Below, one piece after another: positions 1 to 64,000 of a DNA stretch of 64,000 nt. Position 1 is the stretch's first letter, and every line of letters starts with the position of its first letter. Under the pieces are notes generated by a model. That model saw nothing but the letters and a program-made list of their open reading frames with translations. It was not told the origin of the DNA and searched no databases. The position numbers and the translations under genes were made by a program. Source of the DNA: Methylophilus medardicus (GTDB lineage: Bacteria > Pseudomonadota > Gammaproteobacteria > Burkholderiales > Methylophilaceae); assembly GCF_006363955.1 (NCBI RefSeq), contig NZ_CP040948.1, forward strand, positions 930,001 to 994,000, written 5' to 3'.

Positions 1-795
1 GGTTTGCAGATTTTTCAGCGCAATGGTAAACGCTTAATTGGCGTGACCGAGCCCGGCCGTAAAATCGTCGAATTGTCGGCGCGGGTGATGCTGGATATGC
101 AAAATATTAAGCGTGTTGGCGATGAATATAGCCGTGAAGACAGCGGAGCGCTGACGATTGCGACGACACATACGCAAGCACGCTATCGCTTACCGGCGGC
201 GGTGAAGCAATTTATTGCGCAGTATCCCAACGTCAAACTGACGATTCATCAGGGCAATCCCGCGCAAGTCACCGATCTGGTCGCGTCCGGCGAGGCAGAT
301 ATTGGCATTGCCACCGAAAGTATCAGTAACGATGAACGCTTGACTTGCTTGGCCTGCTACGAGTGGAACCGATGCCTAGTGGTGCCGCCGCAACACCCTT
401 TGCTATCCAAACCAGCGCTCACCTTAAAGGATCTTGCCGACTATCCTTTAATCACTTATGACTTTGCGTTTACCGGCGGCACGCTGGTGTCCAAAGTGTT
501 TCACGATGCTGGTCTGCAACCCAATGTCGTGTTTACAGCGATCGATGCGGATGTGATTAAAACTTACGTGAATCTTGGGCTTGGCATCGGCCTGATCGCC
601 AATATGGCATACGATGCCGCACGGGACGCGCCCCTGGTCAGTTTAGATTGTAGTCATTTATTTCCAGATAGCACCACCTATTTAGGCGTCCGCCGTGATG
701 CATTCTTGCGTGATTACATGCTGAATTTTATTACCATGTTATCCCCGCAATACGATAAACGGACCGTACAGCGTGCCTTGCATCAGGACTTGTGA
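1..795 (+). CDS. cysB: LysR-family sulfur regulator CysB (5' truncated by window edge)
   Basis: This is the C-terminal part of a LysR-type regulator. The frame is open at the left edge, so the winged-helix DNA-binding region and roughly the first 45 residues lie outside the window. The visible part matches CysB/Cbl closely: the end of the helix-turn-helix linker (LQIFQRNGKRL), the TTHTQARYRLP stretch that opens the effector domain, the CYEWNR motif, and DADVIKTYVNLGLGIG near the hinge. CysB-type proteins activate sulfate assimilation genes in response to acetylserine. The protein ends about 15-20 residues earlier than E. coli CysB. The family call is firm; CysB versus a paralogue such as Cbl cannot be settled without the genes upstream. 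Confidence 0.85.
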   Translation, partial: GLQIFQRNGKRLIGVTEPGRKIVELSARVMLDMQNIKRVGDEYSREDSGALTIATTHTQARYRLPAAVKQFIAQYPNVKLTIHQGNPAQVTDLVASGEADIGIATESISNDERLTCLACYEWNRCLVVPPQHPLLSKPALTLKDLADYPLITYDFAFTGGTLVSKVFHDAGLQPNVVFTAIDADVIKTYVNLGLGIGLIANMAYDAARDAPLVSLDCSHLFPDSTTYLGVRRDAFLRDYMLNFITMLSPQYDKRTVQRALHQDL

Positions 796-866
796 TGTAG
801 GTCACACGTGAGGCTTCGGTAGCGTGCTGTAATCAATAAATATTTTTTTAATTTTGCCGAGGCGCT

Positions 867-1397
867 ATGCGTTTATTCCTAATTTGTGTGTTGTGTAGTA
901 TTAGCGCTTGCAGCTGGGCCGCGCCTACACATGTGCGAGCCATTGGACAGGGCATGCCCGATGTTGACCTTGATAATGCCATTTATGAAGTGCCAGTGAA
1001 GCCAGGTGTGTCATACCAGGATTTGATCGATAGTTTGAAGTCGATTTCTGAGGGGATGAATTTTGTCAATCCAGCCAATTTTCCCATTGGTGAGCATATG
1101 AAGCTGCGTGGACAAGATCCGCAAGGCGTGAAAGAAGTCCGCACATTTTGCAATCTCAGCATGGGGACTGAGATTATTCTCGATCATCCCGAGTTTCTGG
1201 TGTTTGCCCCATGTCGCCTTGCTATTTATGAGAAGCCAGATGCCAATGGCAAGCGCCAACTGTTTCTCGGTCTAGATCGGCCCACACACGATTTAAAAAA
1301 TATCAAGCAACCCACCGCCAGAGCGCAAGCCTCGGCACAACAGCTGGAAGATGCCTTGATCCAGTTGATGGAAAAAGCCCGTCGCGGCGATTTTTAA
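867..1397 (+). CDS. Exported DUF302-domain protein
   Basis: A 176-residue protein with an N-terminal hydrophobic signal (residues 1-18) followed by a DUF302-like body (VKPGVSYQDLIDSLKS, then a conserved FCNLS segment and HPEFLVFAPCRLAIYE). DUF302 proteins are small, of unknown function, and sometimes periplasmic. The signal could be cut by signal peptidase I after WAA. The sequence ISAC at 12-15 also fits a lipobox, so a lipoprotein is possible. The two cysteines in the mature part could form a disulfide. It sits 71 bp after cysB and 129 bp before the next gene, so it is probably its own unit. Function is unknown. Confidence 0.75.
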   Translation: MRLFLICVLCSISACSWAAPTHVRAIGQGMPDVDLDNAIYEVPVKPGVSYQDLIDSLKSISEGMNFVNPANFPIGEHMKLRGQDPQGVKEVRTFCNLSMGTEIILDHPEFLVFAPCRLAIYEKPDANGKRQLFLGLDRPTHDLKNIKQPTARAQASAQQLEDALIQLMEKARRGDF

Positions 1398-1526
1398 CCG
1401 TCATTGCAACGGCGAGCTGCGCTGCTTGAATGGGCGCATTTTGCATGTCAGCCAAAACAAGCATCTTTCCCTTTTGAAAGCCATCGCCTATACTCAACTT
1501 AACTTTAATTATTAAGAGTCATTGCC

Positions 1527-3020
1527 ATGGTTGAACCGATGCTTATCGCAAAAAATAATGAGACCAACAGTGTTATGTTGCCCAAAATGGCGAATCGCCA
1601 TGGATTGATTGCGGGCGCAACCGGCACCGGTAAAACGGTGACTTTACAGAGTTTGGCCGAACAATTTTCCCGCATTGGCGTGCCTGTGTTTATGGCCGAC
1701 GTCAAAGGTGACTTGTCGGGGATGAGTCAAGTCGGCGGCGGGAATGCAAAAGTAGCGGCCAGAGTGCAGCAACTTGTGCTCACGGATTATCAAAACAAAG
1801 CTTATCCAGCAATGTTCTGGGATATGTTCGGTGAAAAAGGCCATCCGGTGCGCACGACGCTGAGTGAGATGGGGCCTTTGCTGTTAGCTAGAATGCTCAA
1901 TCTTAACGATGTACAAAGCGGTGTGTTAAACGCGATCTTCAAGATCGCCGATGACAACGGCATGCTGTTGCTAGACATGAAAGACCTGCGCGCCATGGCG
2001 CAGCATTGCGCTGAAAACTCAGCCAATTACCAAACCCAATACGGCAATATTTCTAATGCTAGCGTGGGCGCGATTCAGCGGGCTTTGTTGCAGCTAGAAA
2101 CCGAGGGAGGCGACATTCTGTTTGGTGAGCCTGCGTTGAATCTCGAAGATATGATGCAAACCGATAGCAAGGGATTGGGATTTATCAACGTCCTGGCAGC
2201 CGATAAGTTGCTCAATTCACCGCGGGTCTATGCGACGCTCTTGTTGTGGATATTGTCAGAGCTGTTTGAAAAGCTGCCCGAAGTAGGGGATATGGAGAAA
2301 CCCAAACTGGTGTTTTTCTTTGATGAGGCGCATTTACTTTTTAATGATGCACCTGCGATATTGATGCAAAAGATTGAGCAAGTGGTGCGTTTGGTGCGCT
2401 CCAAAGGGGTTGGCGTCTATTTTGTCTCGCAAAACCCACTGGATATTCCTGATGTGGTATTGGGCCAGTTGGGTAACCGAGTGCAGCATGCATTGCGGGC
2501 GTTTACGCCACGCGACCAAAAAGCGGTGCAAGTCGCCGCGCAAACCTTCCGTGCCAATCCTAAACTCAATGTGGCGACCGCCATTACGGAATTAGGCGTT
2601 GGGGAGGCGCTGGTGTCTTTTCTCGATGAGAAGGGCGCGCCGACCCCGGTCGAGCGTGTGTTTGTCTGTCCGCCAGAGAGTCGGGTCGGTCCAGCCACCG
2701 ATGCTGAGCGCCAGCAGGTGATGGCGCAATCGTTGGTGGCCGGTGTGTATGACAAGCAGGTGGATCGCGAATCTGCCTATGAGATTCTTAAAAAGCGCGC
2801 GGAGCAGGCGACAGCGACTGCGCAAGCAGAGGCGACGCAAGCGCAGGAGGGTGGCGGTTTTGATTTAGGTGGGATATTGGGTGGTAAAAGTAGCCGTTCC
2901 GATTCTGTGCTGGAATCGGCCGCTAAATCCGCAGCACGCGCGATTGGGTCACAACTGGGCCGAGCCATTATTCGTGGCGTGTTGGGTTCGATCCTTGGCG
3001 GCACAAAAACCAAGCGTTAA
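1527..3020 (+). CDS. HerA-like ATPase, DUF853 (YjgR) family
   Basis: A 497-residue P-loop ATPase. Walker A is GATGTGKT at residues 30-37, Walker B is [12 protein letters not shown] near residue 265, and an arginine-rich segment ([16 protein letters not shown]) follows, as in HerA/FtsK-type motors. The start is short before Walker A, as is usual for the DUF853 (YjgR) family. The C-terminus is Gly/Ala rich and basic ([20 protein letters not shown]). The biochemical role of YjgR proteins is not established; a DNA- or protein-translocating motor is inferred from the fold. It precedes fhs by 24 bp on the same strand, so cotranscription is likely, though the two functions are not obviously related. 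Confidence 0.9.
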
Positions 3021-3044
3021 TTAAGCGCTCAGTCAGGACATGGC

Positions 3045-4688
3045 ATGTTAAGTGATATCGAAATCGCCCAAGCGGCTACACTCGCGCCGATTGCGGCAGT
3101 GGCTGGCAAGCTCGGCTTGTCGGCGGATGACTTGCATGCCCATGGCCATTACATGGCTAAATTGACGCAGGCAACTGTCAACCGACTGCATGCGCAGCCC
3201 GCGCGAGCCAAGTTGATTCTAGTCACAGCCATTAATCCGACGCCCGCTGGCGAAGGCAAAACCACCACTACCATTGGTCTCACCGATGCGCTGAATCAGG
3301 CAGGTTATGCCGCGCTGGCTTGTTTGCGCGAGCCTTCCTTAGGGCCAGTGTTTGGCATGAAAGGCGGGGCGACTGGTGGTGGGTATGCGCAGGTGGTGCC
3401 GATGGAGAATATCAATCTGCACTTTACCGGTGACTTTCACGCCATCACGGCAGCCAATAATTTATTAGCGGCGCTCATTGATAATCATATTTACCACGGC
3501 AATGCGCTGGCATTTGACCAAGTGAGTTGGCGCCGATGCATGGATATGAACGATCGCGCCTTGCGACGACTGACCCTTGAAAACCACACGCATACTGGGT
3601 TCGACATCACGGTCGCCAGTGAAGTGATGGCCATTTTCTGTCTGGCGACCGATTTGGCAGATTTAACGCGCCGGCTGGGACGGATTCAGATTGCGGTCTC
3701 TACCCACGGCCAGCCAATTTATGCCAGCGATTTACAAGCCGAAGGCGCCATGACCGCCTTACTCAAGGAGGCGTTTCAACCCAATCTGGTGCAAACGCTG
3801 GGTGGATCGCCAGCCCTGTTGCATGGTGGTCCGTTTGCCAACATTGCGCACGGCTGTAACTCGCTGGTCGCCACGCAAACCGCCATGCGCTTGGCCGATT
3901 ATGTAGTCACTGAGGCCGGTTTTGGTGCGGACTTAGGCGCTGAAAAGTTTCTCGATATCAAGTGCCGGCAATCGGGTTTGCGGCCTGACGTGGCCGTGAT
4001 TGTCGCGACGGTACGCGCATTGAAATATCATGGCGGTGTCGAGGTCGCAGATTTAAATGCTGAAAACTTGTCTGCCTTGGCCAGCGGTGTTGCCAACCTT
4101 GAGAAACATATCACAAACTTGCAGAGCCATTTTGGCTTGCCAGTGGTGGTTGCACTCAACCACTTTACGGCTGACACGGCGGCCGAAGTTGCTTTGGTGC
4201 AAGCGGCGGTTGAGGCTTTGGGTGTTCGCTTACATGTCTGTCGTCATTGGGCTGAGGGCGGGGCAGGTGCGTTGGCGTTGGCGCACACCGTGGCCATGCA
4301 AGCACAACAAGCTGCGGCGGTGAAGTTACTGTATGCGGATGATTTGCCGCTCGTTGATAAACTCACTACCATCGCGCAAGCCATGTATGGTGCCAGTCAG
4401 GTGACGCTCAGTGCGTTGGCCCAAACGCAGTTGAGCCAAATGGGCGAAGCCAGTCGTGGCTTAGCGGTGTGTGTGGCTAAAACACAATATTCTTTGTCTT
4501 GTGACGCCAAGTTGCGAAATGTACCCAAGCAGCATGTCTTGCATGTGCGTGAATTGCGACTGTCGCGCGGCGCCGGTTTTGTGGTGGCGATTTGTGGCGA
4601 CATCATGACCATGCCGGGCCTGCCCAAACAGCCCGCCAGTGCGCGCATCGGGGTGGATGCTGATGGTAGAATCACGGGACTTTCCTGA
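3045..4688 (+). CDS. fhs: Formate--tetrahydrofolate ligase
   Basis: A 547-residue enzyme that makes 10-formyl-tetrahydrofolate from formate, THF and ATP. The P-loop [10 protein letters not shown] (residues 66-75) and the motifs [14 protein letters not shown] and [11 protein letters not shown] are diagnostic of Fhs. Length is close to the family norm of about 555. In methylotrophs Fhs links the formate pool to folate-bound C1 units for purine, serine and formyl-Met synthesis. The stop lies 10 bp before the yigZ start, so fhs and yigZ are probably cotranscribed. Nothing looks damaged. Confidence 0.97.
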
Positions 4689-4698
4689 AACGCTTGCG

Positions 4699-5256
4699 AT
4701 GCAAACTTTTAGTCAACTCGGCCAAGCCGATCAAACCATTAATAAATCCCGATTCATTGCGCGGGCCAAGCGTTGCGAGGATGAGCGTGAACTGGCTTTA
4801 TTTTTACGTCAGTTTGCCAGCGAACATCAAACGGCCGGACATTTGGCGTACGCCTTTCGCCTCAAAACCGTGGACGGCATCGTAGCCCGTTTCTCTGATG
4901 CCGGCGAGCCAACGGGCACCGCAGGCAAACCGATCATGCAAATGTTAGATGGGCAAGGTTACGTCAATTGTTGTGTCGCGGTCGTGCGCTATTATGGCGG
5001 GATCAACCTTGGGACCGGCGGCTTGGTGCGCGCTTATGGCGGCACGGCCAAACAGGCGATGGAGCAAGCAGGCAGCCTGCCTTTCATTGAAATGGTGCAG
5101 CTCAAAGTATCCACCAGTTACAAACGGGTCGATGAGCTCACGCGTGAAGTGCAAAAGTGTCATGGTGAGATTCTCGATAAGCATTTTGATGAAGGCGTCC
5201 ATTTTTTACTCAAACTACCGATTGATGCCGCCCGGCTGATTCAAGCCAAATTTTAA
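4699..5256 (+). CDS. yigZ: YigZ/IMPACT family protein
   Basis: A 185-residue protein of the UPF0029/IMPACT family. The N-terminal domain carries the hallmark HLAYAFRL, RFSDAGEPTGTAGKP and VVRYYGGINLGTGGLVRAYG motifs. A C-terminal ferredoxin-like domain follows. I chose the ATG at 4699 (MQTFSQLGQ), which starts 10 bp after fhs ends; an in-frame ATG at 4639 would lie inside fhs and add a non-family extension. E. coli YigZ has no proven role; eukaryotic IMPACT binds Gcn1. The fhs-yigZ coupling is likely organisational only. Confidence 0.9.
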   Translation: MQTFSQLGQADQTINKSRFIARAKRCEDERELALFLRQFASEHQTAGHLAYAFRLKTVDGIVARFSDAGEPTGTAGKPIMQMLDGQGYVNCCVAVVRYYGGINLGTGGLVRAYGGTAKQAMEQAGSLPFIEMVQLKVSTSYKRVDELTREVQKCHGEILDKHFDEGVHFLLKLPIDAARLIQAKF

Positions 5257-5291
5257 CGTGTTGTTGACCAGACCCTCATGAACCGGAGCCA

Positions 5292-6299
5292 GTGGTGACC
5301 CCAACCCAACGATTTGATACAGCAACTTTCCTCCTAATGGCGGTCCTGATGTGGCTGGTGCTACAAGTGCAATTGTTGCCCGCGCTGCTGGTAGGCTTGC
5401 TGGTGTTTGAGTTAATTCACGTCATTTCACCGTTAATTGCACGTAAATTGCCAGGAAAATACGCTAAGTGGCTAGCAGTGGTGCTGATTGCTACCTTGGT
5501 GATTGGTCTGCTGGTGTCGTTGGGGATGGGCATCGTCACCCTGATTAGAAGTGATGCTGGCGGGTTGGCGGTGTTGTTCGACCAATTGGCTAAAATTATT
5601 GAAGATTCTCGTAAGGTCTTACCCCCATGGTTGAATGCGCGCTTGCCAGACGATGCGATTACGCTGCAACAGACGGTAATTGATTGGTTGCGTGCGCACT
5701 CTGCCGATTGGCAATTGCTTGGTAAAGAAGCCGGTCATCATTTGGCCCATATTTTGATTGGGATGGTGATCGGCGCCATGATTGCGTTGCATGATGTACA
5801 AACCAAGGTCAACCATCAACCTTTTGCCCAGAGCTTGCTGCATCGTATTACCTTGTTTTCTCAAGCGTTTAAAAATATTGTGTTTGCTCAAGTGAAAATT
5901 TCAGCGGTGAATGCAGCGCTGACGGCGGTCTATCTGACAGTGATTTTGCCGTTATGCGGCGTACATCTGCCGTTTACCAAAACCATGATCGCCATCACGT
6001 TTCTGGTTGGCTTATTGCCAGTGATCGGCAACTTGATCTCGAACACCGTCATTGTGATTGTCAGCACCAGTCATTCATTTATGATCGCCATGGGTTCACT
6101 GGCGTTTTTAATCGTGATTCACAAATTAGAATATTTTCTGAATGCGCGCATTGTCGGGGGGCAAATCCGTGCTTATGCTTGGGAGTTATTGTTGGCCATG
6201 CTCCTGATGGAGGCGACGTTTGGGCTACCTGGTATCGTCGCGGCGCCTGTCTACTATGCCTACCTCAAAAGTGAGTGTCGTGAACGAGGCTGGGTGTAG
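5292..6299 (+). CDS. AI-2E family transporter-like membrane protein
   Basis: A 335-residue multi-spanning protein. Paired hydrophobic helices occupy the N-terminus (about 13-37 and 60-85), an amphipathic middle follows, and a dense membrane block runs from about 145 to the end (KTMIAITFLVGLLPVIGNLIS; then GIVAAPVYYAYL). The C-terminal PxxGxxxxN(T) element and final GLPGIVAAP motif are typical of the AI-2E transporter (PerM/YdiK/TqsA) family. The start is one of two tandem GTG codons at 5292/5295 preceded by GGAGCC. Substrate is unknown: family members have been linked to AI-2 export and Na+/H+ exchange, so a specific cargo should not be assumed. Confidence 0.85.
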   Translation: MVTPTQRFDTATFLLMAVLMWLVLQVQLLPALLVGLLVFELIHVISPLIARKLPGKYAKWLAVVLIATLVIGLLVSLGMGIVTLIRSDAGGLAVLFDQLAKIIEDSRKVLPPWLNARLPDDAITLQQTVIDWLRAHSADWQLLGKEAGHHLAHILIGMVIGAMIALHDVQTKVNHQPFAQSLLHRITLFSQAFKNIVFAQVKISAVNAALTAVYLTVILPLCGVHLPFTKTMIAITFLVGLLPVIGNLISNTVIVIVSTSHSFMIAMGSLAFLIVIHKLEYFLNARIVGGQIRAYAWELLLAMLLMEATFGLPGIVAAPVYYAYLKSECRERGWV

Positions 6300-6306
6300 C
6301 GCGGAC

Positions 6307-6346
6307 CGCGAAAAAGAGGGTTGGACGCGGCCAACCCTTTCTCGCG
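6307..6346. terminator. Bidirectional terminator between convergent genes
   Basis: The arms GGGTTGG and CCAACCC with flanking CGCGA.../...TCGCG form a long hairpin with A- and T-rich shoulders. It lies between the AI-2E permease gene (ending 6299) and the convergent M48 protease gene (ending 6359), where a shared terminator is expected. Confidence 0.6.
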
Positions 6347-6358
6347 GCACGCTAACAT

Positions 6359-7264
6359 TTATTTCAATTGATATAAGCGGTTTTCTAGGGTTTTGCCGCC
6401 GCTAATATTGTCAATTTGATCACCGCTGACCATACTTAACTGCGCGACTCTGTCATCCGGGTGCGGATGTGTTTTAAACAACAAGGCCATACTGCTGTCT
6501 TGGTTGCTAATGGTTTCCATGTCTTGCAAGACTTCCGCTAGACCATAGGCTTCGTAGCCGGCGCGCGCTGCCAGCACCGTTCCCATGCTGTCCGCTTCAA
6601 ACTCAGCACTTTTATCCAGATTGCGCGCACTGATCTCAGCACCGGTTGAAACTGCGCGTTGTGTCAGGGTGTTTTTGCTGATTTTTTCTTTGAGAAAAGC
6701 ACCACCGGCATCTAGCAGCGCTTGTTTCTGCATGACTTTTAAGTGGTGTTTTTGCACGACGTGGGCAATTTCATGCCCGAGCACGCCCGCCAGTTGCGCC
6801 TCGCTGGTCAAGCGCTGATAGAGCCCTTTGGTGATGAGTATATAGCCACCTGGCGCGGCAAACGCATTTACATCGGTGCTTTCAATCACGCCGAACCGCC
6901 ATGGTAATTCAGCGCGCTCGGATTGGCTGGCTACCCAGCGCCCAACTTTATTGACATATCGCTGCAATTGGGGATCATTCACCAGCGGCGCTGCGCCCAG
7001 AATGGTGCCGGTGACGTTTCTACCCACCGCGATTTCCTCTTCTTGGCTAGGATTTTTCCAGTTGATGTTAGCGAGTTTGTCTTGGGCAGTGCCGGTGTTC
7101 TGTGGCGTTGCCGAGGCGGGCGCTGCTTCAGCTTTGCGACCATTGCCGAGTTGCGCATCCACAGCATCCTTTAGCGCACCTTTGAAATCCAACCCAGCGG
7201 CAGGTTGCCAACTCAATCCGCTGATCAAAGCTACGGTGACGGCTTGTTTGATATAGCGTCTCAT
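6359..7264 (-). CDS. Exported M48-family zinc metalloprotease
   Basis: A 301-residue peptidase. An N-terminal signal (residues 1-22, ending near PAAG) is followed by a low-complexity Ala/Pro linker (44-60). The M48 catalytic core has HEIAH at 164-168 and the third-ligand region EFEADSMG near 218-225. The distal HPHPDDRVAQL segment is typical of BepA/YfgC- and LoiP-like peptidases. It lacks the TPR tail of BepA, so it resembles YcaL/LoiP. It is probably periplasmic or outer-membrane-associated and involved in envelope quality control. It is the last gene of a three-gene operon; its ATG overlaps the upstream stop by 4 bp (ATGA), which suggests translational coupling with the SH3 protein. Confidence 0.9.
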   Translation of the reverse strand: MRRYIKQAVTVALISGLSWQPAAGLDFKGALKDAVDAQLGNGRKAEAAPASATPQNTGTAQDKLANINWKNPSQEEEIAVGRNVTGTILGAAPLVNDPQLQRYVNKVGRWVASQSERAELPWRFGVIESTDVNAFAAPGGYILITKGLYQRLTSEAQLAGVLGHEIAHVVQKHHLKVMQKQALLDAGGAFLKEKISKNTLTQRAVSTGAEISARNLDKSAEFEADSMGTVLAARAGYEAYGLAEVLQDMETISNQDSSMALLFKTHPHPDDRVAQLSMVSGDQIDNISGGKTLENRLYQLK

Positions 7265-7752
7265 TGTGCGGCTCCCGTAAAATAGGGATATGAGCGACTG
7301 GTGAGCCCGCCGCTGCTAGCAAACTGTTTGGCCTCGTCCGCATTGGCGGTGTAGCTTTCTAGTTTTTTGGTTTCGGTCTCATTGAATTGCGCGGTTTTAA
7401 GATCCTCTGCACTCAGGCCACGGATGCCGGTGGTAGACACCACTTTGCCAGTGCCACTGCGCCCAGTGGCGACGCCCACCACGCCGGCCACATCTGTGCC
7501 GCCTGCGTTATTGCGTTTAACCGTCAATAACCTGACCCAGCCGCTTTTACCCGCGGATTTGATTTCTAACCAAGCGCCTTTTTTATTGAGGATTTCAACG
7601 CTGTCGTTTTTATTTACGCGGCCAACGACCTTCGCATCATTAAACGTATCCGCACGTAGTTGGTCGGCCTTGAGTACCAAGCCGGTTTCAGCCGCGCTCG
7701 TCTGCGCGCTGGCGAGCAACGTCAGCAGGCAAAATAAGGTTTTTTTGATCAT
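7261..7752 (-). CDS. Exported bacterial SH3-domain protein
   Basis: A 163-residue protein with a cleavable signal (residues 1-21, cut near TSAAE). One SH3_3-like domain follows (about 25-80: LKADQLRADTFNDAKVVGRV, then WLEIKSAGKSGWVRLLTV). Such domains often bind peptidoglycan or peptides in the periplasm. The C-terminal half is Gly/Thr rich with a conserved-looking GIRGLSAEDLKTAQFNETE stretch. The gene overlaps both neighbours by ATGA, so the CHASE2, SH3 and M48 products are probably made in step. Function is not known; a link to envelope sensing is inferred from the neighbours. Confidence 0.8.
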   Translation of the reverse strand: MIKKTLFCLLTLLASAQTSAAETGLVLKADQLRADTFNDAKVVGRVNKNDSVEILNKKGAWLEIKSAGKSGWVRLLTVKRNNAGGTDVAGVVGVATGRSGTGKVVSTTGIRGLSAEDLKTAQFNETETKKLESYTANADEAKQFASSGGLTSRSYPYFTGAAQ

Positions 7753-9470
7753 GCATCCTTCTCCAAAAGGTTGTGATGTTGGGCGACAGTATTGTCTAGC
7801 GTTGCCATTTCAAGCTGTATCAGCGCTTGTGCAAATAGCAAGCGCCATTGTGCGGCAAGTGACGAGGTTTGGTTGGCAATACGACCTTGATGCAAGGCAT
7901 CCCGCACGACCGGGCTACCCGGTAACTGCAGTTGATCAATGCGCTGTTGCAATTGTGCCGACAGTTGCAATGCATCTTGTCGCGCAGCCTCGCGGTAAGT
8001 GGTTTCAGGCGCATATTGCCAGCTCACCATGACCATCTCGCCAAACAATCCCCAAATGCCACTTTGGGTGCCAGTGAGGATATCAATCTGCGTAGGGGCC
8101 TGACAAGCCTGTTCAATCTCGCGTCGAATGCGCTTCATCACGGCGTCGCCCAAGGTTTCACTGCTTTCAATAGCAATCGGCATGATCAAAACTTCTAATT
8201 CCGCACTGTCCGCGGTGAGGCCAAAAGCCAGCCAGCGTTGCAGTGCGCGGTCGGTTGCCAATGCATATATTTTGGCTACCCCAAAATACGCCACCGCCCA
8301 AAAAATGGGCGCCGCCAAATCGAGATAGGTGTGCAACAGATTGATGGCGAGGTAAGACAACACCAACAAACCAATTTGGCTGCCAGTAAAGATGCCATTA
8401 AAGCGATCACGGTCAAGCTTAAAATAAAACGCCAGCGTCGTCAGCCATACCAGTAACAAGCTCAGCAAGATGTAGGGTAGTTTGCCACGCCACACTTTGA
8501 GGTAATCCTGATGTAAGGCATTGTCTAGCGCGGTGGCCAGTATCTCAACCCCCGGAAACTGTTTGTCCATTGCCGTAGGCTTGATGTCAAAAAGAGCGGG
8601 TGCGGTAGATCCAATAATGACAATCTTGTCTTTAAACATGGCTTTGCCAAGTTTGGGATGCGCGCTGGTGAGGTCGGTATACACATCACTAAAACTCACA
8701 TAGTGATAAGTGAACGGTTTGCCGCGCCAGTTAAGCAACATTTCATCCGGTGTGTCTTGGCTGATGGGGTTCTGCGCATTGGCAATCACCAGCGGCAGGG
8801 CGGGCAGCGTCCAGCCACGGTCTTGGTGACGCATGCGGTATTGCCGAACCACCCCATCATTATCCGGATATACATTATGCGTCCCAAGGTGGCCCGCTTT
8901 CCAAGCGCCTTTAAAGTAGGGCGGAATCGCGGCAAACGTCGCCTGACGATCGGCATCGGCGGCGGCAACCAGCCCGGGGATGTGTGCATATTGGAGTTGG
9001 CTCTGGCGATCTTGACTCTCGTCCAGCCGCAGCAACGGAAAAAAACAATGCTGGCAATCGCTGATCACCGTATTAAAGTAGCTGTCACTATCTGGGTTAT
9101 AAATATCGGCATCTGAAAACACAATATCAAACACAATCGCTGCGGGTTGTTGCTGTTGAATTGCTTCAACCAGCTCGCCGACCACCTGACGCGGCCATGG
9201 CCAACGGCCATACTCTTTGCTCATGGCCGCAAGACTGGCTTCGTTGATATCGATAATTACAATTTGCGGGTCAGCACTCGGTTTGAATATGCGGTTTTTG
9301 ACCATCAGGTCAAAGGCTTTATCTCGCATGTTTTGACCGACATGAAACACGCCGGCATCCAGCAGAATCACCAGGCTGAACAATAGCGCCAGATACAGAT
9401 AGAAATTATTTTTTAATTTTCGGGTCAGGCTCGCTAGCCAAAAGCCCAGCATTAATTTGAGTTTTAACAT
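7749..9470 (-). CDS. CHASE2-domain membrane protein without recognised output domain
   Basis: A 573-residue protein. A TM helix (about 23-42) leads into a periplasmic CHASE2 domain (about 50-320; RDKAFDLMVKNR, VIIDINEASLAAM, GRWPWPR, IVFDIVFSDAD, then KIVIIGSTAPALFDIKPTAM). Three hydrophobic segments follow (about 332-350, 362-380, 388-402). The C-terminal cytoplasmic region of about 170 residues shows no cyclase, kinase, GGDEF or EAL motif, unlike most CHASE2 receptors. The start is preceded by GGGAGCG. It is the first gene of the CHASE2-SH3-M48 operon. The CHASE2 ligand is unknown for the family. Confidence 0.88.
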   Translation of the reverse strand: MLKLKLMLGFWLASLTRKLKNNFYLYLALLFSLVILLDAGVFHVGQNMRDKAFDLMVKNRIFKPSADPQIVIIDINEASLAAMSKEYGRWPWPRQVVGELVEAIQQQQPAAIVFDIVFSDADIYNPDSDSYFNTVISDCQHCFFPLLRLDESQDRQSQLQYAHIPGLVAAADADRQATFAAIPPYFKGAWKAGHLGTHNVYPDNDGVVRQYRMRHQDRGWTLPALPLVIANAQNPISQDTPDEMLLNWRGKPFTYHYVSFSDVYTDLTSAHPKLGKAMFKDKIVIIGSTAPALFDIKPTAMDKQFPGVEILATALDNALHQDYLKVWRGKLPYILLSLLLVWLTTLAFYFKLDRDRFNGIFTGSQIGLLVLSYLAINLLHTYLDLAAPIFWAVAYFGVAKIYALATDRALQRWLAFGLTADSAELEVLIMPIAIESSETLGDAVMKRIRREIEQACQAPTQIDILTGTQSGIWGLFGEMVMVSWQYAPETTYREAARQDALQLSAQLQQRIDQLQLPGSPVVRDALHQGRIANQTSSLAAQWRLLFAQALIQLEMATLDNTVAQHHNLLEKDA

Positions 9471-9751
9471 ATCGCTCCCAGCGGATCTGTCTTGGATTGT
9501 TGTCTAGGGTTTCATCCTGTTAGCGCACGTGCTACCAAGGCGGCTGGCAGTCGACAGGATCATTGACCCAAACGGGTCATTGAGACCCTTTTACATCCTG
9601 CGTATTCTAGCCACATCACAAGGACGCAACGATATTCAGGTGCATAAATCTTAACATTCTTTTGCTGGGATTTTTGCGGTTGATGTTGGTCAGTATCTTG
9701 GATGCTGATGTGTGATTGTGTTGTGTTTTCAAGTTTAAAGTCTCTTTATAG

Positions 9752-9776
9752 CCCCGCCTACGCGGGGTTTTTCTTT
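9752..9776 (+). terminator. Orphan Rho-independent terminator
   Basis: CCCCGC (9752-9757), loop CTAC, GCGGGG (9762-9767), then a T-rich run on the plus strand only. No plus-strand gene lies upstream: the nearest upstream gene is on the minus strand and starts at 9470. The hairpin therefore ends either a small RNA or transcription from an unmapped promoter in 9471-9750. Confidence 0.7.
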
Positions 9777-9824
9777 TTTACGCCGTGCGGTTTTTCATCC
9801 CTCGCGCAAGCGGCGTAGTCATGA

Positions 9825-9842
9825 CCGTCACATAAGCTTCAT
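9825..9842 (+). promoter_or_regulatory. Putative Pho box upstream of PEP-CTERM/phoA
   Basis: CCGTCAC, spacer ATAA, GCTTCAT. Against the PhoB half-site consensus CTGTCAT/C with a 4-bp spacer, the first half matches 6/7 and the second 4/7. It lies about 120 bp before the PEP-CTERM gene that precedes alkaline phosphatase. A very similar site (TTGTCAT-AAAA-GCTTCAT) occurs at 25300. PhoB control is inferred. Confidence 0.5.
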
Positions 9843-9962
9843 GCCGGAGAAAACTTTCTGACATACAGTTCTTCAACAATACTCAAGGTAACACAGCGTT
9901 TAGGCACGGTGTTTGAACGCAGTAAGCAATATGGTCAGTGACTATCAGAGAGGATTTACAAA

Positions 9963-10709
9963 ATGAAACTTAAACCTTGGCTAATGGCCGGTTTGCTGAG
10001 CAGCACAGCCATGCTGTCGCCTGCCCAAGCGGCAGAATTGATTCAAAATGGCGGCTTTGAATCGCAAGGCGTCGACGCTTATGACATCACCGGTTGGCAG
10101 GTGGCGGAGCAGGGAGTCGCGGGCAGTGTATTAGCACAGAGCGGCACGGTGACAGAATTCACGGCGAGCACGACCGTGGGGGCTTATGCCGGTAACTATT
10201 ACGGTTTGTTGGACAACTATGGCTTGGCATCGAATGTGCTGTATCAATCGTTTAGTACTGCGGCTGTCAGTCAGGCCACCTTGTCTTTCCAGATGTTTAT
10301 CAATAACCAAAACGCCAGCACCGACATTGATGCCGCTGGCCTCGATTATAGCGTCGACGCGACAGACCATCCCAACCAGCATGTGCGCGTAGATGTGCTT
10401 AAAGCCGGCGCGGATCCATTTTCTGTGAACAGCGCCGATGTGCTGCAAACCTTATATCTAGGTGGTGCGAATGGCAATCTGACAGCAAATAATTATATTA
10501 ACTATCAGTTCGACTTGTCTTCAAGCTTGGCCAGTGGTGGCAGCTTTGTGTTGCGCTTTGCCACGGTTGCTAATCAGAACGCATTGCAACTCGGTATTGA
10601 TAATGTCAGCCTGCAAAGTGTATCCGCAGTGCCTGAGGCTGACACCAATGCCCTGATGCTGGCGGGCTTGGGAATCATTGCCGCCGTGATCCGCCGTCGC
10701 TATTCATAA
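9963..10709 (+). CDS. PEP-CTERM sorting-domain exoprotein
   Basis: A 248-residue secreted protein with a signal peptide (1-23, cut after AQA). The body begins ELIQNGGFESQ, the opening typical of carbohydrate-binding-like PEP-CTERM proteins with an ELIxNGGFE start, and is rich in Asn, Ser and beta-strand patterns. The C-terminus is a PEP-CTERM anchor: VPEADTNALMLAGLGIIAAV plus RRRYS. Exosortase/archaeosortase enzymes process such tails and place the protein outside the cell. The exosortase itself is not in this window, but EpsA (17886-18665) belongs to the same system. It lies 34 bp before phoA and shares its candidate Pho box, so it may be a phosphate-starvation exoprotein. Confidence 0.88.
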   Translation: MKLKPWLMAGLLSSTAMLSPAQAAELIQNGGFESQGVDAYDITGWQVAEQGVAGSVLAQSGTVTEFTASTTVGAYAGNYYGLLDNYGLASNVLYQSFSTAAVSQATLSFQMFINNQNASTDIDAAGLDYSVDATDHPNQHVRVDVLKAGADPFSVNSADVLQTLYLGGANGNLTANNYINYQFDLSSSLASGGSFVLRFATVANQNALQLGIDNVSLQSVSAVPEADTNALMLAGLGIIAAVIRRRYS

Positions 10710-10743
10710 ATTACAATATCAAAAGCTTATAAAGGAAATGACC

Positions 10744-12282
10744 ATGCAATTATTTAACTTGAAACGCACCACGATGGCCGTCATGTTGTTGGGCTCACAA
10801 CTGCTGACTGGCATGGTGCACGCTGAAGATGCACAGTTCTGGCTCAACGATGGCGCAGCCAGCCTGAATGACAGCAAAAAACTGGTGCCAAATGCTAAAA
10901 AAGCCAAAAACGTGATTTTGTTCGTGGGCGATGGCATGGGGATTTCTACCGTCACTGGCGCGCGCATTTTTGAAGGTCAACTCAAAGGCATTGATGGCGA
11001 GCGTCATAAGCTGTCGTTTGAGTCATTTCCCTATGTGGCTTTGTCCAAGACTTACTCTACCAACCAGCAAACGGCTGACTCGGCACCGACCATGACAGCG
11101 ATGATTGCTGGGGTTAAAACCAACGACGGTATCTTATCGCTGAACCAATCTGTGGCGCGTAATGAGGCGAATCCTGCGGTGTTGAATGCCAATAAAGTCA
11201 CCACCTTATTAGAGCAAGCGGAGCAGTCAGGTAAATCGACGGGCGTGGTGTCTACCGCGCGGATCACCCACGCGACGCCAGCCGCGACCTATGCCCATAT
11301 TTCCAATCGTGATTGGGAAGCCAATGCGAACTTATCCGCGGCGGCCGCCAGCAATGGCGTGAAGGATATTGCGGCACAGATGATTGATAACTTTGGTAAC
11401 GGCAAAATCGGTGATGGCATTGATGTGGTTTTCGGCGGTGGTCGTAGCTATTTTCTGCCAAACAGCATCACGGATATCGAAGGCACCAAAGGTCGCCGTA
11501 CCGATGGTCGCAACCTGACGCAAGAATACGTCAGCAAGTTTGGTGGTGTGTACATTGAGAACCAGAATGCATTTAATGCGCTCAATCCGGTCACCACCAA
11601 TAAAGTGCTGGGTCTGTTCAATCCTTCTCACATGGAATATGAACAAGACCGTCCAAACGACATTGCCGGTGAACCTTCCTTAGCGGAGATGACGGGCAAA
11701 GCGATTGATATCTTGAAGAAAAACCAGAATGGTTATTTTCTGATGGTGGAGGGTGGTCGTATCGATCATGCTTCGCATGCGGGTAACGCCTATCGTACTT
11801 TTAAGGATACGGTTGCTTTGTCTGATGCAGTGCGCGAGGCGGCTTCTAAGGTGAACTTGAACGATACGCTGATTATCGTGACAGCAGACCATAGCCATAC
11901 CTTGACCATCGGTGGTTATCCAAAACGTGGCAACCCGATTCTGGGTAAAGTCGTCGAGCCAGGCAAAACAACCCCTACTTTGGCAGCCGATGGCAAGCCT
12001 TACACCACAGTGAGCTTTGCCAACGGCCCTGGATATCATACTAACTCTCCTGGCGATGCGGTATACAGTGAGGCGATTGCTGCTGGACGTGTTGTGGATA
12101 TGTCTGCGGTAGATACCGAAGACCCGGATTTCCATCAAGAAGCGTTGGTGCCTTTGAGTTCAGAGACCCACGCGGGTGAAGAGGTCGCAATCTACGCGAT
12201 CGGCCCTAAAGCCTATCTGGTGCATGGCGTGCAGGAACAAAGCTACATTTATCAAGTCATGAAAGATGCTTTTGGTTTTTAA
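10744..12282 (+). CDS. phoA: Alkaline phosphatase (PhoA superfamily), exported
   Basis: A 512-residue enzyme that releases phosphate from phosphomonoesters in the periplasm. A signal peptide (1-27, cut near VHA) precedes the metal-binding motif VGDGMG (Asp near 63), the nucleophile motif TADSAPTMTAM (Ser near 113), the MVEGGRIDHASHAG metal site and the TADHSHTL and ETHAGEEV histidine ligands. The GGRIDHASHAGN form resembles the eukaryotic/Vibrio-type subgroup. AAAGGA at 10731-10736 sits 7 bp before the ATG at 10744, so I prefer it to the ATG at 10738. Cotranscription with the PEP-CTERM gene is likely (34-bp gap). Confidence 0.93.
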   Translation: MQLFNLKRTTMAVMLLGSQLLTGMVHAEDAQFWLNDGAASLNDSKKLVPNAKKAKNVILFVGDGMGISTVTGARIFEGQLKGIDGERHKLSFESFPYVALSKTYSTNQQTADSAPTMTAMIAGVKTNDGILSLNQSVARNEANPAVLNANKVTTLLEQAEQSGKSTGVVSTARITHATPAATYAHISNRDWEANANLSAAAASNGVKDIAAQMIDNFGNGKIGDGIDVVFGGGRSYFLPNSITDIEGTKGRRTDGRNLTQEYVSKFGGVYIENQNAFNALNPVTTNKVLGLFNPSHMEYEQDRPNDIAGEPSLAEMTGKAIDILKKNQNGYFLMVEGGRIDHASHAGNAYRTFKDTVALSDAVREAASKVNLNDTLIIVTADHSHTLTIGGYPKRGNPILGKVVEPGKTTPTLAADGKPYTTVSFANGPGYHTNSPGDAVYSEAIAAGRVVDMSAVDTEDPDFHQEALVPLSSETHAGEEVAIYAIGPKAYLVHGVQEQSYIYQVMKDAFGF

Positions 12283-12314
12283 GTTGCGCGAAGCGCTGAA
12301 ATAAGATGTGATTG

Positions 12315-12336
12315 CAGGGCAGCCTTGGCTGCCCTG
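12315..12336 (+). other. Perfect 10-bp stem-loop after phoA
   Basis: CAGGGCAGCC (12315-12324), TT, GGCTGCCCTG (12327-12336). No T-run follows (ATCCCTTTGAG), so it looks more like an mRNA-stabilising or attenuating hairpin than a clean terminator. It lies in the 80-bp gap between phoA and the next gene. Confidence 0.6.
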
Positions 12337-12362
12337 ATCCCTTTGAGTTGAATGGAAACAAA

Positions 12363-13112
12363 ATGAAATTTAAACAAATGGCTTTGGGCCTCGCGCTTTC
12401 CTTAAGCTGGCTAAGCGGTGATGCGCTGGCGGACGCGTTAGTCAACGCCCGTTATGAGACGGTGCAGTGTGCCTCCCCTTGTCGCGCGGAAGAGGCAAAG
12501 CGTGTGCAGTGGTGGTTGATGCGTGAAGCCGATCAGGTAGAAATACGCACTTTGTATCAAAATGGCGAGCCGGCACATCACAGCAGTTTGTGGCTGAAAA
12601 AACCAGCGGGACAGTTTAATTATGTTTACCTCATGCACGGTGAGCGGCGTGCGATTGATTACGCCGATGTCGATTTGAAGTTGCTGAATATCAAAACAGA
12701 TCCTCAGTTTTGGCAAATGAAATCCCAGTTGGTGACAGACAGCGAACTGGCCAGCCTGCAGCCAGTGCCTGCGGCATCTAGTAGCGCCTATGGCTACCCG
12801 GTAGAAAAGTATATCGGCACACTGGGCAATGGGATTCAGAGCGAAGTCTGGTGGATTCCAGCATTAAAATTACCTTTGAAAGTGGCCTACACCTACCCAA
12901 ATCATACCGTGAGCATTCAGTTGCAGTCGCTGCAACCTGCACTACAATCGACCCAGCCGATCGAAATCGCGCCGGCGACGTCACTGGCAGCGCTCAGCGC
13001 TTACCAGCATGTGGATTATGCGGATTTGGGCGATATGGAGCATAACCCCTCAGAGATGCAATGGCTGGCCAAAGCGCATGGCGCGCCAGGTTTGCATGCC
13101 CATACCCACTAA
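12363..13112 (+). CDS. Exported protein of unknown function, downstream of phoA
   Basis: A 249-residue protein. A clear signal peptide (1-24, cut after ALA) is followed by a mature part with paired cysteines (VQCASPCRAEEA) that could form a disulfide or bind metal. The central beta-rich part ends with GIQSEVWWIPALKLPLKV, a pattern seen in DUF4412/LolA-like folds, though I do not recognise a family. The tail is His-rich (HGAPGLHAHTH) and might bind metal. I chose the ATG at 12363; an in-frame ATG at 12312 would put 17 residues before the signal. It follows phoA by 80 bp and may belong to its unit, possibly as a zinc or phosphate accessory protein. That role is a guess from position. Confidence 0.75.
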   Translation: MKFKQMALGLALSLSWLSGDALADALVNARYETVQCASPCRAEEAKRVQWWLMREADQVEIRTLYQNGEPAHHSSLWLKKPAGQFNYVYLMHGERRAIDYADVDLKLLNIKTDPQFWQMKSQLVTDSELASLQPVPAASSSAYGYPVEKYIGTLGNGIQSEVWWIPALKLPLKVAYTYPNHTVSIQLQSLQPALQSTQPIEIAPATSLAALSAYQHVDYADLGDMEHNPSEMQWLAKAHGAPGLHAHTH

Positions 13113-13199
13113 CTCATCCCTTTAATTGCCCCTCGCATCGTCGCAGTGATTTTGCGCTGCGTCGATGTGTCACGCACGGTCATCGGCTATAATGCTGGC

Positions 13200-14555
13200 A
13201 TGACCTTACAACTGATTCAGTGTTTTCTTTTATTGATCGTGATCGCCATGTTGGTCTGGCAGTGGCGCACGCAGCAACACACCGCACAACAGGCGCTCGC
13301 ACAATTACTCTCACAGCAACTTGAAGAAAAACATCGCTTGATGATGAGTGAGATGCACCAGTCACTTAATCAGCTGGCGGATCGCTTGCAACATCTCAAT
13401 ACCGACCAGCAAGACCGGTTACGTGCGCAATTGTCGCAAGAGCTCACTGCAACACGAGAAGCCATGCAAGCCCTTCAGGTCGCTCAACGTGATCATTTGA
13501 GCCAGAGTGGCGAGCAGTTAAGTTTGAGTTTGCGTCAAGGCCTGTCTGAACAGGGCATGTTGCAGCAAAATCTGCTCAAAACGGCCTTGCAAACCACCAC
13601 CCAAACCTTAACACAAAGCATTGAGTCACTGACGAAAGTCGTCGATGCCCGCTTGGAGGAGATGAGTGGCAAGGTGTCTATCCGCTTGGAAGAAGGCTTC
13701 AAAAAAACCAATGAAACCTTTGTAAGTGTCATGGAGCGACTGGCTACCATTGATGAGGCGCAAAAGAAAATTGATGGCCTCAGCGTGAATATGGTGAGCT
13801 TGCAAGAGCTACTGGGCGATAAACGCAGCCGCGGCGCCTACGGTGAAGTGCAACTTGAGGGCTTGGTGCGCAATGTGTTGCCCGCCAACAGCTTTGCGAT
13901 GCAACATACCTTGAGTAATGGCGCACGCGTCGATTGCGCCTTGTTTTTGCCTGAGCCAACTGGCACGGTGGCGGTGGATAGCAAGTTTCCACTAGAGAAC
14001 TATCACCGCATGATTGATAGCAGTTTGGGTGAGATTGTGCAGGCGCAAGCGTCAAAATTGTTCAAAGCCGATATCAAAAAGCATGTCGACGATATCAGTA
14101 ATAAATACATCATAGCCAACGAAACCTCCGACGGCGCGGTCATGTTTATTCCGGCCGAAGCCGTGTTTGCCGAGATTCATGCTTACCATGGGGATATCGT
14201 GGATTACGCCATGCAAAAGCGCGTCTGGCTGGTGTCGCCAACGACACTGATGGCCGTGCTCAATACCGCGCGCGCAGTGCTTAAAGACGTTGAAATGCGT
14301 AAGCAGGTGCATATCATTAAAGATGAATTGGGCAAACTGAGTAAAGATTTTGACCGTTTTGATACCCGTATGAAGAAACTGGCCGATAATATCCGCCAGG
14401 CCCACGAAAATGCGCAGGACGTGCATATTAGTAGCCAAAAAATCTCACGCCGCTTTGCGCAAATTGAAAAAGTAGAATTGGCACAAACCACCAGCCTTGA
14501 ACCACTCGATATGCTGGAGGAGTTAGATGACATTGAAAAGAGTAGCCCAACATGA
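13200..14555 (+). CDS. rmuC: DNA recombination protein RmuC
   Basis: A 451-residue protein with an N-terminal TM helix (about 5-22) and a long Gln-rich coiled coil (about 25-190). The RmuC nuclease-like domain follows (GAYGEVQLEGLVRNVLP, VDSKFPLENYHRM, MFIPAEAVFAEIH, VWLVSPTTLMAVLNTAR). RmuC limits recombination at inverted repeats in E. coli; its endonuclease-like core is shared with restriction enzymes. The ATG at 13200 starts directly before the TM helix; a GTG at 13146 would add 18 non-conserved residues. Its stop overlaps the moaD start (ATGA), so rmuC begins the unit rmuC-moaD-moaE-lon-like-hslR. Confidence 0.93.
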   Translation: MTLQLIQCFLLLIVIAMLVWQWRTQQHTAQQALAQLLSQQLEEKHRLMMSEMHQSLNQLADRLQHLNTDQQDRLRAQLSQELTATREAMQALQVAQRDHLSQSGEQLSLSLRQGLSEQGMLQQNLLKTALQTTTQTLTQSIESLTKVVDARLEEMSGKVSIRLEEGFKKTNETFVSVMERLATIDEAQKKIDGLSVNMVSLQELLGDKRSRGAYGEVQLEGLVRNVLPANSFAMQHTLSNGARVDCALFLPEPTGTVAVDSKFPLENYHRMIDSSLGEIVQAQASKLFKADIKKHVDDISNKYIIANETSDGAVMFIPAEAVFAEIHAYHGDIVDYAMQKRVWLVSPTTLMAVLNTARAVLKDVEMRKQVHIIKDELGKLSKDFDRFDTRMKKLADNIRQAHENAQDVHISSQKISRRFAQIEKVELAQTTSLEPLDMLEELDDIEKSSPT

Positions 14556-14809
14556 AGATCACCATTTTGTATTTTGCCCGCATTAAAGAGGTGGTCAATT
14601 ACTCCTCGGAAAGTGTCGAGTTGCCCGAAAACATTACATCGATTATCGCCCTTAAATCTTGGTTGTGTGACCGTGGCGAGACCTGGCAAAAGTTGTTTGA
14701 TGGCCGCGGCGTCGTGCGCGCAGCCATTAATCACGAGTTAGTCGATGACATGGCCACCTTTGATGAAGGCGATGAAGTTGCTTTTTTCCCGCCGGTAACC
14801 GGGGGCTAG
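14552..14809 (+). CDS. moaD: Molybdopterin synthase small subunit MoaD
   Basis: An 85-residue ubiquitin-fold protein ending in the essential Gly-Gly (PPVTGG). The terminal glycine is thiocarboxylated by MoeB and donates sulfur to precursor Z in molybdopterin synthesis. The N-terminal strand KITILYFARIKEVV and the central loop NHELVDDMATFDEGDEVAFF fit the family. It overlaps rmuC by 4 bp and is followed one base later by moaE, its obligate partner. Confidence 0.95.
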   Translation: MKITILYFARIKEVVNYSSESVELPENITSIIALKSWLCDRGETWQKLFDGRGVVRAAINHELVDDMATFDEGDEVAFFPPVTGG

Positions 14810-14810
14810 C

Positions 14811-15287
14811 TTGAGCGAGACCATGTATCTTCAAGTGTCGGTGCAGGCGGAGGATTTTGACCTCGGTGCTGAGTTGCAACAGCTCAAGGCGGCGACACCG
14901 CAAGCAGGTGCCTTGGTGAATTTTGTGGGCTTGGTCCGTGAGTTGGCTGCCGATGGTCAGCTCAGTGAAATGGTGATCGAACATTATCCCGGCATGACCG
15001 AAAAAGCCTTGCATCAGATTGCGCAAACTGCCAGCCAACGCTGGCCATTACTGGGTGTGCGCATGATTCATCGTGTAGGCACACTCTCAGGTCAGGCGCA
15101 GATTGTGCTTGTGGCGACTACCAGTTTGCACCGGCAAGCGGCATTTGAAGCTTGTGCATTTATGATGGATTATTTAAAAACCGAGGCTCCGTTTTGGAAA
15201 AAAGAAATCGGTGATTTTGGACAGCATTGGGTAGAGGCCCGGGCGTCCGACGAACAAGCAAAACAACAGTGGAAATTGCCTAAATGA
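14811..15287 (+). CDS. moaE: Molybdopterin synthase catalytic subunit MoaE
   Basis: A 158-residue subunit that holds the active site for inserting two sulfurs into precursor Z. Conserved elements are GALVNFVGLVRE, VIEHYPGMTEKAL, HRVGTL and the lysine-bearing YLKTEAPFWKKE near the C-terminus. The TTG at 14811 has GGGGG six bases upstream; the ATG at 14823 is an alternative that removes four residues. Its stop overlaps the start of the Lon-like gene (ATGA). Confidence 0.95.
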   Translation: MSETMYLQVSVQAEDFDLGAELQQLKAATPQAGALVNFVGLVRELAADGQLSEMVIEHYPGMTEKALHQIAQTASQRWPLLGVRMIHRVGTLSGQAQIVLVATTSLHRQAAFEACAFMMDYLKTEAPFWKKEIGDFGQHWVEARASDEQAKQQWKLPK

Positions 15288-17452
15288 TCCAAGTACTCAA
15301 TCCTGATGAAATGACCGTTTCTTATAAACTGTCACCCATGTCGTTTGAATCCACCGAAACATTACTCGATGCTGCGGATCTCGGATTGAATGATTATGGC
15401 TGGAAATTACAACCTGAAGCGCAAAAAACCCTAATGATGGGGCTGTCGTTACAGCATGCAGGCGCCAATGTGTTGGTGCTGGGTACGCCAGGTTCTGGCC
15501 GCGCTGCCTTGACCATGGCGGCAATGAAGGCCGCTGCCATAAGTGGTCTCGACACCACATTAACAGACCTGGTGGCACTGTATGATTTTAGTCAGCAATC
15601 TTGTGCGAATTACATCAAGTTGCCCGCCGGCTTGGGTGCTCAGCTACGCACCTTGATGGAGTCGTTTATCAAGGGGCTGGTCGCTGAAATGCAGCAATGG
15701 ATTGATAGTAGCGGCCAAGTGAATTTATCTCAGGCAGAAACCTGGCTAGAAACGCGGATTGACGGGTTGCGCTCACAACTTAGCAGCGCCAAGTTGTCGC
15801 CTTTTTTTAATATCATTAAACCAGAGGTGCTCGCCTATTTGCAGGCTTGGCAGCAGGTGGGGACTGATGGCGATAGTGGCTCCGATAGCTTGGTCAATGA
15901 TAGTTTTTTGTCACGCTTCCGCGTTAATTTATTGGTGGATCAGCGTGCGAATCTCACGGCTGGTGTGAAACAGCCAGTGGTTGAAGAGAAAGATCCAGGG
16001 TTTGCCGCTTTGTTTGGCATGCTGGAAACGGCGGTAGGCGAAGCGGCACAATGGCCAGAGTTTTTGCGCTTGCGGGCTGGCAGCTTGCATCATGCCGATG
16101 GTGGTATGTTGCTACTTCATTTGCGCGACCTGATGCAAGATGAGGGCAATGGGAGTGCTTTACTCGAAAAGCTTTACCGACTGATGCGTAACCGCGAGGT
16201 GCAAATTGAAGATTGGTCGAATCACGCGCAGCAAGGCGCTGGTGGCAACCGTCATGGCGCCTTGCCGTTGCATGTGAAGATCATCATGATTGCCAGCCGC
16301 GAAGATTATTACGATTGCTTAGAGGCACAGCCAGATTTCTTTGATTTTTTTCCGATTAAAGTAGAGTTCGAGGACCGCGTGACCGCTAACTTGGACAACT
16401 ATGCTTGGATAGCGGGCTATATTGCGCGCAAGTGCCAGCAGCAAGCGCTCGCGCATTTTAGTGGGGCTGCCGTGAATGTGCTGCTGCAATTCATGCATAG
16501 ATTAGAAGAGGATCAAGGGCGTATTAGCACCCGATTCGCACATTTGGATCAGTTAATGCATGAGAGTGCAGCCGTGGCGGATGCCGCACGTTTAATTACC
16601 GATGTGCATGTGAAACAAGCCTTGTCTGCGCGCTTGCTGCGTCAACAGTTTTTTGAAACCCAAATTCGCGATTCGATCATCGATAATGAATTACTGATTC
16701 AGGTGCATGGCGATGTTGTTGGCCAAGTCAACGGCTTAACCCATATCGAGTTAGGGGACGCCAGTTTTGGCTCACCGATCCGCATTACGGCCCGCTGTTA
16801 TCCCGGGCGCAGCGGCGTGATAAATATCGACCGTGAAGTCAACATGAGCGGCCCCACACACGACAAGGGCATTTATATTTTGCAAAACTGGCTGAGTGCC
16901 AGTTTTTGGGCGCTCGCGCCCTTGAGTTTAAGTGCCTCGTTGGTGTTTGAACAAGAATACAACGGGGTGGAGGGGGATTCAGCCTCTTGTGCAGAGCTAT
17001 TTGCACTGTTGTCTGCACTGACAGGGTTGCCGATCAAGCAGGGGATTGCGGTCACGGGGGCGCTTAACCAGTTTGGTGAAGTGATGCCGATTGGTGGCAT
17101 TAACGAGAAGATAGAAGGCTATTTTCGCGTCTGTGAAGCCCTTGGTCTGAATGGCGAGCAAGGCGTGATTATCCCCAAACGTAACCAGCGGCATCTGGTT
17201 TTGCATGAAAGCGTGGTCGCCGCGGTCAATAATGGGATGTTCAAGATTATTGCCATTGACCATGTGCTCGAAGGCATTGCTCACTTGACTGGCTGCGAAG
17301 CTGGGGTGCAAGACACCGATGGTACCTATGCAGGCGACAGCTTGATGGCACGCGCGCAAAGCGCGCTGGCCAGTTATCGGCATACCCTGGAGCGTAATCA
17401 GGCACGCATGGCGTATTTTCAACAACACCAAGACAATCCACTCAACCTCTAA
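15284..17452 (+). CDS. Lon-like (S16) AAA-family protease
   Basis: A 722-residue protein of the Lon-like group typified by E. coli LonH/YcbZ. The N-terminal AAA_32-type domain has a P-loop-like GTPGSGRA at 67-74 in which the usual lysine is replaced by arginine. The C-terminal S16 domain keeps the catalytic serine (EGDSASCAELFALL, Ser near 566) and lysine (PIGGINEKIEG, Lys near 609), plus GITGALNQ-like and QGVIIPKRN motifs. The peptidase site looks intact, and Arg in the P-loop is common in this group, so ATP use is uncertain. It sits between moaE (4-bp overlap) and hslR, which suggests a protein quality-control role. Confidence 0.9.
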   Translation: MIQVLNPDEMTVSYKLSPMSFESTETLLDAADLGLNDYGWKLQPEAQKTLMMGLSLQHAGANVLVLGTPGSGRAALTMAAMKAAAISGLDTTLTDLVALYDFSQQSCANYIKLPAGLGAQLRTLMESFIKGLVAEMQQWIDSSGQVNLSQAETWLETRIDGLRSQLSSAKLSPFFNIIKPEVLAYLQAWQQVGTDGDSGSDSLVNDSFLSRFRVNLLVDQRANLTAGVKQPVVEEKDPGFAALFGMLETAVGEAAQWPEFLRLRAGSLHHADGGMLLLHLRDLMQDEGNGSALLEKLYRLMRNREVQIEDWSNHAQQGAGGNRHGALPLHVKIIMIASREDYYDCLEAQPDFFDFFPIKVEFEDRVTANLDNYAWIAGYIARKCQQQALAHFSGAAVNVLLQFMHRLEEDQGRISTRFAHLDQLMHESAAVADAARLITDVHVKQALSARLLRQQFFETQIRDSIIDNELLIQVHGDVVGQVNGLTHIELGDASFGSPIRITARCYPGRSGVINIDREVNMSGPTHDKGIYILQNWLSASFWALAPLSLSASLVFEQEYNGVEGDSASCAELFALLSALTGLPIKQGIAVTGALNQFGEVMPIGGINEKIEGYFRVCEALGLNGEQGVIIPKRNQRHLVLHESVVAAVNNGMFKIIAIDHVLEGIAHLTGCEAGVQDTDGTYAGDSLMARAQSALASYRHTLERNQARMAYFQQHQDNPLNL

Positions 17453-17455
17453 CTT

Positions 17456-17881
17456 ATGCCACGTACGCATCATCGCAAACAAGAAGCGCCAGCTGAAAAA
17501 GAGGACGGCTGCCGTCTCGATAAGTGGTTGTGGGCGGCCCGTTTTTTTAAAACCCGTAGTTTAGCAGCGGATGCGGTTGACGCAGGCAAGGTGCGTATTG
17601 ACGGCGATCGCGCCAAAAATGCGCGTGAAATGAAGCCGGGGATGCGTGTCAGCATCAAAAATAAAGATATGCAGATGGAGGTCGAGGTGCTGGCACTGAG
17701 CAATGTGCGTCGTGGGGCGCCTGAGGCAGCGCTGTTATATCGTGAGACAGAACAAAGCCAACGCCTACGCCAGCAGGCGCAAGCGGGCGGGGCCGATCAG
17801 TTTGCTGAACGTGATCGAGGCATGGGCCGACCGACTAAGCGGCAAATGCGTGACATTCAGCGTTTTACCGGCCGCGAATAA
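17456..17881 (+). CDS. hslR: S4-domain RNA-binding protein, Hsp15 type
   Basis: A 141-residue protein. The S4 domain begins at DGCRLDKWLWAARFFKTRS (about 18-36) and continues through AGKVRIDGDRAK, and the C-terminus is basic (GRPTKRQMRDIQRF). Hsp15 binds stalled 50S subunits that carry peptidyl-tRNA and helps recycle them after heat shock. It follows the Lon-like gene by 3 bp, so both may be read together. It ends 4 bp before the convergent epsA stop, leaving no room for separate terminators. Confidence 0.9.
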   Translation: MPRTHHRKQEAPAEKEDGCRLDKWLWAARFFKTRSLAADAVDAGKVRIDGDRAKNAREMKPGMRVSIKNKDMQMEVEVLALSNVRRGAPEAALLYRETEQSQRLRQQAQAGGADQFAERDRGMGRPTKRQMRDIQRFTGRE

Positions 17882-17885
17882 GCAC

Positions 17886-18665
17886 TTAACTCGGGCGACG
17901 TGCGCCTGCAGGCATGCCGGTTTTTGCCACGGCCTGCGCGCGGCATGAAACATCCAACTTTTGGAAAATGCGCTTGAGATGGTTTTTTACCGTGTTGGCA
18001 CTAATATTTAAAATCATGCCAATTTCAAAATTGGTTTTACCACTGCGCACCCAATGGAGTATTTCTTGCTCTCGGTCAGAGAGTCCGCCTTGCGCCATAC
18101 TATCCAGCAGGTCTTCGTCTTTGATGACAGGCGTTAAATGACCGACGCGGCGGATAGCGGCATCGAGATGCGGCATGATCATACCTAACATCTGATCGGG
18201 CACGCTAAACTCTTTGGTGCGATCAAAGAACACATAAATACAATCCGCCTTACCGCGCGTATCGCGAACGCCATAGACAAGCAATGAGTGCATTTTTAAT
18301 AGTTGCTGGGTGAATGGATTCGGCGATTGTGCATGAATGCCGCTGCCGTCAAATCGGTTGACCACATACCACTTGTCATCATTTTCGACCCAGCGCTTGT
18401 AAAGATTGCACATGAGGTAATTCACGATGGCCGAATCTTGCAATAGGCGTTGGGTTGATGCTTCCGGCAGTGCCGATGACACATCAAAATGCAGTTCACC
18501 ACTGCTAAAGTCGCCCCAGGCGGCCAATAGCACATCGTGTCTCATCAATGGATGAATATCTTGTTTCAGCCAATGAAAGAACTCAACGTGCCGTTTAATG
18601 GCATAAGAGTTCTGTATTGCCTGCAAGATGCCTTCCCAGGGTGCTTGTTTTTTTTGTACCAGCAT
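17886..18665 (-). CDS. epsA: LuxR-family regulator EpsA (PEP-CTERM/exosortase-associated)
   Basis: A 259-residue regulator. The N-terminal about 190 residues are a sensor-like region with no cofactor motif I recognise. The C-terminal LuxR helix-turn-helix is GLSDREQEILHWVRSGKTN, then FEIGMILNISANTVKNHLKR (about 195-245), which matches the EpsA family found with exopolysaccharide/exosortase loci in betaproteobacteria. It probably controls exopolysaccharide or PEP-CTERM protein genes. It stands alone here: no eps genes are adjacent. The only visible potential target is the PEP-CTERM gene at 9963-10709. No acyl-homoserine-lactone domain is apparent, so it should not be called a quorum sensor. 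Confidence 0.75.
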   Translation of the reverse strand: MLVQKKQAPWEGILQAIQNSYAIKRHVEFFHWLKQDIHPLMRHDVLLAAWGDFSSGELHFDVSSALPEASTQRLLQDSAIVNYLMCNLYKRWVENDDKWYVVNRFDGSGIHAQSPNPFTQQLLKMHSLLVYGVRDTRGKADCIYVFFDRTKEFSVPDQMLGMIMPHLDAAIRRVGHLTPVIKDEDLLDSMAQGGLSDREQEILHWVRSGKTNFEIGMILNISANTVKNHLKRIFQKLDVSCRAQAVAKTGMPAGARRPS

Positions 18666-18911
18666 GCAGTATCCTCAAGTTGTTCTAGGCAGGAGGGAAT
18701 TTCCCTGCGTTATCTTCATGGTCTCAAGGGATTTACGGCGTCATTTTTGGGTTCTTTAATATAGAGATGAATTGCCCTTTTGAAAATCAGGCTGCGTCGT
18801 ATGTAAAGTTGTGGTTTTGTGGGATTTTTCCTTTTAAAACAGTGTCATAATGTTTGAAACGGGTGATAGTAAAAAATGGTATTCATTTGACAATCGGATG
18901 ATTGGAACTGT

Positions 18912-19244
18912 ATGGGAATGTTAAATAAGTTGCCGGATGGGGTGCGCTACCCTAGTCACAAAGAATGGCAACTGTTGAAAAAGCTACCGAAATGGCTACT
19001 GCTCGGTAGTCTCGTGTTTGCCACGCCGGTATTGTATGCATGGTGGCAACATGGCGATTTGCTGACGCATGACGTACCGCGAACCGCAATGTTTTTGGGC
19101 TTTTTGTTCACCTTCTGGTTTTTTATCGGCGTGCTGATGATCGGTCTGATTGTGATTATCATCATGAAAGGGCCCGGCTATGTGTCAGACCCTTATTATT
19201 TACCCAAAGAAGATAAAAGCTTGGAGAATCCCCCCAAACGCTAA
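18912..19244 (+). CDS. Small two-TM membrane protein
   Basis: A 110-residue protein of unknown function. Two hydrophobic segments (about 28-45 and 59-89, the second possibly a long or hairpin helix) separate a basic N-terminus (SHKEWQLLKKLPK) from a polar tail (PYYLPKEDKSLENPPKR). An ATG six bases later (18918) could also be the start. It lies 105 bp before rpsF, which has its own promoter, so it is probably independent. I recognise no family. Confidence 0.6.
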   Translation: MGMLNKLPDGVRYPSHKEWQLLKKLPKWLLLGSLVFATPVLYAWWQHGDLLTHDVPRTAMFLGFLFTFWFFIGVLMIGLIVIIIMKGPGYVSDPYYLPKEDKSLENPPKR

Positions 19245-19251
19245 TAAGTGC

Positions 19252-19281
19252 TTGATGATAGTACTAAAAACAATATATAAT
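19252..19281 (+). promoter_or_regulatory. Sigma70-type promoter for rpsF operon
   Basis: TTGATG (19252-19257), 18-bp spacer, TATAAT (19276-19281). Transcription would begin near 19288, about 60 nt before rpsF. Confidence 0.65.
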
Positions 19282-19299
19282 CGCGTGCTTTGCAACCTT

Positions 19300-19328
19300 G
19301 CCACACTTCGTTTTACCCTGAAGGTGGC
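19300..19328 (+). other. Hairpin in rpsF leader, possible S6:S18 autoregulatory site
   Basis: GCCAC and CTTC (19300-19309, one bulged A) pair with GAAG and GTGGC (19320-19328). The 10-nt loop contains ACCCT. It sits between the promoter and the rpsF ribosome-binding site. rpsF leaders in many bacteria carry an S6:S18-binding RNA, and the position fits, but I cannot confirm the conserved motif. Confidence 0.4.
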
Positions 19329-19349
19329 TATTAACCACAAGGAAATCTC

Positions 19350-19724
19350 ATGCGACACTATGAAATCGTGTTTATTGTTCACCCTGACCAGAGTGAACAA
19401 GTGCCAGCAATGATCGAGCGTTACCGCGCTCAAATCACTGGCAATGGCGGCAACATCCACCGTTTAGAAGACTGGGGCCGTCGTCAACTTGCCTACCCAA
19501 TTCAAAAAGTACACAAAGCACACTATGTTTTAATGAACATCGAGTGTAGCCAAGAAGTGCTGGAAGAAATGGAGCACGGCTTCAAATTCAACGATGCTGT
19601 ATTACGTCACCTGACAATCGCGACTAAAACAGCAGTCACAGCACCAAGCCCAATGATGAAAGAGGAAAAAGCCAAAACCATCGTTGGTGACGCACCAGTA
19701 GCGCCTGCTGAGGCAGCTGCTTAA
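19350..19724 (+). CDS. rpsF: 30S ribosomal protein S6
   Basis: A 124-residue ribosomal protein starting [18 protein letters not shown], followed by [16 protein letters not shown], both standard for S6. The C-terminal extension is Ala/Pro-rich, as usual in betaproteobacteria. AAGGA lies 5-9 bases upstream. It starts the conserved rpsF-priB-rpsR-rplI operon. Confidence 0.98.
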
Positions 19725-19729
19725 GTGTT

Positions 19730-20020
19730 GTGAATACGCTGGTGATCACGGCCACTATTCAGTCCATCGAATCGTTACGTTATACACCGGCAGGCTTACC
19801 CTTGTTGCGCTTGCAATTGCAACATGATTCAGAACAAAGCGAAGCTGGAATGAATCGTAAGGTGCAGTGTTTATTACCCGCGATGTTGATTGGTGAAAAA
19901 GCCAATTTACCATTGCAAAGCGGCGATCAGATCAAAGTAAAAGGGTTTTTAGCGCAGCGCAGTGCAAAGAGCACACATGTGGTACTGCACATACAAGAAT
20001 TGCAGCGCATACAGCATTAA
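19730..20020 (+). CDS. priB: Primosomal replication protein N
   Basis: A 96-residue OB-fold single-strand DNA-binding protein. PriB joins PriA and DnaT in restarting stalled replication forks. The start is a GTG five bases after rpsF (MNTLVITATIQSIESLRYTP). Position between rpsF and rpsR is the standard one for PriB in beta- and gammaproteobacteria and supports the call more than sequence alone, since the family diverges fast. Confidence 0.93.
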   Translation: MNTLVITATIQSIESLRYTPAGLPLLRLQLQHDSEQSEAGMNRKVQCLLPAMLIGEKANLPLQSGDQIKVKGFLAQRSAKSTHVVLHIQELQRIQH

Positions 20021-20041
20021 AAAATATTGAAGGAGTTTCAA

Positions 20042-20275
20042 ATGGCAAGAGATATGTACAAACGCCGCCGTTACTGCCGTTTTAGCGCAGAAGGCATCAA
20101 AGAAGTGGATTACAAAGACGTGGATCTGTTGAAAGATTTCGTTTCAGAAAACTTCAAAATCATCCCAGCCCGTATGACTGGTACCAAGGCTAAATATCAA
20201 CGTCAACTGACGACCGCGGTAAAACGCGCACGTTTCCTGGCGCTGATGCCTTACACAGACAAACACCCAGGTTAA
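20042..20275 (+). CDS. rpsR: 30S ribosomal protein S18
   Basis: A 77-residue protein ([19 protein letters not shown], later [16 protein letters not shown]). AAGGAG at 20031 places the start at the ATG 20042; an upstream in-frame ATG at 20027 would sit before the Shine-Dalgarno. S18 pairs with S6 in the 30S platform. It is the third gene of the rpsF operon. Confidence 0.98.
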
Positions 20276-20296
20276 TCGGCGGCTTAGGAGAATAAT

Positions 20297-20746
20297 ATGC
20301 AAGTGATTTTATTGGAAAAAGTAGCAAACCTAGGTTCTCTGGGTGACGTGGTGAAAGTCAAAGACGGTTACGGCCGTAACTTTTTGATTCCACAAGGCAA
20401 AGCGAAACGTGCCACTGAAGCAAACAAAGCAGTATTTGCTGCACAACGCGCCGAGTTGGAAAAACAACAAGCTGACTTGTTGGCCGTTGCACAAGCGCGC
20501 GGCGAAAAATTGGCTGGTTTTGCATTGACCGTTACTCAAAAAGCGGGTGTGGATGGCCGTCTGTTTGGTTCCGTGACCAACATGGACATCGCTGAAGGCC
20601 TGCAAGCGCAAGGTCATGAAGTGAAAAAAGCCGATGTGCGTCTGCCAAACGGCCCACTGAAAAACATCGGTGAGTTTACTGTGAGCGTTGCGCTGCACCA
20701 CGACGTGGTTGTAGACATCACTGTCACAGTGTCACCAGAAGCTTAA
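20297..20746 (+). CDS. rplI: 50S ribosomal protein L9
   Basis: A 149-residue protein with the two-domain L9 form: an N-terminal [19 protein letters not shown] and [15 protein letters not shown], a long helix, and a C-terminal RNA-binding domain with [10 protein letters not shown]9 binds 23S rRNA near the L1 stalk. It is the last gene before a strong terminator at 20791. Confidence 0.98.
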
Positions 20747-20790
20747 TATAGACGCACCGGCAGCTTGCCGGTAAATCTGTAAGCACTGTC

Positions 20791-20820
20791 AAAAAGGCTA
20801 CTTCGGTAGCCTTTTTGTTT
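20791..20820 (+). terminator. Rho-independent terminator of rpsF operon
   Basis: AAAAAGGCTAC (20791-20801), TTCG tetraloop, GTAGCCTTTTT (20806-20816). An 11-bp stem with a U-run, 45 bp after rplI. Confidence 0.92.
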
Positions 20821-20890
20821 GCCGCACATTTCTTCTGCACATTTTAATCCGCCGCCATAAAGCATTGCTGCTTTTCGGTATAATCGCCGG

Positions 20891-22273
20891 ATGGCAGACG
20901 AACAACTCGAATTTTTAAAACTCCCTCCACATTCTATCGAAGCCGAGCAATCCGTGCTTGGTGGCTTGTTGCTCGACAACGAGGCCTTGGACAAGATCGC
21001 CGATATTTTGGCGTCTCAGGACTTTTATCAGCATGATCACAAGCTGATCTATCAACATATTACGAAACTGATCGAGCGCAACCAGCCGGCGGATATTGTG
21101 ACGGTGGCTGAATCGCTTGAGAACAGTAACGAGTTGACCACCGTTGGTGGCGTCGCCTATTTGGGCGCATTGGCTCAAAATACTCCCACCGCCGCCAATA
21201 TCCGTCGCTATGCCGAAATCGTGCATGAGCGTTATGTGATGCGTCAATTGGTCGCCGTGGGGACGGATATTGCAGAGAGCGCTTATCAACCCAATGGCCG
21301 CGATGCGCAGCAATTGCTAGATGAAGCTGAAGCTAAGATTTTTCAGATTGCCGAAGGCGGCAACCGCAAAAGCCAAGGTTTCTTGGGCATGCAAGTCCTG
21401 TTGCCGCAAGTAGCCGATCGGATCGACTACCTGTACTCGCGTGACAATCATTCGGATGTGACCGGTATCCCGACCGGATTCAGTGATCTCGATTCGATGA
21501 CATCGGGCTTGCAGGGCGGCGATATGGTGATTATTGCCGGACGTCCCTCAATGGGTAAAACGGCTTTTGCGATTAACATTGCCGAAAACGTCGCGCTTGA
21601 AACCAATAAAGCGGTCGCCATTTTCTCAATGGAGATGGGCGCCACACAATTAACGACCCGGATGATCGGTTCGATTGGTCGCCTTGATCAGCATAAGATG
21701 CGTAACGGTAATCTCGAAGACGAAGACTGGGAAAAACTGACCACCGCATTGGGTAAATTAAACGAAGCGCCTATTTATATCGATGAAGGCGCTGGTTTGA
21801 GCAGCTTTGATGTGCGTGCGCGTGCGCGACGTTTGCACAGACAAACAGGTGAACTCGGGCTGATCGTGATCGACTATTTACAATTGATGACTTCGCCTGC
21901 GGGCCGTGCCGGTGAAAACCGGGCGACTGAGATTTCTGAAATTTCACGTTCGTTAAAAGCACTGGCTAAAGAGTTAAATGTGCCATTGATCGCCATTTCA
22001 CAGCTCAATCGAAGTGTGGATCAACGTCCAGATAAACGGCCTGTGATGAGTGATTTGCGAGAGTCGGGTGCGATTGAGCAAGATGCGGACTTGATCATGT
22101 TTGTGTATCGTGACGAGTACTACAACCCGGATAGCGCTGAAAAAGGCACTGCCGAGATCATCATCGCCAAGCAGCGTAACGGCCCGATTGGCCGCGTGCG
22201 TTTGACCTTTATGGGTGCGCATACGCGTTTTGCCGATTATGCAAATGCATCGTATATGCCTGACGAGTATTAA
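20891..22273 (+). CDS. dnaB: Replicative DNA helicase DnaB
   Basis: A 460-residue hexameric 5'-3' helicase. The N-terminal DnaG-binding domain (PPHSIEAEQSVLGGLLLD) is joined to a RecA-type core with Walker A GRPSMGKT, Walker B VIDYLQLM and the DLRESGAIEQDADLI region. No intein interrupts the P-loop or the H4 motif. A TATAAT at 20879-20884 lies too close to the ATG (only 6 bp) to serve this start unless translation begins later; no other promoter stands out. Confidence 0.98.
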   Translation: MADEQLEFLKLPPHSIEAEQSVLGGLLLDNEALDKIADILASQDFYQHDHKLIYQHITKLIERNQPADIVTVAESLENSNELTTVGGVAYLGALAQNTPTAANIRRYAEIVHERYVMRQLVAVGTDIAESAYQPNGRDAQQLLDEAEAKIFQIAEGGNRKSQGFLGMQVLLPQVADRIDYLYSRDNHSDVTGIPTGFSDLDSMTSGLQGGDMVIIAGRPSMGKTAFAINIAENVALETNKAVAIFSMEMGATQLTTRMIGSIGRLDQHKMRNGNLEDEDWEKLTTALGKLNEAPIYIDEGAGLSSFDVRARARRLHRQTGELGLIVIDYLQLMTSPAGRAGENRATEISEISRSLKALAKELNVPLIAISQLNRSVDQRPDKRPVMSDLRESGAIEQDADLIMFVYRDEYYNPDSAEKGTAEIIIAKQRNGPIGRVRLTFMGAHTRFADYANASYMPDEY

Positions 22274-22330
22274 CCTAAACTCCCTTGCCAGATTTAAGCA
22301 GGCAAGTCGATATTTATAAAAGCGTGTTTT

Positions 22331-23398
22331 ATGCGACCCATCGTTGCCCACATTCATTTACCTGCCTTGGCGCATAACTTAGCCCAAGTCCGCCGTTTGG
22401 CACCCCATGCGCAAGTGATGTCGGTGGTGAAGGCGAATGGCTATGGACATGGCCTACTGAATGTCGCGCAAGGGCTGCAGGCAACCGATGCATTTGCAGT
22501 GTTGAATGTCTCAGAAGCGATTGCGCTACGTGAGGCCGGCTACAAGCAGCCCATTTTATTATTAGAGGGCGTGTTTGCAGCAGAACAGTTGCAAGCAGTG
22601 GATCGCTATCGCCTCGACATCGTGGTGCATCACGCCGCACAGCTGGATTGGTTACAACAAGCCCAACTTAGCGTCCCCGTGCGCGTGTTCCTCAAACTCG
22701 ATAGTGGCATGCACCGCTTGGGTTTTCAGCCTGCAGAGTATCCAAGCAAACTGGCGCAATTGGCGCAATGCGCCAACGTCAGTGAAATCGTACAAATGAC
22801 GCATTTTGCTAACGCTGACCAAGCAGATGGGGTGTCAATCCCCATGCAAACCGTCACTGCGGTGATGGCCGGAAAACCCTACCAACGCTCCTTAGCCAAC
22901 TCAGCTGCGGTGGTGCAACAGCCGCAGACCCATGCCGATTGGGTGCGCCCCGGCATCATGTTGTATGGCGCGACCCCGATCAATGATCGGTCTGCAGCAT
23001 CATTGGGCTTGAAAGCGGTGATGATCCTGCAATCCGCACTCATCGGCGTTCAAGAGATTGCAGCAGGTGAGTCGGTGGGATATGGTAGCTTGTTCACTGC
23101 CGATAAGCCTATGCGAGTGGGCATCGTCGCTTGTGGCTATGCCGATGGCTACCCACGGCATGCGCCCACTGGAACGCCAATCGCGGTGCATGGCAAGCAG
23201 ACGCGCACCCTAGGTCGCGTCTCCATGGATATGTTGGCCGTCGACATTACAGAGATCGACGAGGCACAGATCGGCAGTCCGGTGGAACTGTGGGGGGCAC
23301 TGGTGCCCGTCGATGCGGTCGCGCAGGCAGCCGGTACTATCGGTTATGAGTTACTGTGTGCGGTGACAGCAAGGGTGGCGTTCAAGGTTTATGGCTAA
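22331..23398 (+). CDS. alr: Alanine racemase
   Basis: A 355-residue PLP enzyme that makes D-Ala for peptidoglycan. The PLP lysine is in VVKANGYGHG (near 34-38), and GRVSMDMLAVDIT marks the C-terminal domain. The catalytic tyrosine is in GESVGYGSLF. Length is normal. Its end overlaps radA by 8 bp, so both are translated from one mRNA. Confidence 0.97.
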   Translation: MRPIVAHIHLPALAHNLAQVRRLAPHAQVMSVVKANGYGHGLLNVAQGLQATDAFAVLNVSEAIALREAGYKQPILLLEGVFAAEQLQAVDRYRLDIVVHHAAQLDWLQQAQLSVPVRVFLKLDSGMHRLGFQPAEYPSKLAQLAQCANVSEIVQMTHFANADQADGVSIPMQTVTAVMAGKPYQRSLANSAAVVQQPQTHADWVRPGIMLYGATPINDRSAASLGLKAVMILQSALIGVQEIAAGESVGYGSLFTADKPMRVGIVACGYADGYPRHAPTGTPIAVHGKQTRTLGRVSMDMLAVDITEIDEAQIGSPVELWGALVPVDAVAQAAGTIGYELLCAVTARVAFKVYG

Positions 23399-24746
23399 AG
23401 CAAAAACACAATATACCTGTACCGAATGCGGCGCGGCCGAACCAAAATGGCAAGGGCAGTGCCCGAGTTGTCATGCCTGGAACACACTGGTTGAAAGTGT
23501 GCCGGAGACTGTCACACAAAGCCGGTTTGCCAGCTTGGCGCCCACCGCACAATTACAAAAGCTGGCAGAGGTCGAGGCGCAGGAAGTCTCGCGCCAACAG
23601 ACGGGAATTGCCGAGTTTGACCGCGTGCTGGGTGGTGGTTTGGTCGCAGGCGGCGTGGTGCTGATCGGTGGCGATCCTGGGATTGGAAAATCCACCTTAT
23701 TGCTGCAAACCGTGTGTAAGGTGTCGCAATCACTCAAAGCGTTTTATATCAGCGGTGAAGAATCTGCGCAGCAAATTGCGATGCGTGCGCAGCGTCTAGG
23801 CATGGATGCTAGCCAGGTGGATGTATTAGCCGAGATTAATCTTGAAAAGATCAGTCAGGTGTTGCAGCTGCATCACCCTGATGTGGTGGTGATCGATTCG
23901 ATCCAAACCGTGTATTCAGAGGCCTTGCAATCGGCGCCCGGGTCGGTTGCACAGGTGCGCGAATGCAGCGCACAACTCACGCGGATCGCAAAACAACTTG
24001 GTATCAGTATGATTCTGGTTGGTCATGTGACCAAGGAAGGTTCCTTGGCCGGACCACGTGTGCTCGAGCACATTGTCGATAGCGTGCTCTACTTCGAGGG
24101 TGATCAGAATTCGAGTTTTCGGCTGATTCGTGCGTTTAAGAATCGCTTTGGTGCAGTCAATGAGCTGGGTGTGTTCGCGATGACTGAAAAAGGCTTGCGT
24201 GAGGTGAGTAACCCTTCCGCATTATTTTTGTCTCATCATGAGTCACCCGTGCCAGGGTCTTGTATCACCGTCACGCAAGAGGGCACCAGGCCTTTGCTGG
24301 TGGAGATTCAAGCCTTGGTGGATACGGCACATGCGCCAAATCCAAAACGACTTTGTGTCGGCCTGGAGCAGAATCGACTGGCCATGTTACTGGCGGTGCT
24401 GCATCGGCATGCCGGGGTGGCTTGCTATGACCAAGATGTATTTATCAACGCCGTAGGTGGTGTCAAAATTGGTGAGCCGGCAGTCGATTTGGCGGTGTTG
24501 CTGGCGATCGTGTCTTCACTCAAAAACAAACCCTTACCCAGCAAGCTAGTGGTATTCGGTGAGGTTGGCCTAGCGGGTGAAGTGCGCCCGGTGCAGCGTG
24601 GTCAGGAGCGATTGAAAGAAGCTGCCAAATTGGGATTTACGCATGCCATTATCCCCAAAGCCAACGCCCCCAAAGGCGGCGTTGCAGGCCTGCACATTGA
24701 TGCCGTCGATCGTTTAGAACAAGCCATTGATATCTTACGCGGATAA
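23391..24746 (+). CDS. radA: DNA repair protein RadA
   Basis: A 451-residue protein with an N-terminal zinc finger (CTECGAAEPKWQGQCPSC, residues 8-25). A RecA-like core follows with Walker A GGDPGIGKST and the RadA-specific FKNRFGAVNELG motif. The C-terminus is a Lon-protease-like domain. RadA drives branch migration in recombination and transformation. The ATG lies inside the last codons of alr. Confidence 0.98.
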   Translation: MAKAKTQYTCTECGAAEPKWQGQCPSCHAWNTLVESVPETVTQSRFASLAPTAQLQKLAEVEAQEVSRQQTGIAEFDRVLGGGLVAGGVVLIGGDPGIGKSTLLLQTVCKVSQSLKAFYISGEESAQQIAMRAQRLGMDASQVDVLAEINLEKISQVLQLHHPDVVVIDSIQTVYSEALQSAPGSVAQVRECSAQLTRIAKQLGISMILVGHVTKEGSLAGPRVLEHIVDSVLYFEGDQNSSFRLIRAFKNRFGAVNELGVFAMTEKGLREVSNPSALFLSHHESPVPGSCITVTQEGTRPLLVEIQALVDTAHAPNPKRLCVGLEQNRLAMLLAVLHRHAGVACYDQDVFINAVGGVKIGEPAVDLAVLLAIVSSLKNKPLPSKLVVFGEVGLAGEVRPVQRGQERLKEAAKLGFTHAIIPKANAPKGGVAGLHIDAVDRLEQAIDILRG

Positions 24747-24752
24747 AAAAAT

Positions 24753-24818
24753 GGCAACGACTGCTGGGAGTGCAATCGTTGCCTGAGGGCGAGGCTGCCC
24801 AGAAGAGGAGGGGCAGCC
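24753..24818. other. Two consecutive stem-loops between convergent genes
   Basis: GGCAACGA (24753-24760) pairs with TCGTTGCC (24776-24783), and GGCTGCCC (24793-24800) pairs with GGGCAGCC (24811-24818). Neither has a classical T-run. They fill most of the 110-bp space between radA and the convergent small gene, and probably act in 3'-end formation on one or both strands. Confidence 0.5.
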
Positions 24819-24856
24819 ACAGGGAAGCAGTCTTGCGTCTGTCATGACGCGTTTGA

Positions 24857-25138
24857 TTAAAAAAATTCGTGTTGTGTTAGCGCATCGGTTTTCATTTTTT
24901 GTTTGTTTAGCGTTTTTTCTTCAGACCGCACTGAAATACGCGATAAGTTGGCGAGGCAGGCGCGTAAGGCCTGATCATCATTGGCTAATCGCACACAAGC
25001 CATCTGCTGATCGAGTTGTCTGATCACACGTTGCTTGTTCCGCATTAAATCTGCATACGGTTCAGTCGCTGGCATGTCTGAGGCAAAAATCGATATATTA
25101 GCGAGTAGGCCAGTAGTCATTAGGGCGGCATATTTCAT
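24857..25138 (-). CDS. Small exported protein of unknown function
   Basis: A 93-residue protein with a signal peptide (about 1-20, ISIFA/S cleavage) and a short charged mature part. Two cysteines (QMACVRLANDDQALRACLANL) are spaced 15 residues apart, like a small helical-hairpin disulfide protein. AGGTGA 7 bases upstream sets the ATG at 25138; an in-frame ATG at 25165 would place nine polar residues before the signal. A reverse-oriented, perfect Pho-box-like repeat lies 237 bp upstream. I recognise no family. Confidence 0.65.
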   Translation of the reverse strand: MKYAALMTTGLLANISIFASDMPATEPYADLMRNKQRVIRQLDQQMACVRLANDDQALRACLANLSRISVRSEEKTLNKQKMKTDALTQHEFF

Positions 25139-25299
25139 GGCTTCACCTATTCGCTGTTTGATCATGTCGCTGTTTCATCATGGCTGCAGTATAAAAACCG
25201 AGGCGACGTTTGTCAGTTACAAACAGCTTGGGTTTTGTAGCGATTTGTAGCTAGTTGGATACAGGGGATGGAAAAGTGATGTGGGGCAACCAGCACATA

Positions 25300-25317
25300 T
25301 TGTCATAAAAGCTTCAT
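25300..25317 (+). promoter_or_regulatory. Putative Pho box, plus orientation
   Basis: TTGTCAT, spacer AAAA, GCTTCAT. The first half matches the Pho consensus 6/7 and the second 4/7. It shares GCTTCATGC with the site before the PEP-CTERM/phoA genes and lies about 105 bp before the small lipoprotein gene. Confidence 0.45.
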
Positions 25318-25374
25318 GCAACTAATGCTTAAAATTGACTGCCGAAATAACGTCAATAAACGAATCACATCTTT

Positions 25375-25392
25375 ATGACAGCGGAATGACAG
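25375..25392 (-). promoter_or_regulatory. Putative Pho box, minus orientation, perfect half-sites
   Basis: Read on the minus strand this is CTGTCAT, spacer TCCG, CTGTCAT: two perfect 7-mers with the standard 4-bp spacer. It lies only 30 bp before the plus-strand lipoprotein ATG but points toward the minus-strand small gene (start 25138), so which gene it serves is open. Confidence 0.6.
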
Positions 25393-25422
25393 TCCCTCAC
25401 CGTTGCTGCAGGAGCCAAAATA

Positions 25423-25707
25423 ATGAAAAAAACGATTTCTGTTTTAGCCTTGATCGTCTCTGCTTGTGCCAGCGTCACCCCACAGCCTTACACGACCCAG
25501 CAGGGCAAGCTGGGCTATACACTGAGTTGCAGTGAATTCAATACTAGCCAGCAACAGTGCCAAGCCAAGGCGGGTGCGATGTGTGCAGCGGGGTACGTGG
25601 TGGATACGCAACGTAGCAGTCATGAGACCTTCCCGGATAGCGGAGATGGCATCTATCGGCCCGCTAACAATCATCTTGCGGTGATATGTAAAGATACGCC
25701 CCACTAG
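25423..25707 (+). CDS. Small putative lipoprotein
   Basis: A 94-residue protein with a lipoprotein signal: MKKTISVLALIVSAC with lipobox VSAC and the modified Cys at 15. The mature part has four more cysteines (LSCSEFNTSQQQCQAKAGAMC, CKDTPH), arranged as a likely two-disulfide fold. CQAKAGAMCAAGYVV recalls small outer-membrane lipoproteins of unknown role. It precedes the hpnE gene convergently by 13 bp. Nearby Pho-box-like sites suggest, but do not prove, phosphate-starvation control. Confidence 0.7.
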   Translation: MKKTISVLALIVSACASVTPQPYTTQQGKLGYTLSCSEFNTSQQQCQAKAGAMCAAGYVVDTQRSSHETFPDSGDGIYRPANNHLAVICKDTPH

Positions 25708-25720
25708 AGTAATTGATGCG

Positions 25721-27043
25721 TTAGTGCTGATCAATAATGGCTTGTGCAGCCGCATTGCCGCTGCGGATGGCGCCCTCGATGGTCGCCGGGTAAGGGCCTG
25801 CCACATAGTCCCCTGCCAGCAATAGGCGTGGATTGTCGGTCACAGTGGTTGGGCGAACCAGCGCGGGCGTGCAACTGAACGTTGCGCGTTTTTCGGTAAT
25901 TACTTGCGTCCAATCTGGGCTGGACGATAACCTAATGTGATACTGAGACAAGGCGAGATTGAGCTCCGTAATGCATTGCGCAATCAGCGCTGGCTTGTCG
26001 CTCGTCAACGGCGGATGCGCACTGATCACTACCGCCAACAATCCAGCTTGACCACAGCACTGGCCGCGGTCGAAGACCCACTGCGCCAAGCCATGACACA
26101 GGCCCATAATCGGATAGGGTAGGCGGAGATCTGCACCGTATTGCAAATACACCGTCGTGATTGGTTGATAGGCAAGTGTTGGGGCAACGCTTATCCCTGC
26201 AATGGTTTTGAGTTGGTGCGGGCCTACTGCGACCACCACTGCGTCGAAGGTTTCACTGCCTTGTGACGTCGTGAGCGTGCAAGCCTGCTGTGTCGCTTCA
26301 ATGGCGCTGACAGTGCTGCGCAACCGCACTTCGCCGCCTAGAAATGCAATGCGCCTTAGCAACGGCTGCACGAGTGCGCTGGATAAGTCTGATCTTAGTA
26401 CCAAAAAATCACTGTCCTGACGTCGATGCTGAAAGCTGTCGCGTAAAACATTGAGAAATACCTGCGCGCTGGCCACGTCTATCGGCGTATTGAGGGCGGC
26501 TAGACACAGCGGCTCCCACAAGGTCTGGATCGCTAGTGCGGTTTGTTTGCCTTGTGTCAACAAAGCCTTAACAGTGCAGTCGCTCCCCAGTGTGAAGGCT
26601 TGTTTTTTTAATTGGTTCATCCAGCCAATTGCGCGCCATTTGCTCTGCCAGTCCAAGCCGCGTGCACTCAGCAATCCCCATAGCAAATGCAATGGGGCAG
26701 GCAACCAAGTTGGTGTTACCAGCGACATGCATTGCGGGCCGTTTTGCATTGGGTGATGCATGTGTAAGGCGAGTGGTAGGCGCATAAATACTTGTGTTGC
26801 ATCCATGCCCGCGGCTTGCAATAAATGCAAGGTGTCGCGGTAGGCGCCTATGCACAGATGCTGACCGTTATCGAGCAAGTGGTTTGCATGCGTAACACCC
26901 CGTGCGCGGCCGCCAGCCTGTGCCGCAGCTTCAAATAGACATACCTGATAACCGTGTTGTAGTAATTTATGTGCGGCGGCAATGCCGGCTAATCCGGCAC
27001 CAATCACGGCCACCCTGCGATTGGATAAACGTGTTGCGGTCAT
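25721..27043 (-). CDS. hpnE: Hydroxysqualene dehydroxylase HpnE
   Basis: A 440-residue FAD-dependent amine-oxidase-like enzyme. The Rossmann motif VIGAGLAGIAAAHKL (about 12-26) is followed by GGRARGVTHANHLLDNGQH, typical of HpnE, and the C-terminal FAD contact LLLAGDYVAGPYPATIEGAI. HpnE converts hydroxysqualene to squalene in the hopanoid pathway. I place the start at the ATG 27043, two bases after the hpnD stop; a GTG at 27064 inside hpnD is an alternative adding seven residues. Third gene of hpnC-hpnD-hpnE. Confidence 0.9.
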   Translation of the reverse strand: MTATRLSNRRVAVIGAGLAGIAAAHKLLQHGYQVCLFEAAAQAGGRARGVTHANHLLDNGQHLCIGAYRDTLHLLQAAGMDATQVFMRLPLALHMHHPMQNGPQCMSLVTPTWLPAPLHLLWGLLSARGLDWQSKWRAIGWMNQLKKQAFTLGSDCTVKALLTQGKQTALAIQTLWEPLCLAALNTPIDVASAQVFLNVLRDSFQHRRQDSDFLVLRSDLSSALVQPLLRRIAFLGGEVRLRSTVSAIEATQQACTLTTSQGSETFDAVVVAVGPHQLKTIAGISVAPTLAYQPITTVYLQYGADLRLPYPIMGLCHGLAQWVFDRGQCCGQAGLLAVVISAHPPLTSDKPALIAQCITELNLALSQYHIRLSSSPDWTQVITEKRATFSCTPALVRPTTVTDNPRLLLAGDYVAGPYPATIEGAIRSGNAAAQAIIDQH

Positions 27044-27045
27044 GA

Positions 27046-27882
27046 TTAGCGATATTTCAACCACGCCCCCAGCGCCAGCTTCAGCTTTCTAAAGGGCGGT
27101 AACGCAATTTTATGGGTCAATACCAGATTGGGATCCTGCCGAATCTCTTGCAGCAGTGCCCGATAAATCGCCGCCATCATCAATCCGGGTAACTGTGATC
27201 GGTAGTCCAGTTTTGGCAACTGGTTGAGGGCTTTTTCATAAAACATCTCGGCCGATTCGATTTGCTTGAGAAGCAACGCTTGCGTTTGCGCGGATGGTTT
27301 GCTCGAGAGCAGTTGCGCTTCGGTCACGCCTGCGTGTTCGAGTGCATCCAGTGGAATATAGATACGCCCGCGCCGCGCGTCTTCGCCCACATCACGAATA
27401 ATATTCGTTAATTGAAATGCCATCCCCAGATCATGCGCATATTCAAGCGTCGCGCGGTCTTTAAAGCCAAAAATCTGCGCAGAAAGTAGGCCGACCACAC
27501 TGGCAACCCGGTAACAATACAAGGCCAGTTGTTCAAAGTCGGCATAGCGGTTGTATTGGGTATCCATGTGCATGCCATCAATGATCTCAATAAAATGCGC
27601 TTCTTTTAAATCGAAGGCACTGACCACTGGCCGCAAAGCTTGCGTCACTGGGTGTTGTGGCGTTTCATGGAATAAACGCTGAATCTCTTGTTTCCACCAG
27701 CTGAGTTTGGTCTGTGCAATCTGGTAGTCCGTGCATTCATCGACGACATCATCAACCTCGCGGCAGAATGCATACAATGCGGTCATCGCCTCACGTTTGT
27801 GTTTGGGCAAAAACATAAAACTTAGGGTGAAGCTAGAGCCACTCTCACGGGTTTTTTGTTGGCAATATTGTTGCGGGGTCAT
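27046..27882 (-). CDS. hpnD: Presqualene diphosphate synthase HpnD
   Basis: A 278-residue squalene/phytoene synthase-fold enzyme. The two Asp-rich motifs are REVDDVVDE (about 40-48) and NIIRDVGEDARRGRIYIP. It joins two farnesyl diphosphates into presqualene diphosphate. ATGA overlap with hpnC indicates translational coupling. HpnD and HpnC are told apart by the DVGEDARRGR versus DIAIDLQKHGR forms of the second motif. Confidence 0.93.
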   Translation of the reverse strand: MTPQQYCQQKTRESGSSFTLSFMFLPKHKREAMTALYAFCREVDDVVDECTDYQIAQTKLSWWKQEIQRLFHETPQHPVTQALRPVVSAFDLKEAHFIEIIDGMHMDTQYNRYADFEQLALYCYRVASVVGLLSAQIFGFKDRATLEYAHDLGMAFQLTNIIRDVGEDARRGRIYIPLDALEHAGVTEAQLLSSKPSAQTQALLLKQIESAEMFYEKALNQLPKLDYRSQLPGLMMAAIYRALLQEIRQDPNLVLTHKIALPPFRKLKLALGAWLKYR

Positions 27883-28748
27883 TTTTTAAACAGGGCTTTC
27901 AACAAAATAATCAGCCAGTCATAGGCTTTCAGGGTCGGGCGATGATGGTAGATATCACCACGACAATGTTTGAGTTTGTGCAGGATACGCTCACCGCCTG
28001 CAATCATCATGCGTAATTCAAAGCCAATTCGGCCGGGTAATGCACCGCCCAGCGGCTTGCCTGCCAATAACAAATGTTCTGCGCGCAGCACATTATGCAA
28101 GAAAAAATCTTGCCAAACGCCATCTTGGCGTTGCTGGCGTAAATCCTGCTCACTGATGCCGGCCGCTTGCATTTCGTCTTGTGCTAGGTAAATCCGTCCG
28201 ATTTGACCATGTTTTTGGAGGTCGATGGCAATATCTTGATAGAAGTTAATCAGCTGTAAGGCGCTGCAAATCTGATCTGACCACACCTGATGTTGCGCAG
28301 TGTCGCTCGCATACAATTGCAACATGAGGCGACCCACCGGATTGGCAGATAGACGGCAATAGTCCATCACCTCATCGATGTTGGCATAGCGTGTTTTTAC
28401 TACATCTTGTTTAAAGGCTTGGATTAAGTTCAGTAGCCATTGGGTGTCGAGGTTGTGTGTTCTCACCACCTGTTGCAAGGCAAAAAATAAGGGGCGTGAC
28501 GGTTGAATATACGCTTGAATCAGTAGTAATTCGTCTTCGTAGCCCTGCAGGGCTTGTAATCGTGTGTGCTCATCAGCGTCGCCTTCATCGGCAATATCAT
28601 CCGCTTCGCGTGCGAACTGATAAATCACGGTCACTGCCTCACGCAAATGCGCGGGCAACAGCAGAGAGGCCACTGGGAAGTTTTCGTAGTGTGTTTGTGC
28701 CAGCGTCAGGCTGGGTAACGGCTCTGCTGGCTTTGAAAAGGCGTACAT
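27879..28748 (-). CDS. hpnC: Hydroxysqualene synthase HpnC
   Basis: A 289-residue paralogue of HpnD with Asp-rich motifs READDIADEGDAD and NFYQDIAIDLQKHGRIYL. It converts presqualene diphosphate to hydroxysqualene. It is the first gene of the hpnC-hpnD-hpnE operon, which replaces the one-enzyme squalene synthase route. The cyclase (hpnF/shc) is not in the window. Confidence 0.93.
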   Translation of the reverse strand: MYAFSKPAEPLPSLTLAQTHYENFPVASLLLPAHLREAVTVIYQFAREADDIADEGDADEHTRLQALQGYEDELLLIQAYIQPSRPLFFALQQVVRTHNLDTQWLLNLIQAFKQDVVKTRYANIDEVMDYCRLSANPVGRLMLQLYASDTAQHQVWSDQICSALQLINFYQDIAIDLQKHGQIGRIYLAQDEMQAAGISEQDLRQQRQDGVWQDFFLHNVLRAEHLLLAGKPLGGALPGRIGFELRMMIAGGERILHKLKHCRGDIYHHRPTLKAYDWLIILLKALFKK

Positions 28749-28834
28749 GGCTTAAGTATGCCATAAATCCGTGATACGCTTACGCCTTGCGATTCAACAA
28801 GCAGTTAAAGCGCACTCAATGTGTGGAGGATAGA

Positions 28835-29590
28835 ATGTTAGGCATTATTGGCGGTACCGGGCTCACAGCACTGGACAATTTGAACATCTCGAAACGCTTA
28901 ATTGTGCGCACGCCCTATGGTGAACCATCACAGCCATTGGTGTTTGGTGAGATTAATGGCAAAGAAGTGGTTTTTTTAGCGCGACATGGTGGCGGACATA
29001 CGATTCCGCCGCATGCAGTGAATTACCGGGCGAATATCTGGGCGCTGCATTCGGTGGGTGTGTGTGACTTGCTCGCAGTGGCCACTGTCGGCGGCATTGC
29101 CGCCACGCTAAAACCAGGTGATATTGTCTTGCCCAATCAGATCCTTGATTATACTTATGGCCGCAGCAATACCTACCATGATGGGATTGAGTTGCCGGTG
29201 CGACACATCGATTTTACCCAGCCTTATTCGCAAGCAATGCGTGAGCGCTGCCTGAAAGCCGCAGCCGACATCGGGGATGGCCTGATTGACGGCGGCGTCT
29301 ATGCCAGTGTGCAGGGACCGCGTTTAGAGACTGCTGCGGAGATTAATCGCTACGAACGTGATGGCGCGACCATTGTGGGGATGACTGGCATGCCAGAGGC
29401 GGTGTTGGCACGGGAGTTAGGCGTGTCTTATGCGGCGATTTGCCCGGTGGCCAATTTTGCCGCCGGTCGCGGCGACAGCGCGCAGTCTATTCAGTTTGAA
29501 CAAGTGATGCCTTTGCTTCAGCAAACCATGGATAAAGTGCGTGCGGTCATTGCACACTATTTGTCTGAACACGATGGCGCGGCCAGCTGA
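28835..29590 (+). CDS. mtnP: S-methyl-5'-thioinosine/thioadenosine phosphorylase
   Basis: A 251-residue nucleoside phosphorylase (GIIGGTGLTAL at the phosphate site; RHGGGHTIPPHAVNYRANIW; SVQGPRLETAAEI; GMTGMPEAVLARELG). The HTIPPHAVNYRANIWAL form fits the methylthioinosine phosphorylases known from Pseudomonas (MTIP) and methylthioadenosine phosphorylases. It salvages the purine from methylthio-nucleosides left by polyamine synthesis. GGAGGA at 28825 decides the ATG at 28835. Substrate (MTI versus MTA) is not settled by sequence alone. Confidence 0.85.
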   Translation: MLGIIGGTGLTALDNLNISKRLIVRTPYGEPSQPLVFGEINGKEVVFLARHGGGHTIPPHAVNYRANIWALHSVGVCDLLAVATVGGIAATLKPGDIVLPNQILDYTYGRSNTYHDGIELPVRHIDFTQPYSQAMRERCLKAAADIGDGLIDGGVYASVQGPRLETAAEINRYERDGATIVGMTGMPEAVLARELGVSYAAICPVANFAAGRGDSAQSIQFEQVMPLLQQTMDKVRAVIAHYLSEHDGAAS

Positions 29591-29615
29591 CGCTCAGCGC
29601 TAACTAGGAGAGCTT

Positions 29616-30149
29616 ATGGCAGTAAAGCCAGTGCTTAAAATGGGGGATCCGCTGCTATATCAGGTGGCTGAAAAGGTGACTGAATTTGATACCCCTGCGT
29701 TGCATGCCTTGATTCAAGATATGCAAGACACCATGCAACACATGCAGGGGGCCGGCATTGCTGCGCCGCAGATTGGTGTGAGTGTGCAAGTGGTGATATT
29801 TGGCGTGGGGGCTAATCCTCGCTACCCAGATGCCGAAGCGGTCCCGTTTACGATTTTGCTCAATCCTGAGCTCACCCCCCTAGGGGACACCATTGAAGAC
29901 GGTTGGGAAGGTTGCCTGTCAGTGCCCGGCATGCGCGGTCTGGTGCCACGCTACCACGCGTTGCATTATCGAGGCGTTGATCCGCAAGGTAAGCCGATTG
30001 AACGCACCGTCAGTGGCTTTCATGCCCGAGTGGTGCAACATGAATGTGATCACTTATTTGGCATACTTTATCCAATGCGCATACGCGATCTAACAAAATT
30101 TGGCTTTAATGATGTACTTTTTCCTGGGTTGACCCTTCCAGATGACTGA
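29616..30149 (+). CDS. def: Peptide deformylase
   Basis: A 177-residue metalloenzyme that removes the formyl group from nascent proteins. The three motifs are [20 protein letters not shown] (metal Cys) and QHECDHL (two metal His and catalytic Glu). AGGAG precedes the ATG. It sits directly before tRNA-Ser; many genomes carry more than one def and this one stands apart from fmt. Confidence 0.96.
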
Positions 30150-30157
30150 ATGTTTGT

Positions 30158-30163
30158 TATAAT
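30158..30163 (+). promoter_or_regulatory. -10 element of tRNA-Ser promoter
   Basis: Perfect TATAAT 12 bp before the mature tRNA 5' end, lying in the gap after def. The -35 at the usual distance (CTTCCA, 30135-30140) is weak. Confidence 0.6.
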
Positions 30164-30174
30164 GCCCGTTTTCC

Positions 30175-30264
30175 GGAAGAGTGGCAGAGCGGTTTAATGC
30201 AACAGTCTTGAAAACTGTCGAGGGTTCACGCCCTCCGTGAGTTCGAATCTCACCTCTTCCGCCA
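30175..30264 (+). tRNA. tRNA-Ser (TGA)
   Basis: A 90-nt type II tRNA. The acceptor stem GGAAGAG pairs with CTCTTCC, the anticodon loop is CTTGAAA (anticodon TGA, reads UCA) on an ACAGT/ACTGT stem, a long variable arm (GAGGG...CCCTC) follows, then the TTCGAATC T-loop. CCA is encoded (GCCA). The long variable arm is specific for Ser/Leu/Tyr. Confidence 0.97.
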
Positions 30265-30270
30265 AACATG

Positions 30271-30294
30271 AAATGCCGCAGTATTGCGGCATTT
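30271..30294 (+). terminator. Rho-independent terminator of tRNA-Ser
   Basis: AAATGCCGCA (30271-30280), GTAT loop, TGCGGCATTT (30285-30294), then CTATTT. Ten-bp stem just after the tRNA. Confidence 0.85.
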
Positions 30295-30329
30295 CTATTT
30301 GCAGCTTTCATTCATTTAAAGGAATCGTC

Positions 30330-30605
30330 ATGACACAAATCATCATCGACCATAACCCATCAGAAGAAAAACTGAAGGAACTGGGCGTAAAAAGCTGGAA
30401 CACATGGGATTGCGCACCTTCAAAATTCCCGTTGGACTTCACTGCGACTGAAAAAGCCTACGTGTTAGAAGGCGAATTTAAAGTAACGCCACAAGGCGGT
30501 GACACAGTCACTATCAAAGCTGGTGATTACGTTGAGTTTCCAAAAGGCCTGAAATCCCAGTGGGAAGTGGTCAAACAATTGAAAAAACACTACAAACATT
30601 TCTAA
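30330..30605 (+). CDS. Cupin-domain protein (DUF861 type)
   Basis: A 91-residue cupin. The beta-barrel motifs are AYVLEGEFKVTPQGGDTV and IKAGDYVEFPKGLKSQW, ending VVKQLKKHYKHF, as in small cupin_3/DUF861 proteins. AAAGGA 7 bases upstream sets the ATG at 30330. The first cupin histidines are absent (VLEGE), so metal binding is doubtful. Function is unknown. Confidence 0.8.
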   Translation: MTQIIIDHNPSEEKLKELGVKSWNTWDCAPSKFPLDFTATEKAYVLEGEFKVTPQGGDTVTIKAGDYVEFPKGLKSQWEVVKQLKKHYKHF

Positions 30606-30631
30606 TCGATTGTTGTCGTCTGTATTCAATT

Positions 30632-30660
30632 AAAAGCCCTGCATTGCAGGGCTTTTTGTT
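30632..30660 (+). terminator. Rho-independent terminator of cupin gene
   Basis: AAAAGCCCTGC (30632-30642) and GCAGGGCTTTTT (from 30646) form an 11-bp stem with a short loop and U-run, 26 bp after the cupin gene. Confidence 0.9.
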
Positions 30661-30810
30661 TTTCAGAGATACCATTACAGAGTGAAAAGCTTAAGCTGCT
30701 TAATACTAAACGCCATAAATCGCATAAGGTTTTAAGCACAAAGCCTCATTTTTCTCTAGTAAAGTCATCAATATCCACCTAAAATCTCACTTTGATTGAA
30801 AAATCAAAAC

Positions 30811-30894
30811 GCCTTGGGGTGGCAACGCCTGAGATCTCACGCAAGTGAGGAACCCAATGAACCTGACCCAGATAATGCTGGCGTAGGGACAGGC
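30811..30894 (+). ncRNA. TPP (THI element) riboswitch aptamer
   Basis: The segment carries the conserved TPP aptamer parts in order: GGGGT (30816-30820), GGC-AAC-GCC (P3), CTGAGAT (30829-30835), a P3a hairpin TCTCAC-GCAA-GTGAGG, AACCC (P2 3' strand), then ACCTGACCC, GATAATGCTGGC and GTAGGGA. P1 is GCCT (30811-30814) with AGGC (30891-30894). TPP binding is known to close P1. The gene downstream is a TonB-dependent receptor, so thiamin uptake control is implied. Confidence 0.97.
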
Positions 30895-30999
30895 AGAGCT
30901 TCTACAACGCAAATGTTTTTGATTTGTTGGGTTTCAACAAATCTATTCACGTCTTTGTCACTCTTCCCCTGTCCTTTTTATGTACGTTAATAGAAAGGA
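30885..30999 (+). promoter_or_regulatory. Expression platform: Shine-Dalgarno-sequestering switch
   Basis: AGGGACAGG (30885-30893), the 3' side of the aptamer, can pair with CCTGTCCTT (30968-30976). The overlapping TCCTTTTTA (30972-30980) can instead pair with TAGAAAGGA (30991-30999), which holds the Shine-Dalgarno of the receptor gene. The two helices exclude each other. With TPP bound, P1 uses AGGC and the second helix forms, hiding the ribosome-binding site. A 9-bp hairpin (30921-30929 with 30935-30943) lies between them. Pairings are read from sequence; the mechanism is inferred. Confidence 0.7.
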
Positions 31000-31004
31000 T
31001 TTTC

Positions 31005-33107
31005 ATGAAACCGATTTCAAAACCATTGTCTTTAATCGGCCTGCTACTCACCACGCCTGCGTTTGCCGCAGAGGACGATAAAAAAGCCGTTGAACTGTCT
31101 GAAGTGGTTGTAAGCGCCGACTTTCGTCCGAGCACCGCACAAAAAACGGCTGTCAGTCTGACCGAAATTAACAAAGAAACCATAGAATCACGCGGCGCGC
31201 AGCATCTCGAAGAAGTGTTGAATCTGGCCCCAAATGTCAATATATCAGCAGGGGCATCGAGAGGGCGCTTTTTTCAAATTCGTGGGATGGGCATACTCAG
31301 TCAATATGATAATCCCGTGAATCCATCCGTGGGTTTAATCATTGATGGTATCGACTTTAGCCGCTTGGGTGGCGCCGCGACCATGTTTGATATTGACGCG
31401 GTAGAAGTACTACAAGGGCCACAAGGCACTAAATTTGGCCCAAATGCGATCGCGGGCGCCATTACGATGCGCAGTGTCGAGCCGACTAAAGCATTTAAAA
31501 TGCGGGCACAAGCGGGCATGGGTGAATATAACACCCTTAATCTTGGTGTGGCCGTTGGCGGGACTATTGTCGAAGATCAGTTACTCGGGCGCGCCTCGAT
31601 TTACACACACAAATCTGATGGCTACATGCAAAACGACACATTGGGCCGTGATAACACGCAAAAACAGGATGAGTTAACGTTCCGAAGTAAGTTTAAGTTA
31701 TTCGCGACGGAAGATTTAACTTTTGACTTCACCCTGATGCATGTGAATGTCGATAACGGCTATGACGCATTTACCTTGGATAACTCTAGACGTAGTCGGT
31801 CCAACCAACCTGGCGTCGACACGCAAAATACTAACGCTTTTGCCGTTAAAGCCAACTGGCAAGCCTCAGATGCTGTGATTATTCAATCAGAAGCCAGTTA
31901 TTTGAATTCTTCATCCACCTACAGTTTTGATGGCGACTGGAGAACAGAGAATGACGGCGAGAAACATAACCGAGATCGCGATAACTACGCATTTGAGTTG
32001 CGCGCCTTGTCTGACAGCGCAGGGCGTATTTTTAACGGCTCTACAGATTGGACGGTGGGTGTATACCGGTTTGTGCAAGACGAAAAATTCAAATCTCGTT
32101 TGGACTATCGCAGTTTCGGGCCTAGCGAAATCACGCAGGTTGCCGGTAAATACAATACTGAAAATACCGCAGTATTTGGGCAACTAGATAGCCATTTATC
32201 CGATAAGTTGACGTTGATTTCGGGGTTGCGTGTTGAAGCTTTTAAGGCAGAATACGCCGATAGTGGTACGGTCAAGACAATCCCTAGCAGCGTGCGCAAG
32301 AACGTCAATGAAGTACTGCTCGGCGCAAAATTGGGTTTGAATTATCAGGCGAACGCCAATCAACTCCTCTACACCACCTTAACGCGCGGTTATAAGCCTG
32401 GCGGTATTAATAATAATGCTAATTTGCCACAAAACCAGAGAGAGTTTAATACGGAGTATATGTGGAACGTTGAAACAGGCCTGAAATCCAGTTGGCTCGA
32501 TGGCTCTCTGATAACCAATCTGGCAGCTTTTTATGCCAAACGGTTGGATGCACAAACACAAAGCTCTACCTATACCCCCAATACGGGCAGTTTTATTGAT
32601 TTTTATGACAATGCAGCCCGAGCAACACATCAAGGGCTTGAGGCCAGTATAGATTGGTTTATGACGGATCATTTCCGAGTCATGGGCTCATTGGGCTATC
32701 TGGATGCAAAATTTGATAGCTATCAGAATGCCAATCCGAGTGCTTATAACCCGGAAGGCCGCCAAGTCGCGCATGCGCCTAAATATACGGTGAATTTGGG
32801 TGCTGAGTTCTACGCAAGTGAAGCCTGGACGCTGCGTGCAAATGTCGAAGGCAAAGATGGCTTCTATTTTTCAGATAGCCATAATGCCCAATCCAATGGC
32901 TATGCTTTATTAAATGCCAGTGCTGATTATCGGTATGATAAACATTGGACAGTCCGCATATGGGCAAGAAATATGTTGGATAAAGACTATGCTACGCGTG
33001 GATTTTTCTTCCCCAACAATCCAGCTAATGGCTTTCTCATCAGTGAGAAATATGTTCAATATGGCGAGCCACGTGTCGCTGGGTTCACGGTGACTTACGA
33101 TTATTAA
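31005..33107 (+). CDS. TonB-dependent outer-membrane receptor under TPP riboswitch
   Basis: A 700-residue receptor. Signal peptide 1-22 (cut after AFA), plug domain with VVVSADFRPSTAQKTAVS and ESRGAQHLEEVLNLAPNVN, then a 22-strand barrel with a terminal aromatic (TVTYDY). AAAGGA sets the ATG at 31005; the in-frame ATG at 30924 would lie inside the riboswitch platform. Riboswitch control points to thiamin, TPP or a thiamin precursor as cargo (compare Omr1-type receptors). It needs TonB-ExbBD, which are not here. Confidence 0.93.
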   Translation: MKPISKPLSLIGLLLTTPAFAAEDDKKAVELSEVVVSADFRPSTAQKTAVSLTEINKETIESRGAQHLEEVLNLAPNVNISAGASRGRFFQIRGMGILSQYDNPVNPSVGLIIDGIDFSRLGGAATMFDIDAVEVLQGPQGTKFGPNAIAGAITMRSVEPTKAFKMRAQAGMGEYNTLNLGVAVGGTIVEDQLLGRASIYTHKSDGYMQNDTLGRDNTQKQDELTFRSKFKLFATEDLTFDFTLMHVNVDNGYDAFTLDNSRRSRSNQPGVDTQNTNAFAVKANWQASDAVIIQSEASYLNSSSTYSFDGDWRTENDGEKHNRDRDNYAFELRALSDSAGRIFNGSTDWTVGVYRFVQDEKFKSRLDYRSFGPSEITQVAGKYNTENTAVFGQLDSHLSDKLTLISGLRVEAFKAEYADSGTVKTIPSSVRKNVNEVLLGAKLGLNYQANANQLLYTTLTRGYKPGGINNNANLPQNQREFNTEYMWNVETGLKSSWLDGSLITNLAAFYAKRLDAQTQSSTYTPNTGSFIDFYDNAARATHQGLEASIDWFMTDHFRVMGSLGYLDAKFDSYQNANPSAYNPEGRQVAHAPKYTVNLGAEFYASEAWTLRANVEGKDGFYFSDSHNAQSNGYALLNASADYRYDKHWTVRIWARNMLDKDYATRGFFFPNNPANGFLISEKYVQYGEPRVAGFTVTYDY

Positions 33108-33110
33108 AGC

Positions 33111-33136
33111 AAAAAGGGGCGTTCTGGCGCCTTTTT
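33111..33136 (+). terminator. Imperfect terminator after receptor gene
   Basis: AAAAAGG (33111-33117) pairs with CCTTTTT (33130-33136), with a G-G mismatch and two more GC pairs inside. It would limit, not necessarily abolish, read-through into the thiamin-binding protein gene. Confidence 0.5.
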
Positions 33137-33160
33137 AATGCACTCAACACGGGAGTTTGT

Positions 33161-33421
33161 ATGCGTATTTCAGTCGATATCAGTTTGTATCCCTTAACCG
33201 AGGGTTATGTAGAGCCTATTTTGGAGTTTATCAACAAGCTCGAAGCCAATCCAAATCTGGTGGTGAAGCGTAATAGCTTAGCGACCCAGGTGTTTGGCGC
33301 GTATCGCGACGTGATGGATTGTCTCGATGCAGAAATGGAGGCAGTATTTAATGCGCTGCCGCATAGTGTGTTTGTGATGAAGTTTATTGGCACCGACAGG
33401 GCGGATGTGGTCGATGTTTAA
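33161..33421 (+). CDS. Thiamin-binding protein, MTH1187/YkoF-like fold
   Basis: An 86-residue protein of the YkoF/MTH1187 (DUF77) family. It begins MRISVDISLYPLTEGYVEPI and ends with AVFNALPHSVFVMKFIGTD, as expected for this ferredoxin-like fold. YkoF binds thiamin or its pyrimidine moiety in Bacillus. GGGAG 5 bases upstream supports the start. Its position after the TPP-regulated receptor and before a PnuC-type permease argues for a thiamin role. Confidence 0.78.
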   Translation: MRISVDISLYPLTEGYVEPILEFINKLEANPNLVVKRNSLATQVFGAYRDVMDCLDAEMEAVFNALPHSVFVMKFIGTDRADVVDV

Positions 33422-33489
33422 GCTTTTCACAGATCAACAATGCCGGTTTATCTCTGGGATCGTATTCACTTGTTGAGGGTTGGCAGGTC

Positions 33490-34131
33490 ATGAATGCTAT
33501 CGATTATCAGACGATTGTGACTGCATTTCATCAAATGTCCGGTTGGGAAATTGCCGCGGCAATGATGGGTGTGGCTTATATATTGCTGGCGGCAAAAACG
33601 TCGCAATGGTGCTGGCTGTTTGCCTTTTTAAGCACGCTGGTTTACACCGCGCTGTTTTGGGAGGGGCAGCTTCCCATGCAGGCGCTGCTTAACTTTTATT
33701 ATATGGGGATGGCGATCTACGGGTTTTGGTTATGGCAGCAGCATGGCAAGCAAACTGAAACGTTGCGGATTAGCCGTTGGCCTTGGCTGTGGCATGTTGG
33801 TTTTATTGCCGTAGGGATCGTTGTGAGTGCTTTAGTGACTGCCTATTTGCAAAAAACCGGACAATCGCAAAGCCCGATGTTAGATGCCTATACCACGGTA
33901 TTTTCTGTGATGAATACTTGGCTCATTGCCAGAAAGATTTTAGAAAACTGGCTATATTGGGTTGTGGTTGATGGGGCGGCGACCCTCCTGTACGTGCAAA
34001 CAGGCTATTACGCAACCGCCGTTTTATTTGTTTTAAACACGATTCTGGCCCTGGTCGGCTTTATCAGTTGGGTAAAGCTTTACCGCCAACAAACGATGTC
34101 AATGGACAATTTGGTGATGCAAAAGGGATGA
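33490..34131 (+). CDS. pnuC: PnuC-family permease, probably thiamin (PnuT)
   Basis: A 213-residue protein with about seven TM helices. The motifs ALLNFYYMGMAIYGFWLWQQ and FSVMNTWLIARKILENWLYW match the PnuC family, which takes up nicotinamide riboside, or thiamin (PnuT) or riboflavin in some members. Location in a thiamin-regulated locus favours thiamin. PnuC proteins rely on an intracellular kinase to trap the substrate. 68 bp separate it from the binding-protein gene. Confidence 0.88.
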   Translation: MNAIDYQTIVTAFHQMSGWEIAAAMMGVAYILLAAKTSQWCWLFAFLSTLVYTALFWEGQLPMQALLNFYYMGMAIYGFWLWQQHGKQTETLRISRWPWLWHVGFIAVGIVVSALVTAYLQKTGQSQSPMLDAYTTVFSVMNTWLIARKILENWLYWVVVDGAATLLYVQTGYYATAVLFVLNTILALVGFISWVKLYRQQTMSMDNLVMQKG

Positions 34132-34136
34132 ATTTT

Positions 34137-35006
34137 TTAAAGTTGCTGCATCCACTTTGCTAAGTTTGTTTCTCCCAGTATGTTCATCAAAAACAACAAT
34201 AGCTGATAGCAGGCGGTTTCTTTCGTATGCGCAGGCCATCGATGGCTTTGCGTGTAATGCTGTTTAAAGATGACCAGTTGTGCGGGTGTGAATACATATT
34301 CGAGTAACAGTAAGTCTAGCGTACGCGGTGCAATCACAAACGCATCCAAATCAATGAGCGCCAGGGTATTGTCTTCTGAGCCACGAAATTGATCCCAGCG
34401 CAAATCCAGCATCATCGGCACAAATTGAGTTTCATGGATCTGGTCAATCTGCGCTAATGCTTTAATCAGCGTGGGTTCGGTCATCGACATCCCCTGTTTG
34501 TTGGCTAAAAAAACAAGGGTGTCATGTAAACGGCTTGCCCATGCTTCGGCAGTAAATACTGGCTTGTGCAGTGTGCCCCAATTCGAATAACTAGATTGAT
34601 GCAATTTGGCGATATGTGCCGCTAACTGTACGACCCACTGCTCAGTGACGTGGTCTATGTCTTTTCCCTCTAAAAAACGGGTCAGGACGAATCGGTGAAC
34701 ACCGGCTGAAACAAATGCTGGCGTCTTAAGCGTACCGTTCTTCTCTAAAAAAACATGTGTTAAATGAATCTCGCCCAAGCTGGCTGGAAAATCAGCAGCA
34801 AATAAATGGTTTGCGCCGGACCAGAAAGCAGATTCGTCTATGGTTTTTTGATTGCAGACTTTAAGCACCATTTCACCTTGGGTGGTTTGGCAGGCAAAAA
34901 GCTGATGCGAACTATCCTCAAACCTGGCTTGAATGGATTCAGGTTCGGCAATCAGTGGCGGCAAACAGGCTTGTTCGGCGGCGGTGAGTAATGGATAGCT
35001 GAACAT
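34137..35006 (-). CDS. Aminoglycoside phosphotransferase-fold protein, unusual catalytic motif
   Basis: A 289-residue protein with an APH-like kinase pattern: MVLKVCNQ (ATP-site Lys near 49), RFVLTRFLEGKDIDHV, HIAKLHQ (about 131-136) and ALIDLDAFVIAP (metal Asp near 219/221). The usual HxDxxxxN catalytic loop reads MMLDLRWDQF (199-206), so the His is lost and the Asn is Gln. It converges on the PnuC gene with a 5-bp gap. A thiamin kinase is an attractive guess from the neighbours, but the gene is on the other strand and the altered loop weakens it. Confidence 0.7.
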   Translation of the reverse strand: MFSYPLLTAAEQACLPPLIAEPESIQARFEDSSHQLFACQTTQGEMVLKVCNQKTIDESAFWSGANHLFAADFPASLGEIHLTHVFLEKNGTLKTPAFVSAGVHRFVLTRFLEGKDIDHVTEQWVVQLAAHIAKLHQSSYSNWGTLHKPVFTAEAWASRLHDTLVFLANKQGMSMTEPTLIKALAQIDQIHETQFVPMMLDLRWDQFRGSEDNTLALIDLDAFVIAPRTLDLLLLEYVFTPAQLVIFKQHYTQSHRWPAHTKETACYQLLLFLMNILGETNLAKWMQQL

Positions 35007-35157
35007 TTGAGCAGTGCGGGTTAAGGCGTCTGAAGGTTACAGCAACCTGCGCAAAGGCTTTATTAAAGCCGGCAGCGGACATGAGCAAGTTTTAAAGGGG
35101 CGGTTCACCAACCCATTTTTTTCAATTGGCGCGGTAAGCGCGTCGTTGCGATGCAGC

Positions 35158-37734
35158 CTACAGCTCATAAAGCGCTTGTTTAAGCAAAGCGATTTGCGCC
35201 TCAGGAATCATTTGACCATTGTGCGCAGAGATCAGAAAACTATCTTCAACGCGATTCCCCAACGTGTTGATTTTAGCATTGTGTAACTCAATGCCCAGTT
35301 GATGAAAGATCAGTGCCATGCTGGCCAGCAGGCCAGGCCTGTCGTTTGCGACAACATTCAGCTGCTGAAAGGTCAGCGCATGGTTATATTGACTGACCAC
35401 GGGCTGCAGATGAATTTGGGTGGCAATCGGCATGTGTTTCACTTGCCGACTGACTCTGCCTCTAATCGGCGCTGGCATGCTGTCATGACCCAGTAACTTA
35501 TCGTTGAGCCCTTGTTCAATATGCTTAAGTAAGCCGTTATAGCTGATCTGGCGTGTTTCAGGCTCAAGCACGATAAAGTTATCCAGCGCGTAGCCGTGTG
35601 CAGTCGTGTAAATCTTGGCCTGCACAATGTTGTATTGCATGCTGTCGAAAAAATGGCAGATGCGGGCAAAGATTTCCCGCTGATCACGGCTATAAATCAT
35701 GACCTGAATGCCATCACCTTTGGGGCTCAAACGCGCGCGTACAATGGGTTTTGCAGATTGCTGGTGCGGCATCAGCAATCGGCTTTGCCAAGCAATTTCG
35801 TCACTGTCAAAGCGGCTAAAATAGCCGCCTCCAAATGCTTCCCATAACGGTTGCACTGACGATTCTTTTAAATTGAAACTGCTGAGCTTTTGTAATACTT
35901 CTTGTTTGCGCAAACGCAGCTGCGCCTCGGTATTGAGTGATTGTTGCAGCACACGACGCGTTTGCAGAAACAGACTTTCTAGCAGTTTGGCTTTCCATGC
36001 ATTCCAGACATTGGGGCTGGTGCCGCGAATATCCGCCACTGTTAACAAATACAAAGCAGTGAGCCGATATTCTGATCCGACAAATTGTGCAAACGCTTCA
36101 ATTACATCGGGGTCTGATAAGTCACTTTTTTGTGCCGTGCTCGATAGTTTTAAATGGGCTTCGACCAGCCATGCGACCAGGTCGATATCGGCTTTGGCGA
36201 GTCCTAGTGACCGACAAAAGCGTCTGGCATCGATGGTGCCTAATTGCGAATGATCGCCGCCGCGGCCTTTGGCGATATCATGAAAGATCGCAGCCAAATA
36301 GAGTAAATGTGGCTGGCTAAAGTCATTGAACAGTTGGCTGCATAACGGAAACTCATGTCGCAAATCTGGCTTGGCAAAGCGGCGTAAATTACGCAACACA
36401 TTCAGGGTGTGTTCATCGACGGTGTAGACATGAAATAAATCATGCTGCATTTGCGCGATGACCCGGCCAAATACCGGAATGTAACGACCCAGAATGCCAT
36501 ATCGGTTCATGCGGCGCATGCCGCGATGGACGCCTTCGCGGCTTTGCAGAATCTGCAGAAATAGCGCTTTATGCGCGGCATTCTGTCTAAAACTGCGGTC
36601 AATTAATGGCTGCGCATCTTGCAATGCCCTCACGAGCGGCGCGCTAAAGCCAGTGATGGCGGGATGCTGCTGTAACAATTGAAAGCAGCGCAGGAGGGCG
36701 CCAGGTTTACGTTGAAACAAATCCGGCGTTTGTACACTTAACAAGCCTTGTGATAGCGTAAAGTCTTCGTCGATGACGGTGGGTGGCTCACTTGGCGGGT
36801 TCACCCGTGCATGCATACGTTTGAGCAGCACCTCGTTTTCAATGATGATGGCCCTGGCGCTGCGATAAAAGCCTTGCATCAGTTGCTCGCTGGCGCGTTT
36901 TTGCGGCGTGGTCTGATAGCCCATTTGTTCGGCCAGTGTGTTCTGAAAATCAAATACCAAACGATCTTCTCGGCGGTTGGCCAACAAGTGTAAGCGGATG
37001 CGCAAGTTGTGTAGCAAGCGCTCATGCTGCTTGAGTTGGTTGGCTTGGCTGCGACTCAACAGGCCAGCATCGACCAAGCCGCTCCAATCTTTCCCCAAGC
37101 CTTGGCTTTGGGCAACCCACAAAATCATATGTAAATCGCGTAGTCCGCCCGGACTCTCTTTGATATTGGGTTCTAGGTTATAGGCGGTATCATGAAATTT
37201 GGCGTGGCGAATTTGTTGCTCACGCAGCTTTTCGGCAAAAAAACGGCCTTGATCGAGTTGCGCTTGTAACGATTGCGTCAAGGCATTGAAAGTTGGGCGA
37301 TGACCGGTCAGCCAGCGCGCCTCTAACAGATTGGTCATTATGGTGACGTCCAGCTTGGCTTCGTCCAGACACTCTTGCAGTGTCCTCACGCTGTGACCGA
37401 TATTAAGCCCAATATCCCACAAGGTGCCAATCAGCGACTCCACTTCGGTTTGCAAGTCAGCATCACTGACTTCTGGCATCAAAATTAATAAATCAATGTC
37501 AGAGTGCGGAAACATCTCTCCCCGGCCATAGCCGCCAACGGCAATCAGGCTGACGCTGGCAGGCAGCGCGTAGCTGCGCCACAGGTCTCGCAACAGTTGA
37601 TCCAAGACCCGCGTATGCTGTTGCAATAGCGTTTTGGCTTGTGGCTTAGCCAGATAGGCGTCGGCAATTTTTTGACGCGCCTGTTGTAGCGCATCACGCC
37701 AGTGTTTGAGCTGTTCCTTGCTGATCACGGTCAT
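35158..37734 (-). CDS. glnD: Bifunctional uridylyltransferase/uridylyl-removing enzyme GlnD
   Basis: An 858-residue nitrogen sensor that adds UMP to PII at low glutamine and removes it at high glutamine. The N-terminal transferase motif is GGYGRGEMFPHSDIDLLI (about 67-84). The HD domain carries LAAIFHDIAKGRGGDHSQLG. Two ACT domains lie at the C-terminus (PIVRARLSPKGDGIQVMI and VVANDRPGLLASMALIFHQL). Length is normal. It follows map by 29 bp on the minus strand. Confidence 0.97.
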   Translation of the reverse strand: MTVISKEQLKHWRDALQQARQKIADAYLAKPQAKTLLQQHTRVLDQLLRDLWRSYALPASVSLIAVGGYGRGEMFPHSDIDLLILMPEVSDADLQTEVESLIGTLWDIGLNIGHSVRTLQECLDEAKLDVTIMTNLLEARWLTGHRPTFNALTQSLQAQLDQGRFFAEKLREQQIRHAKFHDTAYNLEPNIKESPGGLRDLHMILWVAQSQGLGKDWSGLVDAGLLSRSQANQLKQHERLLHNLRIRLHLLANRREDRLVFDFQNTLAEQMGYQTTPQKRASEQLMQGFYRSARAIIIENEVLLKRMHARVNPPSEPPTVIDEDFTLSQGLLSVQTPDLFQRKPGALLRCFQLLQQHPAITGFSAPLVRALQDAQPLIDRSFRQNAAHKALFLQILQSREGVHRGMRRMNRYGILGRYIPVFGRVIAQMQHDLFHVYTVDEHTLNVLRNLRRFAKPDLRHEFPLCSQLFNDFSQPHLLYLAAIFHDIAKGRGGDHSQLGTIDARRFCRSLGLAKADIDLVAWLVEAHLKLSSTAQKSDLSDPDVIEAFAQFVGSEYRLTALYLLTVADIRGTSPNVWNAWKAKLLESLFLQTRRVLQQSLNTEAQLRLRKQEVLQKLSSFNLKESSVQPLWEAFGGGYFSRFDSDEIAWQSRLLMPHQQSAKPIVRARLSPKGDGIQVMIYSRDQREIFARICHFFDSMQYNIVQAKIYTTAHGYALDNFIVLEPETRQISYNGLLKHIEQGLNDKLLGHDSMPAPIRGRVSRQVKHMPIATQIHLQPVVSQYNHALTFQQLNVVANDRPGLLASMALIFHQLGIELHNAKINTLGNRVEDSFLISAHNGQMIPEAQIALLKQALYEL

Positions 37735-37763
37735 GTGGCAATGAACCTCAATGCTAGCGTCAA

Positions 37764-38558
37764 TTACAGGGTTGGTCGTGCTGGTGTGCCAGCAGACACG
37801 GTCATGATTTCAAAGCCATCTTCGGTGACCAATACGGTGTGCTCCCATTGCGCAGACAAACTGCGGTCTTTGGTGACCACGGTCCAACCATCGGGCATGA
37901 ATTTGATCTCGCGGCGGCCAGCGTTGATCATGGGTTCGATGGTGAAAATCATCCCGGCTTTGAGGGGCAGGCCAGCGCCGGCTTTGCCATAATGTAGCAC
38001 TTGTGGTTCGCAATGAAATTTTTTGCCAATGCCGTGGCCGCAGAACTCACGCACGATACTGTAGCCATTTTTTTCGGCAAACGATTGAATGGCATAGCCA
38101 ATATCGCCCAGCGTGTTACCAGGTTTGACTTGTTCTATGCCGCGCCACATGGCCTGATAAGTGAGATCGCACAAGCGTTTGGCTTGTGGTGATACCGCAC
38201 CCACTAGGAACATCCGCGAGGTGTCGCCGTGGTAGCCGTCTTTGATGACTGTGATATCGAGATTCACAATATCGCCCGCCTTTAGCGCTTTCTCACTCGG
38301 CACCCCATGGCAAATTTGTTGATTAATTGAGGTGCAGATCGACTTTGGATAAGGCGTATGGCCGTCGGGCGCGTAATTCAGCGGCGCGGGAATGGCTTGC
38401 TGCACGTTTACGATGTAATCGTGGCACAGCTGGTCCAGTTGATTGGTGGTGACCCCTGGAACGACAAACGGGCTGATGTAATCAAGCACCTCTGAGGCCA
38501 GGCGGCCAGCGATGCGCATTTTTTCAATTTCTTCGGGAGTGTGCAGAATAATCGCCAT
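37764..38558 (-). CDS. map: Methionine aminopeptidase, type I
   Basis: A 265-residue metallopeptidase that removes N-terminal Met. Metal ligands are visible in VNLDITVIKDGYHGDTSRMF (two Asp), FCGHGIGKKFH (His), FTIEPMIN (Glu) and QWEHTVLVTEDG (Glu). The start MAIILHTPEEIEKMR at 38558 is the standard N-terminus; an ATG at 38597 adds 13 unrelated residues. glnD follows. Confidence 0.96.
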   Translation of the reverse strand: MAIILHTPEEIEKMRIAGRLASEVLDYISPFVVPGVTTNQLDQLCHDYIVNVQQAIPAPLNYAPDGHTPYPKSICTSINQQICHGVPSEKALKAGDIVNLDITVIKDGYHGDTSRMFLVGAVSPQAKRLCDLTYQAMWRGIEQVKPGNTLGDIGYAIQSFAEKNGYSIVREFCGHGIGKKFHCEPQVLHYGKAGAGLPLKAGMIFTIEPMINAGRREIKFMPDGWTVVTKDRSLSAQWEHTVLVTEDGFEIMTVSAGTPARPTL

Positions 38559-38795
38559 AGGCCAGATGACTTTCAAAACCTGGTGACAAAACACCAAAGC
38601 TTGGGAATCAATAACTAAAATTGCATTCTAACATAGGCAATTATGCGGTATCACTAAAGTCGTGGGCCTTTTATGCCGATAACACGGATATGCCGTAAAA
38701 AAACAAACAGGCGTTTAAATCTGCGATTGATTACGGCATCGCATTTGGCCGCGATGTTTTATACTCGGCCGCAACAATGAAGCTGGAGCGAACAC

Positions 38796-39635
38796 ATGGT
38801 GACACTCACCGAAGCTAGGGCCAACCGAACCGTCAAAGACTGGGTCGCTTTTTTAAAGCAGGCGGATACGCCGGTATTGCGCCAAACGGCTAGAGAGTTA
38901 GCACAGTTGCGCGAGCGTGAGGAAGAGACAGGCGCCCGCGACATCACCCGAGTGGTGATCAATGATCCGCTGATGGTGTTCAAGGTGTTGACCTATGCCA
39001 ATAATCACCGCAGCCGTCATCAGTTGCAAGACCTGGTGCAGGTAGAACAGGCCCTGATGATGATGGGCAGCAGCACGTTTTTCGAGCAGATTCCAACCGA
39101 GCGCCATGTCGAGGATGTGCTGAATCAGCATGTGCCAGCGCTGATCGACCTCTTAAAGCTGATGGTGCGCGCACATCGCGCCGGCTATTTTGCCGCAGAG
39201 TTTGCCGCGCATCTGATGGACTTGCATGCAGAAGAAGTGCGTGTTGCGGCCTCACTGTATGATTTTGCTGAGATGCTGATGTGGTGCTTTTATCCAGAGG
39301 CCATGGACGAGATCAGTCAGCGCCAATCTGCGGATAAAACTTTACGCAGTCGAGTGGTGCAGCAAGAAGTGCTGGGGTTTCGGTTGTTAGACTTGCAAGC
39401 GGAGCTCGTGAGAGCTTTTAATCTGCCAGCGCTATTAAATGACTTAATGGACGAGCAACGCGCCCATTTGCCGAGGGTACGCAATGTGCAGTTGGCGGTG
39501 AATCTTGCCCGGCATTCAGCGGACGGTTGGGACAATGCGGCGTTGCCGGACGACTATAAAGACATTGCGCAGTTGCTACATGTGGATGTAGATCGCGTGC
39601 GACATATTGTCGGTGTGCCGCAGTCGCGCAGCTAA
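38796..39635 (+). CDS. HDOD-domain signalling protein
   Basis: A 279-residue protein consisting almost entirely of an HDOD domain: DITRVVINDPLMVFKVLTYAN, then LVQVEQALMMMGSSTFFEQI and LHAEEVRVAASLYDFAEMLMW. HDOD proteins lack the metal-binding His-Asp of true HD phosphohydrolases and act as adaptors in stress or motility signalling. TGGAG precedes the ATG. It reads divergently from map and convergently with the TPR gene. No output domain is fused. Confidence 0.85.
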   Translation: MVTLTEARANRTVKDWVAFLKQADTPVLRQTARELAQLREREEETGARDITRVVINDPLMVFKVLTYANNHRSRHQLQDLVQVEQALMMMGSSTFFEQIPTERHVEDVLNQHVPALIDLLKLMVRAHRAGYFAAEFAAHLMDLHAEEVRVAASLYDFAEMLMWCFYPEAMDEISQRQSADKTLRSRVVQQEVLGFRLLDLQAELVRAFNLPALLNDLMDEQRAHLPRVRNVQLAVNLARHSADGWDNAALPDDYKDIAQLLHVDVDRVRHIVGVPQSRS

Positions 39636-39639
39636 ACCG

Positions 39640-41475
39640 TCAGTGCTCGATTGCACGTTGGGCTAAGCAATCGGTAATCGCTTGGTGGACTTCATCAATC
39701 ACCTGTTCCCAAGGTTGATTCAGTGCTTGCCTGAACAGTCGCATCCCGGGATACCAAGGGCTATCCTCACGGGTCTGCAACCAGCGAAAATGCGCTTGAT
39801 GCGGCAATAGCAACCAGACGCGTTTCCCTAATGCCGCGGCCAAATGTGCGACCGCAGTATCCACAGAAATCACTAAATCCATCTGCATAATCAGCCCGGC
39901 CGTATCAGTGAAATTGGTCAGTGCCGGATGATGACACTCCAGCATTGGGAAACGCTTGAGCATAATGTGGTCTTCCCGGCGAAACTCCTTTTGCAAACTG
40001 TGCCATTCCACCTCCATTTGCAGCAATGGCGCCATCAGGTAGAGCGGGATACTCCGTCGTTTGTCATATTTATTGTCTGCATCGCCACACCAGTTGAGTC
40101 CAATGCGCAGGCGTCTGGTCGGCCCCAGCAACTGCTGCCAAGGTGCGCTATAGCGGGCATCGATGGCAAGGTAAGGCAGACTCGCCGGGATCGTGTCTGG
40201 CCGCGTTTTAAATACGGCTGGTAGGCTCAGCATCGGGCAATACACATCAAAATGCGGCAACGGTCGGCCATCTTTGCAAATGACCAAGATGGCTGCATCC
40301 TGCGCCCAAAATGCATGCAGCAGATCAAACAGCGCCTCAGGCACCGCGACAATAATCTGATTGGGTTTGAAGGTTTTGATCAATGGGAGGTAGCGGCAAT
40401 ACTGCAAGGTGTCGCTTAAACTCATCTCAGCCAGAATCAGAATCGTTTTACCCACCAGCGAGCCGGTCTCTCGCCACAAGGCCTCGGCAGGCAGCGATGG
40501 CTTTTCAGGCAATATTTGAAAACGCGATGCGTACATCGGCCAGCCGTCGTCGTATTCGCCGCGGGCCAGTTTTAACATGCTTAGATAATATTGCGCCTGT
40601 GCATGGTGGGGGGCATGTTGCAACGCCGACTCTAGGCAGGTGTAAGACTCCTCGGCATCCCCATTTTCAAACAGCGCTAAGCCCAAATTACAATGGGCGG
40701 ACGCATAGCCCGGGTTTAATTGCAGTGCTTGCCTGAAATCTGCAATCGCGGCCGGATACTGGCCGAGTTGACACAGCACGACGCCACGGTTGTTGTAGGG
40801 AGCCGGTAAGTTGGGCTGGTGTGCAATGGCCTCATCAAAGCTGGCCAAAGCGGCCTGTGTATTGCCTTGTTGTTGCAAAATGAGTGCACGTTGATGATAG
40901 GCCTCGGCAAAGGTAGGCTGAATATCAATGGCACGCTGCATACATTGCAAAGCCTCATCCGTGGCCTGCAATTGCTGGCAAAGCACCCCTAGTCGATATT
41001 GGAATTGCGCATGTTCAGGATGGGCGATAATCGCTTGTCTGAGCATGTTGGCGGCCTGTGACTGCTGTTGTGTTTGCAGCATTAGGTCGACACACTCGGT
41101 AAAGGCTTGAATCAGTTGCGGCGCTAATTTGGTTGCTGTGCGCAGCCGTAAAATGGCTTCTTGGGTGCGGCCGAGATTTCTCAGCGCCCGCGCATCCAGA
41201 AAATATAATTGGGCCTGCTTGGGATCCAGCGCAATGGCTTGTTTGTAAGATTCATGGGCGGCTTTGAATTGCTGCGTGCGCATGTGCAGATTGGCCAATT
41301 GTAGACGCAACTCTAACAGCGTCGGCTGCAGACTGATGGCTTGCAGAAAATACTGCTCTGCCGCATGAAACTCTTCATTTTGCAGCATAATGCTGGCCAG
41401 CTTTTGGTAGGCATCCCAACGTTGCGGGTCATGCGCAATCAGTTTGAGTAGTTTTGCAATGGCTTCATTATTCAT
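39640..41475 (-). CDS. TPR protein with C-terminal glycosyltransferase-like domain
   Basis: A 611-residue protein. About nine TPR units fill residues 1-330 (repeating motifs such as AEAYHQRALILQQQGNTQAA and APYNNRGVVLCQLGQYPAAI). The C-terminal 280 residues resemble heptosyltransferase-type GT9/TPR-glycosyltransferase proteins: LRIGLNWCGDADNKYDKRRS and MDLVISVDTAVAHLAAALGK, the nucleotide-sugar-binding segment. The target is unknown; such fusions act on proteins or envelope glycans. It has no signal peptide, so it is probably cytosolic. Confidence 0.82.
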   Translation of the reverse strand: MNNEAIAKLLKLIAHDPQRWDAYQKLASIMLQNEEFHAAEQYFLQAISLQPTLLELRLQLANLHMRTQQFKAAHESYKQAIALDPKQAQLYFLDARALRNLGRTQEAILRLRTATKLAPQLIQAFTECVDLMLQTQQQSQAANMLRQAIIAHPEHAQFQYRLGVLCQQLQATDEALQCMQRAIDIQPTFAEAYHQRALILQQQGNTQAALASFDEAIAHQPNLPAPYNNRGVVLCQLGQYPAAIADFRQALQLNPGYASAHCNLGLALFENGDAEESYTCLESALQHAPHHAQAQYYLSMLKLARGEYDDGWPMYASRFQILPEKPSLPAEALWRETGSLVGKTILILAEMSLSDTLQYCRYLPLIKTFKPNQIIVAVPEALFDLLHAFWAQDAAILVICKDGRPLPHFDVYCPMLSLPAVFKTRPDTIPASLPYLAIDARYSAPWQQLLGPTRRLRIGLNWCGDADNKYDKRRSIPLYLMAPLLQMEVEWHSLQKEFRREDHIMLKRFPMLECHHPALTNFTDTAGLIMQMDLVISVDTAVAHLAAALGKRVWLLLPHQAHFRWLQTREDSPWYPGMRLFRQALNQPWEQVIDEVHQAITDCLAQRAIEH

Positions 41476-41625
41476 AGGAGTGACTGCAACACTTCAGACG
41501 TTTGCGTGTGACCTTAAATTGACAGATGGCGGATTAAGGTACAATAAGCAGCTGAATGCGTCAACGACCAAACGGTCATCAGACCAAACTTTAAGTCACT
41601 GCCGGTGTAGAGAGGAAAGCAAATA

Positions 41626-42165
41626 ATGCTCATCAAATTGATCATGTACGGACTGTTATTATGGCTGGCCGTTTGGGGGTATCGTCAATATCAGCAGCCT
41701 TCGACACGCGTTAGTGTCGGCATGAAAGCACCGGACTTTAACCTGCCTGACGCGACTGGCAATGTCCGTCGTTTGGCCGATTGGCAAGGCAAGTGGCTGG
41801 TGCTGTATTTTTATCCCAAAGATGACACGCCGGGTTGTACGCGCGAGGCTTGTCACTTTAGGGACGATATTCAACAGATTCATGCCCTAGGCGCAGAGGT
41901 GATCGGCATCAGCGTAGACACCGTTGCCAGCCATGCCAAATTTGCGCAAAAGCACCGCTTATCTTTTCCATTGCTGGCGGATAGTAATGGTCAGGTCGCC
42001 GACACCTATGGCGCATTGTTGAACTTAGGCGTGTTTCAAGCGGCCAAACGGATGACTTTTATCATCGACCCGCAAGGGATGGTCGCGCAGACCTACAGCA
42101 ACGTCAATCCAGATGGCCATAGTCAGGCGATTATTGACGACCTCAAACGATTGTCAGCATTTTAA
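41626..42165 (+). CDS. bcp: Membrane-anchored Bcp-type peroxiredoxin
   Basis: A 179-residue thiol peroxidase. The core is PDFNLPDATGNVRRLADW (start), then FYPKDDTPGCTREACHFRDD with the peroxidatic Cys in TPGCT and a second Cys five residues on, as in Bcp. A hydrophobic N-terminal helix (4-19) not found in E. coli Bcp probably anchors the enzyme to the inner membrane. GAGAGGA supports the ATG at 41626. folA follows after 11 bp. Confidence 0.9.
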   Translation: MLIKLIMYGLLLWLAVWGYRQYQQPSTRVSVGMKAPDFNLPDATGNVRRLADWQGKWLVLYFYPKDDTPGCTREACHFRDDIQQIHALGAEVIGISVDTVASHAKFAQKHRLSFPLLADSNGQVADTYGALLNLGVFQAAKRMTFIIDPQGMVAQTYSNVNPDGHSQAIIDDLKRLSAF

Positions 42166-42176
42166 AAGGCGAGGTT

Positions 42177-42659
42177 ATGCAAGCACTCTCTCTGATTGTG
42201 GCGCATGCGGATCACCAGGTGATCGGCCACAACAATCAATTACCATGGCATCTGCCCGAAGACCTCAAGCGGTTTAAACAACTAACCATGGGCCATCACA
42301 TCATCATGGGTCGCAAAACCTTTGAATCTCTTGGGCGTTTGCTGCCCGGTCGCACTTCTGTGATTGTGACGCGCGACGCTGCCTATGCCGTGGCAGGCGC
42401 CAAAATTGCCCACTCATTACCGGAGGCGTTGGCGGCGTGTGCTGGAGATGATGAGCCCTTTTTAATCGGTGGGGCAGAGCTCTACGCGCAAGGGCTGGCT
42501 TATGTCACGCGCCTGTACATCACGCGCGTCAAGGCGCAGGTGGAAGGGGATGCGTTTTTTCCTGAGATGAACATGCATGAGTGGGTATTGCAAAGCGAGG
42601 AGAGTCATACCTCGGGCAATGGCTTGCAGTATAGTGATCTGGTTTATCAGCGTCGCTGA
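42177..42659 (+). CDS. folA: Dihydrofolate reductase
   Basis: A 160-residue enzyme that reduces dihydrofolate to THF with NADPH. The substrate loop NNQLPWHLPEDLKRFKQLT, the NADPH motif GHHIIMGRKTFESLG and FLIGGAELYAQGL are intact. The trimethoprim-binding region looks ordinary. In a methylotroph it feeds the folate pool that Fhs also uses. Confidence 0.97.
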   Translation: MQALSLIVAHADHQVIGHNNQLPWHLPEDLKRFKQLTMGHHIIMGRKTFESLGRLLPGRTSVIVTRDAAYAVAGAKIAHSLPEALAACAGDDEPFLIGGAELYAQGLAYVTRLYITRVKAQVEGDAFFPEMNMHEWVLQSEESHTSGNGLQYSDLVYQRR

Positions 42660-42720
42660 TTTGGATGATTTGACCAGACAGATATAGTCTTAAAAAAGTC
42701 ATTTTTTAATGGGGGTGTTG

Positions 42721-43047
42721 ATGCATTGCTTTTCGCCTTTTCGGCGAGTTACTTTTTTTGCTTGCTCAAAGAATAAGTCACCAAAAGAAACGCACCCCAG
42801 CTTCCGCTTTTAACCTGTGCTACTCGGTTTGCCGGGCGTCCATCGAAACTCGCCCTGACAAGCTACACAAGACGTGGCTTGCTGGGTGCGCAAGCCGCCA
42901 GAGCGAGTTCCGATGGGCGCCCATTTTGACGCGCAGCGCAAGGAAGGCGAAGGCCGTGATGCCTGGGTGTCTTCCTCTTTGGTTACTTGTCTTAAGGACA
43001 AGCGCCAGAGAGTGCCTCGCCTAGAGGGGCGAAAAGCAAGAATGCAT
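42721..43047. repeat. Large near-palindromic intergenic repeat, about 330 bp
   Basis: Nested inverted repeats: ATGCAT at both ends (42721-42726; 43042-43047), a perfect 12-bp TTGCTTTTCGCC (42726-42737)/GGCGAAAAGCAA (43028-43039), GGCGAG (42743-42748)/CTCGCC (43016-43021), about 42769-42787 with 42977-42993, a 20-bp arm (42834-42853/42903-42922, 18/20) and a central 7-bp stem (42860-42866/42874-42880). It fills the 457-bp gap between folA and the decarboxylase. No transposase is present. It looks like a MITE-like or REP-like hairpin element; small ORFs inside it are unlikely to be real. Confidence 0.7.
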
Positions 43048-43070
43048 GTAATCGCAACGGCCCTAAAAAC

Positions 43071-43096
43071 AAAAAAGGGAACGCTTTGGCGTTCCC
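43071..43096 (-). terminator. Rho-independent terminator of decarboxylase gene
   Basis: GGGAACGC (43077-43084), TTTG, GCGTTCCC (43089-43096). On the minus strand the stem is followed by TTTTTT (43071-43076). It lies 21 bp after the decarboxylase stop. Confidence 0.92.
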
Positions 43097-43116
43097 TCAT
43101 GCCGCATTACTAGAAA

Positions 43117-45363
43117 CTAATCTTCCTGCTGCACACAATCCACGTAATACACTGCTTTACCATCGATAATTTGTTTTACCAGGCCGTGGTTATCCGTCTC
43201 AAACCCTGGGAATTTCTCATTGAATTCACGTGCGAACCTGAGGTAGTTCACAATGACCTTGTTAAAACGTTCTCCCGGGATCAGCAAAGGAATGCCGGGC
43301 GGGTAGGGTGTTAACAATACCGCTGTCACGCGGCCTTCAAGATCATCAATCGCGACACGTTCAATCTTACGGTGCGCCATTTTTGAAAACGCATCCGTCG
43401 GTTTCATCGCGGGCACCATGTCGGATAGATACATTTCAGTGGTCAGACGTGCCACATCATTGGCTTTGTATACTTCGTGAATCTGGGTAGATAAATCTTT
43501 CAGACCAATCCGTTCATAGCGCGGATGTTTCTGTACAAACTCTGGCAATACTTTCCACAATGGCTGGTTTTTATCGTAATCGTCTTTGAACTGTTGCAAA
43601 GCGGCAACCATGGTGTTCCAGCGGCCTTTGGTGATGCCAATGGTGAACATGATAAAGAACGAGTACAGACCTGTTTTTTCGACAATGACGCCGTGTTCAG
43701 CCAAATACTTGGTCACAATCGCGGCTGGAATGCCAAACTCTTCAGAGAAATCACCGTCCACATCGAGGCCGGGGGTGATGATGGTGGCCTTGATCGGGTC
43801 GAGCATGTTAAAGCCTTCAGCTAAGTTGCCGAAGCCATGCCAGCGTTCGTTGGCTTTGAGCATCCATGCGTCGCGCTCTTCTAAGCCATCTTCAGATAAA
43901 TCTGTTGGCCCCCAAACCTTAAACCACCAATCCGTGCCCCATTCTTCGTCAACCTTGCGCATCGCACGGCGGAAATCCAGCGCTTCTTTCAGTGACTCTT
44001 CAACCAGCGCAGTGCCGCCAGGCGCCTCCATCATGGCCGCAGCGACATCGCAACTCGCAATAATTGAATATTGCGGGCTGGTGGAGGTATGCATCAGATA
44101 CGCCTCGTTAAACAAGTCTCTATCAAGGTGATTGTCTTGCGCGTCTTGCACCAGAATTTGCGATGCCTGACTCAAGCCCGCCAGCAGTTTGTGCGTGGAT
44201 TGGGTAGAAAACACCATGGATTCTTTGCAGCGCGGACGGTCTGCGCCAATCGCATGATAATCGCCGTAAAAATCATGGAAAGTGGCATGCGGCAGCCAAG
44301 CCTCATCAAAGTGCAAGGTGTCAATCTTGCCGTCGAGCATTTCTTTGATTTCTTCTACGTTATACAACACCCCATCATAGGTCGATTGCGTGATGGTGAG
44401 TACACGTGGTTTTGCGTTTTTGTCGGTCGCGAACGGATTGCGTTCGATTTTCTTCTGAATGTTTTCCCAAGCGAATTCGCTCTTTGGAATCGGACCGATA
44501 ATGCCAAAGTGATTGCGTGTTGGCATCAAAAATACCGGAATCGCGCCAGTCATAATAATAGAGTGCAGCACAGACTTGTGACAGTTGCGGTCAACCACCA
44601 CGATGTCTCCGGGAGCGACTGTCGAGTTCCAGACGATTTTGTTAGAGGTCGACGTGCCATTGGTGACAAAATATAAATGATCGCAATTGTAGATCCGCGC
44701 TGCATTGCGCTCGGAAGCCGCCACCGGGCCGGTGTGGTCAAGTAATTGACCTAGCTCGTCCACTGCATTACAAACGTCGGCACGCAGCATATTTTCACCA
44801 AAAAACTGGTGAAACATCTGGCCCACAGGGGATTTCAGAAAAGCGACCCCGCCCGAGTGTCCCGGGCAATGCCAAGAGTAAGAGCCGTCCGCAGCATAAT
44901 GCGTGAGTGCTTTAAAAAATGGCGGGGGCAGACTATCGAGATAGGCTTTCGATTCGCGGATGATCAAGCGCGCCACAAACTCCGGCGTATCCTCGTTCAT
45001 GTGGATGAAGCCGTGCAATTCGCGCAGCACATCGTTGGGGATGTGACGGCTGGTGCGGGTCTCGCCATGCAAAAAGATTGGAATTTCTTCGTTTCGGTAG
45101 CGTATTTCTGCTACAAAGTTACGCAGTTGTTCGATGGCCTCGGGCTTTTCTTCGACGATTTCTTCATCATCAATGGACAAGATAAATGCCGAGGCTCGAC
45201 TTTGCTGCTGTGCAAACGACGTCAGGTCACCATAGCTGGTGACGCCAAGCACTTCAACGCCTTCCTCCTCGATGGCTTTGGCCAATACACGGATACCGAG
45301 GCCGGAAGAGTTTTCGGAACGGAAATCTTCGTCAATAATGACGACAGGAAATCTAAATTTCAT
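43117..45363 (-). CDS. PLP-dependent Lys/Arg/Orn decarboxylase
   Basis: A 748-residue class III decarboxylase of the LdcC/AdiA/SpeC family. The N-terminal wing domain comes first (FPVVIIDEDFRSENSSGL). The PLP core has HCPGHSGGVAFLKSP, TNGTSTSNKIV, and the PLP lysine in FSTQSTHKLLAGLSQ (near 390). The substrate (Lys, Arg or Orn) cannot be read with confidence. If it is an arginine or ornithine enzyme it feeds polyamine synthesis, consistent with the methylthio-nucleoside phosphorylase. A 16-bp inverted repeat lies 45-85 bp upstream. Confidence 0.93.
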   Translation of the reverse strand: MKFRFPVVIIDEDFRSENSSGLGIRVLAKAIEEEGVEVLGVTSYGDLTSFAQQQSRASAFILSIDDEEIVEEKPEAIEQLRNFVAEIRYRNEEIPIFLHGETRTSRHIPNDVLRELHGFIHMNEDTPEFVARLIIRESKAYLDSLPPPFFKALTHYAADGSYSWHCPGHSGGVAFLKSPVGQMFHQFFGENMLRADVCNAVDELGQLLDHTGPVAASERNAARIYNCDHLYFVTNGTSTSNKIVWNSTVAPGDIVVVDRNCHKSVLHSIIMTGAIPVFLMPTRNHFGIIGPIPKSEFAWENIQKKIERNPFATDKNAKPRVLTITQSTYDGVLYNVEEIKEMLDGKIDTLHFDEAWLPHATFHDFYGDYHAIGADRPRCKESMVFSTQSTHKLLAGLSQASQILVQDAQDNHLDRDLFNEAYLMHTSTSPQYSIIASCDVAAAMMEAPGGTALVEESLKEALDFRRAMRKVDEEWGTDWWFKVWGPTDLSEDGLEERDAWMLKANERWHGFGNLAEGFNMLDPIKATIITPGLDVDGDFSEEFGIPAAIVTKYLAEHGVIVEKTGLYSFFIMFTIGITKGRWNTMVAALQQFKDDYDKNQPLWKVLPEFVQKHPRYERIGLKDLSTQIHEVYKANDVARLTTEMYLSDMVPAMKPTDAFSKMAHRKIERVAIDDLEGRVTAVLLTPYPPGIPLLIPGERFNKVIVNYLRFAREFNEKFPGFETDNHGLVKQIIDGKAVYYVDCVQQED

Positions 45364-45407
45364 TCAATGAATCCTTAACTTGTCACTGAAACGTATAACT
45401 CAAAGTG

Positions 45408-45448
45408 CAAAGGCACTGAGTAAGCCTTGCTATTACTCTGTGCCTTTG
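45408..45448. repeat. 16-bp inverted repeat upstream of decarboxylase
   Basis: CAAAGGCACTGAGTAA (45408-45423) and TTACTCTGTGCCTTTG (45433-45448) match 15/16 around a 9-nt loop. It lies between dcd and the decarboxylase gene, both on the minus strand. No T-run follows, so it may be a leader structure or a protein-binding palindrome and not a clean terminator. Confidence 0.6.
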
Positions 45449-45478
45449 AAGTGGATGGTGGGCTGCTCAACGACGGGC

Positions 45479-46048
45479 TTATATTTTGGGTAAAGTCACA
45501 CCAACTTGGCCTTGATACTTGCCGCCGCGGTCTTTATAGCTGGTTTCACAGACTTCATCAGATTCAAAAAACAGCACTTGCGCACAGCCTTCACCGGCAT
45601 AAATTTTGGCCGGTAGCGGCGTGGTGTTACTGAACTCTAGTGTGACATAGCCTTCCCACTCAGGTTCAAATGGGGTGACATTCACGATAATGCCGCAACG
45701 GGCATAGGTCGACTTGCCCAAGCAAATGGTCAAGACTGAGCGAGGAATGCGAAAATATTCTACGGTACGGGCCAATGCAAACGAGTTAGGCGGAATGACA
45801 CAATAGCCTTTGCCTGAGACCTCGACGAACGATTGTGGGTCGAACTGCTTTGGATCCACAATGGTGCTGTTGATATTGGTAAAGACACGGAATTCGTCAG
45901 CACAGCGGATATCGTAACCATACGAAGAGGTGCCATAGGAAACGATTTTTTCGCCGTTGACTTCACGCACTAACGTCGGCGAAAACGGCTCAATCATGCC
46001 GTGTTGTTCAGCCATTCTGCGTATCCAATTGTCCGACTTAATGCTCAT
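45479..46048 (-). CDS. dcd: dCTP deaminase
   Basis: A 189-residue trimeric enzyme that converts dCTP to d[23 protein letters not shown] and [19 protein letters not shown] are diagnostic, and [15 protein letters not shown] follows. The start [19 protein letters not shown] is standard. It reads in the same direction as the decarboxylase downstream. Confidence 0.97.
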
Positions 46049-46100
46049 TACTTTATCCCGTCTTAGCGTTGCTTGTTGCGTGCAAGGTGGCTTGCAATAA

Positions 46101-46132
46101 AGAGAAAAAAGCGGAGCTTAAACTCCGCTTTT
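46101..46132 (-). terminator. Rho-independent terminator downstream of zwf
   Basis: AAAAGCGGAG (46107-46116), CTTAAA, CTCCGCTTTT (46123-46132). On the minus strand the hairpin ends in TTTTTT. It lies about 100 bp after the zwf stop and about 55 bp before dcd, so it separates the two units. Confidence 0.85.
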
Positions 46133-46207
46133 AATGAGTGCAAATGATAACAACAAATGCGATCAGTTTTGCAAATTTTTTATGAATTTTTGGCGATTGA
46201 ATGCGCT

Positions 46208-46225
46208 CGGCGGCTTTTGCCGCCG
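46208..46225. other. GC-rich stem-loop after zwf
   Basis: CGGCGGC (46208-46214), TTTT, GCCGCCG (46219-46225). It lies 8 bp after the zwf stop and lacks a T-run, so it may protect the zwf 3' end ahead of the true terminator. Confidence 0.55.
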
Positions 46226-46232
46226 CAAGGCA

Positions 46233-47708
46233 TTATTTGTCGCCGCCCAACTCAATGCTGTAACGCCAGAATTGGTCTTCCGCTTCAAAAATGACTTTTG
46301 ATTCGAGCGGATCACGGCTACCGGCAGGGTATTGATGCACTGGGCGTTTGTCCTCAGCCCAGGCTTTTACGACGGGGTCTACCAGACGCCATTGCGCCTC
46401 TGCTTCAGAGATATGCAGATAGTTGGAGTTATCACCTTGCATCAAGTTGAGCAACAAGGCTTCATAGGCATCCACAGAATCATCGCTTTCCCAACGGTTG
46501 GCAGCATCTAATTGAATGGTACGTGTTTGAATATCCAACCCTGGAATCTTTGACTGCACTTCAAGTTTGATACATTCGCGTGGCTGAATACCGATAATTA
46601 GCCAGTTCTGATCCTGATCGTTGATCTGCAAAGGTGCTTTTTTGAAGCGAATCGAAATACGTGTATCCGCCTCGTGCAAGCGTTTGGCCGTGCGGATGTA
46701 GAACGGCACCCCTTTCCAGCGTGGATTGTCGATAAACAATTTCAAGGCTGCATAGGTTTCAACCACGCTGTCTTTGTTGCCCAGCTCGTCAAGATAACCG
46801 GGCACTTGCTCACCGTTGATGTTGCCGGCGGCGTATTGTGCGCGGAAAGCATGTTTCTCAAGCTCACTCACTGGAATAGGGCGAATTTCTTCGAGCAGCT
46901 TGATTTTCGCATCGCGTACACCTTCTGGCGTCAGGTCTTTTGGTTGCTCCATGGCTGTAAGTGCCAACGTTTGCAGAATGTGGCTCTGCAACATGTCACG
47001 CAGGGCACCCGTGCTGTCATAAAATTGTGTACGGTCACCCACGCCGAGCATTTCGGTGTTAGTGATTTGCACATGATCGATGTACTGGTTGTTCCAGATA
47101 GGCTCGAGCACGGTGTTGGTAAAGCGTTGCAACAAGATGTTTTGCAGTGCAGATTTGCCCAGATAGTGATCGATACGGTAGATCTGGCTTTCTTTGAGGT
47201 GCTTGGTGATGGCAGCCTGCAATGTTTTGGCGGATGGCAGGTCGGTGCCAAATGGCTTCTCGATCACCACACGGCGCCAGTATTTATCTTCTTGTGTTAG
47301 GCCAACATTGGCCAAGGATTCGACCACTGGTGCGAAATCCACCGGACGGACTGACAAAAAGTAGGCCAGATTTTGTGGGAAAACGCTTTCGTCACTGAGC
47401 GTTGCTTTCAGTTTGCTGAAGGCATCCGGATCCGTTGGTGGGTTGGCATGGTAGAAGTTACGCGCGATAAAACGCTCGAACACTGCTTGGTCATAGCCTT
47501 TTTTAAATTTGGTATCCAGCATGCTTTTGATGTCTGCACGCCAAGCGTCCAAGTCAACAATCTGACGACCAACGCCGATAATTTTCAGGTCATCTGGTAG
47601 ACGGCCCAATAGGTCTAACCTGAATAAACCGGGATACAGTTTTACGCGGGCCAAGTTGCCGCTAGCGCCAAACAACACCAGTGTGCATGGATCAATTTTA
47701 TTCGTCAT
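46233..47708 (-). CDS. zwf: Glucose-6-phosphate dehydrogenase
   Basis: A 491-residue enzyme that oxidises glucose-6-phosphate. The nucleotide motif is FGASGNLA (near 13-20), and the active site RIDHYLGKSALQNIL (catalytic His) is intact. Together with pgl and gnd it forms the oxidative pentose-phosphate branch, which in ribulose-monophosphate methylotrophs serves the cyclic oxidation of formaldehyde. That use is inferred from lineage. It reads downstream of gnd on the minus strand with a terminator between them. Confidence 0.97.
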   Translation of the reverse strand: MTNKIDPCTLVLFGASGNLARVKLYPGLFRLDLLGRLPDDLKIIGVGRQIVDLDAWRADIKSMLDTKFKKGYDQAVFERFIARNFYHANPPTDPDAFSKLKATLSDESVFPQNLAYFLSVRPVDFAPVVESLANVGLTQEDKYWRRVVIEKPFGTDLPSAKTLQAAITKHLKESQIYRIDHYLGKSALQNILLQRFTNTVLEPIWNNQYIDHVQITNTEMLGVGDRTQFYDSTGALRDMLQSHILQTLALTAMEQPKDLTPEGVRDAKIKLLEEIRPIPVSELEKHAFRAQYAAGNINGEQVPGYLDELGNKDSVVETYAALKLFIDNPRWKGVPFYIRTAKRLHEADTRISIRFKKAPLQINDQDQNWLIIGIQPRECIKLEVQSKIPGLDIQTRTIQLDAANRWESDDSVDAYEALLLNLMQGDNSNYLHISEAEAQWRLVDPVVKAWAEDKRPVHQYPAGSRDPLESKVIFEAEDQFWRYSIELGGDK

Positions 47709-47785
47709 TTCTAACCTTAAGATAAAAATGTAAACGGGAAAGGGCAGGCCTTTCCCATATATTTAACAATCAACAGCTAACAGCA

Positions 47786-47811
47786 AAAAAGCCTCCCACC
47801 AGGAGAGGCTT
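47786..47811 (-). terminator. Rho-independent terminator of gnd
   Basis: AAGCCTC (47789-47795) pairs with GAGGCTT (47805-47811). On the minus strand the stem is followed by TTTTTT. It lies 7 bp after the gnd stop and should separate gnd from zwf. Confidence 0.85.
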
Positions 47812-47817
47812 GTATGC

Positions 47818-48726
47818 TTATTTAGATGACTTCACTGCGTGACCGCCGAATGCATTACGCATCAACGACAACAGCTTATAGCTATAGCCTTTAGAGTCTT
47901 GGCTTCTGAAGCGGGCTTGCAGTGCCACTGTCAATACCGGTGCCGCGACGCCTTGCTCAACAGCTTCAACCACTGTCCAACGGCCTTCGCCAGAATCAGC
48001 CACGTACGGAGCAATGGCTTCGAGTTTTTGATCGTCTTTTAATGCTTCAGCGGTCAAGTCCAACAACCAGCTGCGCACAACTGAACCATGGCGCCACAAT
48101 TCAGTGATCTGCGCCAAATCAAGGTTGAAATCTTCTTTGCCCTTGATCAGGTCTAAGCCTTCAGCAAAAGCTTGCATCATGCCGTATTCGATACCGTTAT
48201 GGATCATTTTGGTGAAGTGACCTGAGCCCACTGGACCCACGTGCGCCCAACCGCGATCCGCGTGCGTTAATGCTTGTGCATAAGGTGCTAATACGTCTGC
48301 GAATTGTTTGTCGCCACCGTACATCAAGCAATAGCCGTTATCTAAGCCCCATACGCCACCAGACGTACCACAGTCAATAAAGCCGATGCCATGTTCAGCT
48401 AACATGGCGCCGCGACGCTGACTGTGTTTGTAGTTTGAGTTGCCGCCATCGACGATGATGTCGCCTTTGTTCAGCAGTGGGATTAAGTCTTTGATTTGAT
48501 TTTCGGTGATTTCGCCAGCAGGCAACATCAACCAGACAATTTTTTGGCCTTCGAGTTTGCTCACTGCATCAGCCACTGAGGTGGCTGCTTCCATGCCTTC
48601 GTCTTTGACCAATTTGTTGACGAATTCGGTATTGAAGTCAAAACCAACCACGTTAATTTTGTGACGCAGCAAACGTGCAGCCATGTTGCCGCCCATTTTG
48701 CCCAAGCCAATCATTGCTAATTTCAT
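47818..48726 (-). CDS. gnd: 6-phosphogluconate dehydrogenase, short decarboxylating form
   Basis: A 302-residue enzyme of the short (GntZ/YqeC-like) type, much shorter than the 468-residue E. coli Gnd. The Rossmann motif is GLGKMGGNMAARLL and the catalytic segment is GSGHFTKMIHNGIEYGMMQA. Residues near 30 (FDFNTEF) hold an acidic Asp, which favours NAD over NADP; this is inference. The start at 48726 gives the usual N-terminus; an ATG at 48783 would add 19 residues with no domain. It is divergent from pgl. Confidence 0.93.
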   Translation of the reverse strand: MKLAMIGLGKMGGNMAARLLRHKINVVGFDFNTEFVNKLVKDEGMEAATSVADAVSKLEGQKIVWLMLPAGEITENQIKDLIPLLNKGDIIVDGGNSNYKHSQRRGAMLAEHGIGFIDCGTSGGVWGLDNGYCLMYGGDKQFADVLAPYAQALTHADRGWAHVGPVGSGHFTKMIHNGIEYGMMQAFAEGLDLIKGKEDFNLDLAQITELWRHGSVVRSWLLDLTAEALKDDQKLEAIAPYVADSGEGRWTVVEAVEQGVAAPVLTVALQARFRSQDSKGYSYKLLSLMRNAFGGHAVKSSK

Positions 48727-48908
48727 TCGGATTTTCCTATGGTGTGAGGATAGTTTAAGAGACACCCATCTTTTGGATGGCATGAACCCGATCAGTGCTT
48801 CGGATAATTTTGCAGAATTATCATGTCGAGTCAGCTATAATTATAACAAATGCAGTCGCGTACTAAAAGGCTGCACACGCTTTTTGTATCGTTTTTTACA
48901 GGTTTTCT

Positions 48909-49595
48909 ATGTCTTTGAATGCACAAACCCGTTGGCACACGTTCCAATCTCAAGAAGAAATTAACCAAGCAGCACTCCACAGAATACTTGCCGCGGCAGA
49001 TGCAGCAATCGCTAAATATGGCAATTTTCTTATTGTTTTAGCCGGTGGCAGTACCCCTAAAGCCGTATATCAGTTGCTTGCCAAAGCCGATGCTGACTGG
49101 GCAAACTGGCATGTGTATCACAATGATGATCGCTGCCTCCCCGTCGACCATGTGGAGCGCAACAGCAAAATGGCCCGTGATGCATGGTTGAGCCATGTGG
49201 CGATTCCTGAGCACCAAATTCACGATATCCCAGCTGAGCTCGGCAATGTGGATGGCGCAAAAGCCTATGCACAAACGTTAGCCGGCGTCCGCACCTTTGA
49301 CCTAGTCATTCTAGGCCTCGGCGAAGACGGCCACACGGCGAGCCTGTTTCCCGGCCATGTAGTGAATAATACGGCTGACGCAGTGCCCGTGTATCACTCA
49401 CCTAAGCCACCCGCGGATCGTATCACCATTAGCCAAGATCGCCTTAACAACACGCACGAGGTGATGTTTTTGGTGACTGGCGCAGGCAAGCAAGAAGCGG
49501 TCGATCAATGGCGCGCTGGCGTTGCCATCCCGGCGACCCTCATTCAACCGCCACAAGGCGTTGATGTGTATTGTTTCGGGGTACAGTTAGCTTAA
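48909..49595 (+). CDS. pgl: 6-phosphogluconolactonase
   Basis: A 228-residue DevB-type lactonase. The phosphate loop LAGGSTPKAVYQLLA and the LGLGEDGHTASLFPG motif are intact. It hydrolyses the Zwf product and completes the oxidative branch. It is divergent from gnd; 182 bp separate the starts and must hold both promoters. Confidence 0.95.
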   Translation: MSLNAQTRWHTFQSQEEINQAALHRILAAADAAIAKYGNFLIVLAGGSTPKAVYQLLAKADADWANWHVYHNDDRCLPVDHVERNSKMARDAWLSHVAIPEHQIHDIPAELGNVDGAKAYAQTLAGVRTFDLVILGLGEDGHTASLFPGHVVNNTADAVPVYHSPKPPADRITISQDRLNNTHEVMFLVTGAGKQEAVDQWRAGVAIPATLIQPPQGVDVYCFGVQLA

Positions 49596-49620
49596 CGTGT
49601 TTAATCAAATGCAATATTAA

Positions 49621-49647
49621 AAAAAGCGCCTGCGGGCGCTTTTTTTA
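49621..49647 (+). terminator. Rho-independent terminator of pgl
   Basis: AAAAAGCGCC (49621-49630), TGCG, GGCGCTTTTT (49635-49644) with further Ts. Ten-bp stem, 25 bp after pgl. Confidence 0.95.
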
Positions 49648-49831
49648 TAGTTTTTTTAGTCAGAAAAAGTTTTTAGTGGCATGATTTTTTTGGTAGTGAG
49701 CCAATGACGGGTTGTCATGGCAGCGCTTACGATTGCACTTTTCGCAGAGCGTTATTTTTATTTCAACCTGTCAAAGTTCTAAACTGCCGCTTTTAAGAGG
49801 CAGTTTCTTATCCTGCATATGCCTAGGTGTA

Positions 49832-50920
49832 TCAAGTATTTTTAATCACAATATTGGGGAATTTGGCACTGTGATCGAGACTGGCAATCGCGATTTTGCT
49901 GGCAGCTTTGCGCGCTATTTGCTTGTAGCTATTCGCCACTGCACTATCCGGGGCTGCGACGACCGTGGGTTCGCCACTATCGGCTTGCATGCGGATGTTT
50001 ATATCCAGCGGCAAACTACCCAGTAGATCGATTTTATAGTCGCTGGCCATCAATGCGCCGCCGCCTTCACCAAATATATGCTCTTCATGACCACAGTTAG
50101 AACAAATGTGTGTGCTCATGTTTTCGACGATGCCCAGAATGGGTATGCCGACTTTTTCAAACATTTTTAATCCCTTGCGGGCGTCAAGCAGCGCAATATC
50201 CTGCGGTGTGGTCACAATAATGGCGCCGGTGACAGGGATTTTTTGCGCCAGTGTGAGTTGGATATCGCCTGTGCCAGGGGGCAAATCGATCACCAAATAA
50301 TCTAAGTCTTGCCAGCGTGTATCGCGCAGTAGTTGTTCAAGCGCACCTGTCACCATGGGCCCCCGCCAGACCATTGGGGTGTCGGTATCCACTAAAAAAC
50401 CAATACTCATGGCTTGAATGCCGTGCGCGCGCATGGGCTCTATGCTTTTACCATCTGCACTATCCGGGCGGCCAGAGATGCCCAGCATCTGCGGTTGACT
50501 GGGACCGTAAATATCGGCATCCAACAGGCCGACGCTTGCGCCCTCAGCCGCCAAGGCCAGCGCCAGATTGACGGAGGTTGTCGATTTGCCCACGCCGCCT
50601 TTGCCAGAGGCCACGGCAATCACATTTTTGACGTTCGGCAGCAAGTTGACCCCACGCTGCACGCTATGGGCTACGATACGGCTACCAACGTTGACGGTGA
50701 TTTCGTCGATGCCTGCGATGCTCTGCAGGGCATCGGTGACTTGCTGGCGGATCGCGTCCAACTGGGTTTTTGCCGGATAACCCAACACTACGTCCAAGCT
50801 CACATGGTTGCCATCGATCTGGATGTTTTTAATGGATTTTGCACTGACAAAGTCTTTGCCGGTGTTAGGGTCTATGCACAATGTTAAGGTGCTTTGAATC
50901 ATTAATTCGCTGATTGCCAT
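49832..50920 (-). CDS. mrp: Fe-S cluster carrier ATPase Mrp/ApbC
   Basis: A 362-residue protein. An N-terminal MIP18/DUF59-like domain (about 1-85) leads to the ATPase with Walker A SGKGGVGKSTTSVNLA and the Fe-S CxxC in HICSNCGHEEHIF. ApbC carries and transfers 4Fe-4S clusters, for example to TcuB in Salmonella. It is divergent from the fasciclin gene. Confidence 0.95.
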   Translation of the reverse strand: MAISELMIQSTLTLCIDPNTGKDFVSAKSIKNIQIDGNHVSLDVVLGYPAKTQLDAIRQQVTDALQSIAGIDEITVNVGSRIVAHSVQRGVNLLPNVKNVIAVASGKGGVGKSTTSVNLALALAAEGASVGLLDADIYGPSQPQMLGISGRPDSADGKSIEPMRAHGIQAMSIGFLVDTDTPMVWRGPMVTGALEQLLRDTRWQDLDYLVIDLPPGTGDIQLTLAQKIPVTGAIIVTTPQDIALLDARKGLKMFEKVGIPILGIVENMSTHICSNCGHEEHIFGEGGGALMASDYKIDLLGSLPLDINIRMQADSGEPTVVAAPDSAVANSYKQIARKAASKIAIASLDHSAKFPNIVIKNT

Positions 50921-51165
50921 GCTGAGTGTTCCTGCCGTAATGCCTGACTAAATGAATCAGGTATTCTAACGCATCGCACAAGGTTCGTCATGCGGTCTGT
51001 GTGGGCATAAAAATCTTAAGGTTATTCTGTCACGCTTGTCAGTTTGTTGTAAGGTGAGTAGGTGCGCGGGTAAGTCAAATGTAAGCTGCCGTGGTTAATG
51101 TGATCCCCATGGTCAGCGTCATCTCGACGCAGGCCCTAATCCAACGTTTTATCAGGAGAACTCGC

Positions 51166-51627
51166 ATGCAAAAAATGTTATTAGTTGTTTTATTTACCTT
51201 GGGTTTTTCACAAATTGCCAGTGCAGACAACTTACTGCAGGCAGCCGCCCAGGACGGTCACTTTAATATCTTTTTAAAGGCAGTGAATGTAGCCGGGTTG
51301 ACGGAGACTTTAAACGGTAGTGGCCCGATGACGCTGTTTGTGCCGAGCGATGAGGCCTTTGCTAAACTCCCAAAAGCGAAACTCAACGCGCTGCTGACTA
51401 ATCCAGTACAGCTCAAAAAAGTGCTTTCTTATCATATTTATCCGGGCAAAATTACGCAGGCGGATGTCAGTGCAGGCAAGGTTAAATCCTTGGAGGGTGC
51501 CGATCTGCAGCTGTCTGTCACCGATGGTGTCAAGGTGAACAAAGTAAAAGTCCTCGGCGATGAAATCAATGCGGATAACGGTGTGATTCACACCATGAGT
51601 GCCGTTTTGATGCCTAGTCATCAATAG
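51166..51627 (+). CDS. Exported single fasciclin-domain protein
   Basis: A 153-residue protein with signal peptide 1-20 (IASA/D cut) and one FAS1 domain: the H1 motif TLFVPSDEAFAKLP, then LLTNPVQLKKVLSYHI and the terminal NGVIHTMSAVLMP. FAS1 domains mediate adhesion or ligand binding outside the cytoplasm. AGGAG 8 bases upstream supports the ATG at 51166. No anchor is seen, so it is probably periplasmic or released. Confidence 0.92.
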   Translation: MQKMLLVVLFTLGFSQIASADNLLQAAAQDGHFNIFLKAVNVAGLTETLNGSGPMTLFVPSDEAFAKLPKAKLNALLTNPVQLKKVLSYHIYPGKITQADVSAGKVKSLEGADLQLSVTDGVKVNKVKVLGDEINADNGVIHTMSAVLMPSHQ

Positions 51628-51800
51628 CAAATATGGCCCCATTTGAAAGTGGCCTCGCCTACATTAAGCTTGGCTGCTTTTTCGGCGACCGCTTTGAACA
51701 TGGCGTTGCCTGTATTTGGTATGAGGGCCTCTGCATAAAGAATTGGTTGAAACAGCGAGGGATTTGCTAAAATAGCTGCTTTTATCTTGGTCCTGTTTTC

Positions 51801-53852
51801 ATGACACGCAAACTACTGGTGACGTCCGCCTTGCCATATGCCAACGGCAGCATTCATTTGGGGCATCTGGTTGAGTATATTCAAACCGATATTTGGGTGC
51901 GTTTTCAGAAAATGCAGGGGCATAGCGTGCATTATGTGTGTGCCGACGATACGCACGGGACGCCGATTATGTTGCGTGCCGAAAAAGAAGGCATCACACC
52001 GGAGGCGCTGATTGAGAAAGTGCATGCAGAGCATAGCCAAGACTTTGCCGAATTTCTGGTGCAGTTTGATAACTATTATTCGACGAATTCAGAAGAAAAC
52101 CGTGAATTGGCTTCAGGCATTTATAAAGCCCTCAAAGCCAATGGCAAAATCGCCAGCAAAACCATTGAGCAATATTTTGACCCAGTCAAAAGCATGTTTT
52201 TGCCAGATCGATTTATCAAAGGCGAGTGCCCTAAATGTCATGCTAAAGATCAATACGGTGATAACTGTGAGGTCTGCGGTGCCACTTATAGCCCTACCGA
52301 CTTAATCAATCCTTTCTCAGCGGTGTCTGGCGCCACGCCAGTGCGTAAAGAAACCGAACACTACTTTTTTAAGTTGAGCGAGTGCGCGGACTTTTTACGC
52401 GACTGGACCCGCTCGGGTACTTTGCAGGCGGAAGCCGCCAACAAAATGACGGAGTGGGTGGGTGAAGTTGGCGAGAACAAGTTGTCAGACTGGGATATTT
52501 CGCGTGACGCACCATATTTCGGCTTTGAAATCCCTGACGCACCGGGCAAATATTTTTATGTCTGGCTGGATGCGCCGATTGGTTATATGGCCAGTTTTAA
52601 AAATCTGTGTAGCCGATCTGGCATTGACTTTGACGAGTATTGGAAAAAGGATTCTTCTACCGAGTTGTATCACTTTATCGGTAAGGATATTTTGTATTTT
52701 CATGCCTTGTTCTGGCCAGCGACCCTCGAATATGCGGGTTATCGCACGCCGACCAAAGTATTTGCGCATGGCTTTTTAACCGTGAACGGTGAAAAAATGT
52801 CAAAGTCGCGCGGCACCTTTATCACGGCGCGCAGTTATCTCGATCATGTGAAAAATCCGGAGTATTTGCGCTATTACTATGCGGCTAAATTAAATGGCAG
52901 CATGGAGGATATCGACCTCAACCTCGAAGACTTCGTGGCGCGCGTCAACAGCGATTTGGTAGGCAAATATATCAATATTGCCAGCCGCACGGCAGGTTTT
53001 ATTGCCAAAAAGTTCGATCATCACATCATTGCGGTTGAGCATGCGGTGATTAATGAAATGCGTGCTGCCGCGCCGGCCATTGCCGAGGCATATGCCGCGC
53101 GCGACTTTGCGCGGGCGTTGCGCGAGATCATGAAGCTGACGGATGCTGCGAACGCGTATGTGGCAGAAGCTGCGCCTTGGGTGGTTGCCAAGGATGACAG
53201 TCAAGCCAGCCATTTGCATATTATTTGCAGTACAGCACTTGAGATGTTCCGTTTGTTGACGATATATCTCAAACCAGTGTTGCCAAACATTGCGCAAGCG
53301 GTGGAGACGTTTTTGAATACGTCCCCGTTGCAATGGGCGGACGTGGCGCACGGACTGGGCTCGCAAACCATACAACCTTACAGTCATATGGTTACCCGGC
53401 TCGAAGCTAAGCAGATTGAATTTATGGTTGAGGCCAATAAAGATAGCTTGCAAGCCGCAGCGCCGACCGCTGTTGTAGCGAAAGTTGCCGCTAGCACAGA
53501 AACCAACATGGCAGAGGACGGGGCTTATCTCTCGATTGAGGATTTTGCCAAAGTTGATTTGCGCATTGCATATATTGTTAGTGCTGAGCATGTGGAAGGC
53601 GCCGAAAAGCTGCTCAAACTGCTGCTTGATATTGGCGAAGAAAAACCGCGTCAAGTATTTGCCGGCATTAAGTCTGCCTATGATCCTGCGACCTTGGTAG
53701 GGCGCTTGACGGTGATGGTGGCAAACCTGGCGCCGCGCAAAATGAAGTTCGGCATGAGTGAGGGCATGGTGTTGGCAGCGAGCGATACGCGTGGCGGACC
53801 ATACATTTTGTCACCAGACAGTGGTGCACAGGCGGGTATGCGCGTTAAATAA
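51801..53852 (+). CDS. metG: Methionyl-tRNA synthetase
   Basis: A 683-residue class I synthetase. HIGH-type [14 protein letters not shown], the zinc knuckle [18 protein letters not shown], the KMSKS loop [12 protein letters not shown] and the C-terminal OB-fold tRNA-binding domain ([20 protein letters not shown]) are all present. Length matches the long bacterial form with the dimerising tail. Its start is 173 bp after the fasciclin gene. Confidence 0.98.
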
Positions 53853-53958
53853 GTCGTTGCATTGTGAAAGGCGTCAGCGGGCAGATGGCGGGCCGGCCGG
53901 CGCCATGTTTTTTTATTGTGATCAGTCAAAACTTTTCTGGCAAAGGCTGCTCAAAGCC

Positions 53959-54011
53959 TGTGATAGATGAAAAGTAATCACATTGTTTTATAGTATATTC
54001 AATCATATAAT
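53959..54011 (+). promoter_or_regulatory. Promoter of cco accessory gene with adjacent palindrome
   Basis: TTGTTT (53983-53988), 17-bp spacer, TATAAT (54006-54011). Directly upstream lies TGTGAT (53959-53964)...ATCACA (53977-53982), a palindrome with 12 bp between half-sites whose right end abuts the -35. It could be an operator, but I cannot name the protein. Confidence 0.5.
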
Positions 54012-54035
54012 ATAAAGTTGTATATTGTTTTGCGG

Positions 54036-56345
54036 ATGATTCATCGCCCAATGGCAAAAACGTTAGCAGTGAGCAGTACGAACCCCTGGCAAGGACTGGA
54101 TATCCAGTCCGAATGGGAGCGGTTTAGCCAACGCGATGCTTCTGCCAATGAGGTGTGGACCTCTCACGTATGGGTCGACAATATGCATTGTGCTGCATGC
54201 AGTGGCCGCATTGAGCAAGCCATTAAGCAACAAACCGGCGTGCTGGCCGTGCATGCGAGTGCCGCCTCCAAACGCGTCCGGGTTATCTGGGACGCGCAGC
54301 AAATTTCTCCCTCCAAATGGTTTGCCAATTTAAATGACATTGGCTATCCCGCGCTGCCGCTTAACGAATACAACGCAATCAGTGATAGAACCGTGCAGCA
54401 ACGCAAAATGTTGTGGCGTCTGGTGGTGGCGGTATTCTGCATGATGCAGGTCATGATGTATGCCTATCCCACTTACCTTGCCAGCAGCAATGATATGGCG
54501 CCAGATATGGTGCAATTGATGAAGTGGGCTTCTTGGGTGCTGACGTTGCCAGTGATGCTGTTCTCGGCGACACCATTTTTGTCACAAGCTTGGGCAAGTG
54601 TGAAACAAGGCCAGTTGGGCATGGATGTGCCGGTATCGCTCGGCATTTTGGCGGCCTTTGTGATGAGCACCTTGGCCACGTTCGCCCCCGGCGGCTGGTG
54701 GGGAGATGTGGTTTATTATGATTCGTTGACGATGTTCGTCAGTTTCTTGTTGATAGGCCGTTGGCTGGATGTCAAATTGCGTAACCGCACGGCGGGTGCG
54801 CTGGAAAACATGATGCGTCGCTTGCCGCATGCTGTTCTCAAAAAAAATGTAGCCGGTGAATGGGTACAAATTGCTGCAAGTAATATCAATGCAGGCGATG
54901 TGCTGTACATCCGCCCGGGTGAAGTGTTTGCAGCCGATGGTCTAGTGTTGTTTGGCAGCACTAGCGTCGATGAATCTATGTTGACCGGTGAGTCTGAGCC
55001 TGTTGTTAAGTCTGTAGGGGCAAAAGTCATCGCTGGTTCTGGTAACTTGACCTCTGCGATTGAAATGCAAGTACAGCAGGTGGGAGAAGGTACGCAGTAT
55101 CACGCATTGGTCAATCTAATGGCCTCCGCCTCGACCGAGAAACCTGGCATTGCTTTGCTTGCCGATAAAGTCGCGCAGCCATTTTTGTGGGGCGTATTAT
55201 TGGCAGCGATGTTTGCGGTGATTTTTTGGTGGACCACGGATCCGGTCAAAGCCATCATGTCAGCTGTTGCGGTGTTGGTGGTAACTTGTCCTTGTGCGCT
55301 GTCCTTGGCGACGCCTGCGGCCATGTTAGCCAGTGCCGGCACCTTCGCTAAAGGCGGTATTTTGATTCGTCGTTTACAAGCGATTCAATCCATCAGTGAA
55401 ATTGACACCATTGTGTTTGATAAAACAGGCACCTTAACCGAGAGCCTGCAACAGGTGGCACTGGCCGAAACGCACCCTGATTGGGATCGTCAATGGTTGT
55501 TGGATGTTATCGCAAGTATGAGTCGGGATTCGTTGCATCCAGTGGCGCAAGCCTTGCATGGTTTTGCCTTAAACCTAGACGCTCAAGACACCTTAGCCAC
55601 GCAGGACTGGCAAGAAATTGTCGGTGGTGGTATGTCTGCAACCATCGTCACAAAAGCAGGCGAGTCATTGCATGTAACATTAGGGAATGCGGCATTCTGC
55701 GGTATCACCAATGAATCCGATACTGAAGCGCTGCGGCAAGTGTATGTCACTAGCGGTGCAACTTTGCTTGCGCGTCTGAGTTTGTCTGAGCAAGTCAAGC
55801 CGCACGCCAAGGCAGCTATTTCACAATTAATTTCGAACGGGCTTGATATTCAGCTGTTATCTGGTGATAGAATAGCGCCCGTTAAAAACCTCGCTGCACA
55901 GTTGGGCATCCAACGTGCATACGGGTTACAAAAAGCAGAAGAAAAGCTGCAGCATGTTAAGTTGCTGCAACAACAGGGGCGGAAAGTATTAATGGTTGGT
56001 GATGGTTTGAATGACGGCCCTGTCATTGCAGCAGCACATACTTCTATTGCAATGGGTTCCGGCGTCCCTTTGACGCAGGCGCAGGCCGATATGGTGGTGT
56101 TGGGTAATGATATCGGTGTGTTGGTTTCGCTCATTTCGCATTGTAAAAAAACCATCCTCATCGTAAAACAAAATTTGTTATGGGCGGCGTTGTATAACGC
56201 GGCCGGTGTGCCATTAGCGATTATGGGCTTGTTGCCTGCATGGTTGGCCGGCTTAGGCATGGCCGCCAGCTCGTTATTGGTGTTGCTAAATGCATTACGT
56301 TTGACCGACTGGCATCAGTCGGACTGGCAGAAAGGTCAGGCATAG
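54036..56345 (+). CDS. ccoI: Copper-transporting P1B ATPase for cbb3 oxidase (CcoI/FixI)
   Basis: A P-type ATPase of about 769 residues. The N-terminal metal domain has MHCAACSGRIEQAI, then eight TM helices with the CPC motif VTCPCALSLATPAA, the phosphorylation site FDKTGTLTES and hinge MVGDGLNDGPVIAAAH. CcoI exports or delivers copper for the CcoN active site. Start choice is weak: a TTG at 54018 coincides with the predicted transcription start, while ATGs at 54036 and 54051 have no clear Shine-Dalgarno; I use 54036. ccoS follows after 4 bp. Confidence 0.9.
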   Translation: MIHRPMAKTLAVSSTNPWQGLDIQSEWERFSQRDASANEVWTSHVWVDNMHCAACSGRIEQAIKQQTGVLAVHASAASKRVRVIWDAQQISPSKWFANLNDIGYPALPLNEYNAISDRTVQQRKMLWRLVVAVFCMMQVMMYAYPTYLASSNDMAPDMVQLMKWASWVLTLPVMLFSATPFLSQAWASVKQGQLGMDVPVSLGILAAFVMSTLATFAPGGWWGDVVYYDSLTMFVSFLLIGRWLDVKLRNRTAGALENMMRRLPHAVLKKNVAGEWVQIAASNINAGDVLYIRPGEVFAADGLVLFGSTSVDESMLTGESEPVVKSVGAKVIAGSGNLTSAIEMQVQQVGEGTQYHALVNLMASASTEKPGIALLADKVAQPFLWGVLLAAMFAVIFWWTTDPVKAIMSAVAVLVVTCPCALSLATPAAMLASAGTFAKGGILIRRLQAIQSISEIDTIVFDKTGTLTESLQQVALAETHPDWDRQWLLDVIASMSRDSLHPVAQALHGFALNLDAQDTLATQDWQEIVGGGMSATIVTKAGESLHVTLGNAAFCGITNESDTEALRQVYVTSGATLLARLSLSEQVKPHAKAAISQLISNGLDIQLLSGDRIAPVKNLAAQLGIQRAYGLQKAEEKLQHVKLLQQQGRKVLMVGDGLNDGPVIAAAHTSIAMGSGVPLTQAQADMVVLGNDIGVLVSLISHCKKTILIVKQNLLWAALYNAAGVPLAIMGLLPAWLAGLGMAASSLLVLLNALRLTDWHQSDWQKGQA

Positions 56346-56349
56346 CGTT

Positions 56350-56487
56350 ATGGAGATTGCATTTTTATTGATCCCGCTAGCAGTGTTGCTGGTGTTTGTG
56401 ATTCTGGGTGGCCTTTGGTGGGCGATCCAAACCGGGCAGTTTGAAGACCTGGAGGAAGAAGGTTCCAGAATTCTCGAACAGGATTGA
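56350..56487 (+). CDS. ccoS: cbb3 oxidase maturation protein CcoS
   Basis: A 45-residue protein with one TM helix (about 4-25) and an acidic tail (QFEDLEEEGSRILEQD), typical of CcoS: short N-terminus, IGGLWWAIQTGQFEDLE-like motif. It helps insert heme and copper into the oxidase. It begins 4 bp after ccoI. Its stop codon lies within the FNR box that drives ccoN. Confidence 0.93.
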   Translation: MEIAFLLIPLAVLLVFVILGGLWWAIQTGQFEDLEEEGSRILEQD

Positions 56488-56497
56488 TATGTGTCAA
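56484..56497 (+). promoter_or_regulatory. FNR box upstream of ccoN
   Basis: TTGATATGTGTCAA matches TTGAT-N4-ATCAA at 9 of 10 positions. Its centre is about 98 bp before the ccoN ATG, so a class II start near 56532 would fit. It overlaps the ccoS stop codon. Confidence 0.8.
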
Positions 56498-56587
56498 ATC
56501 AGAATTGTGACAACTCTGGGATGATCGGGTTGAACAACTAGAAATTTTTTAGTGTTGGGTGTTTGTTTTAATCATTGGGAGAAATCC

Positions 56588-58024
56588 ATGCAAAATGCAA
56601 CCGTGAAGGCTGCGACCTACAACGATACCGTGGTCCGCCAGTTCGCAATCATGGCAGTGGTCTGGGGTGTTGTTGGTACATTGATGGGCGTGATCATTGC
56701 GTCTCAGCTGGTGTGGCCAGAGCTTAACCTAGGCTTGCCATTTACTTCTTTTGGCCGTTTACGACCATTACATACCAATGCGGTGATTTTCGCATTTGGT
56801 GGCTGTGCTTTATTTGCTACATCGTACTACGTGGTGCAACGAACCTGTCAAACGCGCTTGTTCAGTGACAAACTGGCTAGCTTTACCTTTTGGGGTTGGC
56901 AAGCAGTGATTATCGCTGCTGCGATCTCCTTGCCAATGGGTTATACCCAAGGTAAAGAGTACGGCGAGCTTGAGTGGCCGATTGATATCCTGATTGCAAT
57001 CGTGTGGATTTCATACGCGGTTGTGTTCTTCGGTACGATTGGTATTCGTAAGGTCAAGCACATCTACGTCGCTAACTGGTTTTACGGCGCATTCATCCTG
57101 GCTGTCGCCTTGCTGCACATTGTTGAGAGTGCTGCTATTCCAGCTGGCTGGTTCAAGTCTTACTCAGCCTATGCCGGTGTGCAAGATGCGATGGTGCAGT
57201 GGTGGTATGGTCACAACGCGGTAGGTTTCTTCTTAACAGCCGGTTTCTTGGGCATGATGTATTACTTTGTGCCGAAACAAGCTGAGCGCCCAGTGTATTC
57301 ATACAGCCTGTCTATCGTGCACTTCTGGGCACTGATTTTTACCTATATGTGGGCGGGTCCGCACCACCTGCACTACACGGCGTTGCCTGACTGGACGCAA
57401 TCCTTGGGTATGGTGTTGTCACTGATTCTGTTCGCACCTAGCTGGGGCGGTATGATCAACGGCATCATGACTTTATCTGGCGCATGGCACAAACTGCGTA
57501 CCGATCCTATCTTGCGTTTCCTGATTGTTTCATTGTCTTTCTACGGTATGAGTACCTTCGAAGGTCCAATGATGGCCATCAAAACAGTCAACGCTTTGTC
57601 ACACTACACTGACTGGACCGTTGGCCACGTGCACTCTGGTGCATTGGGTTGGGTAGGCTTCATCTCTATCGGTTCTCTGTATTTCTTGATCCCACGCTTA
57701 TTTGGTCAAAAACAAATGTACAGCGTGAAAGCGATTGAAGTGCATTTCTGGATGGCAACCATTGGGGTGGTGCTCTACATTGCCGCATTGTGGATCTCTG
57801 GCGTGATGGAAGGCCTCATGTGGCGTGCAGTGAACGCAGACGGTACATTGGCTTACACCTTCGTTGAGAGCGTAAAAGCCAAGTTCCCATACTACTTCAC
57901 ACGTGCTTTGGGTGGTTTCCTCTACATGAGCGGTCTGGTCATCATGTTGTGGAATACATATAAAACAGCAACGAACGGCAAAGCGGTTTCGGTAGAAGTA
58001 CCGGCTGTGGTTGCTCACGCTTAA
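56588..58024 (+). CDS. ccoN: cbb3-type cytochrome c oxidase subunit I
   Basis: A 478-residue heme-copper oxidase core with 12 TM helices. Histidines for heme b, heme b3 and CuB are in [49 protein letters not shown] and [14 protein letters not shown]. It reduces oxygen with high affinity. GGGAGA 5 bp upstream supports the ATG at 56588; an earlier in-frame ATG at 56552 would be 5' of the Shine-Dalgarno. Confidence 0.98.
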
Positions 58025-58034
58025 GGAACTTACG

Positions 58035-58661
58035 ATGGCATCGCATCAAAACAATAGTGGCAATCTGCACGAAAAGATTGAAACCAACAGCTTTTTGCTG
58101 ATTGTGCTGACCTTCATCACGATCTCATTTGGTGGTTTGGTTGAAATCGTACCTTTGTTTTTCCAAAAGTCGCTGACTGAACCGATACGTGGTTTAGAGC
58201 CATACACGGCTTTGCAATTGGCTGGGCGTGATATTTATCTGCGTGAAGGTTGCTACAACTGCCACTCGCAGATGATTCGTCCGTTCCACGCTGAAACATT
58301 GCGTTATGGTCACTACTCTGTGGCGGGTGAATATGTGTACGATCACCCGTTCCAGTGGGGTTCTAAGCGTACGGGCCCAGACCTGCATCGCGTAGGCGGC
58401 AAATACAGTGATGATTGGCATCGTGTGCACCTGCACAATCCGCGTGATGTCGTACCAGAGTCCATCATGCCAGCCTACCCATGGTTGGAAGAAAACCTGG
58501 TAAACGATAAAACCATCGGTGATCACATGGCTGCGCTGCGTAAAGTTGGCGTGCCATACACGGATGCGCAGATCAAAGCCGCAGGCGATGAAATCAAAGG
58601 CAAAACCGAGCAAGATGCATTGATTTCGTACTTGCAAGTCTTGGGTACACACCTGAAATAA
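58035..58661 (+). CDS. ccoO: cbb3 oxidase subunit II (mono-heme cytochrome c)
   Basis: A 208-residue membrane-anchored cytochrome c. TM helix 25-45, heme motif [15 protein letters not shown] and the axial Met region [16 protein letters not shown] 5 bp before the ATG at 58035. It is 10 bp after ccoN. Confidence 0.98.
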
Positions 58662-58672
58662 GGAGACGCGCC

Positions 58673-58813
58673 ATGGATATCAATCTATTACGTATATTGT
58701 TTACAGTACTCAGCTTTGTCTTGTTTATGGCAATTATGGTTTGGGCATGGCGCAATCGCAACTCCGCGCAATTTAAGGACGCGCAGAATCTGCCGTTCGA
58801 CCAAGATGAATAA
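58673..58813 (+). CDS. ccoQ: cbb3 oxidase subunit CcoQ
   Basis: A 46-residue protein with one TM helix (about 6-26) and a basic, polar tail (WRNRNSAQFKDAQNLPF). Size, position between ccoO and ccoP and the NRxxFxxAxxLPF-type tail identify CcoQ. GGAGA precedes the ATG. CcoQ stabilises the complex. Confidence 0.95.
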   Translation: MDINLLRILFTVLSFVLFMAIMVWAWRNRNSAQFKDAQNLPFDQDE

Positions 58814-58840
58814 CAGCGCGGAAAGCTTAAGGAAAATATC

Positions 58841-59737
58841 ATGAATGATTTTGTAAGTGGATTTTGGCCGATCTGGATTTCGACCATTACCTTAGGGGGA
58901 ATCGCTTTTTGCGTGGGCTTGCTGATTTTTGCAAGTCGCGTCAAAGTAACGCTCGATAGCGACAACACTAACGGTCACGAGTGGGACGGCATCAAGGAAA
59001 TGAATAATCCACTGCCGATGTGGTGGGTGGGATTATTTATTATCACGGTTATTTTTGGCTTGGCTTATTTGTATTTGTTCCCAGGTTTGGGTACCTATGA
59101 CGGTAAATTTGGTTGGTCAGAGGTGAAGCAGTATGAAGCCGAAGTCGCCAAAAATAATGAGAAAATTGCGCCTCTGTACGCCAAGTATGCGGCTTTATCA
59201 GTGGAAGAAGTCGCCAAGATCCCTGAAGCACGTGACATTGGCAAACGTATTTTCTTAAACAACTGTGCCGCTTGTCATGGGTCAGATGCCAAGGGCAGCC
59301 GTGGTTTCCCTAACCTGACAGACAGTGACTGGTTATACGGTGGCGCACCTGATACGATCAAGGTCACCATTAACAATGGTCGTAACGGCATTATGCCTCC
59401 GATGGCTGCGGCCATCGGTTCAGAAGAAGATGTCAAAAACGTTGCCAACTATGTGTTAAGCCTGTCTGGCAGTATTCATGACTCTGGTCGTGCCAATGCC
59501 GGTAAAGAGAAGTTCGCAGTGTGTGCGGCTTGCCACGGCGCTGAAGGTAAAGGTAACCAGTTGATTGGTGCGCCTAATTTGTCAGACAACATTTGGCTAC
59601 ATGGTCAAGGTGAAGCAGCCATTATCAAACGCGTGCACGAAGGCAAAAATAACGTCATGCCTGCATGGAAAGAAAAATTCAGCCAGGAGCAGATCCATTT
59701 GCTGACCGCTTATGTTTGGGGTCTTTCCAACAAGTAA
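58841..59737 (+). CDS. ccoP: cbb3 oxidase subunit III (di-heme cytochrome c)
   Basis: A 298-residue protein with two N-terminal TM helices (about 8-28 and 59-80) and two cytochrome c domains with heme motifs NNCAACHGSDAKG and AVCAACHGAEGKG. Axial methionines are in GIMPPMAAAIG and NVMPAWKEKF. It passes electrons to CcoO and CcoN. AAGGAA 7 bp before the ATG. Confidence 0.98.
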   Translation: MNDFVSGFWPIWISTITLGGIAFCVGLLIFASRVKVTLDSDNTNGHEWDGIKEMNNPLPMWWVGLFIITVIFGLAYLYLFPGLGTYDGKFGWSEVKQYEAEVAKNNEKIAPLYAKYAALSVEEVAKIPEARDIGKRIFLNNCAACHGSDAKGSRGFPNLTDSDWLYGGAPDTIKVTINNGRNGIMPPMAAAIGSEEDVKNVANYVLSLSGSIHDSGRANAGKEKFAVCAACHGAEGKGNQLIGAPNLSDNIWLHGQGEAAIIKRVHEGKNNVMPAWKEKFSQEQIHLLTAYVWGLSNK

Positions 59738-59755
59738 GCGAATGCAGATCAATAC

Positions 59756-61201
59756 ATGAGCGATATTAAAGTAAACGCTGTGAACAAAACCACCATCCCT
59801 GAACAGGAGGTGGTTTTGTCACTTTATAAGTCCGCGGATAAGATCTATGCACGCAGTGTATCGGGTGTGTTTGATCGGTGGCGTTGGGTCATGGTATGGG
59901 CGACACAATTATTCTTCTATGGCGTGCCATGGTTGGAGTGGGGCGGTCGGCAGGCGATGTTGTTTGACCTCGAAGCCAAGCGCTTTTATATCTTCGGTCT
60001 GGTGTTTCATCCGCAGGATTTAATTTACCTGTCTTTCCTGCTCATTGTATCGGCCTTGTCTCTGTTTCTATTTACCGCGGTTGCTGGTCGATTGTGGTGT
60101 GGGTTTACTTGTCCACAAACGGTCTACACTGAGATTTTTATGTGGATCGAAAACAAGATCGAAGGGGATCGGATTGCGCGCATGCGTTTGGACGATAGCA
60201 AGTGGAACTTGAATAAAGTGACGCGAAAATCGCTCAAACAGGTGGCATGGATTACTTTTGGTTTGTGGACCGGGGTGACATTTGTCGGCTACTTCACCCC
60301 GATTCGCGAATTGGTGCCCAACATGATTGAATGGCAGTTGGGTGGTTGGGAAACGTTCTGGATTTGCTTCTACGGCTTTGCCACCTATGGCAATGCAGGC
60401 TATATGCGTGAGCAAGTTTGCAAGTACATGTGCCCCTACGCGCGTTTTCAGAGTGCGATGTTTGATGACGATACGATGATTGTCACCTACGACGAAGCGC
60501 GCGGTGAACCGCGTGGTGCGCGCTCTAAAAAGGTTGCTGAAAATGCCAATGGGCTGGGCAGTTGTATCGATTGCAGTATCTGCGTGCAGGTGTGTCCAAC
60601 CGGCATTGATATTCGCAATGGCTTGCAATACGAATGTATTGGTTGTGGGGCCTGTATTGATGCCTGTGATGATGTGATGGATAAAATGGGTTATGCCAAA
60701 GGATTGATTAAATATTCGACCCAAAACGGCATGACCAATCGCTGGTCTCGCCAGCAAATGCTGCGCCGTTTAATGCGCCCACGCGTGCTAATCTACACCG
60801 CGATACTAGTGACTTTGACGGTAGGCATGGTGGTGAGTTTGTACTTTAAGCCAGACTTTAGGCTGGATGTGTTGCGCGACCGAGGCGTATTGGCGCGCTT
60901 TACTGACGAGGGAAACATTGAAAACGTTTATACGCTCAAACTTGAAAATGATACCGAAATCGTCCGAGATTTCGACCTGAAAATCAGTGGCTTACCTGCA
61001 TTGGTCATGCATCTGGCGGATGGCAACACGCAAGACTTTAAATCATTACAACCGTTTGAGAAACGAAATGTGGTTCTTGAGCTCCAATTACCAGATGGCG
61101 CTGTTCGAACAGGTTCACACAAAATTCTTTTCGAGATGACAGATCAACAATCTAAGGAAACGGTGAAAGAAAAATCTGTCTTTATCGTTCCTAGCAATTA
61201 A
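59756..61201 (+). CDS. ccoG: Ferredoxin-type cbb3 maturation protein CcoG
   Basis: A 481-residue membrane protein. TM helices surround a GFTCPQTVYTEIFMW motif, and two 4Fe-4S motifs are present: CIDCSICVQVCPTGI and CIGCGACIDACDDV. A C-terminal Ig-like domain follows. CcoG reduces copper(II) for delivery to the oxidase. It is 18 bp after ccoP. Confidence 0.97.
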   Translation: MSDIKVNAVNKTTIPEQEVVLSLYKSADKIYARSVSGVFDRWRWVMVWATQLFFYGVPWLEWGGRQAMLFDLEAKRFYIFGLVFHPQDLIYLSFLLIVSALSLFLFTAVAGRLWCGFTCPQTVYTEIFMWIENKIEGDRIARMRLDDSKWNLNKVTRKSLKQVAWITFGLWTGVTFVGYFTPIRELVPNMIEWQLGGWETFWICFYGFATYGNAGYMREQVCKYMCPYARFQSAMFDDDTMIVTYDEARGEPRGARSKKVAENANGLGSCIDCSICVQVCPTGIDIRNGLQYECIGCGACIDACDDVMDKMGYAKGLIKYSTQNGMTNRWSRQQMLRRLMRPRVLIYTAILVTLTVGMVVSLYFKPDFRLDVLRDRGVLARFTDEGNIENVYTLKLENDTEIVRDFDLKISGLPALVMHLADGNTQDFKSLQPFEKRNVVLELQLPDGAVRTGSHKILFEMTDQQSKETVKEKSVFIVPSN

Positions 61202-61213
61202 TGGAGTATGCCG

Positions 61214-61516
61214 GTGACACAGAGCAGTACTTATTTGAAAAATAGCGCACTTGCAGTCGATCAAGCCAAATGGTTTAAAAACCCTTATGTCTGGTTGATT
61301 ATTGGCGGCCCGGCGTTGGTGGTTGTGGCCTCGTTTATTACTTTATATCTGGCGATCACCCATCCTGATCCTCCGATTGACGATTACTATCGCAAAGGCA
61401 TCGAAATTAATAAAACGCTCGATGCACAGGGCCAAGAAGCGCAAAGCGAAGCCATGGCGCCCGCGATTCAAGCGCGTAATCACGCCCAAACTGGATTAAA
61501 GCCTGCAGAAGAATAA
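61214..61516 (+). CDS. ccoH: FixH/CcoH-like cbb3 assembly protein
   Basis: A 100-residue single-TM protein (TM about 23-45: VWLIIGGPALVVVASFITLY) with the FixH signature DPPIDDYYRKGIEINKTLD. CcoH/FixH helps assemble cbb3 oxidase with CcoI. GGAG at 61203-61206 lies 7 bp before the GTG at 61214, which I prefer; the ATG at 61208 is only 1 bp after the Shine-Dalgarno and would add two residues. Confidence 0.9.
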   Translation: MTQSSTYLKNSALAVDQAKWFKNPYVWLIIGGPALVVVASFITLYLAITHPDPPIDDYYRKGIEINKTLDAQGQEAQSEAMAPAIQARNHAQTGLKPAEE

Positions 61517-61834
61517 TCTTTTTGTGTAAACCGATACGCACGCCATGCACGCAAAGACCTTGCGTGCATGGCGTTTGCGCCTCGTGGCTCAGTAGCGCTA
61601 GCGGTGTTTTGGATGTTCTGCTTTGACTCTGGCTGGCTGGCTCGCGATGCGATAAAGCAGTGCAGGTGATGGCAATGATTGGGATGGTGTTTGAATGGTG
61701 GTCGGGCTGCCTTACGCGCGGGGGGCCATACTGCGAAGAGCTAACGCCGTTTTCGTGTGCAGGCGAGTCTTGTTAGCGCTTCAAACAGCTTGTGCAAGCG
61801 TACTGATTGGCACTAAAAACGCACTTACAAAAAA
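61517..61834. other. 318-bp region with terminator-like hairpin after cco operon
   Basis: A perfect 14-bp stem, CGCCATGCACGCAA (61541-61554) with TTGCGTGCATGGCG (61560-61573), loop AGACC, follows ccoH by 25 bp. A short T-stretch comes after, so it probably ends the cco operon. The rest (61574-61834) shows no gene; it runs up to the fnr stop, convergent, and has no clear second terminator. Confidence 0.7.
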
Positions 61835-62647
61835 CTAACAAGTGCTGGCGTTAAAGATGGTTTGCAGTTTTTCGTGATCCAAAATTCGGATGTTTTTTTG
61901 TTTCACTTCAATAATGCCTTCGTCACTAAACTTAGAAAAGGTACGGCTCACGGTTTCGAGTTTCATACCAAGATAGCTGCCGATCTCCTCCCGCGTCATG
62001 CGCAAGATCAGCTCACTTTTTGAGTATCCTCTGGCATGCAAGCGTTGCAACAAATTGAGCAGAAACGCAGCCAACCGTTCCTCCGCCCGCATATTCGCCA
62101 GCAACATCATCACCCCATTTTCACGCACGATTTCACGGCTCATGATTTTATGAACATGGCGTTGGAGTACGGGGATTTCTCGAGAAAGATCCTCAACATG
62201 ATTGAACGGCATCACGCAAACCTCGGCGTCCTCTAGGGCAATGGCATTACAATTGTGATGGTCAGAGACAATGCCATCTAATCCCATAATTTCGCCCGCC
62301 ATCTGAAAGCCGGTCACTTGTTCGCGACCATCTTCTGACACGACGCAGGTTTTGAAAAAACCGGTTCGAATCGCGTACAACGTGGTGAAAGGGTCGCCAC
62401 TGCTAAATAGATGACCACCTTGTTTGACTTTTTTACGTGTGGCAACAATGCCATCCAGTCGATTCATCTCTGCTGTGCTCAAGCCAATCGGTAAACAAAG
62501 CTCTCGCAGATTGCAATTCGAGCAGGCAACTTTAAAGCTAGATTCTGCTGGTACTTGCATTTCGGCGGTCCTTGGCGGTCGTTGAACGTCCATCTGATTA
62601 TACGCTTCTTGCAAGGCAATATCATTGGCTCCAATATGATTCAGCAT
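61835..62647 (-). CDS. fnr: FNR-type oxygen-responsive transcription factor
   Basis: A 270-residue CRP/FNR regulator. The N-terminal cluster cysteines are in ACSNCNLRELCLPIGLS (CxxC, then C five on), and the fourth is in DAEVCVMPF; together they form the oxygen-sensitive 4Fe-4S site. The helix-turn-helix reads EEIGSYLGMKLETVSRTFSK, with Glu, Ser and Arg in the recognition helix, the residues that read TTGAT...ATCAA. The start at 62647 (MLNHIGAND) is my choice; a farther-upstream ATG would add 25 residues. It is divergent from hemN across an FNR box. Confidence 0.93.
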   Translation of the reverse strand: MLNHIGANDIALQEAYNQMDVQRPPRTAEMQVPAESSFKVACSNCNLRELCLPIGLSTAEMNRLDGIVATRKKVKQGGHLFSSGDPFTTLYAIRTGFFKTCVVSEDGREQVTGFQMAGEIMGLDGIVSDHHNCNAIALEDAEVCVMPFNHVEDLSREIPVLQRHVHKIMSREIVRENGVMMLLANMRAEERLAAFLLNLLQRLHARGYSKSELILRMTREEIGSYLGMKLETVSRTFSKFSDEGIIEVKQKNIRILDHEKLQTIFNASTC

Positions 62648-62708
62648 GTGGTTCTGTCTTCTTCCCTTTATATTGCGCACATTATGCCTGTGAGCCCATT
62701 CAGGGCAT

Positions 62709-62722
62709 TTGATGTGTGTCAA
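62709..62722. promoter_or_regulatory. FNR box between fnr and hemN
   Basis: TTGATGTGTGTCAA matches the FNR consensus at 9 of 10 positions. It lies about 90 bp before hemN and about 62 bp before fnr. Autoregulation of fnr and activation of hemN are both possible. Confidence 0.75.
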
Positions 62723-62804
62723 ATAGACGGGGATTACTTTATGGCAAAGTAGCTGCTATTAACTCTCGGGACAGTGCGTCCCCGTTGTGCTGACAGGAGC
62801 GAAT

Positions 62805-64000
62805 TTGCTAGATACCATGAAACAACCGCTGATGATTACACAGGCGCACATCGAACGCTATGATGTTTCCGGGCCGCGCTATACCTCTTACCCAACCGCT
62901 GATCGCTTTGTAGAAGCCTTCGATGCCGCGGCTTATCTCAAAGCGTCTGAGCAACGTAACATCAGTCACTGGGCGCAACCGTTATCCGTGTATGTGCACA
63001 TCCCATTTTGCGCGTCACTGTGTTTTTATTGTGCCTGCAATAAAATTGTGACCAAGCGCTACGAACAAAGCGAGATTTACCTAAACTATCTGCAGCGAGA
63101 GTTGGCTTTGCACTTGGATCAATTTGCGCAAGCGCAAGTGGTGAATCAGTTGCATTTGGGTGGTGGTACACCCACCTTTCTCAGCGATGATGCGTTAACC
63201 CGTTTGATTGACATGCTCAAGCAAGCCTTTGTATTTAGCAAAGAGGGCGAGTACGCCATTGAAATTGACCCCCGCACCGTCGATGAGCAGCGCTTGCAGC
63301 ATTTGCGTCAGCTTGGTTTTAACCGTTTGAGTTTCGGCGTACAAGACTTTGATGCCGCTGTGCAACAAGCAGTGCACAGAGTGCAGCCTTTTGCCCAGGT
63401 CGACACATTGATGCAGCAAGCGCGTGTGATGGGCTTTCAGTCGATCAATGTGGACCTGATTTATGGCTTGCCGAAACAAACACCGCAAACGTTTCGTGAG
63501 ACGATCAGTCAGGTCATCACCTTGCGTCCAGATCGTATTGCGCTGTATGGCTATGCACATCTGCCTTCGCGTTTTAAACCGCAGCGGCGTATATTGCAGG
63601 AGGATTTACCTAACGCAGTCGACAAAATTCAAATGTTGTCAGAAGCCATCCAGCAATTGATACAAGCGGGCTATGTTTACATCGGCATGGACCATTTTGC
63701 GTTACCCGAGGACACCCTTGCGATAGCAAAGCAGCAGGGTAGATTACACCGAAATTTTCAGGGTTATAGCACCATGGCCGACCAAGATATTTTGGCCTTG
63801 GGAGTATCAGCCATCGGCAAAATGGGCGCCAGCTACAGTCAGAATGCGAAGACCCTCGAAGAGTATTACGATTTTATTGATCAAGGCCAATTGCCAATTG
63901 TGCGGGGGCTTGCACTGAGTCGAGATGATTTGATTCGGCGTGCCGTCATCATGGCGATTATGTGTCATGGAGAGCTCAGCTATGAGTCGATTGAGCTTTC
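62805..64000 (+). CDS. hemN: Oxygen-independent coproporphyrinogen III oxidase (3' truncated)
   Basis: At least 398 residues, open to the right edge. HemN is a radical-SAM enzyme that makes protoporphyrinogen without oxygen. The Fe-S motif is HIPFCASLCFYCACNKI (CxxxCxxC), followed by LHLGGGTPTFL and the HemN-specific INVDLIYGLPKQTPQTF. AGGAG at 62795 fits a TTG start at 62805; an ATG at 62817 would be 17 bp from it and lose four residues. Heme supply for the cbb3 oxidase under low oxygen fits this location and the FNR box. Confidence 0.92.
   Translation, partial: MLDTMKQPLMITQAHIERYDVSGPRYTSYPTADRFVEAFDAAAYLKASEQRNISHWAQPLSVYVHIPFCASLCFYCACNKIVTKRYEQSEIYLNYLQRELALHLDQFAQAQVVNQLHLGGGTPTFLSDDALTRLIDMLKQAFVFSKEGEYAIEIDPRTVDEQRLQHLRQLGFNRLSFGVQDFDAAVQQAVHRVQPFAQVDTLMQQARVMGFQSINVDLIYGLPKQTPQTFRETISQVITLRPDRIALYGYAHLPSRFKPQRRILQEDLPNAVDKIQMLSEAIQQLIQAGYVYIGMDHFALPEDTLAIAKQQGRLHRNFQGYSTMADQDILALGVSAIGKMGASYSQNAKTLEEYYDFIDQGQLPIVRGLALSRDDLIRRAVIMAIMCHGELSYESIEL

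Follow-up and report, generated by a model that had tools for sequence, protein, structure and literature searches.

A conserved PEP-CTERM protein–alkaline phosphatase gene cluster behind Pho-box-like sites in Methylophilus medardicus, with a predicted LolA/RseB-fold third member

Here we describe a gene cluster from Methylophilus medardicus that comprises a gene for a PEP-CTERM protein (P1), an alkaline phosphatase gene (phoA) and a gene for an exported protein of predicted LolA/RseB fold (P3). The gene set, its order and the anatomy of the promoter in front of it are real and conserved. Across the class, the constant partner of phoA is P3, usually without P1; Methylophilaceae, along with a few further Burkholderiales, have P1 in addition. 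We read the cluster, with about even confidence for and against, as a PhoB-controlled operon in which P1 would retain phosphatase activity on the cell surface or within the matrix and P3 would help PhoA to mature. Under low phosphate, PhoB would bind two tandem Pho boxes (9825–9864) and P1, phoA and P3 would be transcribed. P1, once exported, would be cleaved and fixed in place through the exosortase route, with its carbohydrate-binding-like jelly roll sitting in the surface polysaccharide, and would keep the soluble, anchor-less phosphatase and/or polymer-bound substrate near the cell, while PhoA would free phosphate from monoesters. P3 would act as a periplasmic PhoA accessory, made at a lower level owing to a hairpin behind phoA. 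If this is true, an exosortase substrate that is under phosphate control and stands next to a phosphatase would be a first link to phosphorus nutrition for PEP-CTERM proteins, the functions of which are mostly unknown, and would explain how floc and leaf bacteria retain a secreted enzyme close to the cell.

Gene order and conservation of the cluster

The window (the whole stretch of DNA that was analysed; 64,000 nucleotides, C1:930001-994000) belongs to a genome of 2.60 Mb. All features of the locus lie on its forward (+) strand and are numbered from its first letter. P1 (9963–10709), phoA (10738–12282; the start may be 10744) and P3 (12363–13112) are three consecutive open reading frames in one strand direction. 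The stop of P1 is separated from phoA by 28 bp (ATG at 10738) or 34 bp (ATG at 10744). The latter is the distance given by the first-pass annotation, which had placed a PEP-CTERM gene before phoA and an exported His-tailed protein after it; both genes are as it described, and P3 (249 residues) carries a signal peptide, a C36-x3-C40 pair and the tail HGAPGLHAHTH. Located 5′ of the promoter, an intrinsic terminator (9750–9769), a stem-loop with a T-run that is kept in the Methylophilus alignment, is the end of a separate short transcription unit. The gap between phoA and P3 contains a strong hairpin (12315–12336; GGGCAGCC-loop-GGCTGCCC type). Its stem is found in nearly all clusters, with the sequence changed and the pairing kept, and a U-run is present in several lineages; this hairpin may be a device that reduces P3 relative to PhoA.

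PhoA is 514 residues long and matches PF00245 with E 7e-129. Residue alignment to the vertebrate-type structure 4kjd places all of the catalytic motifs (DGMG, DSA, NRDW, EGGRID, TADHSH and SSETH). In comparisons with the PDB, the match to 4kjd (E 1e-111) is far stronger than that to the E. coli enzyme 1ani (E 7.5e-37), and by this measure PhoA is a member of the alkaline phosphatase clade that includes the vertebrate enzymes.

In a sample of 150 Methylophilaceae genomes, we found 24 full-length homologues of P1 (50–100% identity; PEP-CTERM matches covering only its last part were left out of these family counts), 29 of P3 and approximately 43 phoA genes of this type. phoA lies directly downstream of P1 in 24 of the 24 full-length cases, with a gap of around 10–110 bp, and P3 is present in each of these P1–phoA clusters. 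The flanks vary by genus: Methylophilus has CHASE2 and rmuC genes, Methylobacillus a GTPase and UvrD, one genus DNA polymerase I and a diguanylate cyclase, and another sugar transferases. A second Burkholderiales family has the trio too (loci L153/L193, L192 and L194), and so do two MAG loci; one MAG with the trio bears the label Gammaproteobacteria (L155). The PEP-CTERM/phoA pair to which the first-pass annotation had drawn attention is not restricted to this genome, and the refuting condition that it had set, absence of the pair elsewhere, did not hold.

That the adjacency is due to chance or general synteny is extremely improbable. The distribution of P1 over the phoA tree is patchy, as this explanation would have it, but the 24 of 24 adjacencies with changing flanks refute it for Methylophilaceae, and the trio recurs in a second family. 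On that tree, the label for presence of P1 and P3 needs 9 changes, compared with a mean of 21.5 after shuffling. Both P1 and P3 have been lost repeatedly; P3 extends across deep branches and P1 is the patchier of the two. P1 has been lost, with phoA–P3 kept, in L119, L120 and class-level loci, and because several lineages keep phoA–P3 without it, P1 is not essential to the phosphatase. Distant P1 homologues (36–41% identity) adjoin other genes, for example one for a glucose/sorbosone dehydrogenase, and in one genome (G177, an f29 genome) P1 lies beside a sulfatase gene, away from phoA.

Tandem Pho-box-like sites upstream of P1

The site CCGTCAC-ATAA-GCTTCAT, proposed earlier as Pho-box-like, stands letter for letter at 9825–9842 (Pho box 1) and falls within the one strongly conserved block that 13 Methylophilus clusters have in common when their upstream regions are aligned. 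Scoring of half-sites revealed a second box in a 22-bp register at 9847–9864 (Pho box 2; GAGAAAA-CTTT-CTGACAT, with a weak first half and a conserved second half) and, 10 bp past it, a −10 element at 9875–9880 (AACAAT; AAGAAT in relatives), a spacing as in the phoB and pstS promoters. The composite at 9825–9880 consists of four half-sites in an 11-bp register, a gap of 10 bp and the −10 element, an anatomy common to 12 of the 13 Methylophilus clusters. Most clusters have a weak third half-site; the most diverged promoter (L104) has four good half-sites, its second box being CCGTAAC-CTGT-CTGACAC.

Box 1 alone scores modestly, as the window contains 11 places, box 1 among them, that equal or exceed it by half-sites alone. 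The full composite is the best-scoring place in the 64-kb window and the only one at its score, and in 10 of the 13 clusters it was beaten by 0 of 300 shuffles (P = 0.003), a value to be taken only as a guide because the Pho matrices were set by hand on the basis of known Pho boxes. A genome search with a strict E. coli-like Pho-box pattern (three mismatches or fewer) did not recover the site, which is detectable only by a relaxed half-site model combined with conservation.

The genome encodes PhoB elsewhere (355 bits, above the curated cut-off) and pstSCAB. Its phoB and pstS promoters each have one box (TTGTCAT-TAAA-ATGTCAT and TTGTCAC-ATTT-CTGTCAT, respectively), followed by 10 bp and a −10 element. 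The locus resembles the E. coli phoA-type Pho regulon in its exported PF00245 enzyme, its tandem 7-4-7 Pho boxes with the −10 element ten bases downstream, and the PhoB and pstSCAB genes of the Methylophilus genome. It differs in that the enzyme is nearer to the vertebrate type and in that P1 stands before phoA and P3 after it. Pho boxes at promoter spacing in a genome with PhoB are clear only in Methylophilus; in Methylobacillus and further genera, the sequence preceding P1 yielded no comparable conserved Pho site. Of the earlier proposal of a phosphate-scavenging set behind a Pho-box-like site, the conserved set stands, as does the promoter anatomy within Methylophilus, but the site has no clear counterpart in other genera. 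Taken together, the phosphate reading of the locus appears well founded on sequence grounds, and we infer that the trio would respond to PhoB. Control by sigma-54, which governs other PEP-CTERM genes, was also considered for P1 and was rejected: the best upstream match (9902) has two mismatches, lies in a variable region and is equalled in approximately 20% of random windows.

P1 and the surface placement of phosphatases

P1 is 248 residues long, with a signal peptide, and its C-terminal PEP-CTERM motif (residues 222–246; 10626–10700) is its sole Pfam match. The tail, VPEADTNALMLAGLGIIAAVIRRRYS, narrowly passes PF07589 (21.2 bits against a cut-off of 20.7). P1 has the features of an exosortase substrate (signal peptide, PEP motif, transmembrane stretch and basic cluster), and an exosortase is encoded in the same genome (TIGR02602, C1:1334132-1334854; 136.5 bits against a cut-off of 105.55), which is consistent with processing of P1 by that route. 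In one genome (G093), the PEP-CTERM tail of P1 has been lost. The AlphaFold2 model (mean pLDDT 83) was compared with known structures using Foldseek and VIA-align, and matched jelly rolls of the CBM4/16/22 and MAM types, with Z 14.2 for a porphyran-binding module and 13.8 for CBM4-2; a likeness to CBM61 is also seen. The NGGFE...DN(V)S ends of P1 are typical of such CBM/MAM modules. The likeness is one of fold only, with no CBM model in Pfam matching up to E 1, and, unlike in those modules, the carrier is a PEP-CTERM protein and not a glycosidase. The predicted architecture of P1 is a jelly roll of the CBM4/MAM type that ends in an exosortase tail.

P1 shares its signal peptide, PEP motif, hydrophobic stretch and basic end with PepA of Aquincola tertiaricarbonis, as well as an exosortase in the genome and a probable function at the cell surface or in exopolysaccharide. 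PepA was shown to hold exopolysaccharide on the cell (PMC9850573). P1 might, by analogy, be a matrix protein that retains exopolysaccharide and is merely co-induced as starvation alters the cell surface. We regard this as rather unlikely. The predicted carbohydrate-binding fold agrees with it, as do the sugar transferase genes and further PEP-CTERM gene that follow the trio in g22, but the cluster is mostly flanked by genes unrelated to polysaccharides, P1 and phoA are linked almost without exception in the family, and further phosphatases stand beside, or are fused to, PEP-CTERM sequences. PepA is, moreover, RpoN-dependent and tied to floc formation, whereas P1 lies beside a phosphatase, behind a Pho-box-like promoter and without a significant sigma-54 site.

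The other phosphatase pairings are independent of the trio. In five genomes of the family, from three genera, a larger alkaline phosphatase of around 665–695 residues has a different PEP-CTERM gene directly behind it. In L104, a PF04185 phosphoesterase adjoins a further PEP-CTERM protein, and in L313 an alkaline phosphatase bears a PEP-CTERM motif of its own. Such pairings support a placement of phosphatases at the surface via the exosortase system, as we propose for PhoA through P1. Large phosphatases in other Burkholderiales families had no separate adjacent PEP-CTERM gene, and several PEP tails picked up by regular expression were false, among them those of a UvrD helicase and a GTPase. Our literature search returned no paper joining PEP-CTERM with phosphate starvation and alkaline phosphatase, or with phosphate limitation; one paper matching both PEP-CTERM and alkaline phosphatase does not mention the enzyme in its main text.

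P3 as a companion of phoA

P3 follows phoA in 28 of 29 loci of the family, 18 of 19 loci of the order (immediately after it) and 12 of 12 class-level loci that could be assessed (that is, in which the contig extends far enough and the gene is whole). The order sample comprised 399 genomes, of which 18 contain P3 (in 19 places), and a broader profile located it in 15 further genomes of the class. The first-pass annotation had placed its emphasis on the PEP-CTERM/phoA pair. That pair is conserved in the family, but a pairing search with the 12363–13112 protein, which it had suggested, shows that the wider constant partner is P3, following phoA across Gammaproteobacteria.

No family in Pfam or NCBIfam, those of LolA and RseB included, matches P3 up to E 1, and no PDB sequence does up to E 5. 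The AlphaFold2 model (pLDDT 85.7) gave LolA/RseB as top Foldseek matches (E 4e-7 to 1e-5). VIA scores were middling (Z 7–9.9), with LolA, RseB/MucB, VioE and ependymin-like proteins matched; the best match (Z 9.9, r.m.s.d. 4.2 over 142 residues) is at the level of fold only, and sequence identity to the LolA-type matches is 5–14%. P3 is predicted to have a half-barrel fold of the LolA/RseB kind, to which the C-terminal segment (13014–13109) adds an acidic motif, DYADLGDMEHNP, and the His-rich end. In 25 divergent homologues, D221 and G223 are invariant and D218, D224 and E226 are at least 90% conserved, and the motif D-x-x-D-x-G-D-x-E-x-D/N-P and a His-rich C-terminus are common to P3 homologues class-wide; a few (L187 and L329) are without a clear His tail. 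The CxxxC pair, by contrast, is a lineage feature, limited to Methylophilaceae (g1/g7/g11/g22) and one further family (G512).

P3 is exported, like LolA, LolB and RseB (MucB), and at these middling scores its predicted fold resembles theirs. A role as a LolA-type carrier of lipid or lipoprotein, delivering for example PhoA or a lipid substrate and unrelated to metals, would fit these proteins being among the best fold matches. It is nevertheless unlikely, given that PhoA of this locus has no lipobox, that LolA-like folds have many functions, and that Z remains below 10 with so low an identity. Unlike those proteins, P3 has no family sequence match, bears the extra acidic motif and His-rich C-terminus, and is partnered in the genome by phoA, not by lol or rpoE genes.

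Among secreted enzymes PhoA is a textbook case, and general periplasmic folding helpers are considered to be all that it needs; enzymes of its type require zinc and magnesium. The LolA-type fold and the metal-ligand-like tail of P3 suggest that it may aid PhoA in folding or in metal-ion uptake. A narrower version, in which P3 would be a loading factor for zinc, magnesium or calcium and not a general folding aid, is possible but doubtful: the class-wide acidic motif and His-rich end, the metal requirement of the enzyme and the strict adjacency to phoA speak for it, and the L187 and L329 homologues, together with the 15 of 33 phoA genes of the vertebrate-type clade in the order sample that lack P3 (18 have it), speak against it. 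A diverged relative of P3 (E ~1e-6) follows phoA genes that stand in tandem and belong to a second clade (G170 and G153), and in this relative an internal run, HDEPGDKHDH, replaces the His tail, which also favours a metal-related function.

More tentatively, P3 could represent an undescribed family of dedicated phosphatase maturation factors, with LolA fold and metal-binding tail, accompanying vertebrate-type PhoA across Gammaproteobacteria, with tethering by P1 to an exosortase-built matrix added in Methylophilaceae, under PhoB. A classic phosphatase may then have dedicated, so far undescribed partners, and P3, as a conserved nameless neighbour of phoA throughout the class, would reopen PhoA maturation as an easily tested question. 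Among plasmid records, one P3-like 'hypothetical protein' adjoins a phoA fragment, in Azotobacter.

Candidate Pho-controlled genes beyond the trio

Two strong Pho-box-like sites, TTGTCATAAAAGCTTCAT at 25300 and, on the minus strand, CTGTCATTCCGCTGTCAT near 25375–25392, lie upstream of a lipoprotein-like open reading frame (ORF) of 94 amino acids (25423–25707). This ORF is likely to be an additional PhoB target. Elsewhere in the same genome, a divergent promoter (L243:6975–7084; NZ_CP040948.1:887974–888083) carries a run of GTCAT/TTCAT half-sites in 11-bp steps. It is flanked by a gene for an exported protein on one side and a glycosyltransferase-like gene on the other, with pstSCAB a few kilobases away. 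The two flanking genes may possibly be Pho-controlled lipid remodelling genes.

A short unit upstream of the trio

Upstream of the trio, which comprises the genes for the exported PEP-CTERM protein (P1), alkaline phosphatase (phoA) and an exported protein of predicted LolA/RseB fold (P3), the interval 9580–9775 forms a separate short transcription unit with a promoter-like site and a terminator. In several Methylophilus, this unit encodes a hydrophobic peptide of 25–28 amino acids (for example, MITRLNLNILLFGFLLLFIIGIVDAFV), the start codon of which is replaced by ATA (9632) in the window; no intact version was found in some relatives.

Phosphatases and PEP-CTERM proteins in other arrangements

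In five Methylophilaceae loci (L133, L134, L135, L314 and L315), a PEP-CTERM protein, unrelated to P1 except in its tail, is encoded directly behind a large alkaline phosphatase (approximately 665–695 amino acids). The alkaline phosphatase of L313 (2761–4518, minus strand) has its own C-terminal PEP-CTERM motif, and L345 encodes a similar enzyme. A P1 homologue is also present away from phoA (L344:3709–4620), where its neighbour encodes a sulfatase, an enzyme belonging to the alkaline phosphatase superfamily. In one Methylophilus, the genes inserted beside the trio (L104:9965–14076) encode a phosphoesterase (PF04185), a di-haem cytochrome peroxidase and a further PEP-CTERM protein. Finally, L329 and L330 contain second-clade phoA genes in tandem, followed by a diverged P3 relative, which in L329 includes an internal His/Asp-rich run.
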